The notes under the pieces are model-generated. The model had not been told where the DNA came from, did not search any database, and saw nothing but the letters and a program-made list of their open reading frames with translations. 47,691 nt of DNA from positions 1 to 47,691 of the forward strand of contig JAUVEU010000016.1 in NCBI GenBank assembly GCA_030594645.1. Direction: 5' to 3'. Made by a program: the position numbers and the translations under genes. The DNA comes from Candidatus Aegiribacteria sp. Its GTDB lineage: Bacteria; Fermentibacterota; Fermentibacteria; Fermentibacterales; JCC-6. Below are positions 1-47,691 of this stretch, piece after piece (within the stretch, counting starts at the first letter, position 1; each line of letters opens with the position of its first letter).

Positions 1-476
1 TACTTCAGAGTAAGACCGATAGGGAAAACGAGATTAAAAATACCCGGTAGATAAGGACCGTCAAGCCATTTTCTTATCGTAAGGTCTACCTGGGCAGTAT
101 CATCCTTGAATGAATACGTATACTCGATGATTTCCTCGTAAAAGAGGATTTGATGGCAATATATCAGGAGCATTCCGTCTTCCGGGAACAGGGTATCTAT
201 CCCAGGGTAGTTAACAGCAGAAAAGACCGAATCCAGCATCTCCGGGGACTCGACCAGGTAGAAGCCGTCCTCCGAGTACTCGAATGGATCGAGTATGGTG
301 TTGGCACTTCTCATATAGCCATTATCGAATAGCTGCTCGATCTCGCCGGTGATAACCTTGTACTTTTGTTCAGTTCGGTCTTCGTACTGATCGTCATCAT
401 CGCTGTTGAAGAGACACGCTGATACAGTCAGCAGGAAAATCACTATTAACAAGCCGGCAATCTTTTGCAATGTCAT
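1..476 (-). CDS. Partial secreted lipoprotein, unknown function (3' end beyond window)
   Basis: The frame opens with ATG at 476, preceded by a good ribosome binding site (ACAGGAGA), and stays open to base 1, so the C-terminus is missing. The 158 visible residues begin with a lipoprotein-type signal: a short basic start, a hydrophobic run and a VSAC lipobox with the acceptor cysteine near residue 21. An acidic linker rich in Asp (SDDDDQYED) follows. The rest is soluble-looking and rich in acidic and aromatic residues, with no domain I recognise. It is probably anchored to a membrane facing the periplasm. It has the same strand as the genes that follow it in the list, but a 75-base gap separates it from tcdA. 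The lipoprotein call is firm; the function is unknown. Confidence 0.75.
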   Translation of the reverse strand, partial: MTLQKIAGLLIVIFLLTVSACLFNSDDDDQYEDRTEQKYKVITGEIEQLFDNGYMRSANTILDPFEYSEDGFYLVESPEMLDSVFSAVNYPGIDTLFPEDGMLLIYCHQILFYEEIIEYTYSFKDDTAQVDLTIRKWLDGPYLPGIFNLVFPIGLTLK

Positions 477-551
477 TCTCCTGTCTCTGGTTGATTAATT
501 CATGTTATTCAATATACGAGGTATATTGTTCTGCACAAGAGCAGAATTGCT

Positions 552-1283
552 TCATTCTTCTACGAATTCCAGTACAAGATCAGCCAGAGCATATCCGAAA
601 ATTCCCGGTATTGTTATCAGGCTTGGAATACGGTTCCTGATTCTGCCTCTTTCCAGTGTCTGATCATCCGTGTCCGGTGGCAGAGTATGTTTCCCGGCTG
701 GTTCTACAGAGTAAACACATTGAATACCTTCAGAGATTCCCCTCTTGCGAAGATATTTGCGAAGCTGTTTTGCGAGAGGACAATTACTTGTCTGCGATAT
801 ATCACCCCTTCTTACGAGTGAAGGATCTCTCCTACCTGATGCGCCCATACTGCTTACGACAGGGATATGATTCCTCACGCAATATTCAAGAAGAGCAACT
901 TTAGGATTAAGGCTGTCGATAGCATCAACGACAATATCCGGCGGAGGGTCAAGGATTTTCGCAGCAGTATCCTCATGAAAGAATTCTATACGTGTTTCTA
1001 TTTCTGTATCGGGACAGGTTCTTCTCAGCTGTGAAGCAAGTATTTCAACTTTCGGTTTACCGACATCACTCAGCCCGGCAACCGGATTTCTGTTAAGTGA
1101 AGTTTCTGTCAACAGGTCAAAATCAACAAGTACGAGAGTTCCAGCTCCGCATCTTGCAAGCGCGATTGCGGCATGGCAGCCGACACCACCGAGACCAATC
1201 ACGGCAATTCTTGCTTTCATCAGTCTGTTGTGAGTTTTCTCTCCAAGAAGATCCAGAACCCTATCAAATCGCCTTTCAGTCAT
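552..1283 (-). CDS. tcdA: tRNA threonylcarbamoyladenosine dehydratase-like E1 enzyme (TcdA/YgdL family)
   Basis: A ThiF/MoeB/HesA-fold enzyme of 243 residues. Family members use ATP to cyclise t6A at position 37 of ANN-decoding tRNAs to ct6A. Visible features are the nucleotide-binding GLGGVG loop near residue 30, the VLVDFD strand-end aspartate, the LNRN motif, VDAIDS in the middle and a CVYSVEPAG stretch towards the C-terminus that matches the CVFSTE region of E. coli TcdA. The CxxC zinc pairs of MoeB are absent, as in TcdA. I chose ATG 1283, which overlaps the tatD stop by 8 bases (ATGACTGA). An upstream TTG at 1292 would add three residues and is less likely. The overlap implies translational coupling with tatD. 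Family assignment is strong; the exact tRNA role is inferred. Confidence 0.85.
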   Translation of the reverse strand: MTERRFDRVLDLLGEKTHNRLMKARIAVIGLGGVGCHAAIALARCGAGTLVLVDFDLLTETSLNRNPVAGLSDVGKPKVEILASQLRRTCPDTEIETRIEFFHEDTAAKILDPPPDIVVDAIDSLNPKVALLEYCVRNHIPVVSSMGASGRRDPSLVRRGDISQTSNCPLAKQLRKYLRKRGISEGIQCVYSVEPAGKHTLPPDTDDQTLERGRIRNRIPSLITIPGIFGYALADLVLEFVEE

Positions 1284-2058
1284 CAGGATCAATCCCGAAC
1301 AGATTGCAGGCGTTTGCCCAGGTTATCCCCGCAATATCGAAGGCACTTGTTTTACGTAATTCAGCAATCACATGAGCTACTTTTGTCACATGAGCAGGCT
1401 CCACCTCACCTTGAGCAAGCCCTTCCATCCCGATTGAAGGGGCATCGGTTTCAAGCAGGATTCGGTCTGAAGGAGCGAAAACAGCGGATTTTCTAGCTCG
1501 TCTGGCCCGCAGCCTTGTTACAGCTCCTCCGAAGGCAAGAAATAATCCAAGATCAAGGAATCGGCGAGCGAGTTGTGTTCCTCTTGAAAACGCATGTACG
1601 ACTCCACTGATGTTGCCTCTGTAACTGTCTTCAGACAGAATCGAAAGCATTTCTTCGAAGGCTCCGCGGCAGTGCATAATTACTGGCAGGTCAAGCTCCA
1701 GAGCAACGTCCAGCTGCTGCCGGAAAATCTCTTTCTGGGTATCTCTGTCAGGACGTTCGATCTTGTAATCCAGTCCGATCTCACCGACAGCTACTGAAGA
1801 TGAAGCAGTCAGTACATTCTTAAGATGTTGAGTGTCAAGTTCTTCGCCAGCACTCCAGGGGTGAATGCCAAGCGCAGGATATATTCCAGGTTTCTTTGCC
1901 AGATATATAACCTTGTCCCAGGATTCAGCATCAACAGAAGGAACGATAAGGCGGGTTACTCCCGCTGCCCTAGCACGGTGGAGAACCCCCTCCGTGTCTC
2001 CACAAAGGGGATTCATGAAAAGATGACAGTGTGTATCGAAAAACTGTATGGTTTCCAC
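1276..2058 (-). CDS. tatD: TatD family metal-dependent deoxyribonuclease
   Basis: A TIM-barrel metal hydrolase of 260 residues, the usual TatD length. The metal ligands are visible in family order: DTHCH at the N-terminus, GEIGLDY in the first third, IMHCRGA and VVHAFSRG in the middle, and LLETDAP near the C-terminus. TatD proteins are cytoplasmic 3'-5' exonucleases or endonucleases linked to DNA repair and degradation. The gene follows the lipoprotein at 2069-2737 by 10 bases and its stop overlaps the tcdA start, so the three are probably co-transcribed. Nothing looks truncated or degenerate. Confidence 0.9.
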   Translation of the reverse strand: METIQFFDTHCHLFMNPLCGDTEGVLHRARAAGVTRLIVPSVDAESWDKVIYLAKKPGIYPALGIHPWSAGEELDTQHLKNVLTASSSVAVGEIGLDYKIERPDRDTQKEIFRQQLDVALELDLPVIMHCRGAFEEMLSILSEDSYRGNISGVVHAFSRGTQLARRFLDLGLFLAFGGAVTRLRARRARKSAVFAPSDRILLETDAPSIGMEGLAQGEVEPAHVTKVAHVIAELRKTSAFDIAGITWANACNLFGIDPDD

Positions 2059-2068
2059 TGGGTTTTCG

Positions 2069-2737
2069 CTAGTTTACTGTAAAGGATTCCAGATCATCGG
2101 TTATGGTTGTTGTCGAATTCTGATAAGTCTGAATATATATAGTCCTCAATTTTCCAACGTTTTCAGCAAAGTCAATTGTACTGGTAAGTATGTTTCCGCT
2201 ATCTGACAATATCAGTTGTATTTCCAGGCAGTTTTCAAAGGATCCCGCAGTTACAGTTACGTTGGCGTTCATGCTGAGAATGGAAGCGGTAATGGGGGGG
2301 TCATCGGAGAAATCCCAGGTCGCGCTTTCCTGCAAAGGAAATGGAATTACCCATGACGAATCAGTATCCGTCAGATGAGCATATCCATAAAGTCCATCAT
2401 CCGTTACGCGAATATAGGTTGTTAAAGTGCTGTCAGTAATAATAGTATCGCCATACATCTCGATAGTGTCGGTAACGGCATATTCTTGAATAAATACCTC
2501 AAATTTGTCTGAATGTGTCGCAGTTCCAGTTATTTCAGTTGTACAGTATCCTGTTATCGTCGCAATTTGAGTTCCTGAAAGAGACATGGTTCCATCTCGG
2601 CTAAAAACCCACTCATTACCTACAGCAAGTGGAAAGTATTTCGCGTCTTCACCGGCAGATGATCCTGCGGGGTTATTATCTCCACACGAAAGTGCAATGA
2701 GAATTCCGATAATCAGTGAGAAAAACAGCTTCTTCAT
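2069..2737 (-). CDS. Secreted lipoprotein with PLAVGNEW motif, unknown function
   Basis: A 222-residue exported protein. The frame is open from 2767, but MKKLFF at 2737 is preceded by AGAAGGGG and begins a classic signal: basic start, hydrophobic core and a Cys (IALSCGDNN) followed by a flexible Asn/Ser/Gly linker. This is a likely lipoprotein, although the lipobox (ALSC) is slightly off consensus. The motif YFPLAVGNEWVF directly after the linker is common in uncharacterised exported proteins of FCB-group and candidate-phylum bacteria. The remainder is Thr/Ile-rich and beta-strand-like. No catalytic motif is visible. It sits first in a probable operon with tatD and tcdA. Confidence 0.75.
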   Translation of the reverse strand: MKKLFFSLIIGILIALSCGDNNPAGSSAGEDAKYFPLAVGNEWVFSRDGTMSLSGTQIATITGYCTTEITGTATHSDKFEVFIQEYAVTDTIEMYGDTIITDSTLTTYIRVTDDGLYGYAHLTDTDSSWVIPFPLQESATWDFSDDPPITASILSMNANVTVTAGSFENCLEIQLILSDSGNILTSTIDFAENVGKLRTIYIQTYQNSTTTITDDLESFTVN

Positions 2738-2815
2738 AAAACAACCCCTTCTTGAGAGAAAACACACTTTATTGTAATTTGTCCAAATCTGTTAGTGATG
2801 TCCAGCATGTTATCG

Positions 2816-3754
2816 TCAGTATGTTAGTGTCCGCTGCTTGAATCCATACCCAAGTACATCATAGGCATCATGAAGAACCATGAAAGCATCCGGATCAATA
2901 CGTTTCAGAAGTCTTCTCAGCATCATTACCTGTCTTCGATGAATACAGACATAGATAACATCTTTTTTTGTCCGGTCGTACCCACCCTCGGCCTTCAGGA
3001 AAGTAACACCCCTGTTAAGCTTATCGAAAATAGCGTCCCGGACCTTATCCGGTTCATTTGTCACAATCATTACAGATTTTATGTATGGCATTCCTTCCGA
3101 TGCAAAATCAGTCATTCTGCTTGTAAGGAAGAGATTCAGGTATGCCCATATAACTATAGTGGGGTTCTTGAATACAACCCCCACTGCTAGAATTATGAGA
3201 GATTCCGCGATCCAGTATCCGGTACTGATCGATACTCCAAAATACTTCTTCAGAATAGCAACAGGGATATCTGTCCCTCCTGTAGAACCTCGGAATTTGA
3301 AAATCAAACCGAGCCCTACGCCCAGGATAGCAGAGCCGGCCAGAGAAGCCAGAAGGATGTCTGTTTCTGATTTGCCTGAGAGAAACATTGCAAGCCTGGG
3401 GAGTTCCCCATCTCCGGCAACATTATGGACTATCTCGCTGTAACTGGAAAGGAAGGAGAGATGCGAAGGCTTAAATACCCAGCACATAGTGTTTGCCATC
3501 AGCATTCCAACAAAACTCCTGATACCGAACTGCTTTCCTATTACGAAATATCCCAGAAAAAAGAGTGGAATGTTAAAACCGAACATCCAGATGCTCTCTG
3601 TAACGCCTGTCCAGTGATAGAGGACCTGAGCCAGTCCTGCAACTCCGCCCGGAGAAATCCGGAATGGGAACAAAAACCAGGAATAGGCTACTCCAAAAAA
3701 AACAGAACCTGCAAGAATACCAGCGTAATCCTGCATTTCATGCTTGATACTCAT
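2816..3754 (-). CDS. YitT family membrane protein (YitT_membrane plus DUF2179 domain)
   Basis: A polytopic membrane protein of 312 residues. The start at MSIKHEM (3754) has a CAGGAG ribosome binding site; the extra 22 upstream residues in the open frame are unlikely to be translated. The N-terminal two thirds carry about six hydrophobic segments with the family glycine motifs (RISPGGVAGLAQ, GSTGGTDI). The last 80 residues form a soluble DUF2179-type domain (VTFLKAEGGYDRTKKDVIYV). Members are widespread and mostly uncharacterised; some have been linked to small-solute uptake, but no substrate can be assigned here. It is probably a single-gene unit with its promoter in 3755-3885. Confidence 0.85.
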   Translation of the reverse strand: MSIKHEMQDYAGILAGSVFFGVAYSWFLFPFRISPGGVAGLAQVLYHWTGVTESIWMFGFNIPLFFLGYFVIGKQFGIRSFVGMLMANTMCWVFKPSHLSFLSSYSEIVHNVAGDGELPRLAMFLSGKSETDILLASLAGSAILGVGLGLIFKFRGSTGGTDIPVAILKKYFGVSISTGYWIAESLIILAVGVVFKNPTIVIWAYLNLFLTSRMTDFASEGMPYIKSVMIVTNEPDKVRDAIFDKLNRGVTFLKAEGGYDRTKKDVIYVCIHRRQVMMLRRLLKRIDPDAFMVLHDAYDVLGYGFKQRTLTY

Positions 3755-3885
3755 AATATTCAACTCCTGTAATAACGCCAGGATTATCCTGTCTATACTG
3801 TAGTAAAAATTAATAGACAAAGCCTGAATACAGCTTCGCCCAGTCAGAAGTAATATACATTATCAGATATGTATCTGTCAGATTT

Positions 3886-4599
3886 TCAGGCTGGAGCTTT
3901 AATTCTTCCTGCTTCCAGATCCTGCCTGAGAGCAAATTTAATCTTTCGTCTTGCCAGAATTATAACCCATATCAATACCGGTACTATTCCCAGCGCCATG
4001 AATGGATTCCATATTGGAACAGCAAAGATGCACAGGTCATAGAGTCCGTGAAAAAATACAGCAAGGAGAAAACCCTTACAGATTAGCAGACGTTCTGTTC
4101 CCTTATCCTTTGAGAATTTCGCCATACCTATGTAGTACCCCATTATTACTGAAACAGCAGCGTGAAGCGGTATAGCGGTAAAAGCTCTGAGAATGGCTAC
4201 ACTCAGCCCTTTTCCCAGAACGTAAAGAATATTTTCAAGGCAGGCAAATCCCATTCCGGCAACTACTGCGTAAACGATACCATCCATTATTTCGTCAAAG
4301 CACTTCTTCCTGAAAGCTACCCGCCGCACGATGAAAAGTTTTAGGCTCTCCTCCACAAGAGCAGCTACAACAAATGCCTTGAAGACCGGATAAAGTATAT
4401 GATATGGTATAAGTATTTCCCTGAATTCACTGATTAGCATTTCAAGTATGAGAGCAGGCAGAGTGGAGAACAGCCCCAGAAGGAAAATCCTGATGATTAA
4501 CCCTTTGGGTTCCGGTTTTGCTTTGTCTTTCCTGTAGAAGTAGATAACGATGATAACAGCGGGAATTATCGCAAGTGTCAGAGCAAGAGCAACGTTCAT
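3886..4599 (-). CDS. PrsW-like glutamic-type intramembrane protease
   Basis: A 237-residue integral membrane protein with about seven hydrophobic helices. Motifs of the PrsW/CPBP-like family are present: EESLKLF (tandem glutamates), a helix with GFACLENILYV, HAAVSVIMGYYIG and FHGLYDL. The Glu pair and the conserved His residues are those assigned to the active site in PrsW, which cleaves anti-sigma factors in Bacillus. No anti-sigma factor is visible nearby, so the substrate is unknown. The ATG at 4599 follows CGGAGAG. It lies downstream of the repeat protein at 4644-4979 on the same strand, with a 44-base gap. Confidence 0.85.
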   Translation of the reverse strand: MNVALALTLAIIPAVIIVIYFYRKDKAKPEPKGLIIRIFLLGLFSTLPALILEMLISEFREILIPYHILYPVFKAFVVAALVEESLKLFIVRRVAFRKKCFDEIMDGIVYAVVAGMGFACLENILYVLGKGLSVAILRAFTAIPLHAAVSVIMGYYIGMAKFSKDKGTERLLICKGFLLAVFFHGLYDLCIFAVPIWNPFMALGIVPVLIWVIILARRKIKFALRQDLEAGRIKAPA

Positions 4600-4643
4600 G
4601 TGTCCGGCTCTCCGTTCATTAAACTAATTTACCGGCATCAAGA

Positions 4644-4979
4644 TCAGTCGTGTAATCTCCCCTGCCACTTGCTGCTTTCTTCCCAGCCGGCCTGGTATTC
4701 ATATTCAACCAGGTAAACACATAGATCTGACTGATACTCGTACTCAACGTAGAAAATATCAATATCGGACTGATATTCGTAATCAACTAAATACCAGAGA
4801 GCGTCTTCATCATCAGCCTGGTATTCGTAATCAACAACATATACGCAAAGATCAGCCTGATACTCGTACTCAACCAGATACACGCATAGGTCAGCCTGGT
4901 ACTCATACTCACAGACATATATATTTCCGGCAAATACAAAGGTCATGAGTGATAATGTAAGCATGGGTATTAATTTCAT
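4644..4979 (-). CDS. Small secreted YEYQ-repeat protein, probable 7(1) septoil knot (DUF6150-like)
   Basis: A 111-residue protein with a cleavable signal peptide (about 18 residues ending VFAG), then six repeats each starting [ED]YEYQ[AS][DG] and continuing with a short aromatic and aliphatic strand. Four units are 13 residues long, one is 16 (it carries the insert DEDALW), and the last ends in AGW. The pattern of strand-turn units with [YF]xVxYxxQAD cores and a terminal QAGW closely resembles DUF6150 proteins, for which a knotted fold called the 7(1) septoil knot has been described; I recall this from memory and cannot search. The start has AAGGAG. It lies 12 bases downstream of the gene at 4992-5573, probably in one transcript. 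No biochemical role is known to me. Confidence 0.65.
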   Translation of the reverse strand: MKLIPMLTLSLMTFVFAGNIYVCEYEYQADLCVYLVEYEYQADLCVYVVDYEYQADDEDALWYLVDYEYQSDIDIFYVEYEYQSDLCVYLVEYEYQAGWEESSKWQGRLHD

Positions 4980-4991
4980 GACTGCTCCTTT

Positions 4992-5573
4992 TCATGATAC
5001 GGTTTGCGGAAAGGCCTTTTCAATTTGATTGGCGAAATCAACAGTACGTTCAAGAAGCTCCAGTAATGTCCCGGCTCTTATCGAGTGATAATCAAGTTCT
5101 CTTCGTACTGATACTATTTCAGGTTCCGCACTCACAAGGTAAAACGGTATCAAGTACATAAGAGTTTCCATCACGTCCGACCTCTGAAGAAATCCGCAAA
5201 TATCCTGTTTACTCTGTGTGCGGGTTACATATTTTCTGTCAAAGCTGTCATTTCCAGTTTTAATTTTTCTTCCTATAAGGATATTGAACCGCGTTAACAG
5301 TGTGCCGAAGGATATTTTCAATCTGCATTCGGACCTGCAGGCTACAGTTACACTCATTTCACCACTCGAATACAGAGTCAGGCTGAATGTTCTTTTGCGA
5401 TGCACACCGACAAGTACAAAATCGTTCGTCCCGTATGGGCTTGATACTGTATCCACTGTCCTGACTGAACACCCGCTATCTTTTACGTATCCATCCCTTA
5501 TTTTGCGGTAGCTTTCATCGACCATGGCTGCCAGTTCATCAAGGATATTGTTAAGCTGGTCTTTCATCTTCAT
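4992..5573 (-). CDS. Hypothetical cytoplasmic protein
   Basis: A 193-residue protein with no signal peptide, membrane helix or motif that I recognise. The open frame continues upstream to 5702, but the ATG at 5573 (MKMKDQLNN) has GAAGGAG six bases ahead and avoids overlap with the divergent gene at 5671. The N-terminus looks like an amphipathic helix (LNNILDELAAMVDES); the middle alternates polar and hydrophobic residues like a beta-sheet, with an RRE/DYHS segment near the end. It sits head-to-head with the DUF3160 lipoprotein gene and just ahead of the septoil-knot-like gene. The real-gene call rests on start signal and context; function is unknown. Confidence 0.65.
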   Translation of the reverse strand: MKMKDQLNNILDELAAMVDESYRKIRDGYVKDSGCSVRTVDTVSSPYGTNDFVLVGVHRKRTFSLTLYSSGEMSVTVACRSECRLKISFGTLLTRFNILIGRKIKTGNDSFDRKYVTRTQSKQDICGFLQRSDVMETLMYLIPFYLVSAEPEIVSVRRELDYHSIRAGTLLELLERTVDFANQIEKAFPQTVS

Positions 5574-5670
5574 GCATACTCCTTCACCTGATTTACTTAT
5601 ATTGAATCCATTGCCAAGGAATAAAGAATTGTCAATGAATGTATTATCTGTAAACGAGAGGAGTATTTTT

Positions 5671-7878
5671 ATGAGTGCTGGAATCAGTGCTGTGTTGATC
5701 ACTACATTTGTTCTTGTATCGAGCTGCAGCAGCAGAGAGGGTTCTTCACTTATCGAACATCATAGAATCGACTCAGAGGATCTCGATTTCCCGGAAGAAG
5801 TTGAAGTGGCTGCTTCGTTTGCTGATAGATTCTACGAACCGGTCGGCAGTTTAGTGGAGCCTGACATGTCAACCTTCGATCTTCCTGCACAAGCTTCTGA
5901 AGTATTCAATCTCTCACATGTTCTAAGAAGAGCAGGAATTGATAATACACCGGAAAGCCTGCTGGAAAACGGATTTATTGTTTTCAATGCATTCTACAGC
6001 ACGGATAATCCGATAACTGCGTATGAAACTATCTCTGATTGGGATCAACCGGTTTATATCTCTTCAGGCATACCTCTGCATATGCTGCATATCTTCTTCG
6101 ACCAGATTCTGCAGAATCTCGAAGAAAAATACCTTTACGAAGATTTACTGATTGTATGTAACAGTCTTTATAAAATAAATCTGGATCGTGGTTGTGCCCT
6201 GAATACAGCATTTTTCGCTGTACCGCTCTCTTTACTCGATCCTTCCTTTATATCAGATCCATCAATTGCCGATGCGGTTTTCAGTGAATTAGAGCTTATC
6301 GAACAACATCTCGGTTTTGAAGACAGCCCGATTTTCGGATATAGAGAAGACTACTCGCAGTATATCCCCAGAGGTCACTACACAGCCAGCGAGCGGCTGG
6401 AGAGGTATTTCAAGACAATGATGTGGCTTGGAAGGCTGACTCTTCTGCTCAACGGAGGAGAACCTCATGGCCAAACAGCTACCTACATTGTATCCGAGGA
6501 TGATGCAAGGGAAATGACCGCCAGCGCGCTTCTCATTGTTTCCGATCTAAATACTGTTGAATCGGATGGTGAGCTGCTTCTGAACAAATGGAAAAGGATC
6601 TACGAGATAACGGCTTTCTTTGCCGGTTTCGCTGATGATCTATCAGTTCCTGAATACTCGAATGCGGCAAGAGAGATAGCAGGAGAATCAGCTGATACCG
6701 ATTTGATCTGGAGCCCTGATTTTTACCACCAGTTCAGAAATTATGTGAATGCCAACTATGCCAATCCTTCCATTTACAGTGGCACCGGGGAACTTATTTC
6801 AATGCCGGACGAGAACGGAGAGTTCAATCCCGATGATCTTCAGGAAGCATTCGTAAAAACTACAGGTTTCAGATTCCTTGGTCAGAGATATACACCTGAC
6901 AGTGAAATTCTTGGTAAGCTTGTGTTCCCTGCAGTGGGATTAAATCCTTCAGGACGAAACCGTTTCATGCCGACCGGACTGGATGTCGCGGCAGCTTTCG
7001 GAAGCGATGCTGCCCTCTCAATTCTTGAAGAACGGGGAGCGTTCGAATACGATTTCTACGGTGACTCCCTCGCATCTCTAACATCCATGATCGAGGATTA
7101 TACCCCATCTGACTGGCATTCAACCCTCTACATGTCATGGCTTCATTGCCTCTATCTCCTGCAGAAGGAAAAGGGAGAAGGTTACCCTGACTTCATGTGC
7201 AATGATGCATGGGATAGACACACCCTCTCCAATTTCCTCGCCTCATGGGCAATGCTCAGGCATGACACGATTCTATACGCCAAGCAAAGTTATACTATGC
7301 AATGTGGATGCGCTATAGGACCTGATGAAGAACCCGTTCCTTCCGCGGGTTTTGTAGAACCTGTACCCGAAGTCTATGCTGAACTGAGAGCGACTCTGAA
7401 AATGGCTGAAAGAGGACTTATGGAATTCGGTGTTCTGGACGATGAAATTGAAATGAGATTCAATAATGCGACCACCATTCTGAAGAATCTTCAGAATATC
7501 GCAGAAAGAGAGCTTGCAGGAGAACAGATCTCTTCAGAGGACGCGGATTTTCTTAAGGATTTCGCAAGGCGTCTTGAAATCGCAATTTCATGGGGTGGCA
7601 TAACTTCAGAAGGCCTGGAAACATCCCTGATTGCGGATGTTCATACCGACCAGAACAGCATGTCTGTCCTTGAGGTCGCATCAGGTAACCTTGATTACTG
7701 TATAGTCATTTACAGAAGACCTGACGGCAATATAGAAGCCGCGATCGGACCTGTTCTGAGTTATTATGAATTCACCTGGCCAATGTCCGACAGGCTTACT
7801 GACGAAGCATGGCGTGAAATGATCGCGAATGACGAACCTGAAAGACCATTCTGGACGGAGATGTTCCTGGAGGAATAA
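5671..7878 (+). CDS. DUF3160 domain lipoprotein
   Basis: A 735-residue exported protein. I place the start at ATG 5671 (MSAGISAV), after GAGAGGAG; the open frame begins at 5524 but that part overlaps the divergent gene. A lipoprotein signal with VSSCSSREG follows. The body matches DUF3160: FRFLGQRYTPDSEIL, RNRFMPTGLDVAAAFGS, STLYMSWLHCLYLL and ASWAMLRHDTILYAKQSYT are the characteristic blocks, at about residues 410-550. The last 150 residues form a further helical and beta region ending in a short acidic tail. Family members are large surface or periplasmic proteins of unknown activity found in FCB-type and related bacteria. It is convergent with the gene ending at 7889, only 10 bases away. 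Confidence 0.85.
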   Translation: MSAGISAVLITTFVLVSSCSSREGSSLIEHHRIDSEDLDFPEEVEVAASFADRFYEPVGSLVEPDMSTFDLPAQASEVFNLSHVLRRAGIDNTPESLLENGFIVFNAFYSTDNPITAYETISDWDQPVYISSGIPLHMLHIFFDQILQNLEEKYLYEDLLIVCNSLYKINLDRGCALNTAFFAVPLSLLDPSFISDPSIADAVFSELELIEQHLGFEDSPIFGYREDYSQYIPRGHYTASERLERYFKTMMWLGRLTLLLNGGEPHGQTATYIVSEDDAREMTASALLIVSDLNTVESDGELLLNKWKRIYEITAFFAGFADDLSVPEYSNAAREIAGESADTDLIWSPDFYHQFRNYVNANYANPSIYSGTGELISMPDENGEFNPDDLQEAFVKTTGFRFLGQRYTPDSEILGKLVFPAVGLNPSGRNRFMPTGLDVAAAFGSDAALSILEERGAFEYDFYGDSLASLTSMIEDYTPSDWHSTLYMSWLHCLYLLQKEKGEGYPDFMCNDAWDRHTLSNFLASWAMLRHDTILYAKQSYTMQCGCAIGPDEEPVPSAGFVEPVPEVYAELRATLKMAERGLMEFGVLDDEIEMRFNNATTILKNLQNIAERELAGEQISSEDADFLKDFARRLEIAISWGGITSEGLETSLIADVHTDQNSMSVLEVASGNLDYCIVIYRRPDGNIEAAIGPVLSYYEFTWPMSDRLTDEAWREMIANDEPERPFWTEMFLEE

Positions 7879-7888
7879 GAAACTCGAA

Positions 7889-8350
7889 TCAGAATCCCAG
7901 ACCTGCTCCGGTTGAAAAGACCCAGCTGTGATCCTCATCGCCTCCGGCAACATGTCTGAAAAGGCCAGCGGAAACTAACAGGAGATGCGCTCCAAACTGC
8001 AGTTCGCCGCCAACATAGGTCTGGTCATTCTCCAGACCTGTCCATGGATTATTCCATGTATACATGACAGAACCACAGATATCCATGGAAAGGACGGGAA
8101 TCAGCACCATATTGAAAGTATGACGGGTTCCAAGGTGCAATTTGCCGCCTGATAGACCGGGTTCGAGTCGAATGAGAATGCCGCTGTCGGAACCGAACAG
8201 CCCTCCCCATGATGTTCCGCTGATTCCAAGCGAAAGGCTCATTTTCTGGGGAGTAGTGAGTTTTATGCCTATTGTAGGAGACCAGTTAGCAAAATCTGCC
8301 ATGACTGGAAGAACAAGGCATACTATTACCAGAAGTTTCAACGTTTTCAT
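7889..8350 (-). CDS. Small exported beta-barrel-like protein
   Basis: A 153-residue protein with a signal peptide (MKTLKLLVIVCLVLPVMA) followed by alternating polar and hydrophobic stretches rich in Gly, Ser and aromatic residues. It ends in GAGLGF. A terminal Phe is typical of outer-membrane beta-barrel proteins recognised by the BAM machinery. I chose ATG 8350 because it overlaps the arsC stop in an ATGA arrangement, implying translational coupling. The barrel call is inference from composition and the C-terminal residue; no family is recognised. Co-expression with an ArsC-like enzyme is odd, and no functional link is obvious. Confidence 0.65.
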   Translation of the reverse strand: MKTLKLLVIVCLVLPVMADFANWSPTIGIKLTTPQKMSLSLGISGTSWGGLFGSDSGILIRLEPGLSGGKLHLGTRHTFNMVLIPVLSMDICGSVMYTWNNPWTGLENDQTYVGGELQFGAHLLLVSAGLFRHVAGGDEDHSWVFSTGAGLGF

Positions 8351-8793
8351 TCTGTATGATTCCCTTTTAAACAATCAGGCAATTCTTCAATAAATGCTTT
8401 TATCTCATCTCTCACGCGCCTGTAGCAGTCCAGTTCACCCTCGAAGGAACCTGCATTCCTCGCAAGCACAGGTGGATCATCAAATCCTCTATGAATAATC
8501 CTTATTCCAGCAGGAAAGTAAGGACAGTTCTCACTGGCGTTATCACATACAGTGATTACATAATCGAATTCTCTATTGTTCAGTTCTTCTACAGTTTTAC
8601 TCCACTGTCCTGCTATATCCACACCGGCTTCCCGCATAACCTGTACAGCCATGGGATTCAACTCCTGAGCTTCGATTCCAGCAGAGAATACTTCAAGGAC
8701 ATCGCTTTTCAAATTCCTTGCAAACCCTTCCGCCATCTGGCTTCGGCAGGAGTTCCCTGTACACAGGAAAAGAATTCTCAGTTTATTTTTCAT
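8347..8793 (-). CDS. arsC: Arsenate reductase, low-molecular-weight phosphatase type (ArsC)
   Basis: A 148-residue enzyme of the thioredoxin-coupled ArsC / LMW protein tyrosine phosphatase superfamily. The P-loop CTGNSCRSQMAEG near residue 10 holds the catalytic Cys and Arg. A second cysteine region (VCDNASENCPYFP, about residues 80-92) supplies the two resolving cysteines of the Bacillus/Staphylococcus-type ArsC, and the FDDPP motif contains the general-acid Asp. It reduces arsenate to arsenite in the cytoplasm. ATG 8793 (MKNKLR) is the natural family start; the frame is open to 8871 but nothing supports the extension, and a good Shine-Dalgarno is not obvious. No ArsR, ArsB or Acr3 gene is next to it. 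Confidence 0.88.
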   Translation of the reverse strand: MKNKLRILFLCTGNSCRSQMAEGFARNLKSDVLEVFSAGIEAQELNPMAVQVMREAGVDIAGQWSKTVEELNNREFDYVITVCDNASENCPYFPAGIRIIHRGFDDPPVLARNAGSFEGELDCYRRVRDEIKAFIEELPDCLKGNHTE

Positions 8794-9234
8794 TCGGTAT
8801 GAGGTATCTCCACTTCTCGAAATATCCCCCAGGCAGTATTTATGATACAATCTCCGGAGCAGCTGCAACAAGGCAGGATGCCAAAATAGTCTTCAATTCT
8901 CAACGAACTAATTCTGAAAGCTAATCCGCATATCTCACCAGAGTTACTGCTACAACGTTGCATAAGACACTCGCATACTGCGTTATGCTCAATCGGCCTT
9001 CCTTGAAGTATATACAATACATCTTCGTCGACCTCTTTCGTATGCCTTGTCTGCAAGCGCTTCTACACCGTTTCGTTAAGCAATCTGGTGAAATATGTGG
9101 ACTGAAGCTTGCTGATGACAAAGTCCATTCCATTTTCAAGGTTCTATCTGCAGAAACTATCGCTGTTGCGAAAAATATGTTCAGATGATAGTTTAATGGA
9201 GATAATCATATGTGAAAGAAAGATTGGGGCGAAC
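8794..9234 (+). other. 440-base stretch without a convincing gene
   Basis: Three overlapping short frames (two minus, one plus, 72-88 codons) lie here, but none has a ribosome binding site, family motif or plausible composition. Two frames on opposite strands both read SGEICGL within about 150 bases (plus-strand text near 8933-8947 inverted, and 9088-9108). Tracing this back to DNA shows a 15-base inverted repeat: CATATCTCACCAGAG near 8929-8943 and CTGGTGAAATATGTG near 9085-9099, imperfectly complementary. The arms enclose about 140 bases, including the repetitive-looking text around 8960-9060, so a remnant mobile or repetitive element is possible. It must also hold the promoters for arsC and for the gene at 9235. 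Confidence 0.4.
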
Positions 9235-10329
9235 ATGAAAATAACAGGAATCCCTGGAATACTGGTACTGATCATCAGCTTATATGGTTCAGCGGATGGA
9301 GCAATTATTATCGATCATACATGTGCTGATCTTGATCAAATCCCGGCAACCTGGATCGAGGCTGTTCAGGACAACATACCTTCTCACTATGCTCATACAT
9401 CCCATGGAGGTCAGCTGACATACGGAATCCAGTTCATAGAAACCGCGGACCCTTTCTACGATTACGCGATTGCAAACTGCAACCTTCCAACAATACCGGA
9501 TGCCTGGTGTATCTTCAACGGCCAGGAATCAGGCACTTACATAGGCCCGGAACTTTACTGGCAAAACGATAACGGCATGAATCTCACGCGGGATGTACTT
9601 GATAACAATCCAACCATCCTCACCTCGATGTGGTCCTGGTGCTGTCAGTGCAACTCATACACTGAAGCCGGAGTTCAGGCTTATCTCGATTCCATGACTG
9701 TGCTGGAATCGGAATATTCCGATGTAACGTTCATCTACTTCACCGGCAATGCACAGACCGAAGGATCAGGCGGCTACAACCGATGGCAAAGGAATGAGCA
9801 GATCCGGGATTACTGCATCAGCAATGATAGAATTCTCTTCGATTTTGCAGATCTTGACTGCTGGTGGTTCAATCCCGGAACATCGTCCTGGGAACAGCAT
9901 ACTTATTCATATGGGAGTGATGAAATTCCAGCGGAACATCCACAGTTCTATGGCAGCTCATACGGGCACACCACAGCTGAAAGCTGCATTCAGAAAGGCG
10001 AAGCTCTCTGGTGGATGATGGCTGTTATAGCCGGATGGGAGGGAACCGGCATCGAGGAGACGGAAACATACACGGGATACGAGCTACAAGTTACCAGTGG
10101 TAATCCGGCTTCAGGGAATATCATGCTTTCGTATTCGATTCCTGAAGTGTGTACTGTAAAAGTGAGAGTCTACGCCTGTGATGGAAGACTGGTAAGTTCT
10201 CCGGTTGATGGTGAGGTTGCTTCAGGCGACCATGAAATCATTCTGGAAGATCTGCATAGCGGGATTTATCACTGCGTGATCGTTGCGGGAGAATTCAGGG
10301 ATACGGTCAGTGTGGTTCTGCTGAACTAA
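9235..10329 (+). CDS. Secreted protein, possibly SGNH-hydrolase-like, with C-terminal sorting-type domain
   Basis: A 364-residue exported protein. The start MKITGIPG at 9235 follows GGGG and begins a signal peptide ending near YGSADGA. The main domain contains AHTSHGGQLTYGI near its N-terminus, FIYFTGNAQTEGSGG in the middle and YGHTTAESC near residue 250. Spaced Ser/Gly, Asn and late His motifs of this kind suggest an SGNH-type esterase fold, but this is tentative. The final 80 residues (NPASGNIMLSYSIPE to VVLLN) form a beta-sandwich like the type A sorting or FlgD-like domains that end exported FCB-group proteins. It is transcribed alone and is convergent with guaA. Confidence 0.65.
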   Translation: MKITGIPGILVLIISLYGSADGAIIIDHTCADLDQIPATWIEAVQDNIPSHYAHTSHGGQLTYGIQFIETADPFYDYAIANCNLPTIPDAWCIFNGQESGTYIGPELYWQNDNGMNLTRDVLDNNPTILTSMWSWCCQCNSYTEAGVQAYLDSMTVLESEYSDVTFIYFTGNAQTEGSGGYNRWQRNEQIRDYCISNDRILFDFADLDCWWFNPGTSSWEQHTYSYGSDEIPAEHPQFYGSSYGHTTAESCIQKGEALWWMMAVIAGWEGTGIEETETYTGYELQVTSGNPASGNIMLSYSIPEVCTVKVRVYACDGRLVSSPVDGEVASGDHEIILEDLHSGIYHCVIVAGEFRDTVSVVLLN

Positions 10330-10373
10330 GTGGTATAATTAAGTGGAATATCCTGTAATTAATATGATGATAA

Positions 10374-10396
10374 TGTCAAAATACAAGGTTTGACCC
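10374..10396. repeat. REP-like GGGTC element abutting the guaA stop codon
   Basis: The sequence contains an inverted pair GTCAAA (10375-10380) and TTTGAC (10389-10394) around an 8-base loop and ends in CCC, overlapping the first base of the guaA stop by one. Read on the minus strand it is TAG followed by GGTCAAACC. The outer GGGTCAAA bases match the ends of the RAYT element at 25781-25800 and 26829-26848. A REP-type repeat mobilised by a RAYT enzyme is a reasonable inference; one copy alone would not prove it. Confidence 0.45.
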
Positions 10397-11937
10397 TATT
10401 CCCATTCGATGGTGCCGGGGGGTTTTGAAGATATATCGTAGACTATTCTGCTCACACCTCTGACTCTGTTCACAATCGCTGATGAGATCCTGGCCAGATG
10501 TTCCGGATCCATTCTGTACCAGTCCGCCGTCATACCGTCTGTTGATGTGACCGCGCGAAGGGCAATCACTCTGTCATATGTTCTCTGATCGCCCATTACG
10601 CCAACGGTTCTTACGGGAAGCAGTACGGCGAATGCCTGCCATATCTCGTTGTACAGATCGTTATCCAGCAGATAATCTATGAAAACCCTGTCGGCTTCCT
10701 TGAGAATACTCAAATCCTCACTGTTGACATCTCCGAGTATCCTGACAGCTAATCCGGGGCCAGGGAAAGGGTGCCGCGCAACCATCAGTTCAGAAAGTCC
10801 GAGCTCCCGTCCAAGTACTCTGACCTCATCTTTGAACAGCTCTCTAAGAGGTTCGAGAAGCTTCAGGTTCATTCTTTCGGGAAGTCCGCCGACATTGTGG
10901 TGACTCTTTATTGTAGCGGATGGACCTCGGAACGATATGCTTTCAATTACGTCCGGATAAAGGGTGCCCTGCGCAAGATGTGTTACCCCCTCTATTTCCG
11001 AGGAGGCTTCTTCAAACAGTTCAATGAACACCCTGCCGATTATTTTTCTTTTTGTCTCAGGATCTGTCACACCCTCAAGTGCTCTCAGGAAATCGTCTCT
11101 TCCATCAATAACCATTAATGGCATTCCAAAGTGATCTCTGAACGTTTTAACTACCGATTCTCTCTCCCCTTTTCTAAGAAGGCCATTGTCCACAAAAATC
11201 GGAATGAAGCGGTCCGGGATGGCTTCGTGCAGCAAAGCGGCAACAACAGATGAATCAACACCGCCGGACAATCCAAGAATGACTTTTCCTCCGTCCGGCA
11301 GTTCCTGGCGTATCATTTCTACAGCCCTTTTCCGGAATGTTTTCATATCCCAGTTTCTGCTAAGTTTCGCAATATGAAATACGAAATTTTCGAGAAGCTG
11401 TTCTCCAAACTCTGTATGATTCACCTCGGGATGGAACTGCACACCAAATCTTTGTCTTTCTGTATCCTCCATCGCAGCAATGGGAAGAGTATCTGTGTGA
11501 GCAGCATTTCTGTATCTCTCCGGGACTTTAACAACCCTGTCGCCATGACTCATCCATGCCTGAAAACCAGTTTCGATACCCTTGAAAAGGGATGTTCCCT
11601 TCTCAGGGTAAAGTTTCGCGGGACCGTACTCTCTGTCATGGCCCCCTTCTACACTGCCGTTTTCATGCAGAGCAAGCAGCTGCATGCCGTAGCAGATGCC
11701 CAGAACAGGGAGGTCTGTTTTGAACAGTTCCGGATCAGGATGTGGAGAATCTTCATCGTATACACTCGAAGGTCCTCCTGACAGGATCAGGGCTCCCGGA
11801 TGCATCTTCATTACCCTCGAAAAAGGAGCGTTACCTGGAATGAGTTCACAATAAACACCCATTTCCCTTATCCGTCGCGCAATGAGCTGATTGTACTGCG
11901 AACCGAAATCAAGTATTGCTACTCCGCCGGGAACCAT
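10396..11937 (-). CDS. guaA: GMP synthase, glutamine-hydrolysing
   Basis: A complete 513-residue enzyme that converts XMP, ATP and glutamine to GMP, the last step of guanine nucleotide synthesis. The N-terminal class I glutaminase domain has GICYGMQLL with the nucleophile Cys near residue 84 and FGVQFHPEVNHTE with the His and Glu of the triad. The synthetase domain has the pyrophosphatase P-loop GLSGGVDSSVVAALL, the HPFPGPGLAVRILG motif and the terminal KPPGTIEWE that closes the dimerisation domain. ATG 11937 follows GGAGA. It is the last gene of the amidase-pyrG-purF-guaA run, 9 bases after purF. Confidence 0.97.
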   Translation of the reverse strand: MVPGGVAILDFGSQYNQLIARRIREMGVYCELIPGNAPFSRVMKMHPGALILSGGPSSVYDEDSPHPDPELFKTDLPVLGICYGMQLLALHENGSVEGGHDREYGPAKLYPEKGTSLFKGIETGFQAWMSHGDRVVKVPERYRNAAHTDTLPIAAMEDTERQRFGVQFHPEVNHTEFGEQLLENFVFHIAKLSRNWDMKTFRKRAVEMIRQELPDGGKVILGLSGGVDSSVVAALLHEAIPDRFIPIFVDNGLLRKGERESVVKTFRDHFGMPLMVIDGRDDFLRALEGVTDPETKRKIIGRVFIELFEEASSEIEGVTHLAQGTLYPDVIESISFRGPSATIKSHHNVGGLPERMNLKLLEPLRELFKDEVRVLGRELGLSELMVARHPFPGPGLAVRILGDVNSEDLSILKEADRVFIDYLLDNDLYNEIWQAFAVLLPVRTVGVMGDQRTYDRVIALRAVTSTDGMTADWYRMDPEHLARISSAIVNRVRGVSRIVYDISSKPPGTIEWE

Positions 11938-11946
11938 GATATCTCC

Positions 11947-13395
11947 TTACAGTATATTATCTTCACCTTTATCAGTAACGTTCAGCTGTGGTGGTTCTAC
12001 CGGATACTCGCCATCAAAGCAAGCGGTACAGTAATCACAGGGGTCATGAGCGGTAACACATCCGAGCATGCCGTCCTTTGAGAGATATTCAAGACTGTCC
12101 AGTTCCAGTTGACAGGCAATCTCATCGATCGAATAATTCCGTGCAATCAAGGCTGACGGTTCAGGAAAATCTATTCCGAAATAGCATGCGTACCTGTGAG
12201 GCGGGCAGCAGACTCTCATGTGGATTTCCTTTGCTCCAGCTTCGCGGAGTGCTCTTATTCTTGCGCGGCTGGTTGTTCCTCTTACTATACTGTCTTCGAC
12301 AACACACAATCTTTTCCCTCTGACAGCTTCCGGAATGGGCTGGAGCTTCCTCATAACCATAGTTGCCCTCTTTGCTGAACTCGGATTGATGAATGTCCTG
12401 CCAATGTAGTGATTCCTTGTGAAACACATGTCGAAGGGAAGATTAAGTTCTCTGGCAAAACCAAGCGCAGCGAACATTCCGCTGTCAGGCACCGGTGCTA
12501 CAAGATCACATTCAACGGGAAACTCCTTCGCCAGCTGTCTTCCCATCGCGATTCTTACAGAGTACACGCTGTCTCCAAAAACGTAGCTGCCCGGTCGCGC
12601 AAAATAAACATGTTCGAAAATGCACTGGGCAAGTCCTTCCCTTGCGCTGAACAGTTTCTCATCTGCCCCAAATCGCTCGGATTCCGGTTCATCTCCGCCA
12701 TGAGCTATGAACAGGATTTCTCCCGCTTCAACCTCTCTTACATACGAAGCGCCACAGACCGAAAAAGCGATCGTCTCGCTTGCTATTATCCATCCGCCAT
12801 CCTGGAACCTGCCAAGGCTCAGTGGTCTGAAACCCAGCGGATCCCTTACCGCGAACATTCCCTCGGGTGTCATAATGAGGAGACAGTAGGCTCCGCGAAG
12901 CCTGCTGAGTGCAATCTCAAGCGCTTTTCTTACATTGAATCCGGTATTCTTTAACTCTCGTGACATCAGGTGAAGCACTACTTCAGTATCAGTATTTGTC
13001 ATAAAGATAGCACCTTGATGCTGAAGCTCCTGCCTGAGAAAATAAGCATTACTGATAGTCCCATTGTGAGCAATGCCGATCTGAATGCCAGCCATCCGGA
13101 CAAGAATAGGCTGGGCATTGATAACATCTGATCCACCGAAAGTACCATACCTGACATGTCCCATTACCGCGCGGATTCCGGGATTGCTCCAGTCTTGCGG
13201 CAAATCGGACATAGCCTCGGCAACATTACCATTTCTTTTGTGAAGTTTCATTCCCTCTTCATAATCACACAGAATCCCGGCAGCTTCCTGACCTCGGTGC
13301 TGCATCGCAAGCAGCCCTTCAGCAACAAGCGCAACTGATTCCTCGCCAAGACCGGTAATACCACACAAGCCGCAGTACTCATGAATTTCAGACAC
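11947..13395 (-). CDS. purF: Amidophosphoribosyltransferase
   Basis: A 482-residue enzyme that makes 5-phosphoribosylamine from PRPP and glutamine, the committed step of purine synthesis. The class II glutaminase domain begins at CGLCGITG after a 7-residue leader, so Cys8 is the probable N-terminal nucleophile after removal of the leader. GHVRYGTFG and NGTISN are visible in the same domain. The PRPP-binding motif [14 protein letters not shown] lies near residue 360. The start is GTG at 13395, overlapping the pyrG stop by 8 bases, which implies coupling. A C-terminal cysteine-rich stretch ([17 protein letters not shown]) could complete an Fe-S cluster site as in the Bacillus-type enzyme. Confidence 0.96.
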
Positions 13396-15004
13396 GGGTT
13401 CTTCTTTTTGCAGCGCTTATGAAAGCATTGAACAAAGGGTTGGGTTCAAGAGGAGTGGAAGTGAATTCAGGATGGAACTGGCAGGCTACAAACCATGGAT
13501 GGTCAGACCTCTCGATTATCTCAACAAGAGTCCCATCAGGAGAAACACCCGAGTAGATAAGACCGTTTTCTTCAAGCATTTCTCTATACTCATTGTTGAA
13601 TTCGAAGCGATGCCTGTGTCTTTCAGAGATGTTTTTCTGTCCATAAGTCTCAATTGCTTTTGACCCATCAAGAAGTACACAAGGATACAAACCAAGACGC
13701 ATTGTTCCGCCTTTTTGTGTGACGGTTTTCTGTTCCTCCATGAGATGAATCACAGGATTGGAGCAGTCAGGTGAGAATTCAGAACTGTTTGCCTCCGGCA
13801 TTCCGGCAAGATTGCGGGCAGTCTCTATTACGGCGCACTGCATTCCAAGACAAATACCGAGAAAAGGAATATCGTTTTCCCTCGCGAATTCGACAGCTTC
13901 CACTTTTCCTTCGATTCCCCTGTATCCGAACCCGCCTGGAACAAGTATGCCGTCCAGACCCTGGAGAAGCTCTGTGTTTCCACCTTCAAGTTCTTCTGCT
14001 TCAATACCTGTAACATCAAGGGGAACGTCGTTGGAAATCCCTCCATGCCTTAAAGCTTCAAATATACTTTTGTACGAGTCCTGCAATCCCATATACTTGC
14101 CGACAACACCTATTCTGACAGTTTCTCCTGAAGGATGAATTGCCCTTTGCAGCATGGCATTCCATTGTTCAAGGTCAAGTTCATTCAGGGGAAGTCCCAG
14201 TTTATCAAGTATCAGCTCATCCAGCTTCTGGGCGGCTAGTTCAACTGGCACTTCATAGATGGAATTCTCGACATCCTTCTCCTCGATAACTGCCCTCCGT
14301 GGCACGTTGCAGAACATTGACAGCTTCCTGAAATGCTCTTCTTCCAGAGATCTTTCCGTTCTACAGATGAGAATATCCGGAATGATACCTATATTCCTGA
14401 GGATACTGGCCGACTGCTGTGAAGGTTTTGTTTTGAGTTCTCCTGAAGCGGACAGATAAGGGATAAGTGTGAGATGAATGCACAGCACATTTTCCGGGCC
14501 AAGGTCCTGACCCAGTTCCCTCAGAGCTTCAAGAAATGGAAGTCCCTCTATGTCTCCGGCAGTACCGCCTACTTCGGTAATTGCTATGTCATAATCACCC
14601 TCAGCCTGAGAAAGTACTGCTTTCTTTATCTCGTCCGTTATATGAGGGATTACCTGAACTGTCTTACCAAGATACCCTCCCTCACGCTCGCGAGCGATAA
14701 CGGATGAATAGATCATGCCGGCTGTGTAATTACTGTTCCTGTTGCACTTCAATCCGGCGAATCGCTCGTAGTGACCAAGATCAAGATCCGTCTCGGTACC
14801 ATCATCCGTAACGTAAACTTCTCCGTGCTGGAACGGAGACATGGTTCCGGGATCAACATTCAGGTATGGGTCCAGCTTCTGCATGGTAACCCTGTATCCC
14901 CTCTGCCTGAGGAGAAGTGCTATTGAGGCAGCAGTAATACCTTTTCCGAGAGAGGAGACGACGCCACCGGTAACAAAGATGAATTTACAGTTTTTTGCGG
15001 GCAT
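13388..15004 (-). CDS. pyrG: CTP synthase
   Basis: A 538-residue enzyme that aminates UTP to CTP with ATP and glutamine. The amidoligase domain starts [16 protein letters not shown] and has the [23 protein letters not shown] and [10 protein letters not shown] blocks. The C-terminal glutaminase has [12 protein letters not shown] (Cys nucleophile) and [13 protein letters not shown] chose ATG 15004 (MPAKNCKF), with AAAGG upstream; an in-frame TTG at 15079 would add 25 residues unlike the family N-terminus. It lies second in the nucleotide operon, 90 bases after the amidase gene, and overlaps the purF start. Confidence 0.96.
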
Positions 15005-15094
15005 AAGAACACTGCCTTTCGATTCAGGAAAACACTTCCCAGTATTATCAAATATTGCAGCATTCGAAATGTTTTTCAAGACCGGGAAAGCAGT

Positions 15095-15883
15095 TTAGAA
15101 ATAGAATTCGGGCCTTCTGTCGGCAATTACATCGTTACGTTCCGTAATACATTTATTTCGCGATTGAAGGATATCCACTTCGACTACATGTACTTCCTCT
15201 ATTTCTCTTCCGCTTCTATGGATTATCCTGCCTCCGGGCGCTACAATCTGGCTCATCCCTGTGAAATCAAGTGTGCCGAATGAATGATTTTCTGAACCTG
15301 TCCGGTTGGCTGTTACCGCATAAACAAGATTCTCCGTACACCTGGACAGCATTGTCTGCTGGCAGTAGCTGAGAACAAGATTTGCCGGATGGCAGAGAAT
15401 ATCAGCGCCTCTCAGAGCAAGTGTCCTGGCAACCTCAGGAAATATCCAGTCAAAACAGACCATCAGGCCGATTGAAATCCCATCCATATCAAAAACGTCA
15501 AGAGGTAAATCGCCCGGATCGAAGTATGTCTTCTCTCTGTCAAACAAATGCAGCTTCCTGTATCGTCCTTCGATCCCGGCAGGGCCAAGGAGCAATGAGC
15601 TGTTGAAGCATTTCTCTCCAGCCTTTTCGGCAAAGCCTGTAACCAGGTGAAAACCACGTGCGCTGCACAGTTTCACAAGCTCAAAAACAGTTCCGGATTC
15701 TTCCGGATTCTCAGCAAATGCAAGAAGCTCATTCCTGTCGCTGAAACCATATCCGGTGAACGGAAGCTCGGGCAGAACAATCAAATCGGCGTCAATATCC
15801 TTCAATCGCGAAAGAATCGTATTCAGGTTTTCTTCTATTTCACCAAATACTGGAGCGAACTGGAAGTAGCCGATCTTAACCAT
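15095..15883 (-). CDS. Nitrilase-superfamily carbon-nitrogen hydrolase
   Basis: A 262-residue cytoplasmic amidase. The Glu-Lys-Cys triad is clear: PELPFTGYGF (Glu, about residue 39), GRYRKLHLFDREK (Lys, about 106) and GLMVCFDWIFPE (Cys, about 139). Members hydrolyse small amides, including omega-amidase (2-oxoglutaramate, glutaramate), N-carbamoyl and related substrates. The substrate cannot be read from sequence. Its position ahead of three glutamine-dependent enzymes (PyrG, PurF, GuaA) makes a role in amide nitrogen metabolism attractive, but that is inference. ATG 15883 follows AAAGGAAA. It is the first gene of the operon. Confidence 0.88.
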   Translation of the reverse strand: MVKIGYFQFAPVFGEIEENLNTILSRLKDIDADLIVLPELPFTGYGFSDRNELLAFAENPEESGTVFELVKLCSARGFHLVTGFAEKAGEKCFNSSLLLGPAGIEGRYRKLHLFDREKTYFDPGDLPLDVFDMDGISIGLMVCFDWIFPEVARTLALRGADILCHPANLVLSYCQQTMLSRCTENLVYAVTANRTGSENHSFGTLDFTGMSQIVAPGGRIIHRSGREIEEVHVVEVDILQSRNKCITERNDVIADRRPEFYF

Positions 15884-15935
15884 AATTTCCTTTCAGTTGA
15901 ATATGATGTTAGCCCAGCCTGGGTCCGGGCAAGGG

Positions 15936-15959
15936 GACATGCGCCAGAGGGTGCGTGTC
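15936..15959. repeat. REP-like hairpin, 10-bp stem with AGAG loop
   Basis: GACATGCGCC (15936-15945) and GGTGCGTGTC (15950-15959) pair over 10 positions, with two G-T wobbles as RNA, around an AGAG tetraloop. It follows a GC-rich stretch (15921-15935, GGGTCCGGGC and AAGGG). It lies between the divergent amidase and M16 genes, so it is not a terminator for either. It resembles bacterial extragenic palindromes. Confidence 0.5.
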
Positions 15960-16069
15960 GCAGAAAAATTTGATCAATGTATATAATACTACTATTGTAA
16001 ATCCAGCTTCTATTAAACATACTTTTATTGTATAAGGAAATAATCCTCATCAGGAAAGGCCGGTTCGCA

Positions 16070-18760
16070 ATGATCAGATCGATTTATGTATGCTTTCTGT
16101 TCGTGCTTTCAATCTCAATCGCTGGTGCTGATGAACCTGTTGTAACAGTCCTTGATAACGGCCTCACCGTGATTACTCAGGAATTTCATTACGCTCCGGT
16201 GATTGCTTCGGTCATTTCCTACAGAGTCGGCTCAAGGAATGAGACAGGCGACATCCTCGGAATGAGCCATTTCTGTGAGCATCTGATGTTCAAGGGTACA
16301 CCTGATATGCCCAAGTCCAGATTCTGGCAGATCGTTCAGAGAGATGGTGGAAGCGCAAACGCTTTCACAATGCAGGACGCCACTTGCTATTATCTTGTAC
16401 TCCCCTCAAGCAGGATCGAAGATGCTTTCGCCATTGAAAGCGACAGAATGATCAACTGTACTATCGATTCAGCGGAAGTGGTTTCCGAACGTAACGTAGT
16501 ACACGAAGAGAGAAGATCAAGAACTACGGACAGTCCTGACGGCGCACTCTGGGAAGCCCTGAGGGAAACAGCCTTTCTGGAGCATCCTTACGGCAATCCT
16601 GTTATCGGCTATGATGAGAACATACTCGCATACGATCACGAAAAGGCTCGAGAATACTACGAATTGTGGTACTGTCCGTCCAATGCTGTACTGGCAGTAG
16701 TTGGTGATTTCAATACTGAGGAACTGCTTGCTCAGATAGACTCCTATTTTGGTGATATACCGAGTGGAAACACCCCTCCGGAACCGGATATTCCAGAACC
16801 TGAGCAGACTGAAGCGAGATATGTTGAAATAGAGCATGCGTCCAATCTTCCCCGCTTTATCATGGTATTTCATATACCTGAGGCTCTTGATCCTGATACT
16901 CCTGCACTCGAGATAATATCCACGTACCTGACCGGCGGCAGATCCGGCAGACTTGATCAGATCCTTGTCGAAACAAATCTTGTGCAAGGTATCCGGGCAG
17001 GGAATGGATTTAATATAGATCCGGGTCTGTTTAACGTTTCAGTTACGATGTTCCCTCCGGATGACAGTGACATCTCGCTCCAGGAAGTCCAGAACATGAT
17101 CTGGGCTGAACTGGACATCATAGCTTCAGACGGTATCTCCCCTGAAAACCTTGAGGATCTGAAGAACAGGTACCGAGCAAGAGAGATCCTCTCCAATGCG
17201 AACCCTGTAGGACAGGCAATGCAGTACAGCCTGGGGATGACAATGTTCAATGACCCCTTTCTTGCGAAGAAGCAGCTTGAGGAAGTAGAACTGCTTACTC
17301 CCGGGGATATCAGCGACGTCGCACAGCGATACTTCAGACGAAACGGTGTTACAATCGCCGTTCTGAATCCCTCCGGCGGCATGGGAATGGAAGGGCAGGC
17401 CGGCCATGATGAACTTCCCACTGATATTACGGAACCATCTTCAATCGATTACGAGGGTCTTGAAATCCCCGAGGATTTTCTGATCCCTCCTGAAACATCA
17501 ATCGCGGACGGTGTCGTACAGTTCAACCTTCAGAACGGTCTTATTCTTCTGGTGAAGGAAGACCATACATTCCCAGTTGCTGCCGTCAGTTTCACTGTAC
17601 CGATGGGTACCCTCATGAACACATCCGAGCTTAACGGCCTTGTTTCTATCACAACCGGAACAATGCTCAAGGGTACGGATGAACTGAACTCCACTGAATT
17701 CCACAAAAGACTTGAAATGGAGGGGTCATATCTGAGATTCTATTCGGGGGAGGAATTCTCAACAGGGTCTGTTACTCTGCTCTCCGAGGATATCGAGGTG
17801 GCGTTCGAAAGCATCTCGGACCTCCTTCTCAGACCTGCTTTGAGAACATCGGATTACGAAACCGTACTTAACGAAGCATACGCTGATCTTGAGATGTCAG
17901 CTGAACGGTCTTTTTCCGTCGCATGGGACAGTCTGCAGGCTATAACTGCCAGATCACCCTCTGACTACAGAAGCCCATCCGAAGAAACACTTGATCGAAT
18001 TACCCTCGAGGCCGTTGAATCGTTTCATGAGATATGCTGCAGACCCGGCGGATCGGTTATTGCGGTTGTAGGCGATGTAGACGCACATAATGTGTATGAA
18101 CTGACGCAGAACTACTTCGGAGACTGGAGCAATCCCTCTGAGCCTCTCCCTTTGATCAGCATACCTCTGTTCTCTGACTCTCCGGGAGATACCGTTCTTA
18201 CGCCCATGCCAGGCAGAGTCCAGGTTGCTGTAATGATCGGGCGGAACGCTCCCGGTATGGATATGCCTGACTTTCCCGCTTTCAATGTGATGAACGTCAT
18301 TCTGGGCAGGGGTATCGGTTCCAGACTTGGGCACAGTGTTCGTGATGAACAGGGACTCGCGTACTCGGTTGGAAGCTGGACATCTTCATACGACAGTACA
18401 GGTACCTTCATAGCATATCTTTCGACTCTGGCGGATTATGCTCATCAGGCTGCTTCCTCAGTGATCTTCGAGATGGAAAGGATAGGTTCGGAGAATGTCC
18501 GAGATATCGAGTTGCGCCTGGCCAAGGCCAGCGCTGCGGGAAGACAGGCTCTTTCCGGAATGAGTTATTCCCAACAGGCATCCAGACTTGCCCTGCTTAC
18601 CGCTGACGGAAGACCTCTGAACTGGGATCTTATCTATCTGGAAGAAGTTCTCGAGCTTACTCCAGACGATCTCAGAGAGGCCGCGGCAAGATATCTTGTC
18701 CCCGGTGAATGGTTTGTTTCCATAGCTGGTGGGATACAGGATAACAATATTGAGGAATGA
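16070..18760 (+). CDS. M16 family zinc metallopeptidase, secreted
   Basis: An 896-residue two-module M16B/M16C-like protease. The start MIRSIYVCF (16070) opens a signal peptide ending near IAGADEP, so the enzyme probably works in the periplasm. The first module carries the inverted zinc motif HFCEH (His67, Glu70, His71) within GMSHFCEHLMFKGTP, and the third ligand Glu lies in the VVHEERR segment about 77 residues on. The second module (from about residue 485) lacks HxxEH but keeps the GLAYSV segment near a conserved Arg, as expected for the non-catalytic half. M16 enzymes degrade peptides inside a closed chamber. A second M16 gene follows 187 bases downstream; the pair may form a heterodimer. 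Confidence 0.92.
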   Translation: MIRSIYVCFLFVLSISIAGADEPVVTVLDNGLTVITQEFHYAPVIASVISYRVGSRNETGDILGMSHFCEHLMFKGTPDMPKSRFWQIVQRDGGSANAFTMQDATCYYLVLPSSRIEDAFAIESDRMINCTIDSAEVVSERNVVHEERRSRTTDSPDGALWEALRETAFLEHPYGNPVIGYDENILAYDHEKAREYYELWYCPSNAVLAVVGDFNTEELLAQIDSYFGDIPSGNTPPEPDIPEPEQTEARYVEIEHASNLPRFIMVFHIPEALDPDTPALEIISTYLTGGRSGRLDQILVETNLVQGIRAGNGFNIDPGLFNVSVTMFPPDDSDISLQEVQNMIWAELDIIASDGISPENLEDLKNRYRAREILSNANPVGQAMQYSLGMTMFNDPFLAKKQLEEVELLTPGDISDVAQRYFRRNGVTIAVLNPSGGMGMEGQAGHDELPTDITEPSSIDYEGLEIPEDFLIPPETSIADGVVQFNLQNGLILLVKEDHTFPVAAVSFTVPMGTLMNTSELNGLVSITTGTMLKGTDELNSTEFHKRLEMEGSYLRFYSGEEFSTGSVTLLSEDIEVAFESISDLLLRPALRTSDYETVLNEAYADLEMSAERSFSVAWDSLQAITARSPSDYRSPSEETLDRITLEAVESFHEICCRPGGSVIAVVGDVDAHNVYELTQNYFGDWSNPSEPLPLISIPLFSDSPGDTVLTPMPGRVQVAVMIGRNAPGMDMPDFPAFNVMNVILGRGIGSRLGHSVRDEQGLAYSVGSWTSSYDSTGTFIAYLSTLADYAHQAASSVIFEMERIGSENVRDIELRLAKASAAGRQALSGMSYSQQASRLALLTADGRPLNWDLIYLEEVLELTPDDLREAAARYLVPGEWFVSIAGGIQDNNIEE

Positions 18761-18771
18761 GACAGTCTTCT

Positions 18772-18802
18772 CGGAGCACATCCTATCAACATGCGTGCTC
18801 CG
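18772..18802. terminator. Hairpin after the first M16 gene, possible weak terminator
   Basis: CGGAGCAC (18772-18779) and GTGCTCCG (18795-18802) form a perfect 8-bp stem with a 15-base loop, 11 bases after the stop codon. No run of T follows, so it may instead protect or process the transcript between the two M16 genes. Confidence 0.4.
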
Positions 18803-18912
18803 GAGGCATGACAGGAACCATACAGCAGTGTAGACAGTTTATGTACATCTCCCGAAATCGATTCCCCACATCTCAGCAGGCTGTTCCCGTGCTGCATTTA
18901 CAGTGAATATCT

Positions 18913-18930
18913 GACAAAAGCTCTTTTGTC
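18913..18930. promoter_or_regulatory. Hairpin just upstream of the second M16 start
   Basis: GACAAAAG (18913-18920) and CTTTTGTC (18923-18930) are exact reverse complements separated by two bases. The structure ends 17 bases before ATG 18948, where no clear Shine-Dalgarno sequence is present. It could influence ribosome access or be a transcription factor palindrome. Function is not known. Confidence 0.35.
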
Positions 18931-18947
18931 GATTAGGTTCCCTCATC

Positions 18948-21584
18948 ATGAAAAACGGTGAATTTCGCTCAGAGGATATCAGAATCACTCAGCTCGAGAA
19001 CGGTCTTACCGTTATTCTTCAGGAGATGGAGTACTCTCCTGTTGCTGCTGTAACAGTAGCATATCGAGTTGGTCCATTATGGGAAACTCAGAAAACAAGA
19101 GGTCTCAGTCACTTCTGTGAGCATATGATGTTCAAGGATTCAGAGAAATACGGTCCCGGGAAATTCTGGCAGATCGTTCAGCGGAATGGTGGGCTGGCAA
19201 ATGCCTATACATCCAGGGATATAACGGTGTATTTCTCCGTAGTTCCCATAGCAGGTCTGGAAGATATTCTGAATCTGGAATCCGACAGAATGTTCAACTG
19301 TCTCATGGACGCAAAGGAAGTAACCTCGGAGAAAAAGGTAATACTCGAAGAAGAACTCCTCACGAGCCGGGAAAGCCCGGAAGGCGCTCTTGATATCTCC
19401 CTGTACAGTACAGCATTCAACACGCATCCATATGGAAATTCGATTACAGGTGATACAGCTGACATTCAATCATTCACGCAGAAGAGCCTGAAGAAGTTCT
19501 ACAGAAATTTCTATAACCCATCAAACGCTGTAATTGCAGTTGTGGGAAGAATAGATACTGATTCGGTATTCCGCCGCATCAAAAACCTCTTCGGATTTGA
19601 ATCGAACGTAACCGCAGTTCGACCTGCAATTACTCCCGAACCTCCGCAAACAGGTACCAGAAGAGTTGTTATTCAGCATCCATCACAACTTCCAAGAATA
19701 TCGATCGGCTTCAGAGTACCCGCTGCGGATCAGCAGGTATCCTCAGCATTGTCACTCTTTTCAATCTATCTGGCTTCAGGAAGATCAAGCAGGTTTGAGA
19801 AGCTGCTTGTTAAGCCCGGCCTTGTTCTCGACATTGCGGCTTCTACCAATACGCTGATACAAACAGGTCTTTACACAATTCATGCGGTTCTCCCGCCTGA
19901 AGGTTCTCCTGATGAAGTGGAAAATATAATATTCAGCGAACTTGAGCGCGTATCCGCTGAGGGAATCAGTTCATCTGAAATTAAGAGACTGAAAAAGAGA
20001 AGAATGGCGTGGAGTACTATTTCAGACGCAGATCCTCAAAGCAGATCAAGAAGACTGTCTACAGGACAGGCAAGATTTGATGATCCCCTCCATTTCTGGC
20101 ACTCAATAGTCAATACAGACAAAGTCACCACTGATGAAATTAAAGCTGCCGTTTCAAGATATCTAGTGAAGGATAACGCAACTATAGCCGGACTGAAACC
20201 AATGGGATCAATATCAGATTATAACACTCCGAAGGTTCCAGCTGAATCCGTACAACCCGATCTGATTCCCCCATCCAGCCTGAAGCCCTCAGATATCGAT
20301 ATTCCGGACAAGTTTATCAACGCGCCATCTGTTTCGGTTGGTGACAATACCAGAGAGATCATCCTTGAGAACAATCTGAGAATAATTTTGAAAAAAGACA
20401 GTTCCTTTCCCGTCCTGTCACTGGGTTTTTCCTGTACGATGGGTTCCGATAGAGAACCGGAAGGATTGACCGGATTATCAGAAGTCACCGCTGAAGCAAT
20501 GCTCTACGGAACACCATCCGAGGACAGCATCAGGTTCAATTCCAGATTGGAGAACCTTGGCAGCAGCATCGATCTATCTTCTGGTAATAAGTATGCAGGG
20601 GGAATTGTCACAGTTCTTAAGAAAGACGCGGAAGAGGCTCTTTCAGTAGTATCAGATCTTTTCAGAAAGCCGGCCTTCAGAGAAGAAGACATTAACTCTA
20701 TCATAAGAGACACAATTGCAAGTCTCAGTGAGTGGACCAGCACTCCTATCGGCGCAGCGATGGATTCCTTTTCAAAGCAATCAACTGACCCTCCTGAAAA
20801 ATCCCCTGTTCCATCGAAGGAATCTCTAAGAGCAATAACCAGGAATGACATCGTTGATTTCCACAGGGAATTCTGCCGCCCATCAGGTGCGGTGATTACG
20901 GCTGTCGGTGACTTCAATGAAAATGATCTAACAGGTTTAATACGAAAACATTTTTCGGATTGGAGAAATCCTGAATTCCCTCTAAAAGAAACGGAGGAGG
21001 TTAAAAACGCTGAAAATTCATATGAATCAGTAATTCAACTTGACGGAAGGGAACAAATCGCAGTAATCCTGGGTTCACCGGCACCTCCAAGACTTGATCG
21101 GGACCACTACGCTTTCCATATTCTAAACGGTATTCTTGGCGAGGGAATTGGATCAAGACTCGGCAGAAGTATCAGAGAAACCGGATTGACCTACCATGTC
21201 AGCAGCATTTACCTCCCTTTCTACTCCAGGGGGAGGCTGGCGATTATTCTTCTGACAAGTCCATCCGCCTTCAAAGAAGCATTGGAAAAACTTTCGAGCG
21301 AGCTTTCAAGACTTGCCGAAAGTCCGGTAAGCAGAAATGAACTCAGGCTGGAAAAGGCAAGTTATATCGGCCGTCAGGAACTCGGAATGATGAAATACAG
21401 TGCAATTTCCAGAATACTCCTTAATTACGCTTCTTTGAACCTCCCGCTTGATCACGACAGAAATTCACTGAGGATCATTGCAAAACTCACTGAAATCGAT
21501 CTTCAAAAAGCTGCCGAGCGATGGTTCGGCAAAGGAATTTCATACCTTTCAGTTGCAGGTGCGGTGAATGAGGATCTTATCTGA
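18948..21584 (+). CDS. M16 family zinc metallopeptidase, no signal peptide
   Basis: An 878-residue paralogue of the upstream protease with the same two-module layout. HFCEH is at residues 55-59 (LSHFCEHMMFKDS) and a Glu-rich segment with the third zinc ligand (VILEEELL) follows about 75 residues later. The second module keeps a GLTYHVSSIY segment next to an Arg. Unlike its partner it starts directly with MKNGEFRSED, with a stop codon in frame 12 codons upstream, so no signal peptide is encoded and it is either cytoplasmic or exported in another way. Both copies keep the catalytic residues, so neither is an obvious pseudo-subunit. Its end overlaps the convergent transporter gene by 8 bases. 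The start lacks a good ribosome binding site. Confidence 0.9.
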   Translation: MKNGEFRSEDIRITQLENGLTVILQEMEYSPVAAVTVAYRVGPLWETQKTRGLSHFCEHMMFKDSEKYGPGKFWQIVQRNGGLANAYTSRDITVYFSVVPIAGLEDILNLESDRMFNCLMDAKEVTSEKKVILEEELLTSRESPEGALDISLYSTAFNTHPYGNSITGDTADIQSFTQKSLKKFYRNFYNPSNAVIAVVGRIDTDSVFRRIKNLFGFESNVTAVRPAITPEPPQTGTRRVVIQHPSQLPRISIGFRVPAADQQVSSALSLFSIYLASGRSSRFEKLLVKPGLVLDIAASTNTLIQTGLYTIHAVLPPEGSPDEVENIIFSELERVSAEGISSSEIKRLKKRRMAWSTISDADPQSRSRRLSTGQARFDDPLHFWHSIVNTDKVTTDEIKAAVSRYLVKDNATIAGLKPMGSISDYNTPKVPAESVQPDLIPPSSLKPSDIDIPDKFINAPSVSVGDNTREIILENNLRIILKKDSSFPVLSLGFSCTMGSDREPEGLTGLSEVTAEAMLYGTPSEDSIRFNSRLENLGSSIDLSSGNKYAGGIVTVLKKDAEEALSVVSDLFRKPAFREEDINSIIRDTIASLSEWTSTPIGAAMDSFSKQSTDPPEKSPVPSKESLRAITRNDIVDFHREFCRPSGAVITAVGDFNENDLTGLIRKHFSDWRNPEFPLKETEEVKNAENSYESVIQLDGREQIAVILGSPAPPRLDRDHYAFHILNGILGEGIGSRLGRSIRETGLTYHVSSIYLPFYSRGRLAIILLTSPSAFKEALEKLSSELSRLAESPVSRNELRLEKASYIGRQELGMMKYSAISRILLNYASLNLPLDHDRNSLRIIAKLTEIDLQKAAERWFGKGISYLSVAGAVNEDLI

Positions 21585-22482
21585 CCTGTTCCCGCTTTTT
21601 CCATCTCTCCTGCAGAATGATACCGCTTATTACCAGAAGCAATCCCCCCACGGTACAAATACCGATTTGCTCACCCACAGCAGTGCCTATGAAAACAAGG
21701 GCCAGAAATGGGGTCAGGTAGATGAGATTCCCGATTTCCGCTGTAGTATCAGCAAGCTCAAGAGCTTTCTGCCAGATTACAAATGTTATACCCATCTCGA
21801 AAATCCCCACATAAACAGCACCGGCTATTCCCACGAGATCAGTCTGGGCAACATCCGCCAATTTCCCGGTTATCAACCCGAACAGTACAAGATAGACTGC
21901 GCCGAAGGAAAACGCTTCCGCAAGAGTAACAATAGCATCACTGGAAGTACGAAGATTCATAATCCAGAAAGCTGCCCATATTACCGTACTCAACAGAGCA
22001 AGACCCATGGCAGTTATGGATAGGTTGCCTCCAGCCGGGTTTCCGCCAAGCACAAGTACTGCGACTCCGCAGAAACTAATGAACGAAGATATCAGAATTC
22101 TCGAGGTAATTCTCTGCCTGAGAAAGGGAATTGAAAGAAGCAGAAGCGTTATCGGCCAGAGGTAGTTAATCACCATGGCGATCTGAGCGGGCAATCTGTC
22201 GTACGCCTTAAAGAGTACAAGATAGTAAAGAAATGGGTTCAGCAGCCCCCTGACAGAGGCTCCCGCAAGCCTTTTCCCGGAAAAGACAAAAGACCTGCCT
22301 GCTCTTTTCTTTATAAGAACCAGTATCCAGAGAATTACTAAAGAGACACAGGAAGCAAAAAATACCAGCTTGAAAGGAGTAAGGCTTCGAAGAGACAATT
22401 TGAAAGCGGTTGAAGCTGTGGACCAGAACAGCACGGCAACAATCGCAAAGACTCTGGGTTTCTTCCAGGAATAGCTCTTCAT
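21577..22482 (-). CDS. EamA/DMT superfamily transporter
   Basis: A 301-residue inner-membrane protein with ten hydrophobic helices in two EamA repeats, the standard drug/metabolite transporter layout. The N-terminal repeat has LFWSTASTAFKLSLRSLTPF and the second begins around ALLSTVIWAAFWIMNL. The ATG at 22482 follows GGAGAG. Members export amino acids, nucleobases or other small metabolites; the substrate cannot be told. Its last 8 bases overlap the end of the convergent M16 gene. Confidence 0.88.
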   Translation of the reverse strand: MKSYSWKKPRVFAIVAVLFWSTASTAFKLSLRSLTPFKLVFFASCVSLVILWILVLIKKRAGRSFVFSGKRLAGASVRGLLNPFLYYLVLFKAYDRLPAQIAMVINYLWPITLLLLSIPFLRQRITSRILISSFISFCGVAVLVLGGNPAGGNLSITAMGLALLSTVIWAAFWIMNLRTSSDAIVTLAEAFSFGAVYLVLFGLITGKLADVAQTDLVGIAGAVYVGIFEMGITFVIWQKALELADTTAEIGNLIYLTPFLALVFIGTAVGEQIGICTVGGLLLVISGIILQERWKKREQVR

Positions 22483-22810
22483 ATCTCTCCATTCTCACGT
22501 TCCACTTAACCTACAATATGTTAGCCGTCTTCAACAGCAAACCAGTCCCGAGTCCGGGCGTGATACTCAATACATGGGTATACCGCAGATTGGTGATTGT
22601 CTTTAAGATAGCGCAATATATGGGTTATTGTGGCTCTGTCAGATACAAGATATGGTGTTTTCTCACTTGACGCGGAGAAGCCAAAGAATATTATCGGCAG
22701 GGGGGAAAGTAGATCCTGGTAGTCTTATCACGGTTCTATTCTTCCTTCATTGACAGAAAATATTACAGGTTTCAATTCGGAATTGTGTGCTTTACTGACC
22801 GGGGTTAACA
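22483..22810 (+). other. Intergenic region between divergent eamA and nrdD
   Basis: No gene is evident in these 328 bases. The only frame of size (86 codons) has no start signal and an unremarkable composition. A candidate promoter for nrdD lies at 22667-22694. I looked for paired NrdR-type boxes and did not find a convincing pair. Confidence 0.5.
22667..22694 (+). promoter_or_regulatory. Candidate sigma70-type promoter for nrdD operon
   Basis: TTGACG (22667-22672) and TATTAT (22689-22694) are separated by 16 bases, about 115 bases ahead of the nrdD start. Both hexamers match the consensus at five or four positions. This is pattern matching only. Confidence 0.35.
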
Positions 22811-24925
22811 ATGGACTGGCTGATTCGCAAGCGTGACGGCAAAATAATCAATTTCAGCAAACTGAAGATTGAGAAAGCAGTTGAACGCACATTAAAAGCA
22901 TCATCAACAGAATCTGATTCTTCCGAGATCACGGATCAGGTTGAGGCTGCTTTGTATATGAATTTCTTCAAAACCGGTTCAATCCCTACGGTTGAGCAGA
23001 TACAGGATTTCATTGAAGAAACGTTTGTGCTTCGCAAACTTACTTCCGCTGCACGTGCGTTCATTCTTTACAGAGAAAAGAAGAGTGAAGCCAGAGATGT
23101 TGATCATCTTCTGAGCGGAATGGCAGGAGCTGTTTCAGACTATATCGGCAGAGATGACTGGAGAGTCAAAGAAAATTCTAATATGAATTACTCCCTCCAG
23201 GGTTTAAATTTCTATCTCTCATCTTCAATCACAAGGAGATACTGGCTCAGCAGAATCTATACGCCCAGAATTCGCGAATTCCAGGAGAACGGTGATTTTC
23301 ATATACATGATCTGGGAATACTGGGACCGTATTGTGTCGGCTGGGATCTCCTGACACTGTTAAAAGAAGGATTCAGGGGAGCAAGGGGAAAAACTGAATC
23401 AAAACCGCCTGCTCATCTCAGAACAGCACTCGGGCAGATCGTCAATTACTTTTATACACTCCAGGGAGAAGCCGCCGGGGCGCAGGCCTTCTCAAATTTC
23501 GATACGCTTCTTGCACCATTCATAAGGTTTGATAATCTGGATTACACCCAGGTCAAACAGTCCTTTCAGGAATTCCTTTTCAATGTAAATATTCCAACAA
23601 GAGTTGGGTTCCAGGCTCCATTCACGAACATCACTATGGATCTGAAACCATCGGAGACTCTCCGCGAACAGAATGTAATCATTGGCGGTGAAGAAAAAGA
23701 CGCGGTGTATGGTGACTTCCAGGCGGAAATGAACACGATAAACCACGCTTTCGCTGAACTTATGATGGAAGGTGACTCGAAGGGAAGAATCTTTACTTTC
23801 CCGATACCCACTTACAATCTGACAAAGGATTTCAACTGGGATGATGAAAACCTCAAACCTATGTGGGAAATGACCGGAAAATATGGTGTTCCATACTTCA
23901 GCAATTTTGTAAATTCGGATATGAACCCTGATGATGCCAGGAGCATGTGCTGCAGGCTACGCCTTGACAATAGAGAGCTTCGAAGCAGAGGGGGCGGATT
24001 GTTCGGTTCAAATCCTCTGACAGGCTCAATTGGTGTTGTTACGATAAACCTCCCGAAGATCGGGTATACATCAGCAGATGAAGAAGAATTCTTTGACCGT
24101 CTTTCATCCGTAATGGAAGCTGCCAGAGAATCACTTGAACTCAAGCGTGATCTGATTGAAAAACTCACGGATAGAGGTCTTTATCCATATACAAGCCACT
24201 ATCTGCGCAGCATCAGACATGCGCAGGGAAAATACTGGAGCAATCACTTCTCAACCATCGGACTTATCGGAATGAACGAAAGCTGCATGAATTTCCTCGG
24301 AATGAGTATAGCTACAGAAGAAGGACGATTGTGGGCACTTTCAATTCTTGAATTCATGAGAGATAAACTATCGGAGTTTCAGGAGGAAACAGGCAATCTG
24401 TACAATCTTGAGGCATCTCCCGCTGAAGGTGCCTCCTACAGCCTGGCCAGAAAAGATATGAAGGAATTTCCTGACGCGTATTTCATGGGCAGTTCAGACC
24501 CTTATTACACTAACTCCGTTCACCTGCCCGTAACAGAGCAGATGGATGTCTACTCTCTGCTTGAACATCAGGATCCTCTCCAGACGATGTTTACAGGAGG
24601 AACCGTTGTTCATATCTTCATAGGTGAAGCTATTACAGACTGGAAAATGGTCAGGAAACTGGCAAAATCAATTGTAACGAAATTTCATCTGCCGTATTTC
24701 AGCTTCACTCCTACATTTTCCATCTGTCCGGTTCATGGCTATATTGCTGGAGAGCATTTCCTCTGTCCGTATCCACATACCAAGGAGGAACTTGCTGAAT
24801 TCGGAGAAATCGTAGATACAGAAGAGCATCTGCCTGAAGGCAGCTATAATGAAGTTGATGAGAATACATCTGAGGAACAGGGAAGTCTGTTTCTCAACAT
24901 CGGAAAGGTTAAAATAAATGCCTGA
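22811..24925 (+). CDS. nrdD: Anaerobic (class III) ribonucleoside-triphosphate reductase catalytic chain, lacking the glycyl-radical segment
   Basis: A 704-residue protein that reduces ribonucleotides under anoxic conditions. An ATP-cone allosteric domain occupies residues 1-95 (WLIRKRDGKIINFSK). The barrel has GPYCVGWDLLTLL and the thiyl-forming cysteine in RSMCCRLRLD (about residue 380), and FTGGTVVHIF near 595. The zinc-region remnants CPVHGYIAGEHFLCPYPHT start near 638, with His where many relatives have the second Cys of each pair. The chain then runs through an acidic linker and stops at GKVKINA, before the RVxGY glycyl-radical motif present in all functional NrdD. That motif is on the next reading frame (24918-25088), which overlaps by 8 bases in the +1 frame. 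Confidence 0.93.
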   Translation: MDWLIRKRDGKIINFSKLKIEKAVERTLKASSTESDSSEITDQVEAALYMNFFKTGSIPTVEQIQDFIEETFVLRKLTSAARAFILYREKKSEARDVDHLLSGMAGAVSDYIGRDDWRVKENSNMNYSLQGLNFYLSSSITRRYWLSRIYTPRIREFQENGDFHIHDLGILGPYCVGWDLLTLLKEGFRGARGKTESKPPAHLRTALGQIVNYFYTLQGEAAGAQAFSNFDTLLAPFIRFDNLDYTQVKQSFQEFLFNVNIPTRVGFQAPFTNITMDLKPSETLREQNVIIGGEEKDAVYGDFQAEMNTINHAFAELMMEGDSKGRIFTFPIPTYNLTKDFNWDDENLKPMWEMTGKYGVPYFSNFVNSDMNPDDARSMCCRLRLDNRELRSRGGGLFGSNPLTGSIGVVTINLPKIGYTSADEEEFFDRLSSVMEAARESLELKRDLIEKLTDRGLYPYTSHYLRSIRHAQGKYWSNHFSTIGLIGMNESCMNFLGMSIATEEGRLWALSILEFMRDKLSEFQEETGNLYNLEASPAEGASYSLARKDMKEFPDAYFMGSSDPYYTNSVHLPVTEQMDVYSLLEHQDPLQTMFTGGTVVHIFIGEAITDWKMVRKLAKSIVTKFHLPYFSFTPTFSICPVHGYIAGEHFLCPYPHTKEELAEFGEIVDTEEHLPEGSYNEVDENTSEEQGSLFLNIGKVKINA
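24904..24917 (+). promoter_or_regulatory. Ribosome binding site for the separate glycyl-radical frame
   Basis: AAAGG (24904-24908), extended as GGAAAGGT, lies 9 bases before ATG 24918, inside the end of nrdD. The triplet just before that ATG is TAA in its own frame. This favours independent or coupled initiation rather than frameshifting. Confidence 0.55.
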
Positions 24926-25088
24926 AACCAACGGGAAAATCCGGATAAATGCAATCAGAACAGAAGTATATTCAAGAATTGTGGGTTATTACAGACCTGT
25001 CCAGAACTGGAATCGAGGAAAAAGGGAAGAATTTTCTCAGCGTAAGTATGTTACTCTTACAAAATCAGAACAAAAGGCTACTAATTGA
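24918..25088 (+). CDS. Standalone glycyl-radical polypeptide of class III ribonucleotide reductase
   Basis: A 56-residue frame, ATG at 24918 to TGA at 25088. Its centre, TEVYSRIVGYYRPVQNWN, is the C-terminal glycyl-radical loop of NrdD; Gly23 in IVGYY would carry the radical generated by NrdG. It continues RGKREEFSQRKY, the usual end of NrdD. The opening GKIRINA (residues 6-12) is a near copy of GKVKINA, the last seven residues of the upstream nrdD frame, as if a short stretch had been duplicated at the split. It has no cysteine. The ATG overlaps the nrdD stop by 8 bases (ATGCCTGA) and its own stop overlaps the nrdG start. It resembles in concept the GrcA/YfiD spare radical subunit of pyruvate formate-lyase. 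A fusion by recoding or a one-base assembly error remains possible. Confidence 0.8.
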   Translation: MPETNGKIRINAIRTEVYSRIVGYYRPVQNWNRGKREEFSQRKYVTLTKSEQKATN

Positions 25089-25780
25089 TTAGATCCCTCA
25101 CTGGGACCAGCCTGATAGAGTATCCAGGAAAGATAGCATCCATCATTTTTATAAGCGGATGTAATCTTCATTGCCCATTCTGCCATAATCCTGAGCTGGT
25201 CAGACCAGATATGCTCGAAAATGAATTCGACCTTTCACATGAAACAGTGTTGAAAGAACTCACTAAGCGAGAAGGTTTCATTGAAGCCGTTTGCATAACA
25301 GGCGGTGAACCATTGATATACAGTCGTCTTTCCGAGCTGATCGAAAGTATCAGAAAATATACATCTCTGTTTATCAAACTTGACACAAACGGAACCAGAC
25401 CAAATGAACTTGAAAACATTCTTGAGTATATCGATTACATAGCCATGGACCTTAAAAGCTCTCCGTCTAAATATCCGAAGGCAACCGGTGAAAAAGCAGT
25501 ATTTGCCGATGTAAGCAAGTCAATTGATATTATAAAATCTGTGCCGGAGTATGAGTTCAGGACAACTATGGTTCCAGGCATTGTCGATGGAGACGATGTG
25601 ATAGAACTACTGAGAGAAATCGGTCCAGTGAAAAAATACGTACTTCAGGGCTTCCATTCTTTCAAAACACTATCTGCGGATTTCACAGGTCTTCCCTCTT
25701 ACCCGAAAGGTTATCTGGAAAAAGTCGCAGAGGATATCAAGAGTCTGGCACTCGCGGAAAGTGTCACCATCAGGACATAG
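25085..25780 (+). CDS. nrdG: Anaerobic ribonucleoside-triphosphate reductase activating protein (radical SAM)
   Basis: A 231-residue radical SAM enzyme. The cluster motif is Cys26-x3-Cys30-x2-Cys33 in SGCNLHCPFCHN, followed by the TGGEP loop (CITGGEPLIY) and a K/N-rich barrel strand (KLDTNGTRP). It uses S-adenosylmethionine to abstract hydrogen from the glycine of the reductase. The start is TTG at 25085, overlapping the stop of the glycyl-radical frame by 4 bases (TTGA), so nrdD, the radical polypeptide and nrdG form one coupled operon. It belongs to the longer form also seen as pyruvate formate-lyase-type activases of the NrdG2 kind. The stop TAG is followed at once by an inverted repeat of the RAYT element. 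Confidence 0.92.
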   Translation: MIRSLTGTSLIEYPGKIASIIFISGCNLHCPFCHNPELVRPDMLENEFDLSHETVLKELTKREGFIEAVCITGGEPLIYSRLSELIESIRKYTSLFIKLDTNGTRPNELENILEYIDYIAMDLKSSPSKYPKATGEKAVFADVSKSIDIIKSVPEYEFRTTMVPGIVDGDDVIELLREIGPVKKYVLQGFHSFKTLSADFTGLPSYPKGYLEKVAEDIKSLALAESVTIRT

Positions 25781-26848
25781 GGGTCAAATCTTTCCTCTTG
25801 ATATTTGAATCAACTGATCACTTAATTTATCGAATCTTCTCTTCAATTGTAGATCATTCCCCAACATGACTTGTAATCTTTTCCTTGAGTTGCTAACTGT
25901 ACTATAATCTATTCCTGCCAGCAGTTTACCTATTTCAGGTTGGGTTATTCGACAGAAACGGTACAGAAATTCCATCAGCATTGATCTTTCCACAGATCTT
26001 ATACCACGCTGACAAATATCGCACCTGCGCTTACTGATCAGACATGCAAAATTATCGATCAGTTCATCTGGCTCGAATATTTTTCTTAATTCCCTCAGGG
26101 CAGGTTTCTCTCTTTCAAATACTTCCTTACTCAGAAATCTTTCTTTAACCTGTTGAATAAAGTCTGCTTCTCCCACGATCCCAATCCCTTTACCTGATTC
26201 AAGAGGATTTTCTGTATCCTGATCAATACCCAGTTCTATGAATTTTCGATACCCCTGCCTGCCACTGCGATTATCTCCACCCATAAAATCCAGCACAGTA
26301 CTGTAATTAACGAAGTCTCTTCTTTTCCCCACTGAGAAATACCCCAATAAACTGCTGGCTTTGTACTTGAGGAGTATACTAATTCTATCATCAATTGATT
26401 TCTCGGCATAAGATTTAATCCGAATAGGATTCAGATGAATATAACGGGATACCTTTAGAAGATAATTATCAGAATCTATCAGAAATGCCTTGTACCTTCC
26501 CTGGTAAAGATGTCCCACCCGGCTATGTCTGTGATTGAAAACAGAAGTGTAAGAAATATTAAAATGACGCATGAATTCAGACAGGTTTCCATCCGGAGTG
26601 GTTGCCAGTAAATGGAAATGGTTTGGCATACATACATATGCTAGAAGAGATACATTATAGATTTCCAGGGAGAGTAAAAGTTTTTCCAGAAAAGCTCTTT
26701 GATCCTGTGCATCTGTGAATATCACCTTTTTTTCGTTCCCACGGCAGGTGACATGATAATAAGCACCAGGATACTGGATTCTTAAAGGTCTAGTCATGCT
26801 TAAATAGTATTAAATTGATGCTATTTGTCAAGAGGAAAGATTTGACCC
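25781..26848. mobile_element. RAYT-type element bounded by perfect 20-bp inverted repeats
   Basis: GGGTCAAATCTTTCCTCTTG (25781-25800) and its exact reverse complement (26829-26848) frame a single Y1 transposase gene. The left repeat begins right after the nrdG stop codon. The right repeat forms the last codons and the stop of the MobB-like gene (26828-27433). Within the left end, TCAAAT (25784-25789) and ATTTGA (25803-25808) can also pair, as in REP hairpins. Exact identity of both arms suggests recent arrival or continuing homogenisation. Confidence 0.7.
25784..26797 (-). CDS. REP-associated tyrosine transposase (Y1_Tnp, IS200-like) with C-terminal DnaA-like domain
   Basis: A 337-residue single-strand DNA transposase. 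The N-terminus MTRPLRIQYPGAYYHVTCRGNE and the HUH motif in PNHFHLL (about residues 60-65) are diagnostic, and GHLYQGRYKAFLID and YLLKVSRYIHLNPIR carry the conserved Arg and the catalytic Tyr region. The last 90 residues (RGIRSVERSM to TVSNSRKRL) look like a DnaA domain-IV helix-turn-helix, a common RAYT extension. These enzymes cut and move REP palindromes rather than themselves, usually as single chromosomal copies. It lies between perfect inverted repeats. The gene appears intact. The promoter is unclear; the ATG at 26797 is followed by no overlap. Confidence 0.9.
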   Translation of the reverse strand: MTRPLRIQYPGAYYHVTCRGNEKKVIFTDAQDQRAFLEKLLLSLEIYNVSLLAYVCMPNHFHLLATTPDGNLSEFMRHFNISYTSVFNHRHSRVGHLYQGRYKAFLIDSDNYLLKVSRYIHLNPIRIKSYAEKSIDDRISILLKYKASSLLGYFSVGKRRDFVNYSTVLDFMGGDNRSGRQGYRKFIELGIDQDTENPLESGKGIGIVGEADFIQQVKERFLSKEVFEREKPALRELRKIFEPDELIDNFACLISKRRCDICQRGIRSVERSMLMEFLYRFCRITQPEIGKLLAGIDYSTVSNSRKRLQVMLGNDLQLKRRFDKLSDQLIQISRGKI

Positions 26849-27433
26849 TCCTGATCTGATCAGGATGTCTGAATCTTCCCGATAACCCTTCATTGGTGAA
26901 AGAAGTCCACGTAAAGATCCCTCTATCATTTCTGCAGGAAACTTACCAACCTTCAATGATCTACCATCAACAGTGATCTCAATTCTCCCAGGAGCATAAA
27001 AACACTCCTCTTCCCTCCTGTCACCTTTCAGAATCGCTTCCGCCATGCGCAGGCAGTCCATTCCACATCTGCCGCATTCCTCTTCAGTTTTCTGTGGCAA
27101 AAGATGAAAAGTGTTTCTGTATATGGCGGCATAATCCGTATCTGCATTTTCACCGTCAAATACTGCCAGTACTAGTGGATTTGCGGAAGTTACTTCCCCC
27201 CCGCAATCTACAATCGGCGCGATCAGCTTACAGTCGGTTGGAATGATAGCAAGGTCGGGGGGCATTGATTCAAGCAAACCTTCAATGGATGACTCACCAG
27301 GAAATATTGCTTCGCTTTCACCGGACAGATTCGTGGATATCACGCAGATTGCCCTGTCAGACAAAGCTGAGCAGAATCTGGAAATAAATTCTCTCCTTGC
27401 TGCCGGCTCTCCCTTTACTTTCAGACACTTCAT
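26828..27433 (-). CDS. MobB-related protein, probable role in molybdenum/tungsten cofactor maturation
   Basis: A 201-residue protein beside the tungstate transporter genes. The second half resembles the C-terminal extension of MobB-type proteins from anaerobes: CGRCGMDCLRMAEAILKGD (Cx2Cx3C, about residues 121-128), then DGRSLKVGKFPAEMIEGSL and a final LLSPMKGY. The first half is only MobB-like in outline and lacks the P-loop GxxxxGKT, so it would not bind GTP in the usual way. The three cysteines could bind metal. The start (27433) has GGAGA and lies 12 bases from wtpC, so co-transcription is likely. The last residues, GGSNLSS, and the stop are encoded by the inverted repeat of the RAYT element, so the original C-terminus may have been replaced. 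Assignment is moderate. Confidence 0.55.
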   Translation of the reverse strand: MKCLKVKGEPAARREFISRFCSALSDRAICVISTNLSGESEAIFPGESSIEGLLESMPPDLAIIPTDCKLIAPIVDCGGEVTSANPLVLAVFDGENADTDYAAIYRNTFHLLPQKTEEECGRCGMDCLRMAEAILKGDRREEECFYAPGRIEITVDGRSLKVGKFPAEMIEGSLRGLLSPMKGYREDSDILIRSGGSNLSS

Positions 27434-27445
27434 AGAATCTCCTTC

Positions 27446-28471
27446 TCAGAAAACATGAACGGCACTTGCCTTGAAGGATATATACACATCCTGGCCTTTT
27501 GTCAGATTCAGTTCCGATAAAGCGCTTCTGGTAACAGATGAAATTAATAAAAGATTACCGCAAGCTACAGAGATACTGAAAATTGAACCTGTGCGTTCAA
27601 CAGATGATATTTTTCCAGTAAAGTGATTTCGTTCACTTGTAACTGTAGCTTCCCTTGAAACAACTATCGACTCCGGTGGTATCGCCAGAAACCCATGTCC
27701 ACTTTTATTCTTTGTGTGTCTGACAAGATGTCCTTTTACGCTAGCTCCATCTTCACTGAACTCTGCAGGGAAAACATTCTTCATTCCCATAAATGATGCC
27801 ATGAACGGAGTTTTCGGGCTGTAAAATATTTCGTCTATCGTTCCTGCCTGTTCGATTTTTCCATCCCTTATCACGGCACCGTGAGTACCCATTGAAAGGG
27901 CATCGGTGAAATCGTGGGTTGTCATCAGGAAAGTCGTTTCTGTTTCACTGTGAAGCCGTCTGAGTTCACTTCTGATTTCCCCTTTGAACATCTGATCAAG
28001 GGAACTGAGCGGTTCATCCAGGAGAATAACTCCGGGGTCTGTTATAAGTACACGGGCAAGTGCAGTCCGCTGTTTTTCTCCTCCGCTGAGTTTCTCTGGC
28101 AATCTGTCCAGAAGCCGCTCCAGGTTGAGGATTTCCACAAGCTTATCGAAATCGTACTCGATAATGTTCTGCGAATAGCGAACCCCGAACATGATGTTCT
28201 GCTTCACAGACAGGTGTGGAAAAAGGGCGGTATCCTGATAAACGATGCCAACGCTCCGTCTGCCTGGCGGGTTTTCTGTAACATCTTCGCCATTAATCTC
28301 AATGGTACCTGAATCCTGTCTGACAAGTCCGGCAATCGTCTCAAGGAGGAGGGTTTTTCCCGAGCCGGTGGGCCCCATGAGTATGAAGAATACGCTTTCT
28401 GGTATTTCAAGGTACAGTGAACCCAGCTGAAAGCCTTTGAAAGTGACTCTGATGTCCTTCAGGCTTATCAA
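27446..28471 (-). CDS. wtpC: Tungstate/molybdate ABC transporter ATP-binding protein
   Basis: A 341-residue ATPase. Walker A GPTGSGKT (about residues 33-40), Q-loop YQDTALFPHL, signature LSGGEKQR, Walker B VILLDEPLSSLD and the switch His in TTHD are all present. The last 70 residues (TGKISSVERTGS onward) form a TOBE/MOP-type oxyanion-sensing domain, as in ModC and WtpC. The start is TTG at 28471, overlapping the permease stop in a TTGA arrangement. The specificity call follows from the adjacent WtpA-type binding protein. The MOP domain may allow feedback inhibition by the oxyanion. Confidence 0.9.
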   Translation of the reverse strand: MISLKDIRVTFKGFQLGSLYLEIPESVFFILMGPTGSGKTLLLETIAGLVRQDSGTIEINGEDVTENPPGRRSVGIVYQDTALFPHLSVKQNIMFGVRYSQNIIEYDFDKLVEILNLERLLDRLPEKLSGGEKQRTALARVLITDPGVILLDEPLSSLDQMFKGEIRSELRRLHSETETTFLMTTHDFTDALSMGTHGAVIRDGKIEQAGTIDEIFYSPKTPFMASFMGMKNVFPAEFSEDGASVKGHLVRHTKNKSGHGFLAIPPESIVVSREATVTSERNHFTGKISSVERTGSIFSISVACGNLLLISSVTRSALSELNLTKGQDVYISFKASAVHVF

Positions 28472-29250
28472 ACCGTTCTCCGCTTCCTGGAAGTGAGAAT
28501 TCTCAGGGCAATGAATATCATTAAGCTCATTGCGATAAGTATGAATGCTACCGGCTGGGAATACTCAAGACCGTAAGCCTGGTAACGCTCGAACATCAGA
28601 ACAGGAGCGATCATCGGATGATAGGCAATAACAATAACCGCACCAAATTCGCTGAGTGCCCTTGCTGCACTCATTATTGTTCCAGCGACCATACTTCTTC
28701 CCGCAAGGGGAAGTGTAACTCGCCTGAATGTGGACAGTTTTGATGCGCCAAGTGTCATCGAAACTTTCTCAAGCCTTACCGGAACGGATGCGAAACCTTC
28801 CTTTGCGGCGTTTATGAAAAATGGTATCGATACGAATACAAGAACTGTAATGATCCCGGCAGGACTTCCCATTATCCTTATTCCCAGGTCCGCTAAAATT
28901 TTGCCGAACCAGTGGTTTCTGCCGGTTACGGCAAGAATTGCTATACCCACAACCGGATGCGGTATAACTATGGGTATATCAACAATGCTCTCAACAAGAT
29001 TCTTCCCTGGAAAATCCTTCCTTGCAAGCAGGTACGCGAAAGGGGTTCCCAGTATCAGACAGATGACTGCGGCCATTCCAGATGTGTAAAGACTCAGGAG
29101 AACGGCGTTCATTATCTCCCCGTCGTGCAGGGACTCCCAGATAATTCCCGGAGACGGCGCCGTAGCGATATTTACCAGCGGAAGAACCAGGAAGGCCAGC
29201 ACCACAACCGCGAATGCGATGCAGATCCATATGAAGGGACCTGATTTCAC
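28468..29250 (-). CDS. wtpB: Tungstate/molybdate ABC transporter permease
   Basis: A 260-residue permease with about six membrane helices. The EAA loop that contacts the ATPase is visible as TLGASKLSTFRRVTLPLAGRS (about residues 165-185; only the central GASKLSTFRRV is diagnostic). It is close in layout to ModB and WtpB. The start is GTG at 29250, three bases after the wtpA stop, and the end overlaps wtpC by 4 bases. The three genes are therefore one coupled transcript that reads on into the MobB-like gene. Confidence 0.9.
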   Translation of the reverse strand: MKSGPFIWICIAFAVVVLAFLVLPLVNIATAPSPGIIWESLHDGEIMNAVLLSLYTSGMAAVICLILGTPFAYLLARKDFPGKNLVESIVDIPIVIPHPVVGIAILAVTGRNHWFGKILADLGIRIMGSPAGIITVLVFVSIPFFINAAKEGFASVPVRLEKVSMTLGASKLSTFRRVTLPLAGRSMVAGTIMSAARALSEFGAVIVIAYHPMIAPVLMFERYQAYGLEYSQPVAFILIAMSLMIFIALRILTSRKRRTV

Positions 29251-29253
29251 TGT

Positions 29254-30204
29254 TTACTCGATCAGGTCAGCAAGACATTCCGGAATAGATGCTGTATCAG
29301 TCTCAGAGGAGATTCTGCATGGAATGAACGGAGGCTGTCCCATTTCCGCCAGTACAGCAAGGCCACCCTCGGGTGACAGTATGTATTCAAGGAATGCTAT
29401 GGCCGCATCTTTATTAGGTGACCAGTTTATCAATGTTATTCCATATGCGATCGGTGCGCCTGTAACAGTTCTTGTCTCACCCGGGGAGTTTCCTGCTATC
29501 TCGGTTGATGCCGTTGAGTACAGGTTCGCGAAATCAGGGTCTCCCAGATTGATTTCAGCCGGGAAATCAACGTATTCAAGATCGTGCTGAACCGCCACCG
29601 AAAGGTATTCAAACGCATAATCCAGATGCCCGCTTTCAAGAAGCGAAATCAGATCTACCGATCTGGGTCTGACATTCCTTTCATCACGGTTTTCCAGAAG
29701 AGAAACTGCAACCCCCGGAATACCGTAATACTTTTCAGCAAGCTGCAGCACCAGCAAGGTTCTGTAACCGCAGGGGTCAGCGTCCGGATCGGAATGGCCC
29801 CATTCAACAACGTCATTTTGAAGTATCTCGATCCAGTTATCCGCGGTTATCTCATCCGCAAAACGACTTCCAGGAGTATAAGCAAGCACCATTCTGTTGG
29901 TTGCGAATATGGCGTTCCATGACGCAAATTCGGGAATCAGCATATTGTCTATTACCCTGTAATCTGCTGAAGCCATTATATCACAGTCTTCCCTGCTCAA
30001 TTCGGTTATCTTCCTGGCGCACGCAACGCTTCCTGCGGATTCTCTTCTTATATCAACATCCGGATACATCGATTCGAACTGATCTTCAATAATCTCAAGA
30101 GGAACCGCCAGACTTCCAGCATGGAATATTGTAACAATTCCTGAAATATCCCCTGCAAGCAGAATTGCCGACAGTAAAAAAATAGCAACAGTGCTTTTTC
30201 TCAA
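29254..30204 (-). CDS. wtpA: Tungstate/molybdate-binding periplasmic protein (WtpA type)
   Basis: A 316-residue exported binding protein. A signal peptide runs to about LLAGDISG. The motifs IFHAGSLAVPLE, RESAGSVACARKITEL, IMASADYRVIDNMLIPE, RMVLAYTPGSRF, NWIEILQ and DPDADPCGYRTLLVLQLAE match WtpA, the archaeal-type protein that binds tungstate very tightly, better than they match ModA. No lipobox Cys is evident. The start is TTG at 30204 behind an excellent GGAGGT site. It heads the wtpABC-mobB-like operon next to a tungsten enzyme locus, which supports tungstate as the substrate. Confidence 0.92.
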   Translation of the reverse strand: MRKSTVAIFLLSAILLAGDISGIVTIFHAGSLAVPLEIIEDQFESMYPDVDIRRESAGSVACARKITELSREDCDIMASADYRVIDNMLIPEFASWNAIFATNRMVLAYTPGSRFADEITADNWIEILQNDVVEWGHSDPDADPCGYRTLLVLQLAEKYYGIPGVAVSLLENRDERNVRPRSVDLISLLESGHLDYAFEYLSVAVQHDLEYVDFPAEINLGDPDFANLYSTASTEIAGNSPGETRTVTGAPIAYGITLINWSPNKDAAIAFLEYILSPEGGLAVLAEMGQPPFIPCRISSETDTASIPECLADLIE

Positions 30205-30273
30205 CTACTACCTCCATGTAAAAAAGTAATTATTCAGATTGGTTATATACCCGTTATGTCGATTTGACACAAT

Positions 30274-30293
30274 GGGGTCGGGCGTCTGACCCC
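30274..30293. repeat. REP-like GGGGTC hairpin abutting the thiF stop
   Basis: GGGGTC (30274-30279) and GACCCC (30288-30293) form a 6-bp stem with an 8-base loop, two bases before the minus-strand stop codon of the ThiF-like gene (30295-30297). It shares the GGGTC core with the repeats at guaA and at the RAYT element. It could serve as a terminator arm but has no T run. Confidence 0.5.
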
Positions 30294-30294
30294 G

Positions 30295-30903
30295 CTATGA
30301 CGGCCTTGCCAGAAATTCGATGATTTCGTTTGCCATCATATTTGCGACGATACCTACCCTGGCGGATAAAGTCCCCTGTGAAAGGTCGCTCTCCTGATCG
30401 CCCACAAGGGTAAAATCCTGTCTCCTGTCCACTCTGATTAAATCAGTTCTACCGTATCCCGCGAGCCCTGAACAAGCAACAATCGGTCTTCCAGGAAGCC
30501 CTGTCAGCCAGGATTCAAGGAGCATCACTTTTGCTTCGGCACTGTCAAACGCTTCAACAAGAAAATCACACTCAGAAAAGATAGAGCAGGCATTCTGTTC
30601 GTCTATTATCCTGTTATGAATTTCTATTTTTGCATCTGGATTTATCAATTCCAGATTATGCCTCAGTGCTTCAACCTTGGGATATCCTATCTGATCCGTG
30701 AAATAGAACTGTCTGTTGAGATTGGGCAGTTCAACGGAATCAAAATCAGCAATCACAAGCCTGCCCACACCCGCGCGGATGAGTATTGCCGCAACATTTG
30801 ATCCTATTCCACCAGCTCCGGCAATACCCACTGATGATCTGTTAAGAAAAAAAGTGATACCGGACGGATTATCTCGAAAAGCATTGGTTTCTTCATTAAT
30901 CAT
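30295..30903 (-). CDS. ThiF-family sulfur-carrier adenylyltransferase (E1-like)
   Basis: A 202-residue E1-like enzyme. GIAGAGGIGSN near residue 27 binds ATP, and LVIADFDSVELPNLNRQFY contains the conserved Asp and the Arg finger region. VEAFDSAEAK is the middle motif. CxxC zinc pairs are absent, as in the short ThiF/MoeB type from anaerobes. It would adenylate the Gly-Gly end of a ThiS or MoaD-like carrier. Such a carrier is encoded at 36241-36438 at the far end of the adjacent divergent operon, which suggests that the two act together in dithiolene synthesis for the tungsten cofactor, although thiamin-type sulfur transfer cannot be excluded. The start lacks a good ribosome binding site. Confidence 0.85.
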   Translation of the reverse strand: MINEETNAFRDNPSGITFFLNRSSVGIAGAGGIGSNVAAILIRAGVGRLVIADFDSVELPNLNRQFYFTDQIGYPKVEALRHNLELINPDAKIEIHNRIIDEQNACSIFSECDFLVEAFDSAEAKVMLLESWLTGLPGRPIVACSGLAGYGRTDLIRVDRRQDFTLVGDQESDLSQGTLSARVGIVANMMANEIIEFLARPS

Positions 30904-31068
30904 ATTGAAATTCTAAACAATCATTTCGGTATGTGCCAGCACACATTAAGGAGGGTTGTTTCCTGCTCCTGCAATTTGTAACTTTCATGCGTATATTTCT
31001 GTGGTATTTTTCATTATCACTATTAGAAGAATTTTTGCAACTACTGGCGCAAACACAGGGAGTTATTT

Positions 31069-31878
31069 ATGGCAAGTACACATAACGCCGGTAAGATTCT
31101 TGAGAAGCAGAAGGTTCTCGGTACTTTCGAGTACAACCCTGAACCATCCATACGAGGATATACGGGGAATATACTCAGAGTTGATATCTCAGAACCTTCC
31201 TTCAGAATCATACCTGTAACCGAAAAAATGAAAGAGGTTTTCACCGGAGGAAAAGGTTTTGACCTCTGGCTGATGTGGCAGGAAGTAACCTCTAAAACAA
31301 AATGGGACAGCCCCGAGAACCCTATCTGCATTGCTGCAGGACCGCTTGGTGGGACTCCTTCTTTTTCCGGTTCAGGCAAATCCATTGTAACTACTATATC
31401 CCCCACAACCGGATCCGCGGTGGATTCCAATGTTGGAGGACACTTCGGCCCATTACTGAAATTCTCAGGATTCGACAGTCTTGTTATCACCGGAAAATCT
31501 GAGAATGAGGTGATAGTCTTCATTGACGGAATGAACGGGAAAGTACAGGTAATTGAATCACCCCTTCTTTCAGTGAACTCCCACCTGGCCGCAGAAGAAC
31601 TGGCTGAAATGTATTCCGATAATGATGACGACAAGCGGCATATTTCAACGGTTTCATCCGGCATCGGAGCGGATCATGCATGGATTGGATGCCTTAATTT
31701 CTCCTGGTGGGACTGGAGAAGAAAAACCATGAGGCTGAAACAGGCCGGAAGGGGTGGAACAGGCACCGTATTCCGCAATAAGGGGCTAAAAGCACTCGTG
31801 GTCAAAGCTCCCCAGACAAGACCTGTATGGACAATTTCACAGCAGGATACTGCTCCTCGGGAGGTATCCAATGATTGA
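31069..31878 (+). CDS. Aldehyde ferredoxin oxidoreductase N-terminal domain as a separate protein
   Basis: A 269-residue protein equal to the first domain of tungsten aldehyde oxidoreductases (AFOR_N). GYTGNILRVDIS starts the domain at residue 30; FTGGKGFDLWLMW, CIAAGPLGGTPSFSGSGK, SNVGGHFGPLLKFSGFD and the pterin-binding RGGTGTVFRNKGLKALVV follow in family order. Normal enzymes of about 600 residues continue into the Fe-S and active-site domains; here the protein stops about 25 residues after the domain. The missing part is fused to a NuoG-like N-terminus at 34205-36193. ATG 31069 follows GGGAG, and the last 8 bases overlap the NuoE-like start, so the subunits are co-translated. A decayed frame is unlikely because the domain ends cleanly. 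Confidence 0.9.
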   Translation: MASTHNAGKILEKQKVLGTFEYNPEPSIRGYTGNILRVDISEPSFRIIPVTEKMKEVFTGGKGFDLWLMWQEVTSKTKWDSPENPICIAAGPLGGTPSFSGSGKSIVTTISPTTGSAVDSNVGGHFGPLLKFSGFDSLVITGKSENEVIVFIDGMNGKVQVIESPLLSVNSHLAAEELAEMYSDNDDDKRHISTVSSGIGADHAWIGCLNFSWWDWRRKTMRLKQAGRGGTGTVFRNKGLKALVVKAPQTRPVWTISQQDTAPREVSND

Positions 31879-32332
31879 TATAAAAATAGTAGACGTAATT
31901 ATTGAAAAATGGAATTCCGATCCCGACTTCGTTATCGAAATGATGCAGGATGTTCAGGATGAATTTCGATACATCCCTAAGGAAGCCCTGGAAAGAATAT
32001 CCGATAGAACCGATAAACCAAGGGGCAAGCTGTTCCATATAGCAACCTTCTACAGGGCTTTCAGCCTTGAGCAAAGAGGTGAAAAGGAAATCCAGGTCTG
32101 CATGGGAACAGCGTGCTACGTTAAAGGGGCTCCGGATGTTCTCGCGGCCCTGGAAAGAGAACTTGGCATATCAAGCGGAGAAACGACTCCGGATGGCAAA
32201 TTCACACTTACTGAAGTCAGGTGTCTTGGCTGCTGTGGAATTGCTCCGGTGATAACGATTGGGAATGATGTTATCGCAGATGTCAAACCTTCACAGGTAA
32301 GCAACCTTATCTCCAATTACTGCAAGAGCTGA
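31871..32332 (+). CDS. NuoE/HydC-like [2Fe-2S] subunit
   Basis: A 153-residue thioredoxin-fold ferredoxin, as in the 24-kDa subunit of complex I and in NAD-linked hydrogenases and formate dehydrogenases. The cluster ligands are Cys77-x4-Cys82 (VCMGTACYVKG) and Cys118-x3-Cys122 (RCLGCCG). The N-terminal helical domain is present (DEFRYIPKEAL). It would relay electrons next to the FMN subunit. The ATG lies in the sequence ATGATTGA shared with the preceding stop and follows GGGAGGT. Confidence 0.93.
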   Translation: MIDIKIVDVIIEKWNSDPDFVIEMMQDVQDEFRYIPKEALERISDRTDKPRGKLFHIATFYRAFSLEQRGEKEIQVCMGTACYVKGAPDVLAALERELGISSGETTPDGKFTLTEVRCLGCCGIAPVITIGNDVIADVKPSQVSNLISNYCKS

Positions 32333-32342
32333 GGGAGTTATC

Positions 32343-34205
32343 ATGAATACCAATGCAATAGATCGATTGAAAACTCTTCTTGAATCATCTTCAGATGATA
32401 CAAATGATGCGCCAGTAATCCTCACGGTCCATCTCGGCACTTGTGGAATAGCCGCTGGAGCTGGCAAAACGCTGGAAACTGTGAAAACAACTCTTGCATC
32501 CGGAAGCGTTCAGCCCATTGAATTGAGATCCAGCAGTTGCGCAGGCCTTTGTAGTTATGAGCCCATGGTATCCGTCAGCAGGAATGGTGAGCGACCGATG
32601 ATGTACCTTGATGTTACCGAGGACAAGGTCAATGACCTGTTCGATTGTATCAGAGGAGTAAAAACAGCTGAAGAATGCCATTTACAGATTATTACCCATG
32701 ATGATCCCTTTTACCTCAAGCAGCAAACGGTAGTATTTATCAATCGAGGACTCATTGATCCGGAAAGCCTTGATGATGCTCTTGCAAGTGGTGCTTACAA
32801 AGGTCTGGCCAGTATACTGGATAATATGGATCCAGCAGAAGTAATCACAGAAATAACGAAATCGGGACTTCGAGGAAGGGGTGGTGGTGGTTTTCCTGCC
32901 GGAGTGAAATGGTCTTCCTGCGTAAGTGCGGCTGAACGTACTGAAGGCATTCCTGTAATTGTATGCAATGCAGATGAGGGAGACCCTGGTGCATATATGG
33001 ACAGGTCTATTCTGGAGTCCGATCCTCATTCGATCATAGAGGGTATGGCCATCGGAGCATACGCGATCGGGGCTGAGGAAGGTTATATTTACATCCGAAA
33101 AGAGTACCCCCTTGCTATGGAAATTCTTGAGAATGCAATCCGGCAAGCTCGCGATAGAAATCTGCTTGGAAAGGGTTTACTCGGAACCGATTTCTCTTTT
33201 GATCTCGTCATTCACCGAGGAGCAGGAGCATTTGTCTGCGGTGAATCATCCGCACTCATGGTCTCAATGAGCGGTATGCCTGGTGAACCCCGGTCAAAGT
33301 ACATTCATACTGTTGAATACGGTTACAAGGGACGTCCAACAGTCCTCAACAACGTCGAGACCCTTGCTAATGTTCCGAGAATCATTACACGGGGATCCAA
33401 ATGGTTTGCATCCATGGGAACCGGAGATGTTTCCGAGAATCCGTGGAACGGCTCATCCGGTACGAAGGTCTTCTCGCTGGTCGGGGATGTTAAGAATGCT
33501 GGTTTAGTTGAGATTCCCATGGGGATAACTCTCCGTGAGATCATCTACGATATCGGCGGAGGCATTCCAGGCGGGAAGGAATTCAAGGCTGTTCAGACCG
33601 GAGGCCCCTCCGGAGGAGTTCTCCCCGCTGACAAGCTTGACCTTCCTGTTGATTTCGACACTCTCACCGATGCAGGCTCCATGATGGGGTCAGGCGGTAT
33701 GGTTGTCATGGACAACGAAACATGCATGATCCAGATAGCAAAGTACTTCGTTGACTTTCTCAAGGATGAGTCCTGCGGCAAGTGTACACCCTGCAGAGAA
33801 GGGCTTGTCGCCCTTGGAACCATTCTGGATAGAATAATCAGCGGAGATGGCCGCCAGGGTGACATCGAGCTTCTCGAGGAATATGGACAGAACATGTGTG
33901 AAACCAGCCTCTGCGCACTGGGCCAGACCGCGGCCAATCCAGTTCTCAGCACCATCGAGTACTTTCGGGATGAATATGAAGAACATATCAGAGACGGAAA
34001 ATGCGGAGCGCTCAAGTGCAAAGCGCTTATTGAGTACCACATTAACGCGGAGAACTGTACCGGCTGCACTATCTGCGCCAGAAACTGCCCTGCAGATGCA
34101 ATCAGGGGCAACCTGAAAGAGCCACATGTGATAGATCAGGAGAAATGTATACGCTGCGGGGTCTGCAGGGAAGTATGCAACTTCAACGCGGTGGAGGTGC
34201 TATAA
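32343..34205 (+). CDS. NuoF/HydB-like NAD(H)- and FMN-binding subunit with C-terminal ferredoxin domain
   Basis: A 620-residue flavoprotein. An N-terminal thioredoxin-like [2Fe-2S] region (residues 1-115, with Cys34, Cys66 and Cys70) precedes the NuoF core. The FMN-binding GLRGRGGGGFPAGVKW is at about 175-190, the NAD site GAGAFVCGESSAL near 300, and the [4Fe-4S] ligands in ESCGKCTPCREG near 478. The C-terminus adds two [4Fe-4S] motifs, CTGCTICARNC and CIRCGVCREVC. This is the architecture of HydB-type subunits in electron-bifurcating enzymes. It implies that the aldehyde oxidoreductase in this operon passes electrons to NAD, and perhaps to ferredoxin as well. The start has GGGAG, and the TAA stop shares one base with the next ATG. 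Confidence 0.93.
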   Translation: MNTNAIDRLKTLLESSSDDTNDAPVILTVHLGTCGIAAGAGKTLETVKTTLASGSVQPIELRSSSCAGLCSYEPMVSVSRNGERPMMYLDVTEDKVNDLFDCIRGVKTAEECHLQIITHDDPFYLKQQTVVFINRGLIDPESLDDALASGAYKGLASILDNMDPAEVITEITKSGLRGRGGGGFPAGVKWSSCVSAAERTEGIPVIVCNADEGDPGAYMDRSILESDPHSIIEGMAIGAYAIGAEEGYIYIRKEYPLAMEILENAIRQARDRNLLGKGLLGTDFSFDLVIHRGAGAFVCGESSALMVSMSGMPGEPRSKYIHTVEYGYKGRPTVLNNVETLANVPRIITRGSKWFASMGTGDVSENPWNGSSGTKVFSLVGDVKNAGLVEIPMGITLREIIYDIGGGIPGGKEFKAVQTGGPSGGVLPADKLDLPVDFDTLTDAGSMMGSGGMVVMDNETCMIQIAKYFVDFLKDESCGKCTPCREGLVALGTILDRIISGDGRQGDIELLEEYGQNMCETSLCALGQTAANPVLSTIEYFRDEYEEHIRDGKCGALKCKALIEYHINAENCTGCTICARNCPADAIRGNLKEPHVIDQEKCIRCGVCREVCNFNAVEVL

Positions 34206-36193
34206 TGGCTGACAGAGAAATGATAACAATCGAAATTGACGGAAAATCGGTCTCGGTTGAAAAAGATACAACTATTCTTGAAGCAGCTCAAAGTATTGAT
34301 ATATACATTCCTGCCCTCTGTAGCAGTGAACTAGTAGAACCATATGCGGCGTGCAGGCTCTGCATTGTGGAAGTTGATGACGGAAGAAAAACAAAGCTTG
34401 TTACTTCGTGTAATTATCCTGTTAGAAGACCAATCAAAGTTTACACCTCTTCGAAAAAGGTACTCAGGAACAGGAAAATCACTCTGGAGATGATGCTTTC
34501 CAGGTGGCCCAACGTACAGGTAATCAAAGATCTCGCAAAGAACGCCGGAATTGAAAAAGCCCGCTATCAGCACCCCGCTGTCGACCTGAATCCAAATGCC
34601 TGCATTCTGTGCGGTCTCTGCATGAGAATTTGCGAACAGGGCATCTGGGAAAATATCATTAACTTCACTAACAGGGGCGCGGAAAGGGCGGTTCGCATGC
34701 CTTACGATTCCGAGCAGCCTCACTGCGTTGGATGCGGCGCCTGCGCTGAAATATGTCCCACCGGGGCAATAACAATGGTGGACGACCCAAATCAGCCCTA
34801 CGATGCCGAAATGATAAGAAAAGCCGGCATGAGGATAACTAAGGAAATGATAAAGTATGACGAGGAGCAGTGCGACATGCGCGGAGTTGGAACCGCTCAT
34901 CTCGTTGAGATAATGGATGCATACGACCTCCTTCCCGTTATGAACTACCGCTATGGCAAGCACGAAGAGACTCCAAAGATCAGCTCCGATATCTTCAGAA
35001 AATACTTTACAAAAGGTAAACCTGACGGATGCTGGCTCGGATGCACAATGGCCTGCGCCAAGGCTATCGAGGACTTTGAACTGAAAACCGGCCCTTACAA
35101 GGGTGAGAAAGTCCTTGTTGATGGCCCGGAGTATGAAACACTTGGCGGTTCATCCAATATGGGAATCTTTGATCCTTATTTCGTTGCCGAGTACAACTTC
35201 TACTGCGATACGTATGGGCTTGATACGATATCCTTCTCAACAGGAACATCCTTTGTCATGGAATGTTACGAAGCAGGTGTTCTTGATAAGGAAAAAACCG
35301 GAGGGCTTGAAATCCCCTTCGGCGCTAAAGACGCAGCGCTTGAGCTTCTTCACCAGATAGGTCGTGGAGAAGGCTTCGGCCTTATAGTCGGCAAGGGCAT
35401 CCGTTACATGAAAAAGTACTTCGTAGAGAATTTCGGTGCCGATCCGGACTTTGTGTTTGATATCGGCATGGAAGCCAAGGGCATGGAATACTCGGAATAC
35501 GTGACCAAGGAATCCCTTGCCCAGCAGGGCGGTTACGGCATAGCCCTTAAAGGCGCCCAGCATGACGAAGCATGGCTAATCTTCATGGACATGGTTAACA
35601 AACAGATACCAACCTTTGAAGATAAGGCGGAAGCTCTTCATTACTTTCCCATGTGGAGAACCTGGTTCAGCCTATGCGGGCTATGCAAACTTCCGTGGAA
35701 CGATGTTGAACCTGCGGACAATGCTGAAACAGATGAACCTGCAAAAGTCCCCGCACACGTCCAGGGGTACTGCGAGTTCTTTGAAGGTGTAACAGGAAAA
35801 CCTCAGACCATGGACAGCCTGATAAGGATGTCCGAGAAAGTCTATAACTTCCAGCGAGTGTTCAACCTGAAAATGGGTTTTGGAAGACGCGAACATGATG
35901 TAATTCCTTACAGATCCGCAGGCCCTGTCACAGTCGAGGAATACGAATCTCGTCAGGAAAGATACGATACTCAGCTTCGCGAAGATGTGGGCATCGATCC
36001 CACCGGAATGTCCTCTGAAGAAAAGGTTGCAGCTACTCGTAAATTCAGGGAAGCACAGTACGAACATCTGCTGGACGCTGTATACAAGCGCAGGGGATGG
36101 ACGAACGATGGTGTTCCTACTGTCGCCAAGCTAATTGAGCTGGGAGTGGATTTCCCCGATGTAATTGAGCTTGTAAAGAAGCACGGAGGATAA
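34205..36193 (+). CDS. Fusion of a NuoG-like Fe-S N-terminus with the C-terminal domains of aldehyde ferredoxin oxidoreductase
   Basis: A 662-residue fusion. Residues 1-75 are a [2Fe-2S] plant-type domain (Cys39, Cys50, Cys53, Cys69); 130-190 hold two [4Fe-4S] clusters (Cys133, 136, 139, 143 and Cys174, 177, 180, 184). From about residue 215 the protein matches AOR domains 2 and 3: GCWLGCTMACAKA (Cys276, 280, 284, a Cx3Cx3C spacing where the family normally has Cx2Cx3C), DGPEYETLGGSSNMGIFD, YGLDTISFSTG, and SLCGLCKLPW with Cys491 and Cys494, the last likely equivalent to the fourth cluster Cys. The AOR N-domain is absent and lies on 31069-31878. Start ATG 34205 has GGAGGT; the open frame to 34145 only overlaps the previous gene. 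Confidence 0.92.
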   Translation: MADREMITIEIDGKSVSVEKDTTILEAAQSIDIYIPALCSSELVEPYAACRLCIVEVDDGRKTKLVTSCNYPVRRPIKVYTSSKKVLRNRKITLEMMLSRWPNVQVIKDLAKNAGIEKARYQHPAVDLNPNACILCGLCMRICEQGIWENIINFTNRGAERAVRMPYDSEQPHCVGCGACAEICPTGAITMVDDPNQPYDAEMIRKAGMRITKEMIKYDEEQCDMRGVGTAHLVEIMDAYDLLPVMNYRYGKHEETPKISSDIFRKYFTKGKPDGCWLGCTMACAKAIEDFELKTGPYKGEKVLVDGPEYETLGGSSNMGIFDPYFVAEYNFYCDTYGLDTISFSTGTSFVMECYEAGVLDKEKTGGLEIPFGAKDAALELLHQIGRGEGFGLIVGKGIRYMKKYFVENFGADPDFVFDIGMEAKGMEYSEYVTKESLAQQGGYGIALKGAQHDEAWLIFMDMVNKQIPTFEDKAEALHYFPMWRTWFSLCGLCKLPWNDVEPADNAETDEPAKVPAHVQGYCEFFEGVTGKPQTMDSLIRMSEKVYNFQRVFNLKMGFGRREHDVIPYRSAGPVTVEEYESRQERYDTQLREDVGIDPTGMSSEEKVAATRKFREAQYEHLLDAVYKRRGWTNDGVPTVAKLIELGVDFPDVIELVKKHGG

Positions 36194-36199
36194 TCAGAT

Positions 36200-36232
36200 A
36201 ACAGGCGGGAACTCTTTACGTTCCCGCCTGTT
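36200..36232. terminator. Strong 13-bp hairpin between the AOR fusion gene and the sulfur carrier gene
   Basis: AACAGGCGGGAAC (36200-36212) and GTTCCCGCCTGTT (36220-36232) pair perfectly around the 7-base loop TCTTTAC, 6 bases after the AOR stop and 8 bases before ATG 36241. No T run follows. It may lower or attenuate expression of the carrier, or stabilise the upstream mRNA. Confidence 0.6.
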
Positions 36233-36240
36233 CAACAATC

Positions 36241-36438
36241 ATGATAACCGTCAATGGAATAACACTCGACTGGTATGAAGGTAAAACCGTCCACGATGTT
36301 ATACAGGAAATGAATTACCTCTTTCCCCTTCTTATCGCACGAATTAACGGAAAACTCATACCCAGAAACAAGTACGATTCAACAGAAATACCCGATGAAG
36401 CAACTGTAGACATAATCCACCTGATGTCAGGCGGATAA
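36241..36438 (+). CDS. MoaD/ThiS-like sulfur carrier protein
   Basis: A 65-residue beta-grasp protein ending HLMSGG. The C-terminal Gly-Gly is the site that an E1-like enzyme adenylates and then thiolates. It would give sulfur to the dithiolene of the pterin cofactor needed by the tungsten enzyme, or to thiamin. Its place at the end of the AOR operon supports the former; the ThiF-like protein at 30295-30903 is the obvious partner. The ATG at 36241 lies 8 bases after a strong hairpin and has no Shine-Dalgarno sequence. Confidence 0.88.
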   Translation: MITVNGITLDWYEGKTVHDVIQEMNYLFPLLIARINGKLIPRNKYDSTEIPDEATVDIIHLMSGG

Positions 36439-36656
36439 ATGCCTGGAGGACTACACTTCCTGATAGGATGACGTCGACATTATCCATCCTCTTCTTTTTA
36501 TTGAGGTTGTCGTTAGTCTGTCGAGTGAATTATTATTGTATGTTCTATATAGCAGACTGAGAAGTAATCTGGAAATGCCGGGATGATCTTCATCATTATG
36601 CTATTAAATTCAAATTGATACTTAATTAAGTGTAATTTGAGAAAGGAAGTGTTCTT

Positions 36657-37352
36657 ATGAAAATGTGCGTTTTTGCTCTTGTCATAATCGTAGCTTTTGC
36701 TTTCACTTCTGATGATATAGTACTCAACGGCTCTAACTACACCGTGGGTGGTAGCCCTGTAAGCATCGATGGCTTAGCCTATTCACAGACATGGGTCCTC
36801 GATCTTGCCACACACGGTGTCAGTATATACGGCGCCGGTGACCGCTGGGCCTGTGATGATTTTGTGCTTGTCGGTGACTGGGAACTGAATCAGATTGTCA
36901 TATGGATGATCTGGACTGGCGAAATCGGCACAGCCATGAACGTAGTTTTCTCAGAAGATGATGGTAGTCAAGATCCCAACAACGCAACCACAGTATGGAG
37001 CGAATCTTTGCCCGCTGATAACGTCTTCGCTGATGAATGGGAATCATCCAGTGGCACTCCTTATGACATCTTCGAATTCACCGGCACAATCAGCGCGGAT
37101 GCATATCCTGCTCTTTCAGATGGAGTAACTTACTGGATCGAAGTCCAGGCTGATGTTGTCGATAACTGCTTCGTAATGCTCCTTGATAATATTACCGGCA
37201 GCACCGTCTGGTACAACGATGGCTCAGGTATTTGGGTGAGTACTATCGATCACCCTGAGATGGGATGGTCAACCGATCTGTTCGTTGATCTCTATGGTGA
37301 TTGTACGGCATTTGAATCAAGTACATGGGGTGACATCAAGTCACTTTTCTAA
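36657..37352 (+). CDS. Secreted protein of unknown function, paralogue 1
   Basis: A 231-residue exported protein with a signal peptide ending at about VAFAFTS. The mature part is acidic and rich in Asp, Trp and Gly, with motifs AGDRWACDDFVL, GDWELNQIVIWMIW, DPNNATTVWSE and WYNDGSG. The pattern of alternating strands suggests a beta-sandwich, perhaps a carbohydrate-binding or surface-layer domain; I do not recognise the family. It has a close paralogue at 37725-38414 (roughly 70 percent identical by eye) that shares flanks and terminator. Both end in TWGDIKSLF. The start has AAAGGAAGTG. A 12-bp palindrome, ACTTAATTAAGT, lies at 36620-36631 upstream. Confidence 0.8.
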   Translation: MKMCVFALVIIVAFAFTSDDIVLNGSNYTVGGSPVSIDGLAYSQTWVLDLATHGVSIYGAGDRWACDDFVLVGDWELNQIVIWMIWTGEIGTAMNVVFSEDDGSQDPNNATTVWSESLPADNVFADEWESSSGTPYDIFEFTGTISADAYPALSDGVTYWIEVQADVVDNCFVMLLDNITGSTVWYNDGSGIWVSTIDHPEMGWSTDLFVDLYGDCTAFESSTWGDIKSLF

Positions 37353-37376
37353 TTCTGGTTGATTCAATCTGTTAAA

Positions 37377-37410
37377 CAACAGGGGAAGGGCGTTTGCCCT
37401 TCCCCTGTTG
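37377..37410 (+). terminator. Terminator hairpin after secreted paralogue 1
   Basis: CAACAGGGGAAGGGC (37377-37391) and GCCCTTCCCCTGTTG (37396-37410) pair over 15 bp around GTTT. CGTTCTTC follows. It lies 25 bases after the stop and recurs in copy 2 at 38440-38469. Confidence 0.75.
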
Positions 37411-37483
37411 CGTTCTTCAGATTCAGGATAGCATGTGATACTGGTACTACGACACCTGTAGACTATGAAAAACCCAGCAAATT

Positions 37484-37545
37484 TGGGAGTGGATTTCCCC
37501 GATGTAATTGAGCTTGTCAAGAAGCACGGAGGATAATCAGATAAC
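37484..37545 (+). pseudogene. 62-base copy of the AOR fusion gene 3' end
   Basis: These bases match 36141-36202, the last codons and stop of the AOR fusion gene plus the next 9 bases, at 61 of 62 positions. There is no start, so it is not translated. It marks the left boundary of the second copy of the tandem duplication. Its near-identity contrasts with the more diverged paralogous genes nearby. Confidence 0.85.
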
Positions 37546-37724
37546 TTCCCTGCCCCTTTCTTCAGTCCATGTTGTCATTAGTATATCAAGTGAGTTATTA
37601 TTATATGTTCTGTACAACAGTTTGGGAGTTATTCCGTAAAATGCGGTATAATTATCAGAAGTTACTATAAATGGTACAACAGTACTTAAATCAGTATACT
37701 TAAAGTAAGAGAGGAAGTGTTCTT

Positions 37725-38414
37725 ATGAAGATGTACGTTTTTGCTCTTGTCATAATCGTAGCTACTGCTTTTACAGCGGATGATATGGAACTTATCGGCG
37801 CTAACAGCACCGAGGGCGGTAGCCCAGTAAGTATTGATGGTTTAGCCTATTCACAGACGTGGAATGTCGATATTGCTACACACGGTTTCAGTATATACGC
37901 CGCCGGTGATCGCTGGGTCTGTGATGATTTTGTACTTACCGGTGACTGGGAACTGAATCAGGTTGTCGTATGGATGATCTGGCTTGGGGAAATGGGCTCA
38001 ATCATGAACATCGCTTTCGCGGAGGACGATGGCAGTGCAGACCCCAACAACGCAACCACAGTATGGAGTGAAGCTGTTCCCGCTGCTAACGTCTTCGCTG
38101 ATGAATGGGAAACATCAGGTGGAGATTGGTATGACATCTACGAATACACCTGCACAATCAGCGCAGATGCATATCCGGTTCTTTCAGATGGAGTAGCTTA
38201 CTGGGTATATGTCCAGGCTGATGTTGTCGATAACTGCTTCGTAATGGTCAGTGATAATTACGTTGGCAGCAGCTGCTGGTACAACGACGGATCAGGCTTA
38301 TGGGTAATATCTGATGAATCCTTCGGATATGATTCTGATATGTTCTTTGATATCTATGGTGACTGTACAGCACTTGAATCAGGCACATGGGGTGATATCA
38401 AGTCACTTTTCTAG
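37725..38414 (+). CDS. Secreted protein of unknown function, paralogue 2
   Basis: A 229-residue exported protein with signal peptide (MKMYVFALVIIVATAF). It shares with paralogue 1 the motifs SPVSIDGLAYSQTW, AGDRWVCDDFVL, GDWELNQVVVWMIW, DPNNATTVWSEA and the terminal TWGDIKSLF. Differences cluster in the middle and near the last third. The start has GAGAGGAAGTG. It arose by the tandem duplication of 36141-37483. Unknown family; both copies look intact and are under separate terminators. Confidence 0.8.
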   Translation: MKMYVFALVIIVATAFTADDMELIGANSTEGGSPVSIDGLAYSQTWNVDIATHGFSIYAAGDRWVCDDFVLTGDWELNQVVVWMIWLGEMGSIMNIAFAEDDGSADPNNATTVWSEAVPAANVFADEWETSGGDWYDIYEYTCTISADAYPVLSDGVAYWVYVQADVVDNCFVMVSDNYVGSSCWYNDGSGLWVISDESFGYDSDMFFDIYGDCTALESGTWGDIKSLF

Positions 38415-38439
38415 TCTGACTGGATAAATTTGTTAAGCA

Positions 38440-38469
38440 GCAGGGGAAGGGCATTTGCCCTTCCCCTGC
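38440..38469 (+). terminator. Terminator hairpin after secreted paralogue 2
   Basis: GCAGGGGAAGGGC (38440-38452) and GCCCTTCCCCTGC (38457-38469) pair over 13 bp around ATTT. CGCTTTAG follows. It is the duplicated counterpart of 37377-37410. Confidence 0.7.
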
Positions 38470-38662
38470 CGCTTTAGCCCTGTTGCATCACAAGCACTCT
38501 ACTGCAAGCAGAAAAGAACTACTGGATAGAACCACGCAGAAACGTACTTAGATTCAGGATAGCATGTGATATCGGTACTACGACAGATGTAGGCTATGAA
38601 AAACCCAGTGAATTTGCTATATCTCAATATTAAGGGGTATCTTGAATGCAGGGAGGAAAAAC

Positions 38663-41600
38663 ATGCTTAATCTTGTTCCCCGCCTGATTTCACTGAATTT
38701 TTCTGATGGTAATCTTTCAGGATCTGTTTACGGAAGTGTATTGATATTCGATATATCAGGTTTCGCTTCAATGGCTGAGATCCTTTCCAGGCAAGGAAAA
38801 AGTGGAGCAGAAGTACTTTCAAATGCGCTGAACATCATCTATTCCAGAGGAATCCTGTCAATGATCAGGGGAAGCGGAGGTTTTGTATCCGGATTCAGCG
38901 GAGACTCATTTGCTGTAATCCTTCCGGGAACTGCGATAGAAAAGGCAGAAGCTTTTGGAAAGGAAATGCTTAATAAACTGACCCTGGCATCAGCATCTTC
39001 ATCTGCAAGAATCGTATTCAAAGCTGGAGGTTCTGATGGAACAATAGACTGGGGAATATTCGGAAGAGAGAGGAAGGGATGGTTCTTCTCTGGAGACGCA
39101 TTCAAAAGAGCCTTTCAAGCTCTTGAAAAACCTGAACAGGGAGGCTTTGCCTTATGCAGGGATAAAACTCCTGAAGAAAAAGCTTTTACTGCTGATAGAA
39201 TGGGAGGGCGAGCTCCAGAAAAAATTCTCGAAACAAGCTTTTTTCCCGAAAAATTGCTCAATTCGGAACCATATGGTGAGTTTAGAAGAGTTTTTCCTGT
39301 ATTTCTGACTCCAGTGAATGCTGAAGAAGATGACAAGAAGCTGATCAGCTCAATAGCCCAGGAAGTGATTCAGTCTTCAGTAGAAACAGGAGGGTTTTTC
39401 AATGGAGTTCACTACGACTCGAACGGATTCTATTTTCTGATCCTGTTTGGAGCTCCGGAAGCTCATGAGAATGATCTTGAACGTGCTTTAATTTTCTCCC
39501 GTCAGATACACAACTCTATTCCCTTTCCCATCAGAATAGCTATTTCTTCGGGAACCGTGTATGCGGGTTTTCTTGGTTTCAGGCAGATGGGAACCTATAC
39601 GGTTCTTGGAAGCCAGGTAAATATAGCTGCCCGGATAATGAGGTTTGAGAAAAATTCCGGCATTTATGTAAGTGACAAGGTTGCGAATAACACTGAGGGA
39701 TCAAGCACAGCAATCTCAGTCAGAGTTAAGGGTATGACCGACGAAGTCAATATTTTCAAGCTTGATAACAATACTGTTGAACCAGGTGGATATCCTTATG
39801 AGGGTAAACTTCTTGGAAGGGATAAAGAACTGCGGACAATTACCGGGTTGGCCCGAAAATCGGCTGATGATTCTAGTGGTAGTGTTTTTCTGGTTTCAGC
39901 CTCAGCGGGAACCGGCAAATCACATCTTCTATGGGAGGCTGGTAATATTCTGGAAACTCAGGGATTCCGAAGAATCCATCTGAGATGCGATGATATCATC
40001 AGACGAAGTTTTGGTCCATTTGTCACATTTCTGAGAGGTTATTTCCAGCAGAAGAGGGATTCTTCTTCCAGGGAGAATCTTGCTTCATTCAACCGGATAT
40101 TCCATGCCTTCTGTGCGAGTATAAAAAACCAGTACCCCGACAGGGTTCAGGAACTTGAAAGAACCGTATCATTTCTCTCAGCGCTTCTTGGTATTGATAT
40201 GCCCGGATCCCTCTACCATCAGGTCGGACCGGAAGGAAAGCAGGAAAATACAATTACAGCTCTGAAGGAGTTCTTTCTCGGTATGGTTCTGCCTGAACCA
40301 CTCTTTATGGTTATAGACGATATTCAATGGCTTGATGACAGTTCCGAATCCCTTGTAAGAAGTATGACCAGAAATCTGGACAATCTTCCCATTGTTTTCG
40401 CTCTTGCGGCCAGGACACATGATGACGGCTCAATAATAGAAATCCCTTCTGATAAGAAATCTTTTGTTATTAGCCTTGAACCCCTTCAACAGCAGACACT
40501 TCCCGAACTTGTAAAGGATGTTCTGGGAGGAATACCCGGACCCGACCTGGAAAAATTCCTTGCGACACACTCCCGTATGAACCCATTCTATCTTCGGCAG
40601 TACGCGGTATATCTTGCCGAATCAGGTTCCATAAAAAATAAGAATAACATCATCACCCTCTCCGCGTCTCCCGATATGATTCCAAGAGGAATCGTCGACC
40701 TCCTGATGGCACGAATTGACCGTCTGTCAGGTGATCTAAAAAGAGTTGTAAAAACAGCTTCGGTTCTGGGTTTTGAGTTCAATACCAGGATTCTTTCCGC
40801 CATGCTCACAGGCAGAGAACTTGCGCCGCTGCTCAGCAATGGTGCAGAAGAAAGACTCTGGTCATCTATTTCAGAAATCGTGTACATTTTTCAACACTCT
40901 CTTCTCAGGGAAACAGCATACAGCATTCAGCTTGAAAGTGAGCTTGTTAAACTCCACAGTATAGCAGCCAGTGCGATTGAAAATATTTATCCGGGTGATG
41001 AGACATTTTTTCCTGATCTTGCATATCACTGGGACAAAGCTAAAGATAGCGAGACAGCCTATTTTTATCTTGATAAAGTCCTTCAGGCCGCGGAAAAAAC
41101 CGGTGATGTTAAACTTAGTTACAAGTGCGTTGTCAGGTTGCGGGAACTCCTTGAGACTCTGCCGGACATGAAGGATCAGTTAATAGGCGTAATGATAAAA
41201 GAAATCCAGATCCTTGGGATATTCGCAAGATGCAGGGAAGCTGTCGAACTGGCCAGGAAAACTGAAGAACTTGCTTTGTCCACAGGAGACAGAAAACGCT
41301 ACGCAGAAGCAATGGGCATGCGCGCATGGCTTACCTCCCGCCTTGGAGACTTGAAGACAGCCCTGGAGGTAAATGAGAAAGCACTCGAGATTCATAATGA
41401 ACTTGGATATCTGAGGGGTATATACGAATCTACCGGGTATCTTGCAGCTATCATGTTCATGAAAGGCCATGTAAGTGAAGCCAGAATACTGTTTGAGAAA
41501 CAACTTAGAGTGTTTGAAGAGATGAAGAATGATGATGAAAGCAACGCCAAGGTGTACAATAATATGGCATCTACAGCAGTCGATCTTACCGAGAAACAGC

Positions 41601-42436
41601 AGATTCTCGAAAAAGCAATTGATGTTGCAAAACAACACAAGGATAAACGGCTGCATTCAGTAAGTCTTGGAAATCTTGCGGATGTATTTCACAATAAGAA
41701 TCAATTTGAAGAAGCAGCAATGACTTACCAGAAAGCACTGGATATCGCAAGAGAAATTGGTGACAGGTACTACATATCCTATCACTCATGCGGATTAGCA
41801 ATACTGAAGACCGATAAGGGAGACTACTCTCAGGCGGTGAAGATGCTTCAGGAATATTATGAAACCTCCCGTGAAACAGGTATTCGTTACGGCGAGGGGG
41901 AAGCACTTGGTTACATGGCGGTTGCTCTAATGAAACAGGGTGAGCTCGAGCGGGCCCTGAGCACTTTCGATCAGGCGATACTGATTTTCCAGGAACTGGA
42001 TTATGTCCACTATATCTACTACTTTCAGGCGGATAGAGCGCGTACTCTTTTCCTGCTCGGAAGGCTTCAGGAAGCGGAAGCTGCCGTCAGAGAGTCCAAT
42101 TCTCTGATAAAAGAGCAGGAAAAACCTGAAGCTATGCCTGAAAACGATTCTCTCCTGCAGAGAATTCGTTTTGAGAACGCTGAAACTCTCGAGGAAAAGC
42201 TGAATTGCATCAGGAGTATTCAGAAAATAATCTCTGAAGCATCCGATCCTGTCAGCATTGTTGTTCCTGCACATGATCTCTGGCAACTGATTCAGATCCC
42301 AGGGGATGATATACCTGAAGAATTCTCACCGGCAATATTGAGGGAGGAACTCGTTGACATTCTCGACAGGGCTGCCAGGGAAAAGCCTACCTATGATATC
42401 ATCTCGATGCGGGATGAAATTAGAAACTTTACTTAG
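38663..42436 (+). CDS. Soluble adenylyl cyclase-like protein: two class III cyclase domains, ATPase, TPR
   Basis: A 1257-residue cytoplasmic protein. ATG 38663 has GGGAGG; an in-frame TTG at 38642 is a weaker start. Domain C1 (about 20-165) has metal Asp residues at Asp30 (FDISGF) and Asp81 (GFSGDSF) but no Asn/Arg transition-state pair. Domain C2 (about 210-370) lacks the first Asp but has VNIAAR in LGSQVNIAARIM. Together they would form one active site, as in animal soluble adenylyl cyclase. An AAA/STAND-type ATPase follows with Walker A SASAGTGKSHLL (about 413-424) and Walker B FMVIDDIQWLDDSS (near 548). The rest is mostly TPR-like helices (about 790-1150). It may sense bicarbonate or metabolite state through the helical part; the product (cAMP) is inferred. 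Confidence 0.88.
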   Translation: MLNLVPRLISLNFSDGNLSGSVYGSVLIFDISGFASMAEILSRQGKSGAEVLSNALNIIYSRGILSMIRGSGGFVSGFSGDSFAVILPGTAIEKAEAFGKEMLNKLTLASASSSARIVFKAGGSDGTIDWGIFGRERKGWFFSGDAFKRAFQALEKPEQGGFALCRDKTPEEKAFTADRMGGRAPEKILETSFFPEKLLNSEPYGEFRRVFPVFLTPVNAEEDDKKLISSIAQEVIQSSVETGGFFNGVHYDSNGFYFLILFGAPEAHENDLERALIFSRQIHNSIPFPIRIAISSGTVYAGFLGFRQMGTYTVLGSQVNIAARIMRFEKNSGIYVSDKVANNTEGSSTAISVRVKGMTDEVNIFKLDNNTVEPGGYPYEGKLLGRDKELRTITGLARKSADDSSGSVFLVSASAGTGKSHLLWEAGNILETQGFRRIHLRCDDIIRRSFGPFVTFLRGYFQQKRDSSSRENLASFNRIFHAFCASIKNQYPDRVQELERTVSFLSALLGIDMPGSLYHQVGPEGKQENTITALKEFFLGMVLPEPLFMVIDDIQWLDDSSESLVRSMTRNLDNLPIVFALAARTHDDGSIIEIPSDKKSFVISLEPLQQQTLPELVKDVLGGIPGPDLEKFLATHSRMNPFYLRQYAVYLAESGSIKNKNNIITLSASPDMIPRGIVDLLMARIDRLSGDLKRVVKTASVLGFEFNTRILSAMLTGRELAPLLSNGAEERLWSSISEIVYIFQHSLLRETAYSIQLESELVKLHSIAASAIENIYPGDETFFPDLAYHWDKAKDSETAYFYLDKVLQAAEKTGDVKLSYKCVVRLRELLETLPDMKDQLIGVMIKEIQILGIFARCREAVELARKTEELALSTGDRKRYAEAMGMRAWLTSRLGDLKTALEVNEKALEIHNELGYLRGIYESTGYLAAIMFMKGHVSEARILFEKQLRVFEEMKNDDESNAKVYNNMASTAVDLTEKQQILEKAIDVAKQHKDKRLHSVSLGNLADVFHNKNQFEEAAMTYQKALDIAREIGDRYYISYHSCGLAILKTDKGDYSQAVKMLQEYYETSRETGIRYGEGEALGYMAVALMKQGELERALSTFDQAILIFQELDYVHYIYYFQADRARTLFLLGRLQEAEAAVRESNSLIKEQEKPEAMPENDSLLQRIRFENAETLEEKLNCIRSIQKIISEASDPVSIVVPAHDLWQLIQIPGDDIPEEFSPAILREELVDILDRAAREKPTYDIISMRDEIRNFT

Positions 42437-42493
42437 CCCACATTAAATCAGTCATTATAGAACAGACTCACTCTTTGAGGACTTCTCATAGTA

Positions 42494-42522
42494 GGAAGGA
42501 TTTAGCTTCCGCTTATTTTAAT
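42494..42522. terminator. Weak hairpin between convergent cyclase and beta-helix genes
   Basis: GGAAG (42494-42498) and CTTCC (42506-42510) pair around a 7-base loop, followed by GCTTATTTTA. It may stop transcription of the cyclase gene. Confidence 0.35.
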
Positions 42523-44225
42523 ATGACAATTTTTCCAGCTGCTTTGTTCCCATCATCAGTCGATATAATAGTAAAGAAATAAATTCCGCTCGCAAAATTA
42601 CCTACATCCCACTGATAGGTTGCTTCCGAGAGATTACCTGAATCATGTAATAACCTGCCATTACTATCATATACCTTAATATTATCCCCCGAGTTGAAAT
42701 CACCAATAAAGGTAATAATATTCTCTCCCTGATAAACCCTGCAGGGATTAGGATAAACATTAAAATAAAGTTCAGGCGCAATGCCGCCGGTTATTAATGG
42801 ATGGGGATAAGTGTATGGAGAATAACCCGGTTTCTGGACATTGTCGAAATAATCTCTGCCTGGTTGTATGTGAACATGGCAGTTATTGTGTATGCTGAAG
42901 TTCACATCATCCCCCTCATGTTCATTATTCCATGAATAGGCAGGCTCATGATCCTGTGGCGGATACGGTGTCTCATCGGTCCACAGGTATTCATCCGTAG
43001 AACGACCTATCTGGTCCCGGGATGGATACCCGTTTGTAATCTTAAAGTGATCTCCTGCATCCCAATCATTTTCCGTGCCGCCAGAAAGGATAGCCGTTAC
43101 GGTGTTTGCGGTGTTCGCCGTGATCTGACCTTTACTGCTATCCGCAAGATTGTAAACATAAATATCAACCAGCGAGTTAACTTCCCAGTTTTGTGAAGAG
43201 TCGGTCAGAGTTAAAGATCCACTGCTTCCAGTGTGATTACCGGTACCTCCCGTTTCAAGCGGCTCGTTTCCGTCCCAGGGAGAACCCCCGTTGCATAGAC
43301 CGCCTCCAGATACATCACTGAAGGTCCTGACATTATCTAAGGTAATGTTTGGGCTTGACCATGTGCCGGTCAGAGTATTGTTAAAAACAACCCCTGTTCC
43401 GCCGCGAATAAAGAAAGGTGTCCACATACTGCGGTCAATCTGATTGATTGTATTATTGTAAATCTCCCACTTTATAGTAGCACGATTCTCACCCTGGACC
43501 GAGTGTGCCTCCAAATAAACATCATTGACAGTGTTGTATCTAAACACATACTTTCCACCGTAGTTCGCATCCATACAATTCCCGAATACCGTATAAGTAA
43601 AGGTGCAATCTTCTACATATACTGCCCCTTCTGTTCCCAGATCAAGTTCCTGTGCCCATAAGTAATGCTGCTGAGGACCTTCGTGAAGCATAGCTGCAGA
43701 ACCAATTACCACAACACGAGCGTTTTGAAATATGCAATGATCCACCAGACCATCCGGATGTACATCCTGAATCGTTCCACGAACGCGAACTCCTGACATA
43801 CCTTCATCGCTGATAATCCTGCAATGATCGACACGCCATCCAGACCCACCATTGGCAGCAATTCTTCCCGCATAGAAAGTAAACCCGGTAACTCTTGAAC
43901 TGCTTTGCTCCAGATCCACTGCTGTACCGGTTGAACTTCTTGTGATGATCGTCAAATCTATGCCTGCACCCTGCAGGAGAATATTCTTGTCATCAGATAT
44001 GTCAACTCCTGAATCCCAGGTACCCTCCCCTGCAGGAACAACCACTGTATCCCCATCGCACGCAATATCTATCGCTGCCTGCACATCTGTTTGCGAACAA
44101 CTCGCAGCATTAATAGTTGCTGCATTTACTTCACAAATCCCGGTGAAATTAAGTAAAAGAATACCAGCAATAAGAACCAATAGAGGTATCCTCCGTTTCT
44201 CTGAATTGATGATACATTCTCCCAT
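42513..44225 (-). CDS. Secreted right-handed beta-helix protein with C-terminal sorting domain
   Basis: A 570-residue exported protein. A signal peptide lies near LLVLIAGILLLNFTG. DVQAAIDIACDGDTVVVPAGE is the usual opening of pectate-lyase-like beta-helices, and the solenoid follows (VDHCRIISDEGM, VDHCIFQNARVVVIG). No lyase catalytic triad is clear. From about residue 485 there is a linker, then YFNVYPNPCRVYQGENIITF to KAAGKIVILK, a type A sorting or FlgD-like domain typical of FCB-group secretion. It may bind or cleave polysaccharide at the cell surface. The start has GGAGG. It is divergent from the PQQ-propeller-like genes. Confidence 0.82.
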   Translation of the reverse strand: MGECIINSEKRRIPLLVLIAGILLLNFTGICEVNAATINAASCSQTDVQAAIDIACDGDTVVVPAGEGTWDSGVDISDDKNILLQGAGIDLTIITRSSTGTAVDLEQSSSRVTGFTFYAGRIAANGGSGWRVDHCRIISDEGMSGVRVRGTIQDVHPDGLVDHCIFQNARVVVIGSAAMLHEGPQQHYLWAQELDLGTEGAVYVEDCTFTYTVFGNCMDANYGGKYVFRYNTVNDVYLEAHSVQGENRATIKWEIYNNTINQIDRSMWTPFFIRGGTGVVFNNTLTGTWSSPNITLDNVRTFSDVSGGGLCNGGSPWDGNEPLETGGTGNHTGSSGSLTLTDSSQNWEVNSLVDIYVYNLADSSKGQITANTANTVTAILSGGTENDWDAGDHFKITNGYPSRDQIGRSTDEYLWTDETPYPPQDHEPAYSWNNEHEGDDVNFSIHNNCHVHIQPGRDYFDNVQKPGYSPYTYPHPLITGGIAPELYFNVYPNPCRVYQGENIITFIGDFNSGDNIKVYDSNGRLLHDSGNLSEATYQWDVGNFASGIYFFTIISTDDGNKAAGKIVILK

Positions 44226-44416
44226 TCCTTATTCCTCCTATTCTATCACCGATCTTAATATTTGTTTTTCCGCCACCACTTGATCTTATAATAAGGAAAT
44301 TAGTTCCGCTTGTAATACCATCTGCATTCCATAGGCTCCTCCTGTCATGAAGAATATATTTCAGTAAACCACCCTCAGTCAGCCGGCAATTTATACGGTT
44401 TAATCTTGATACCGTC

Positions 44417-44445
44417 TTGACCTGATATCATATCTACAATATCAT
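44417..44445 (+). promoter_or_regulatory. Candidate promoter for the PQQ-propeller-like gene
   Basis: TTGACC (44417-44422) and TATCAT (44440-44445) with a 17-base spacer, about 70 bases before the start at 44517. The palindrome TGATATCA (44423-44430) lies in the spacer and could be an operator. Confidence 0.4.
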
Positions 44446-44516
44446 TAATTTAGTAATGCTAAATTTGACAAATGTTTCAGAATAATTCTTCTATTTCAGA
44501 AATGAGGAAACACTAT

Positions 44517-46202
44517 ATGGGAATCGCAGTATGCTTTGTACTTTTTGTTATTTCCGCTACCGGCGTGAATATCACGGAACCTGTTGATGGAGAGACCTAC
44601 GACGGCGACTGGCTTACTGTCAGAGCTATTATTGAAAACGAGAACGAAATTCCCGAACACGTCCAGTACTCACTTAACGGACAGCCAGTTGTACTGATTC
44701 CCCGGTTAAACACCGACTGGTACACATATATGCAGAATGATCTGCATCATGGATACTCGGAGTCGCCCGCCCCCATGGACAACACAATACTCTGGACAGC
44801 CCCTGTCACCGGAGATTACCATGAGTTCCCCACTCCGGTGATAGTGGATGGAATTGTGTACTACCCTTCCAACTATGGTACTGATTCTCTTTACGCCCTC
44901 GATGCAGCTACCGGCGAACTGATCTGGAAATACCGGACCGGTTATACAGATGACGCAGTTACTGTAAAAAACGGTTACCTTTATACTGCCAGTGATTCTC
45001 TGTGGTGTCTGGACGCCTTAACCGGCGATAGGATCTGGGCAACAGCTGCCGCCGACGCAGATGGAAGCACACCTGCTGTGGTTGACGGCAGGGTGTACTG
45101 CGGACGAGCTAACTACTATACATCCTACATCTATTGCTTCGATGCGGTAACAGGCACAGAAATATGGTCGGAGACACTCTCCGGTTATACAGCCAGTTGT
45201 CTGACGGTATGGAACGATATGGTATTTGTCCCGACTTACAATGGTGCTTTGTATGCCATGGATGCCAATACTGGCTCAGCCATCTGGGAGAATACCGACA
45301 GCTATGGAGGTTACTGGGATTCATCTCCGGTCGTTGTTGATAATTTGATCTATATAAACGGAAGTGATAGCAAAGCACGCGCTATTGATGCGATAACAGG
45401 GATTACAATCTGGGACACTGACATAACTCCAGGCACTTACATCTCAGCAACTTCTGCCTATCATGATGGCAGGCTTTACTTTGGAGATCAGGTGAATAAG
45501 TATCACTGCCTTGATGCCTCCACAGGAAGCATCATCTGGTCGGTACCAGGCGTGCAGCACGGCTCCTCCGGCATTGCTGACGGGATAGTCTTCTATGGGG
45601 AAAGCAGCAATTACTATGATGAAAGCGCACGGGTTTTTGCATTGAACTGTGAAACCGGTCAGGAGGTCTGGAATTACACAACCAGCTCAGGACCTTATGG
45701 CATAGTGTCCTGCCCTGCTATCACGGATGGTGTTATGTACATTGCCGCCACTGACTGGAACCTCTACGCCTTCGGAACCGGCTTGAAATACACCTATCGA
45801 GATGACCTGTTTGCGGAAGTGGGGTCGAACGAGCTGATAGTGACATCCTTCGATGAAGGAGTTCCTGTTGCCGCAGATACCATTAGCTTCACTGTCACCG
45901 GAACAGGGATCAACCTGGAGCCTACTCACAGACTCGGTCTATGCGCCAGCCCGAATCCTTTCCATTCAACTGCACTCATTTCATTCGAGCTTTCAGAACC
46001 GGGATACACTTCAATTGAAGTGTATGACCTTTCAGGAAGGATTGTTTCTACACTCGAGAACTCCGAACTTACAGCTGGAGAACACTCGGTGCAGTGGGAT
46101 GGAAGAAGCCGGAACGGAGAGCCTGCTTCAGCCGGTCTTTACTTCTGCAGGATCCAATCAGGAAGTATTGCGGAAACCACCGGCCTGTGTCTGCTGAGAT
46201 GA
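44517..46202 (+). CDS. Secreted PQQ-like beta-propeller protein with FlgD-like C-terminal domain, copy 1
   Basis: A 561-residue exported protein. I chose ATG 44517 (MGIAVCFVLFVISATG), which has GAGG nearby and matches the start of its tandem paralogue; the frame is open from 44472. An N-terminal Ig-like domain (residues 17-75, NITEPVDGETYDGDW) is followed by a propeller of repeats with the tryptophan-docking pattern, such as LYALDAATGELIWKY, LWCLDALTGDRIWA, IYCFDAVTGTEIWSE, LYAMDANTGSAIWEN and AIDAITGITIWDT. The final 90 residues (ASPNPFHSTALISFELS to LCLLR) form an FlgD/sorting-type domain. PQQ-ligand residues are not evident, so it is probably a structural or binding propeller. Confidence 0.85.
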   Translation: MGIAVCFVLFVISATGVNITEPVDGETYDGDWLTVRAIIENENEIPEHVQYSLNGQPVVLIPRLNTDWYTYMQNDLHHGYSESPAPMDNTILWTAPVTGDYHEFPTPVIVDGIVYYPSNYGTDSLYALDAATGELIWKYRTGYTDDAVTVKNGYLYTASDSLWCLDALTGDRIWATAAADADGSTPAVVDGRVYCGRANYYTSYIYCFDAVTGTEIWSETLSGYTASCLTVWNDMVFVPTYNGALYAMDANTGSAIWENTDSYGGYWDSSPVVVDNLIYINGSDSKARAIDAITGITIWDTDITPGTYISATSAYHDGRLYFGDQVNKYHCLDASTGSIIWSVPGVQHGSSGIADGIVFYGESSNYYDESARVFALNCETGQEVWNYTTSSGPYGIVSCPAITDGVMYIAATDWNLYAFGTGLKYTYRDDLFAEVGSNELIVTSFDEGVPVAADTISFTVTGTGINLEPTHRLGLCASPNPFHSTALISFELSEPGYTSIEVYDLSGRIVSTLENSELTAGEHSVQWDGRSRNGEPASAGLYFCRIQSGSIAETTGLCLLR

Positions 46203-46248
46203 TGTATTCATAAGTGTAATTACTGTATAGAAGAATGGGGAGCGTATT

Positions 46249-47691
46249 ATGGGAATCACAGCCTGCTTTGTACTTTTCGTTATTTCCGCTACCGGCGTGA
46301 ATATCACAGAACCTGTTGATGGAGAAACCTACGACGGCGACTGGCTTACTGTCAGAGCTATTATTGAAAACGAGAACGAGATTCCCGAACATGTCCAGTA
46401 CTCACTTAACGGACAGCCAGTTGTACTGATTCCCCGGTTAAACACAGACTGGTATACATATATGCAGAATGACCTTCACCACGGCTTTTCCGAGTCGCCT
46501 GCCCCCACGGATAACACGATACTCTGGACAGCACCTGTCACCGGAGATTACCACGAGTTCCCCACTCCGGTAATAGTGGATGGAATTGTGTACTACCCTT
46601 CCAACTACGGTACTGATTCTCTTTACGCCCTTGATTCAGCTACCGGCGAACTGATCTGGAAATACCGGACCGGTTATACAGATGACGCAGTTACTGTAAA
46701 GAACGGTTACCTTTATACTGCCAGTGATTCTCTGTGGTGTCTGGACGCCTTAACCGGTGAGAGGATCTGGGCAACAGATGCCGCCGATGCGGATGGAAGC
46801 ACACCTGCTGTAGTTAATGGCAGGGTGTATTGTGGACGAGCCAATTGGCCTCAGTTCATATCCAATATCTATTGCTTTGATGCGGTAACAGGCACAGAGA
46901 TATGGTCGGAGACAATACCCGGATATACAGCAAGCTGTATAACTGTATGGAACAGCATGGTGTTTATCCCAACATTTTATTGGGAAGGCGAAACTCCTTT
47001 GTATGCCCTGGATGCCAATACAGGCTCGACCATATGGGAAAATTCTGACAGCTTTGAAGGTTACTGGGACTCGTCTCCAGTTATTGTAAACAATGTTATC
47101 TACATTTGTGGATTTGACGGCTGTATAAGGGCAATCGAAACATCAACCGGCACTATAATCTGGAAGGTTAAGTTAACCTCCGGTGGACTCTATGAGCATA
47201 TAACAGCAACTCCTGCATATCACGAAGGTACGCTCTACTTCGCGGATCAGATGGATACTTATTATTGTCTTGATACCTCCACTGGCAGCACCATCTGGAC
47301 AGTCCCCGGATATCATCACGGCTCCTCCGGTATTGCCGATGGTATGGCTTTCTATGGAGAATACAACAACCCGGATAATGCCAGAGTTGTTGCGCTGAGT
47401 TGTAGCACCGGGGAAGAAATATGGTCCTATCGAACCTCAGCAGAATTCATTCGTTCCAGCCCCGCAATTACCGACGGAGTTGTTTATATAGCAGGCGAAG
47501 ACTGGAACCTCTACGCCTTCGGAACCGGCTTGAAGTACACCTATCGAGATGATTTGTTCGCGGAGGTGGGATCGAACGAGCTGATAGTAACATCCTTCGA
47601 CGAAGGAGTTCCTGTTGCCGCAGACACCATTAACTTCACCGTCACGCAAACTGGTATCAACCTGGAGCCTTCCCGTCAGCTTTGTCTGTGT
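46249..47691 (+). CDS. Secreted PQQ-like beta-propeller protein, copy 2 (3' end beyond window)
   Basis: An open frame of 481 codons with no stop before the window edge. ATG 46249 follows GGGGAGCG. The first 190 residues and the stretch DWNLYAFGTGLKYTY onward are nearly identical to copy 1, while the middle (IPTFYWEGETPLYALD, VNNVIYICGFDGCIRAIE) differs. Blade motifs are the same: LYALDSATGELIWKY, LWCLDALTGERIWAT, YCLDTSTGSTIWT. The missing end probably carries the same FlgD-like domain. The 46-base gap from copy 1 indicates tandem duplication. Confidence 0.85.
   Translation, partial: MGITACFVLFVISATGVNITEPVDGETYDGDWLTVRAIIENENEIPEHVQYSLNGQPVVLIPRLNTDWYTYMQNDLHHGFSESPAPTDNTILWTAPVTGDYHEFPTPVIVDGIVYYPSNYGTDSLYALDSATGELIWKYRTGYTDDAVTVKNGYLYTASDSLWCLDALTGERIWATDAADADGSTPAVVNGRVYCGRANWPQFISNIYCFDAVTGTEIWSETIPGYTASCITVWNSMVFIPTFYWEGETPLYALDANTGSTIWENSDSFEGYWDSSPVIVNNVIYICGFDGCIRAIETSTGTIIWKVKLTSGGLYEHITATPAYHEGTLYFADQMDTYYCLDTSTGSTIWTVPGYHHGSSGIADGMAFYGEYNNPDNARVVALSCSTGEEIWSYRTSAEFIRSSPAITDGVVYIAGEDWNLYAFGTGLKYTYRDDLFAEVGSNELIVTSFDEGVPVAADTINFTVTQTGINLEPSRQLCLC

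What the first reader, a model, noticed from the sequence alone, without database searches (positions are those of the whole stretch)
24700..25088. Class III ribonucleotide reductase split so that the glycyl radical is on its own 56-residue chain
NrdD stops at GKVKINA, after the zinc-region cysteines but before the radical motif. The radical motif SRIVGYYRPVQNWN is in a +1-frame reading frame starting at ATG 24918, which shares 8 bases with the nrdD stop and has its own AAAGG site 9 bases upstream. A TAA precedes this ATG in its frame, so the two frames are jointly open only in an 8-base window. Removing one A from the AAAA run at 24911-24914 would give TAA at once; adding one would lead to a different frame. 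Only loss of a base inside 24918-24925 (for example one C of the CC pair) would fuse them. The new chain repeats GKIRINA, matching the end of NrdD, as if a strand had been duplicated to make both pieces self-contained. A spare radical subunit like GrcA/YfiD, but obligatory, would be new for NrdD as far as I know.
Basis: partly seen in the sequence, partly recalled or inferred. Interest (0 to 1): 0.92.

Follow-up and report, generated by a model that had tools for sequence, protein, structure and literature searches.

The report
Two-piece anaerobic DNA-building-block enzyme
In this bacterium the oxygen-sensitive enzyme that makes DNA building blocks is encoded as two proteins, a large body and a tiny detachable piece that should carry the radical, and the same division turns up in many unrelated microbes, while many viruses carry the tiny piece alone.

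Summary
nrdD (22811-24925, 704 aa) stops after the zinc region; a separate 56-aa chain (24918-25088) carries the glycyl-radical loop; nrdG follows. The chains match adjoining parts of one Pfam model. It is no assembly error or frameshift: all 31 genomes searched in the phylum (Candidatus Fermentibacterota, window's own included) are split, the junction differs between genera, a Shine-Dalgarno match precedes the small gene in 41 of 41 loci, and its pN/pS is 0.07. The window's genome has no fused NrdD and one such chain, so the chain appears obligatory there. Outside the phylum 33 of 77 genomes with strong hits (23 families) have a separate radical chain, 42 a fused one; the NrdD tree needs at least 10 changes. 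[quoted passage not shown] 32 of 32 virus records tested carry the radical piece without an NrdD core, and two genomes have a fused NrdD plus a lone piece, resembling the YfiD/Y06I spare parts of pyruvate formate-lyase. Function in trans is inferred. The 'duplicated strand' is not conserved.

The parts
22811..24925 (+). nrdD core: ATP-cone, 10-stranded barrel, finger loop MCCR (M379 C380 C381 R382), partial zinc ribbon; no radical glycine (704 aa)
   Evidence: PF03477 5-92, PF13597 1-531/562, NF006126; C175, M379-R382 and E490 invariant in alignment A3 with 30 fused NrdDs
24725..24778 (+). zinc-ribbon remnant CPVHGYIAGEHFLCPYPH; the fourth ligand Cys of fused NrdDs (CPxC) is replaced by PYPH
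   Evidence: Alignment A3; the own-phylum loci printed read PYPH, PFPH or, in L032, PYRH
24884..24910 (+). C-terminal SLFLNIGKV of the NrdD tail, a candidate docking strand; its DNA also holds the Shine-Dalgarno site of the next gene
   Evidence: LFL/LFV-type motif in the Fermentibacterota genera read and similar ends in L106, L143, L147; docking role is inference
24904..24908 (+). AAAGG Shine-Dalgarno-like site, 9 nt before ATG 24918
   Evidence: SD match of 5 nt or more in 38 of 41 phylum loci against 14.5% of 1337 ATGs inside nrdD; the overlapping Lys codon is AAG in 33 of 33 loci that have [GED]KV there, against 649 AAG to 634 AAA overall
24918..25088 (+). glycyl-radical subunit (56 aa), radical motif RIVGYYRPVQNWN
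   Evidence: R20 G23 Y24 P27 N32 K35 E38 R42 invariant in 22 split chains; pN/pS 0.068
24984..24986 (+). codon of Gly23, the predicted radical glycine
   Evidence: Alignment with fused NrdDs (A3: G725 of the joined model chain is invariant)
25085..25780 (+). nrdG, radical-SAM activase of the NrdG2 type, TTG start overlapping the small gene's stop by 4 nt
   Evidence: TIGR02495, 181 bits, cut-off 131

Best explanation
This is a class III ribonucleotide reductase whose catalytic chain is divided: NrdD (704 aa) holds the ATP-cone, the barrel, the thiyl-radical finger loop and part of the zinc ribbon, and a separately translated 56-aa chain holds the radical-glycine loop and C-terminal tail. Ribosomes finishing nrdD restart (or newly initiate) at the overlapping ATG and then at nrdG, so the three proteins are made together. 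The small chain inserts its loop into the NrdD barrel, NrdG abstracts H from Gly23 on the assembled complex, and the radical passes to the finger-loop cysteine as in one-chain NrdD. Because oxygen cuts glycyl-radical enzymes at the glycine, in this layout only a 6-kDa, cheaply replaced chain is lost. Shown: gene anatomy, conservation, start signals, purifying selection, distribution. Inferred: complex formation, radical in trans, the advantage under oxygen.
For: Complementary Pfam matches. No other NrdD and no other such chain found in the window's genome. Split in 31 of 31 phylum genomes searched. SD match of 4 nt or more in 41 of 41 phylum loci and of 5 or more in 38 (control ATGs 48% and 14.5%), starts from -13 to +3; in 49 split loci of other lineages the frame relation is even, 16/17/16 (some of the 49 are near relatives). 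pN/pS 0.068 for the small gene and about 2 in its other two frames, 0.118 for 100 nrdD codons. 33 of 33 AAG Lys codons under the SD. Outside the phylum 33 separate and 42 fused radical pieces among 77 strong hits, no family with both; for 32 of the 33 one search shows the core ending early or crossing a stop (the rows of G329 were not listed). At least 10 split/fused changes forced by starred branches of a quick tree. AlphaFold2 on a joined proxy chain: residues 711-750 of the radical piece at block pLDDT 83-90, the NrdD tail 673-703 under 50, so the break lies in a disordered link; the best 36 PDB matches are class III RNRs.
Against: No proteomics, EPR or activity data. The AlphaFold2 proxy was one joined chain with naturally fused relatives in the alignment, so docking is partly built in. 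The genome also has a class II NrdJ, so class III is not its only RNR. Choosing the best-SD ATG inflates the SD count somewhat, and loci of one phylum are not independent. Most relatives are MAGs, though isolate or complete records (L100, L116, L170, L173) are split too.
Confidence: 0.87

Rival explanations
1. Assembly error or pseudogene: one fused gene broken by an indel or decay.
For: The window is from a draft genome of 158 contigs; G035 shows an nrdD in four pieces.
Against: 31 of 31 phylum genomes searched are split; a separate radical ORF occurs in 23 further families and in isolate records such as Paracoccus ferrooxidans and Thermodesulfatator autotrophicus (L100); pN/pS 0.068.
Confidence: 0.01
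2. Programmed ribosomal frameshift or stop bypass makes one fused protein from the two frames.
For: The frames overlap by 8 bases in the genus, with the stop in a conserved ATGxxTGA context.
Against: The frame relation differs within the phylum (+1 in 24 loci, +2 in 17) and is even over three frames in 49 other split loci, many with 10-150 nt between; SD matches precede the small ATG; in G401 core and radical gene lie on different contigs.
Confidence: 0.03
3. The small chain is a spare part like GrcA/YfiD that repairs an oxygen-cut NrdD, not an obligatory subunit.
For: Such a role fits G400 and G404, which have a fused NrdD plus a lone radical chain, and the lone chains of viruses.
Against: In the window's genome NrdD has no radical glycine of its own and no fused copy was found, so the chain cannot be merely spare here.
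Confidence: 0.05
4. The class III system is a relic and the class II NrdJ does the work; the split is neutral drift.
For: The genome has a NrdJ (NF006417, 1146 bits); PF02867 is found in 54 of the 60 genomes searched.
Against: Purifying selection on both genes, conservation through a phylum, intact nrdG; G037 (95% complete) has the split NrdD and no PF02867 match, although it is a draft.
Confidence: 0.04

Closest known systems
Class III anaerobic RNR, NrdD/NrdG (T4, T. maritima, P. copri)
   Same: Fold, ATP-cone, finger-loop cysteines, activase gene, radical-loop sequence
   Different: Radical glycine on its own chain; last zinc Cys replaced by PYPH; tail with SLFLNIGKV
GrcA/YfiD of E. coli and Y06I of phage T4 (spare parts of pyruvate formate-lyase)
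   Same: Small autonomous chain with a glycyl-radical loop that serves a large enzyme in trans (PMC8683613, passages)
   Different: Those serve PFL and a complete enzyme; here the chain is of NrdD type (PF13597) and the large chain has no glycine of its own. The lone chains of Methanophagales and viruses come closer
Split class II RNR NrdJa/NrdJb of Pseudomonas aeruginosa
   Same: An RNR divided into two genes of one operon, both needed (PMC4520616, passages)
   Different: Class II, radical from adenosylcobalamin, not from a glycine on the small chain
Split nrdD genes of phages
   Same: nrdD in pieces (PMC3653736, passages)
   Different: Interrupted by introns/inteins or unexplained breaks in single phages; no conserved separate radical subunit is described in the passages seen

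Membership tests
Class III RNR (NrdD) | NrdD sequence/fold with ATP-cone and finger-loop cysteine | tested here: met
Class III RNR (NrdD) | Radical glycine loop RVxGY near the C-terminus of the same chain | tested here: not met
   On a separate chain
Class III RNR (NrdD) | Adjacent radical-SAM activase NrdG | tested here: met
   TIGR02495 above cut-off
Class III RNR (NrdD) | Zinc ribbon with four ligands CxxH/C...CxxC (ligand pattern partly recalled) | tested here: inconclusive
   Three positions kept, CPxC reads CPYPH; His could serve
Class III RNR (NrdD) | Glycyl radical and NTP reduction | not testable with these tools
   Needs EPR and assay
GrcA/YfiD spare-part proteins | Radical domain of the PFL type | tested here: not met
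   Only PF13597 matched in Pfam at E up to 1
GrcA/YfiD spare-part proteins | Coexists with a complete one-chain enzyme | tested here: not met
   Window genome: no fused NrdD found. Met in G400 and G404
Split RNR NrdJa/NrdJb | Class II NrdJ sequence | tested here: not met
   NrdD models; class II models match only the ATP-cone region

The most novel reading that the evidence does not exclude
Class III ribonucleotide reductases have a detachable, replaceable radical subunit in much of anaerobic life: an obligatory one in split enzymes that arose or were re-fused at least ten times, a spare one beside fused enzymes in some hosts, and a lone one in many viruses that install it in the host's NrdD core to keep DNA precursors flowing after oxygen damage, the NrdD counterpart of YfiD/Y06I.
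Probability: 0.45. Interest if true: 0.93.

Novelty: new variant of a known kind. Interest (0 to 1): 0.83.

Why it matters
Class III RNR is presented as one chain bearing its own radical glycine. A radical subunit in trans makes the radical loop exchangeable, so docking, activation by NrdG and oxygen repair can be tested by mixing pieces. Phylogenies that filter RNRs by length (400-1100 aa in PMC9531940, passage) cannot see the small chains, and at least one is annotated 'hypothetical protein' (Paracoccus ferrooxidans). The question of Andorfer et al. (PMC8683613, passages), whether spare parts exist for glycyl-radical enzymes other than PFL, gets concrete candidates.

Tried and rejected
Frameshift, assembly error and duplicated strand: rejected. 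A first pN/pS for nrdD (0.53) came from unaligned windows and was replaced (16 of 18 sequences; two lacked the anchor); one search stopped with an error in that part. Alignment A2 put the radical pieces wrongly and was not used; A3 was. Heptad statistics for matched helices at the break are suggestive only: p 0.008 to 0.45 in the helical-looking loci of the 24 tested, one tail not read. The script called L094 fused because of an open frame; its contig (6652 b) is that of G037, which is split. The script found no radical gene in 7 of 28 loci (L051, L055, L056, L061, L072, L073, L077; see full report). Tree rows dropped: 11 without the cut motif, fragments under 450 aa, near-copies of the own phylum, one duplicate; L174 was set to fused by hand. 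A PHROGs scan of 8 neighbours in two virus loci gave a reverse transcriptase in L224 and a family of unknown function in L217, no viral hallmark gene. The 30 loci were fetched and not analysed. The second structure job was not used.

Full report
What is there. In the window, nrdD runs 22811-24925 and ends after the zinc region; ORF 24918-25088 overlaps its stop by 8 bases in the +1 frame; nrdG (TTG) begins at 25085, overlapping by 4. NrdD matches PF13597 positions 1-531 of 562 and the 56-aa chain 533-560; nrdG is the TIGR02495 type. The radical glycine is Gly23 of the small chain. In the own genome (3.07 Mb, 158 contigs, 94% complete) one NrdD was found, ending without the glycine, and one small chain, plus a class II NrdJ.

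Organism. Named relatives are Candidatus Fermentibacterota (Aegiribacteria, Sabulitectum); contig LQBI01000030.1 (Ca. Aegiribacteria sp. MLS_C, 208158 b) has the length of contig G001:C30, a genome marked same genus.

Not an artefact. All 31 phylum genomes of at least 80% completeness, the window's own included, show NrdD ending at profile position 526-543 and a separate hit around 533-560 (G036 and G023 have NrdD in part on the contig; in G031 the second hit is drawn out over a stop). Reading 41 loci of the phylum: the small ATG begins at -13 (1), -7 (22), -3 (14), 0 (2), +2 (1), +3 (1), counting the base after the nrdD stop as 1; SD match of 4 nt or more in 41, of 5 or more in 38, against 48% and 14.5% of 1337 ATGs inside nrdD. 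A further genome, G035, has nrdD in four pieces but an intact small ORF. The Lys codon under the SD is AAG in 33 of 33 loci with [GED]KV there, while nrdD Lys codons overall are 649 AAG and 634 AAA (the loci are related, so these are not 33 independent events). In the genus the small gene has pN/pS 0.068 over 34 codons, 18 sequences, against 0.118 for 100 nrdD codons. So the pieces are independently translated and conserved; a programmed frameshift would call for one frame relation, but the phylum has two (24 and 17 loci) and the 49 other split loci read have all three about equally (16/17/16).

How widespread. In 385 genomes, 29 of the own phylum and the rest from other families with a few each, PF13597 was found in 168 and the small-chain model A1 in 143. 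Outside the own phylum 77 genomes had strong hits (E below 1e-14): 33 with an open frame under 200 aa (23 families), 42 with 600 aa or more (30 families), 2 in between; no family had both (rows pasted by hand; weak hits, E above 1e-9, left out). An ORF of that size could also be a lone chain beside a fused NrdD; for 32 of the 33 one search shows the core ending early or crossing a stop, and the rows of G329 were not listed. Of 28 non-phylum candidates fetched, 21 had the radical ORF downstream by script (in L068 several hundred bases away); for L055, L061, L072, L073 and L077 one search found one in the same genome (the last three by weak hits); L051 had a second PF13597 match whose place was not listed; L056 ended at the contig edge. 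Of the 80 best named loci (a set biased towards the window's own type) the radical motif lies in a separate small ORF in 44 and in the NrdD ORF in 36, after correcting L094 and reading L149 (one search printed 43, 36 and 1). Of the 44, L148 and L168 are lone chains beside a fused NrdD, L111 and L156 are second chains in split genomes, and in L105, L112, L117, L166 and L167 no core lies on the stretch held. Split ones belong to Fermentibacterota, Thermodesulfobacteriota, WOR-3/Caldifarciminota, Elusimicrobiota, Spirochaetota and some archaea (G401, G402). Paracoccus ferrooxidans has NrdD, a 60-aa 'hypothetical protein' and NrdG in a row. A tree of 106 NrdD cores (54 split, 46 fused, 6 unlabelled) needs 13 changes, 10 forced by starred branches (quick method, LG+G4, with long-branch warnings). 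Fused L153/L160 and L154 sit inside split clades and keep a CPKPH or CPLEH zinc end and a linker, as expected of re-fusion.

Where the break lies. In most fused relatives of A3 CPxC is followed within a few residues by EVYSRVVGYYRP; in split ones the core keeps the ribbon and the small chain starts before EVYSR. Two styles are visible: the window's style (CPYPH, acidic tail, LFLNI-like end; similar ends in L106, L143, L147), and a style with short helical segments on both sides (Elusimicrobiota, Spirochaetota, L050, L052-L055, L057), perhaps a coiled-coil clamp (weak statistics). In L129, L162 and L057 the radical chain also carries a glutaredoxin/thioredoxin-like domain.

Model. AlphaFold2 on a joined proxy chain with 30 fused relatives gave mean pLDDT 84.6; the radical piece 711-750 is confident, the NrdD tail 673-703 is not. 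The best PDB matches are class III RNRs. No separate NrdD radical piece was found in the PDB sequences (two weak hits, both one-chain NrdD).

Spare parts and viruses. The Methanophagales genome G400 has a fused NrdD and a lone 115-aa radical chain; the virus ANMV-1 carries one 50% identical to it, called nrdD in its paper (PMC4372165, passages), and that 38-kb record has no NrdD core. G404 also has fused plus lone; G403 and G402 have split plus a second chain; in G401 core and chain are on different contigs. Of the 80 best of 551 IMG/VR hits, 50 were lone, 4 lone or at an edge, 13 fused, 3 split, 10 without the script's motif. For 32 of the 50 lone loci, picked for contig length, the whole record (26-72 kb) was searched: 32 of 32 have only the C-terminal part of the profile, two of them twice. 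No record is rated 90% complete, and records may be fragments, so a core elsewhere is not excluded in single cases; some loci are near-copies. SD match of 4 nt or more precedes 47 of 50 lone genes, of 5 or more 33 (best start chosen, no control run).

Literature. Ten searches of the open PMC library and passages of 13 papers showed no description of a separate NrdD radical chain in what was seen; no paper was read whole, and subscription papers were not searched. Crona et al. 2015 (PMC4520616, passages) call split NrdJ the only split RNR found in a non-viral organism. Andorfer et al. 2021 (PMC8683613, passages) say that only YfiD and Y06I are validated spare parts and that others may exist. 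That oxygen cuts NrdD at the glycyl radical is stated in PMC3019208 (passages).

Verdict. A real, conserved, two-chain class III RNR; a new variant of a known kind, apparently overlooked because the second chain is so small. Assembly in trans and the advantage under oxygen remain to be shown.

Noticed in passing
L172:3680-4114 (ANMV-1 virus), L148/L287 (Methanophagales G400): A virus of ANME archaea and a Methanophagales genome with a fused NrdD both carry a lone radical chain with extra CxxC pairs, 50% identical: a possible NrdD spare part.
   Followed up: partly
L176-L254, e.g. L207, L217, L224 (IMG/VR contigs): Many viral contigs encode only the NrdD-type glycyl-radical piece (often 41-70 aa) and no NrdD core; 32 of 32 whole records checked.
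   Followed up: partly
L129, L162, L164, L137, L057: In Spirochaetota and G160 the separate radical chain continues into a redoxin-like domain; glutaredoxin or thioredoxin matches in L129, L162 and L057, L164 and L137 by eye only: the reductant may be tethered to the radical subunit.
   Followed up: partly
G077 (L065, L295, L296), G362 (L062, L297), G058 (L041, L298), G402, G403: Several genomes hold two or three separate radical chains.
   Followed up: partly
L153, L160, L154: Fused NrdDs nested in split clades keep a split-type zinc end and linker, as if re-fused.
   Followed up: partly
L042 (G035): nrdD in four pieces while the small radical ORF is intact; decay or sequencing error in that draft.
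   Followed up: no
L048 (G051): A distant NrdD appears, by eye, divided at another place, within the catalytic part.
   Followed up: no
window 25784-26797 (-): Directly downstream of nrdG, facing it, an ORF that looks (from recall, not tested) like a REP-associated tyrosine transposase.
   Followed up: no
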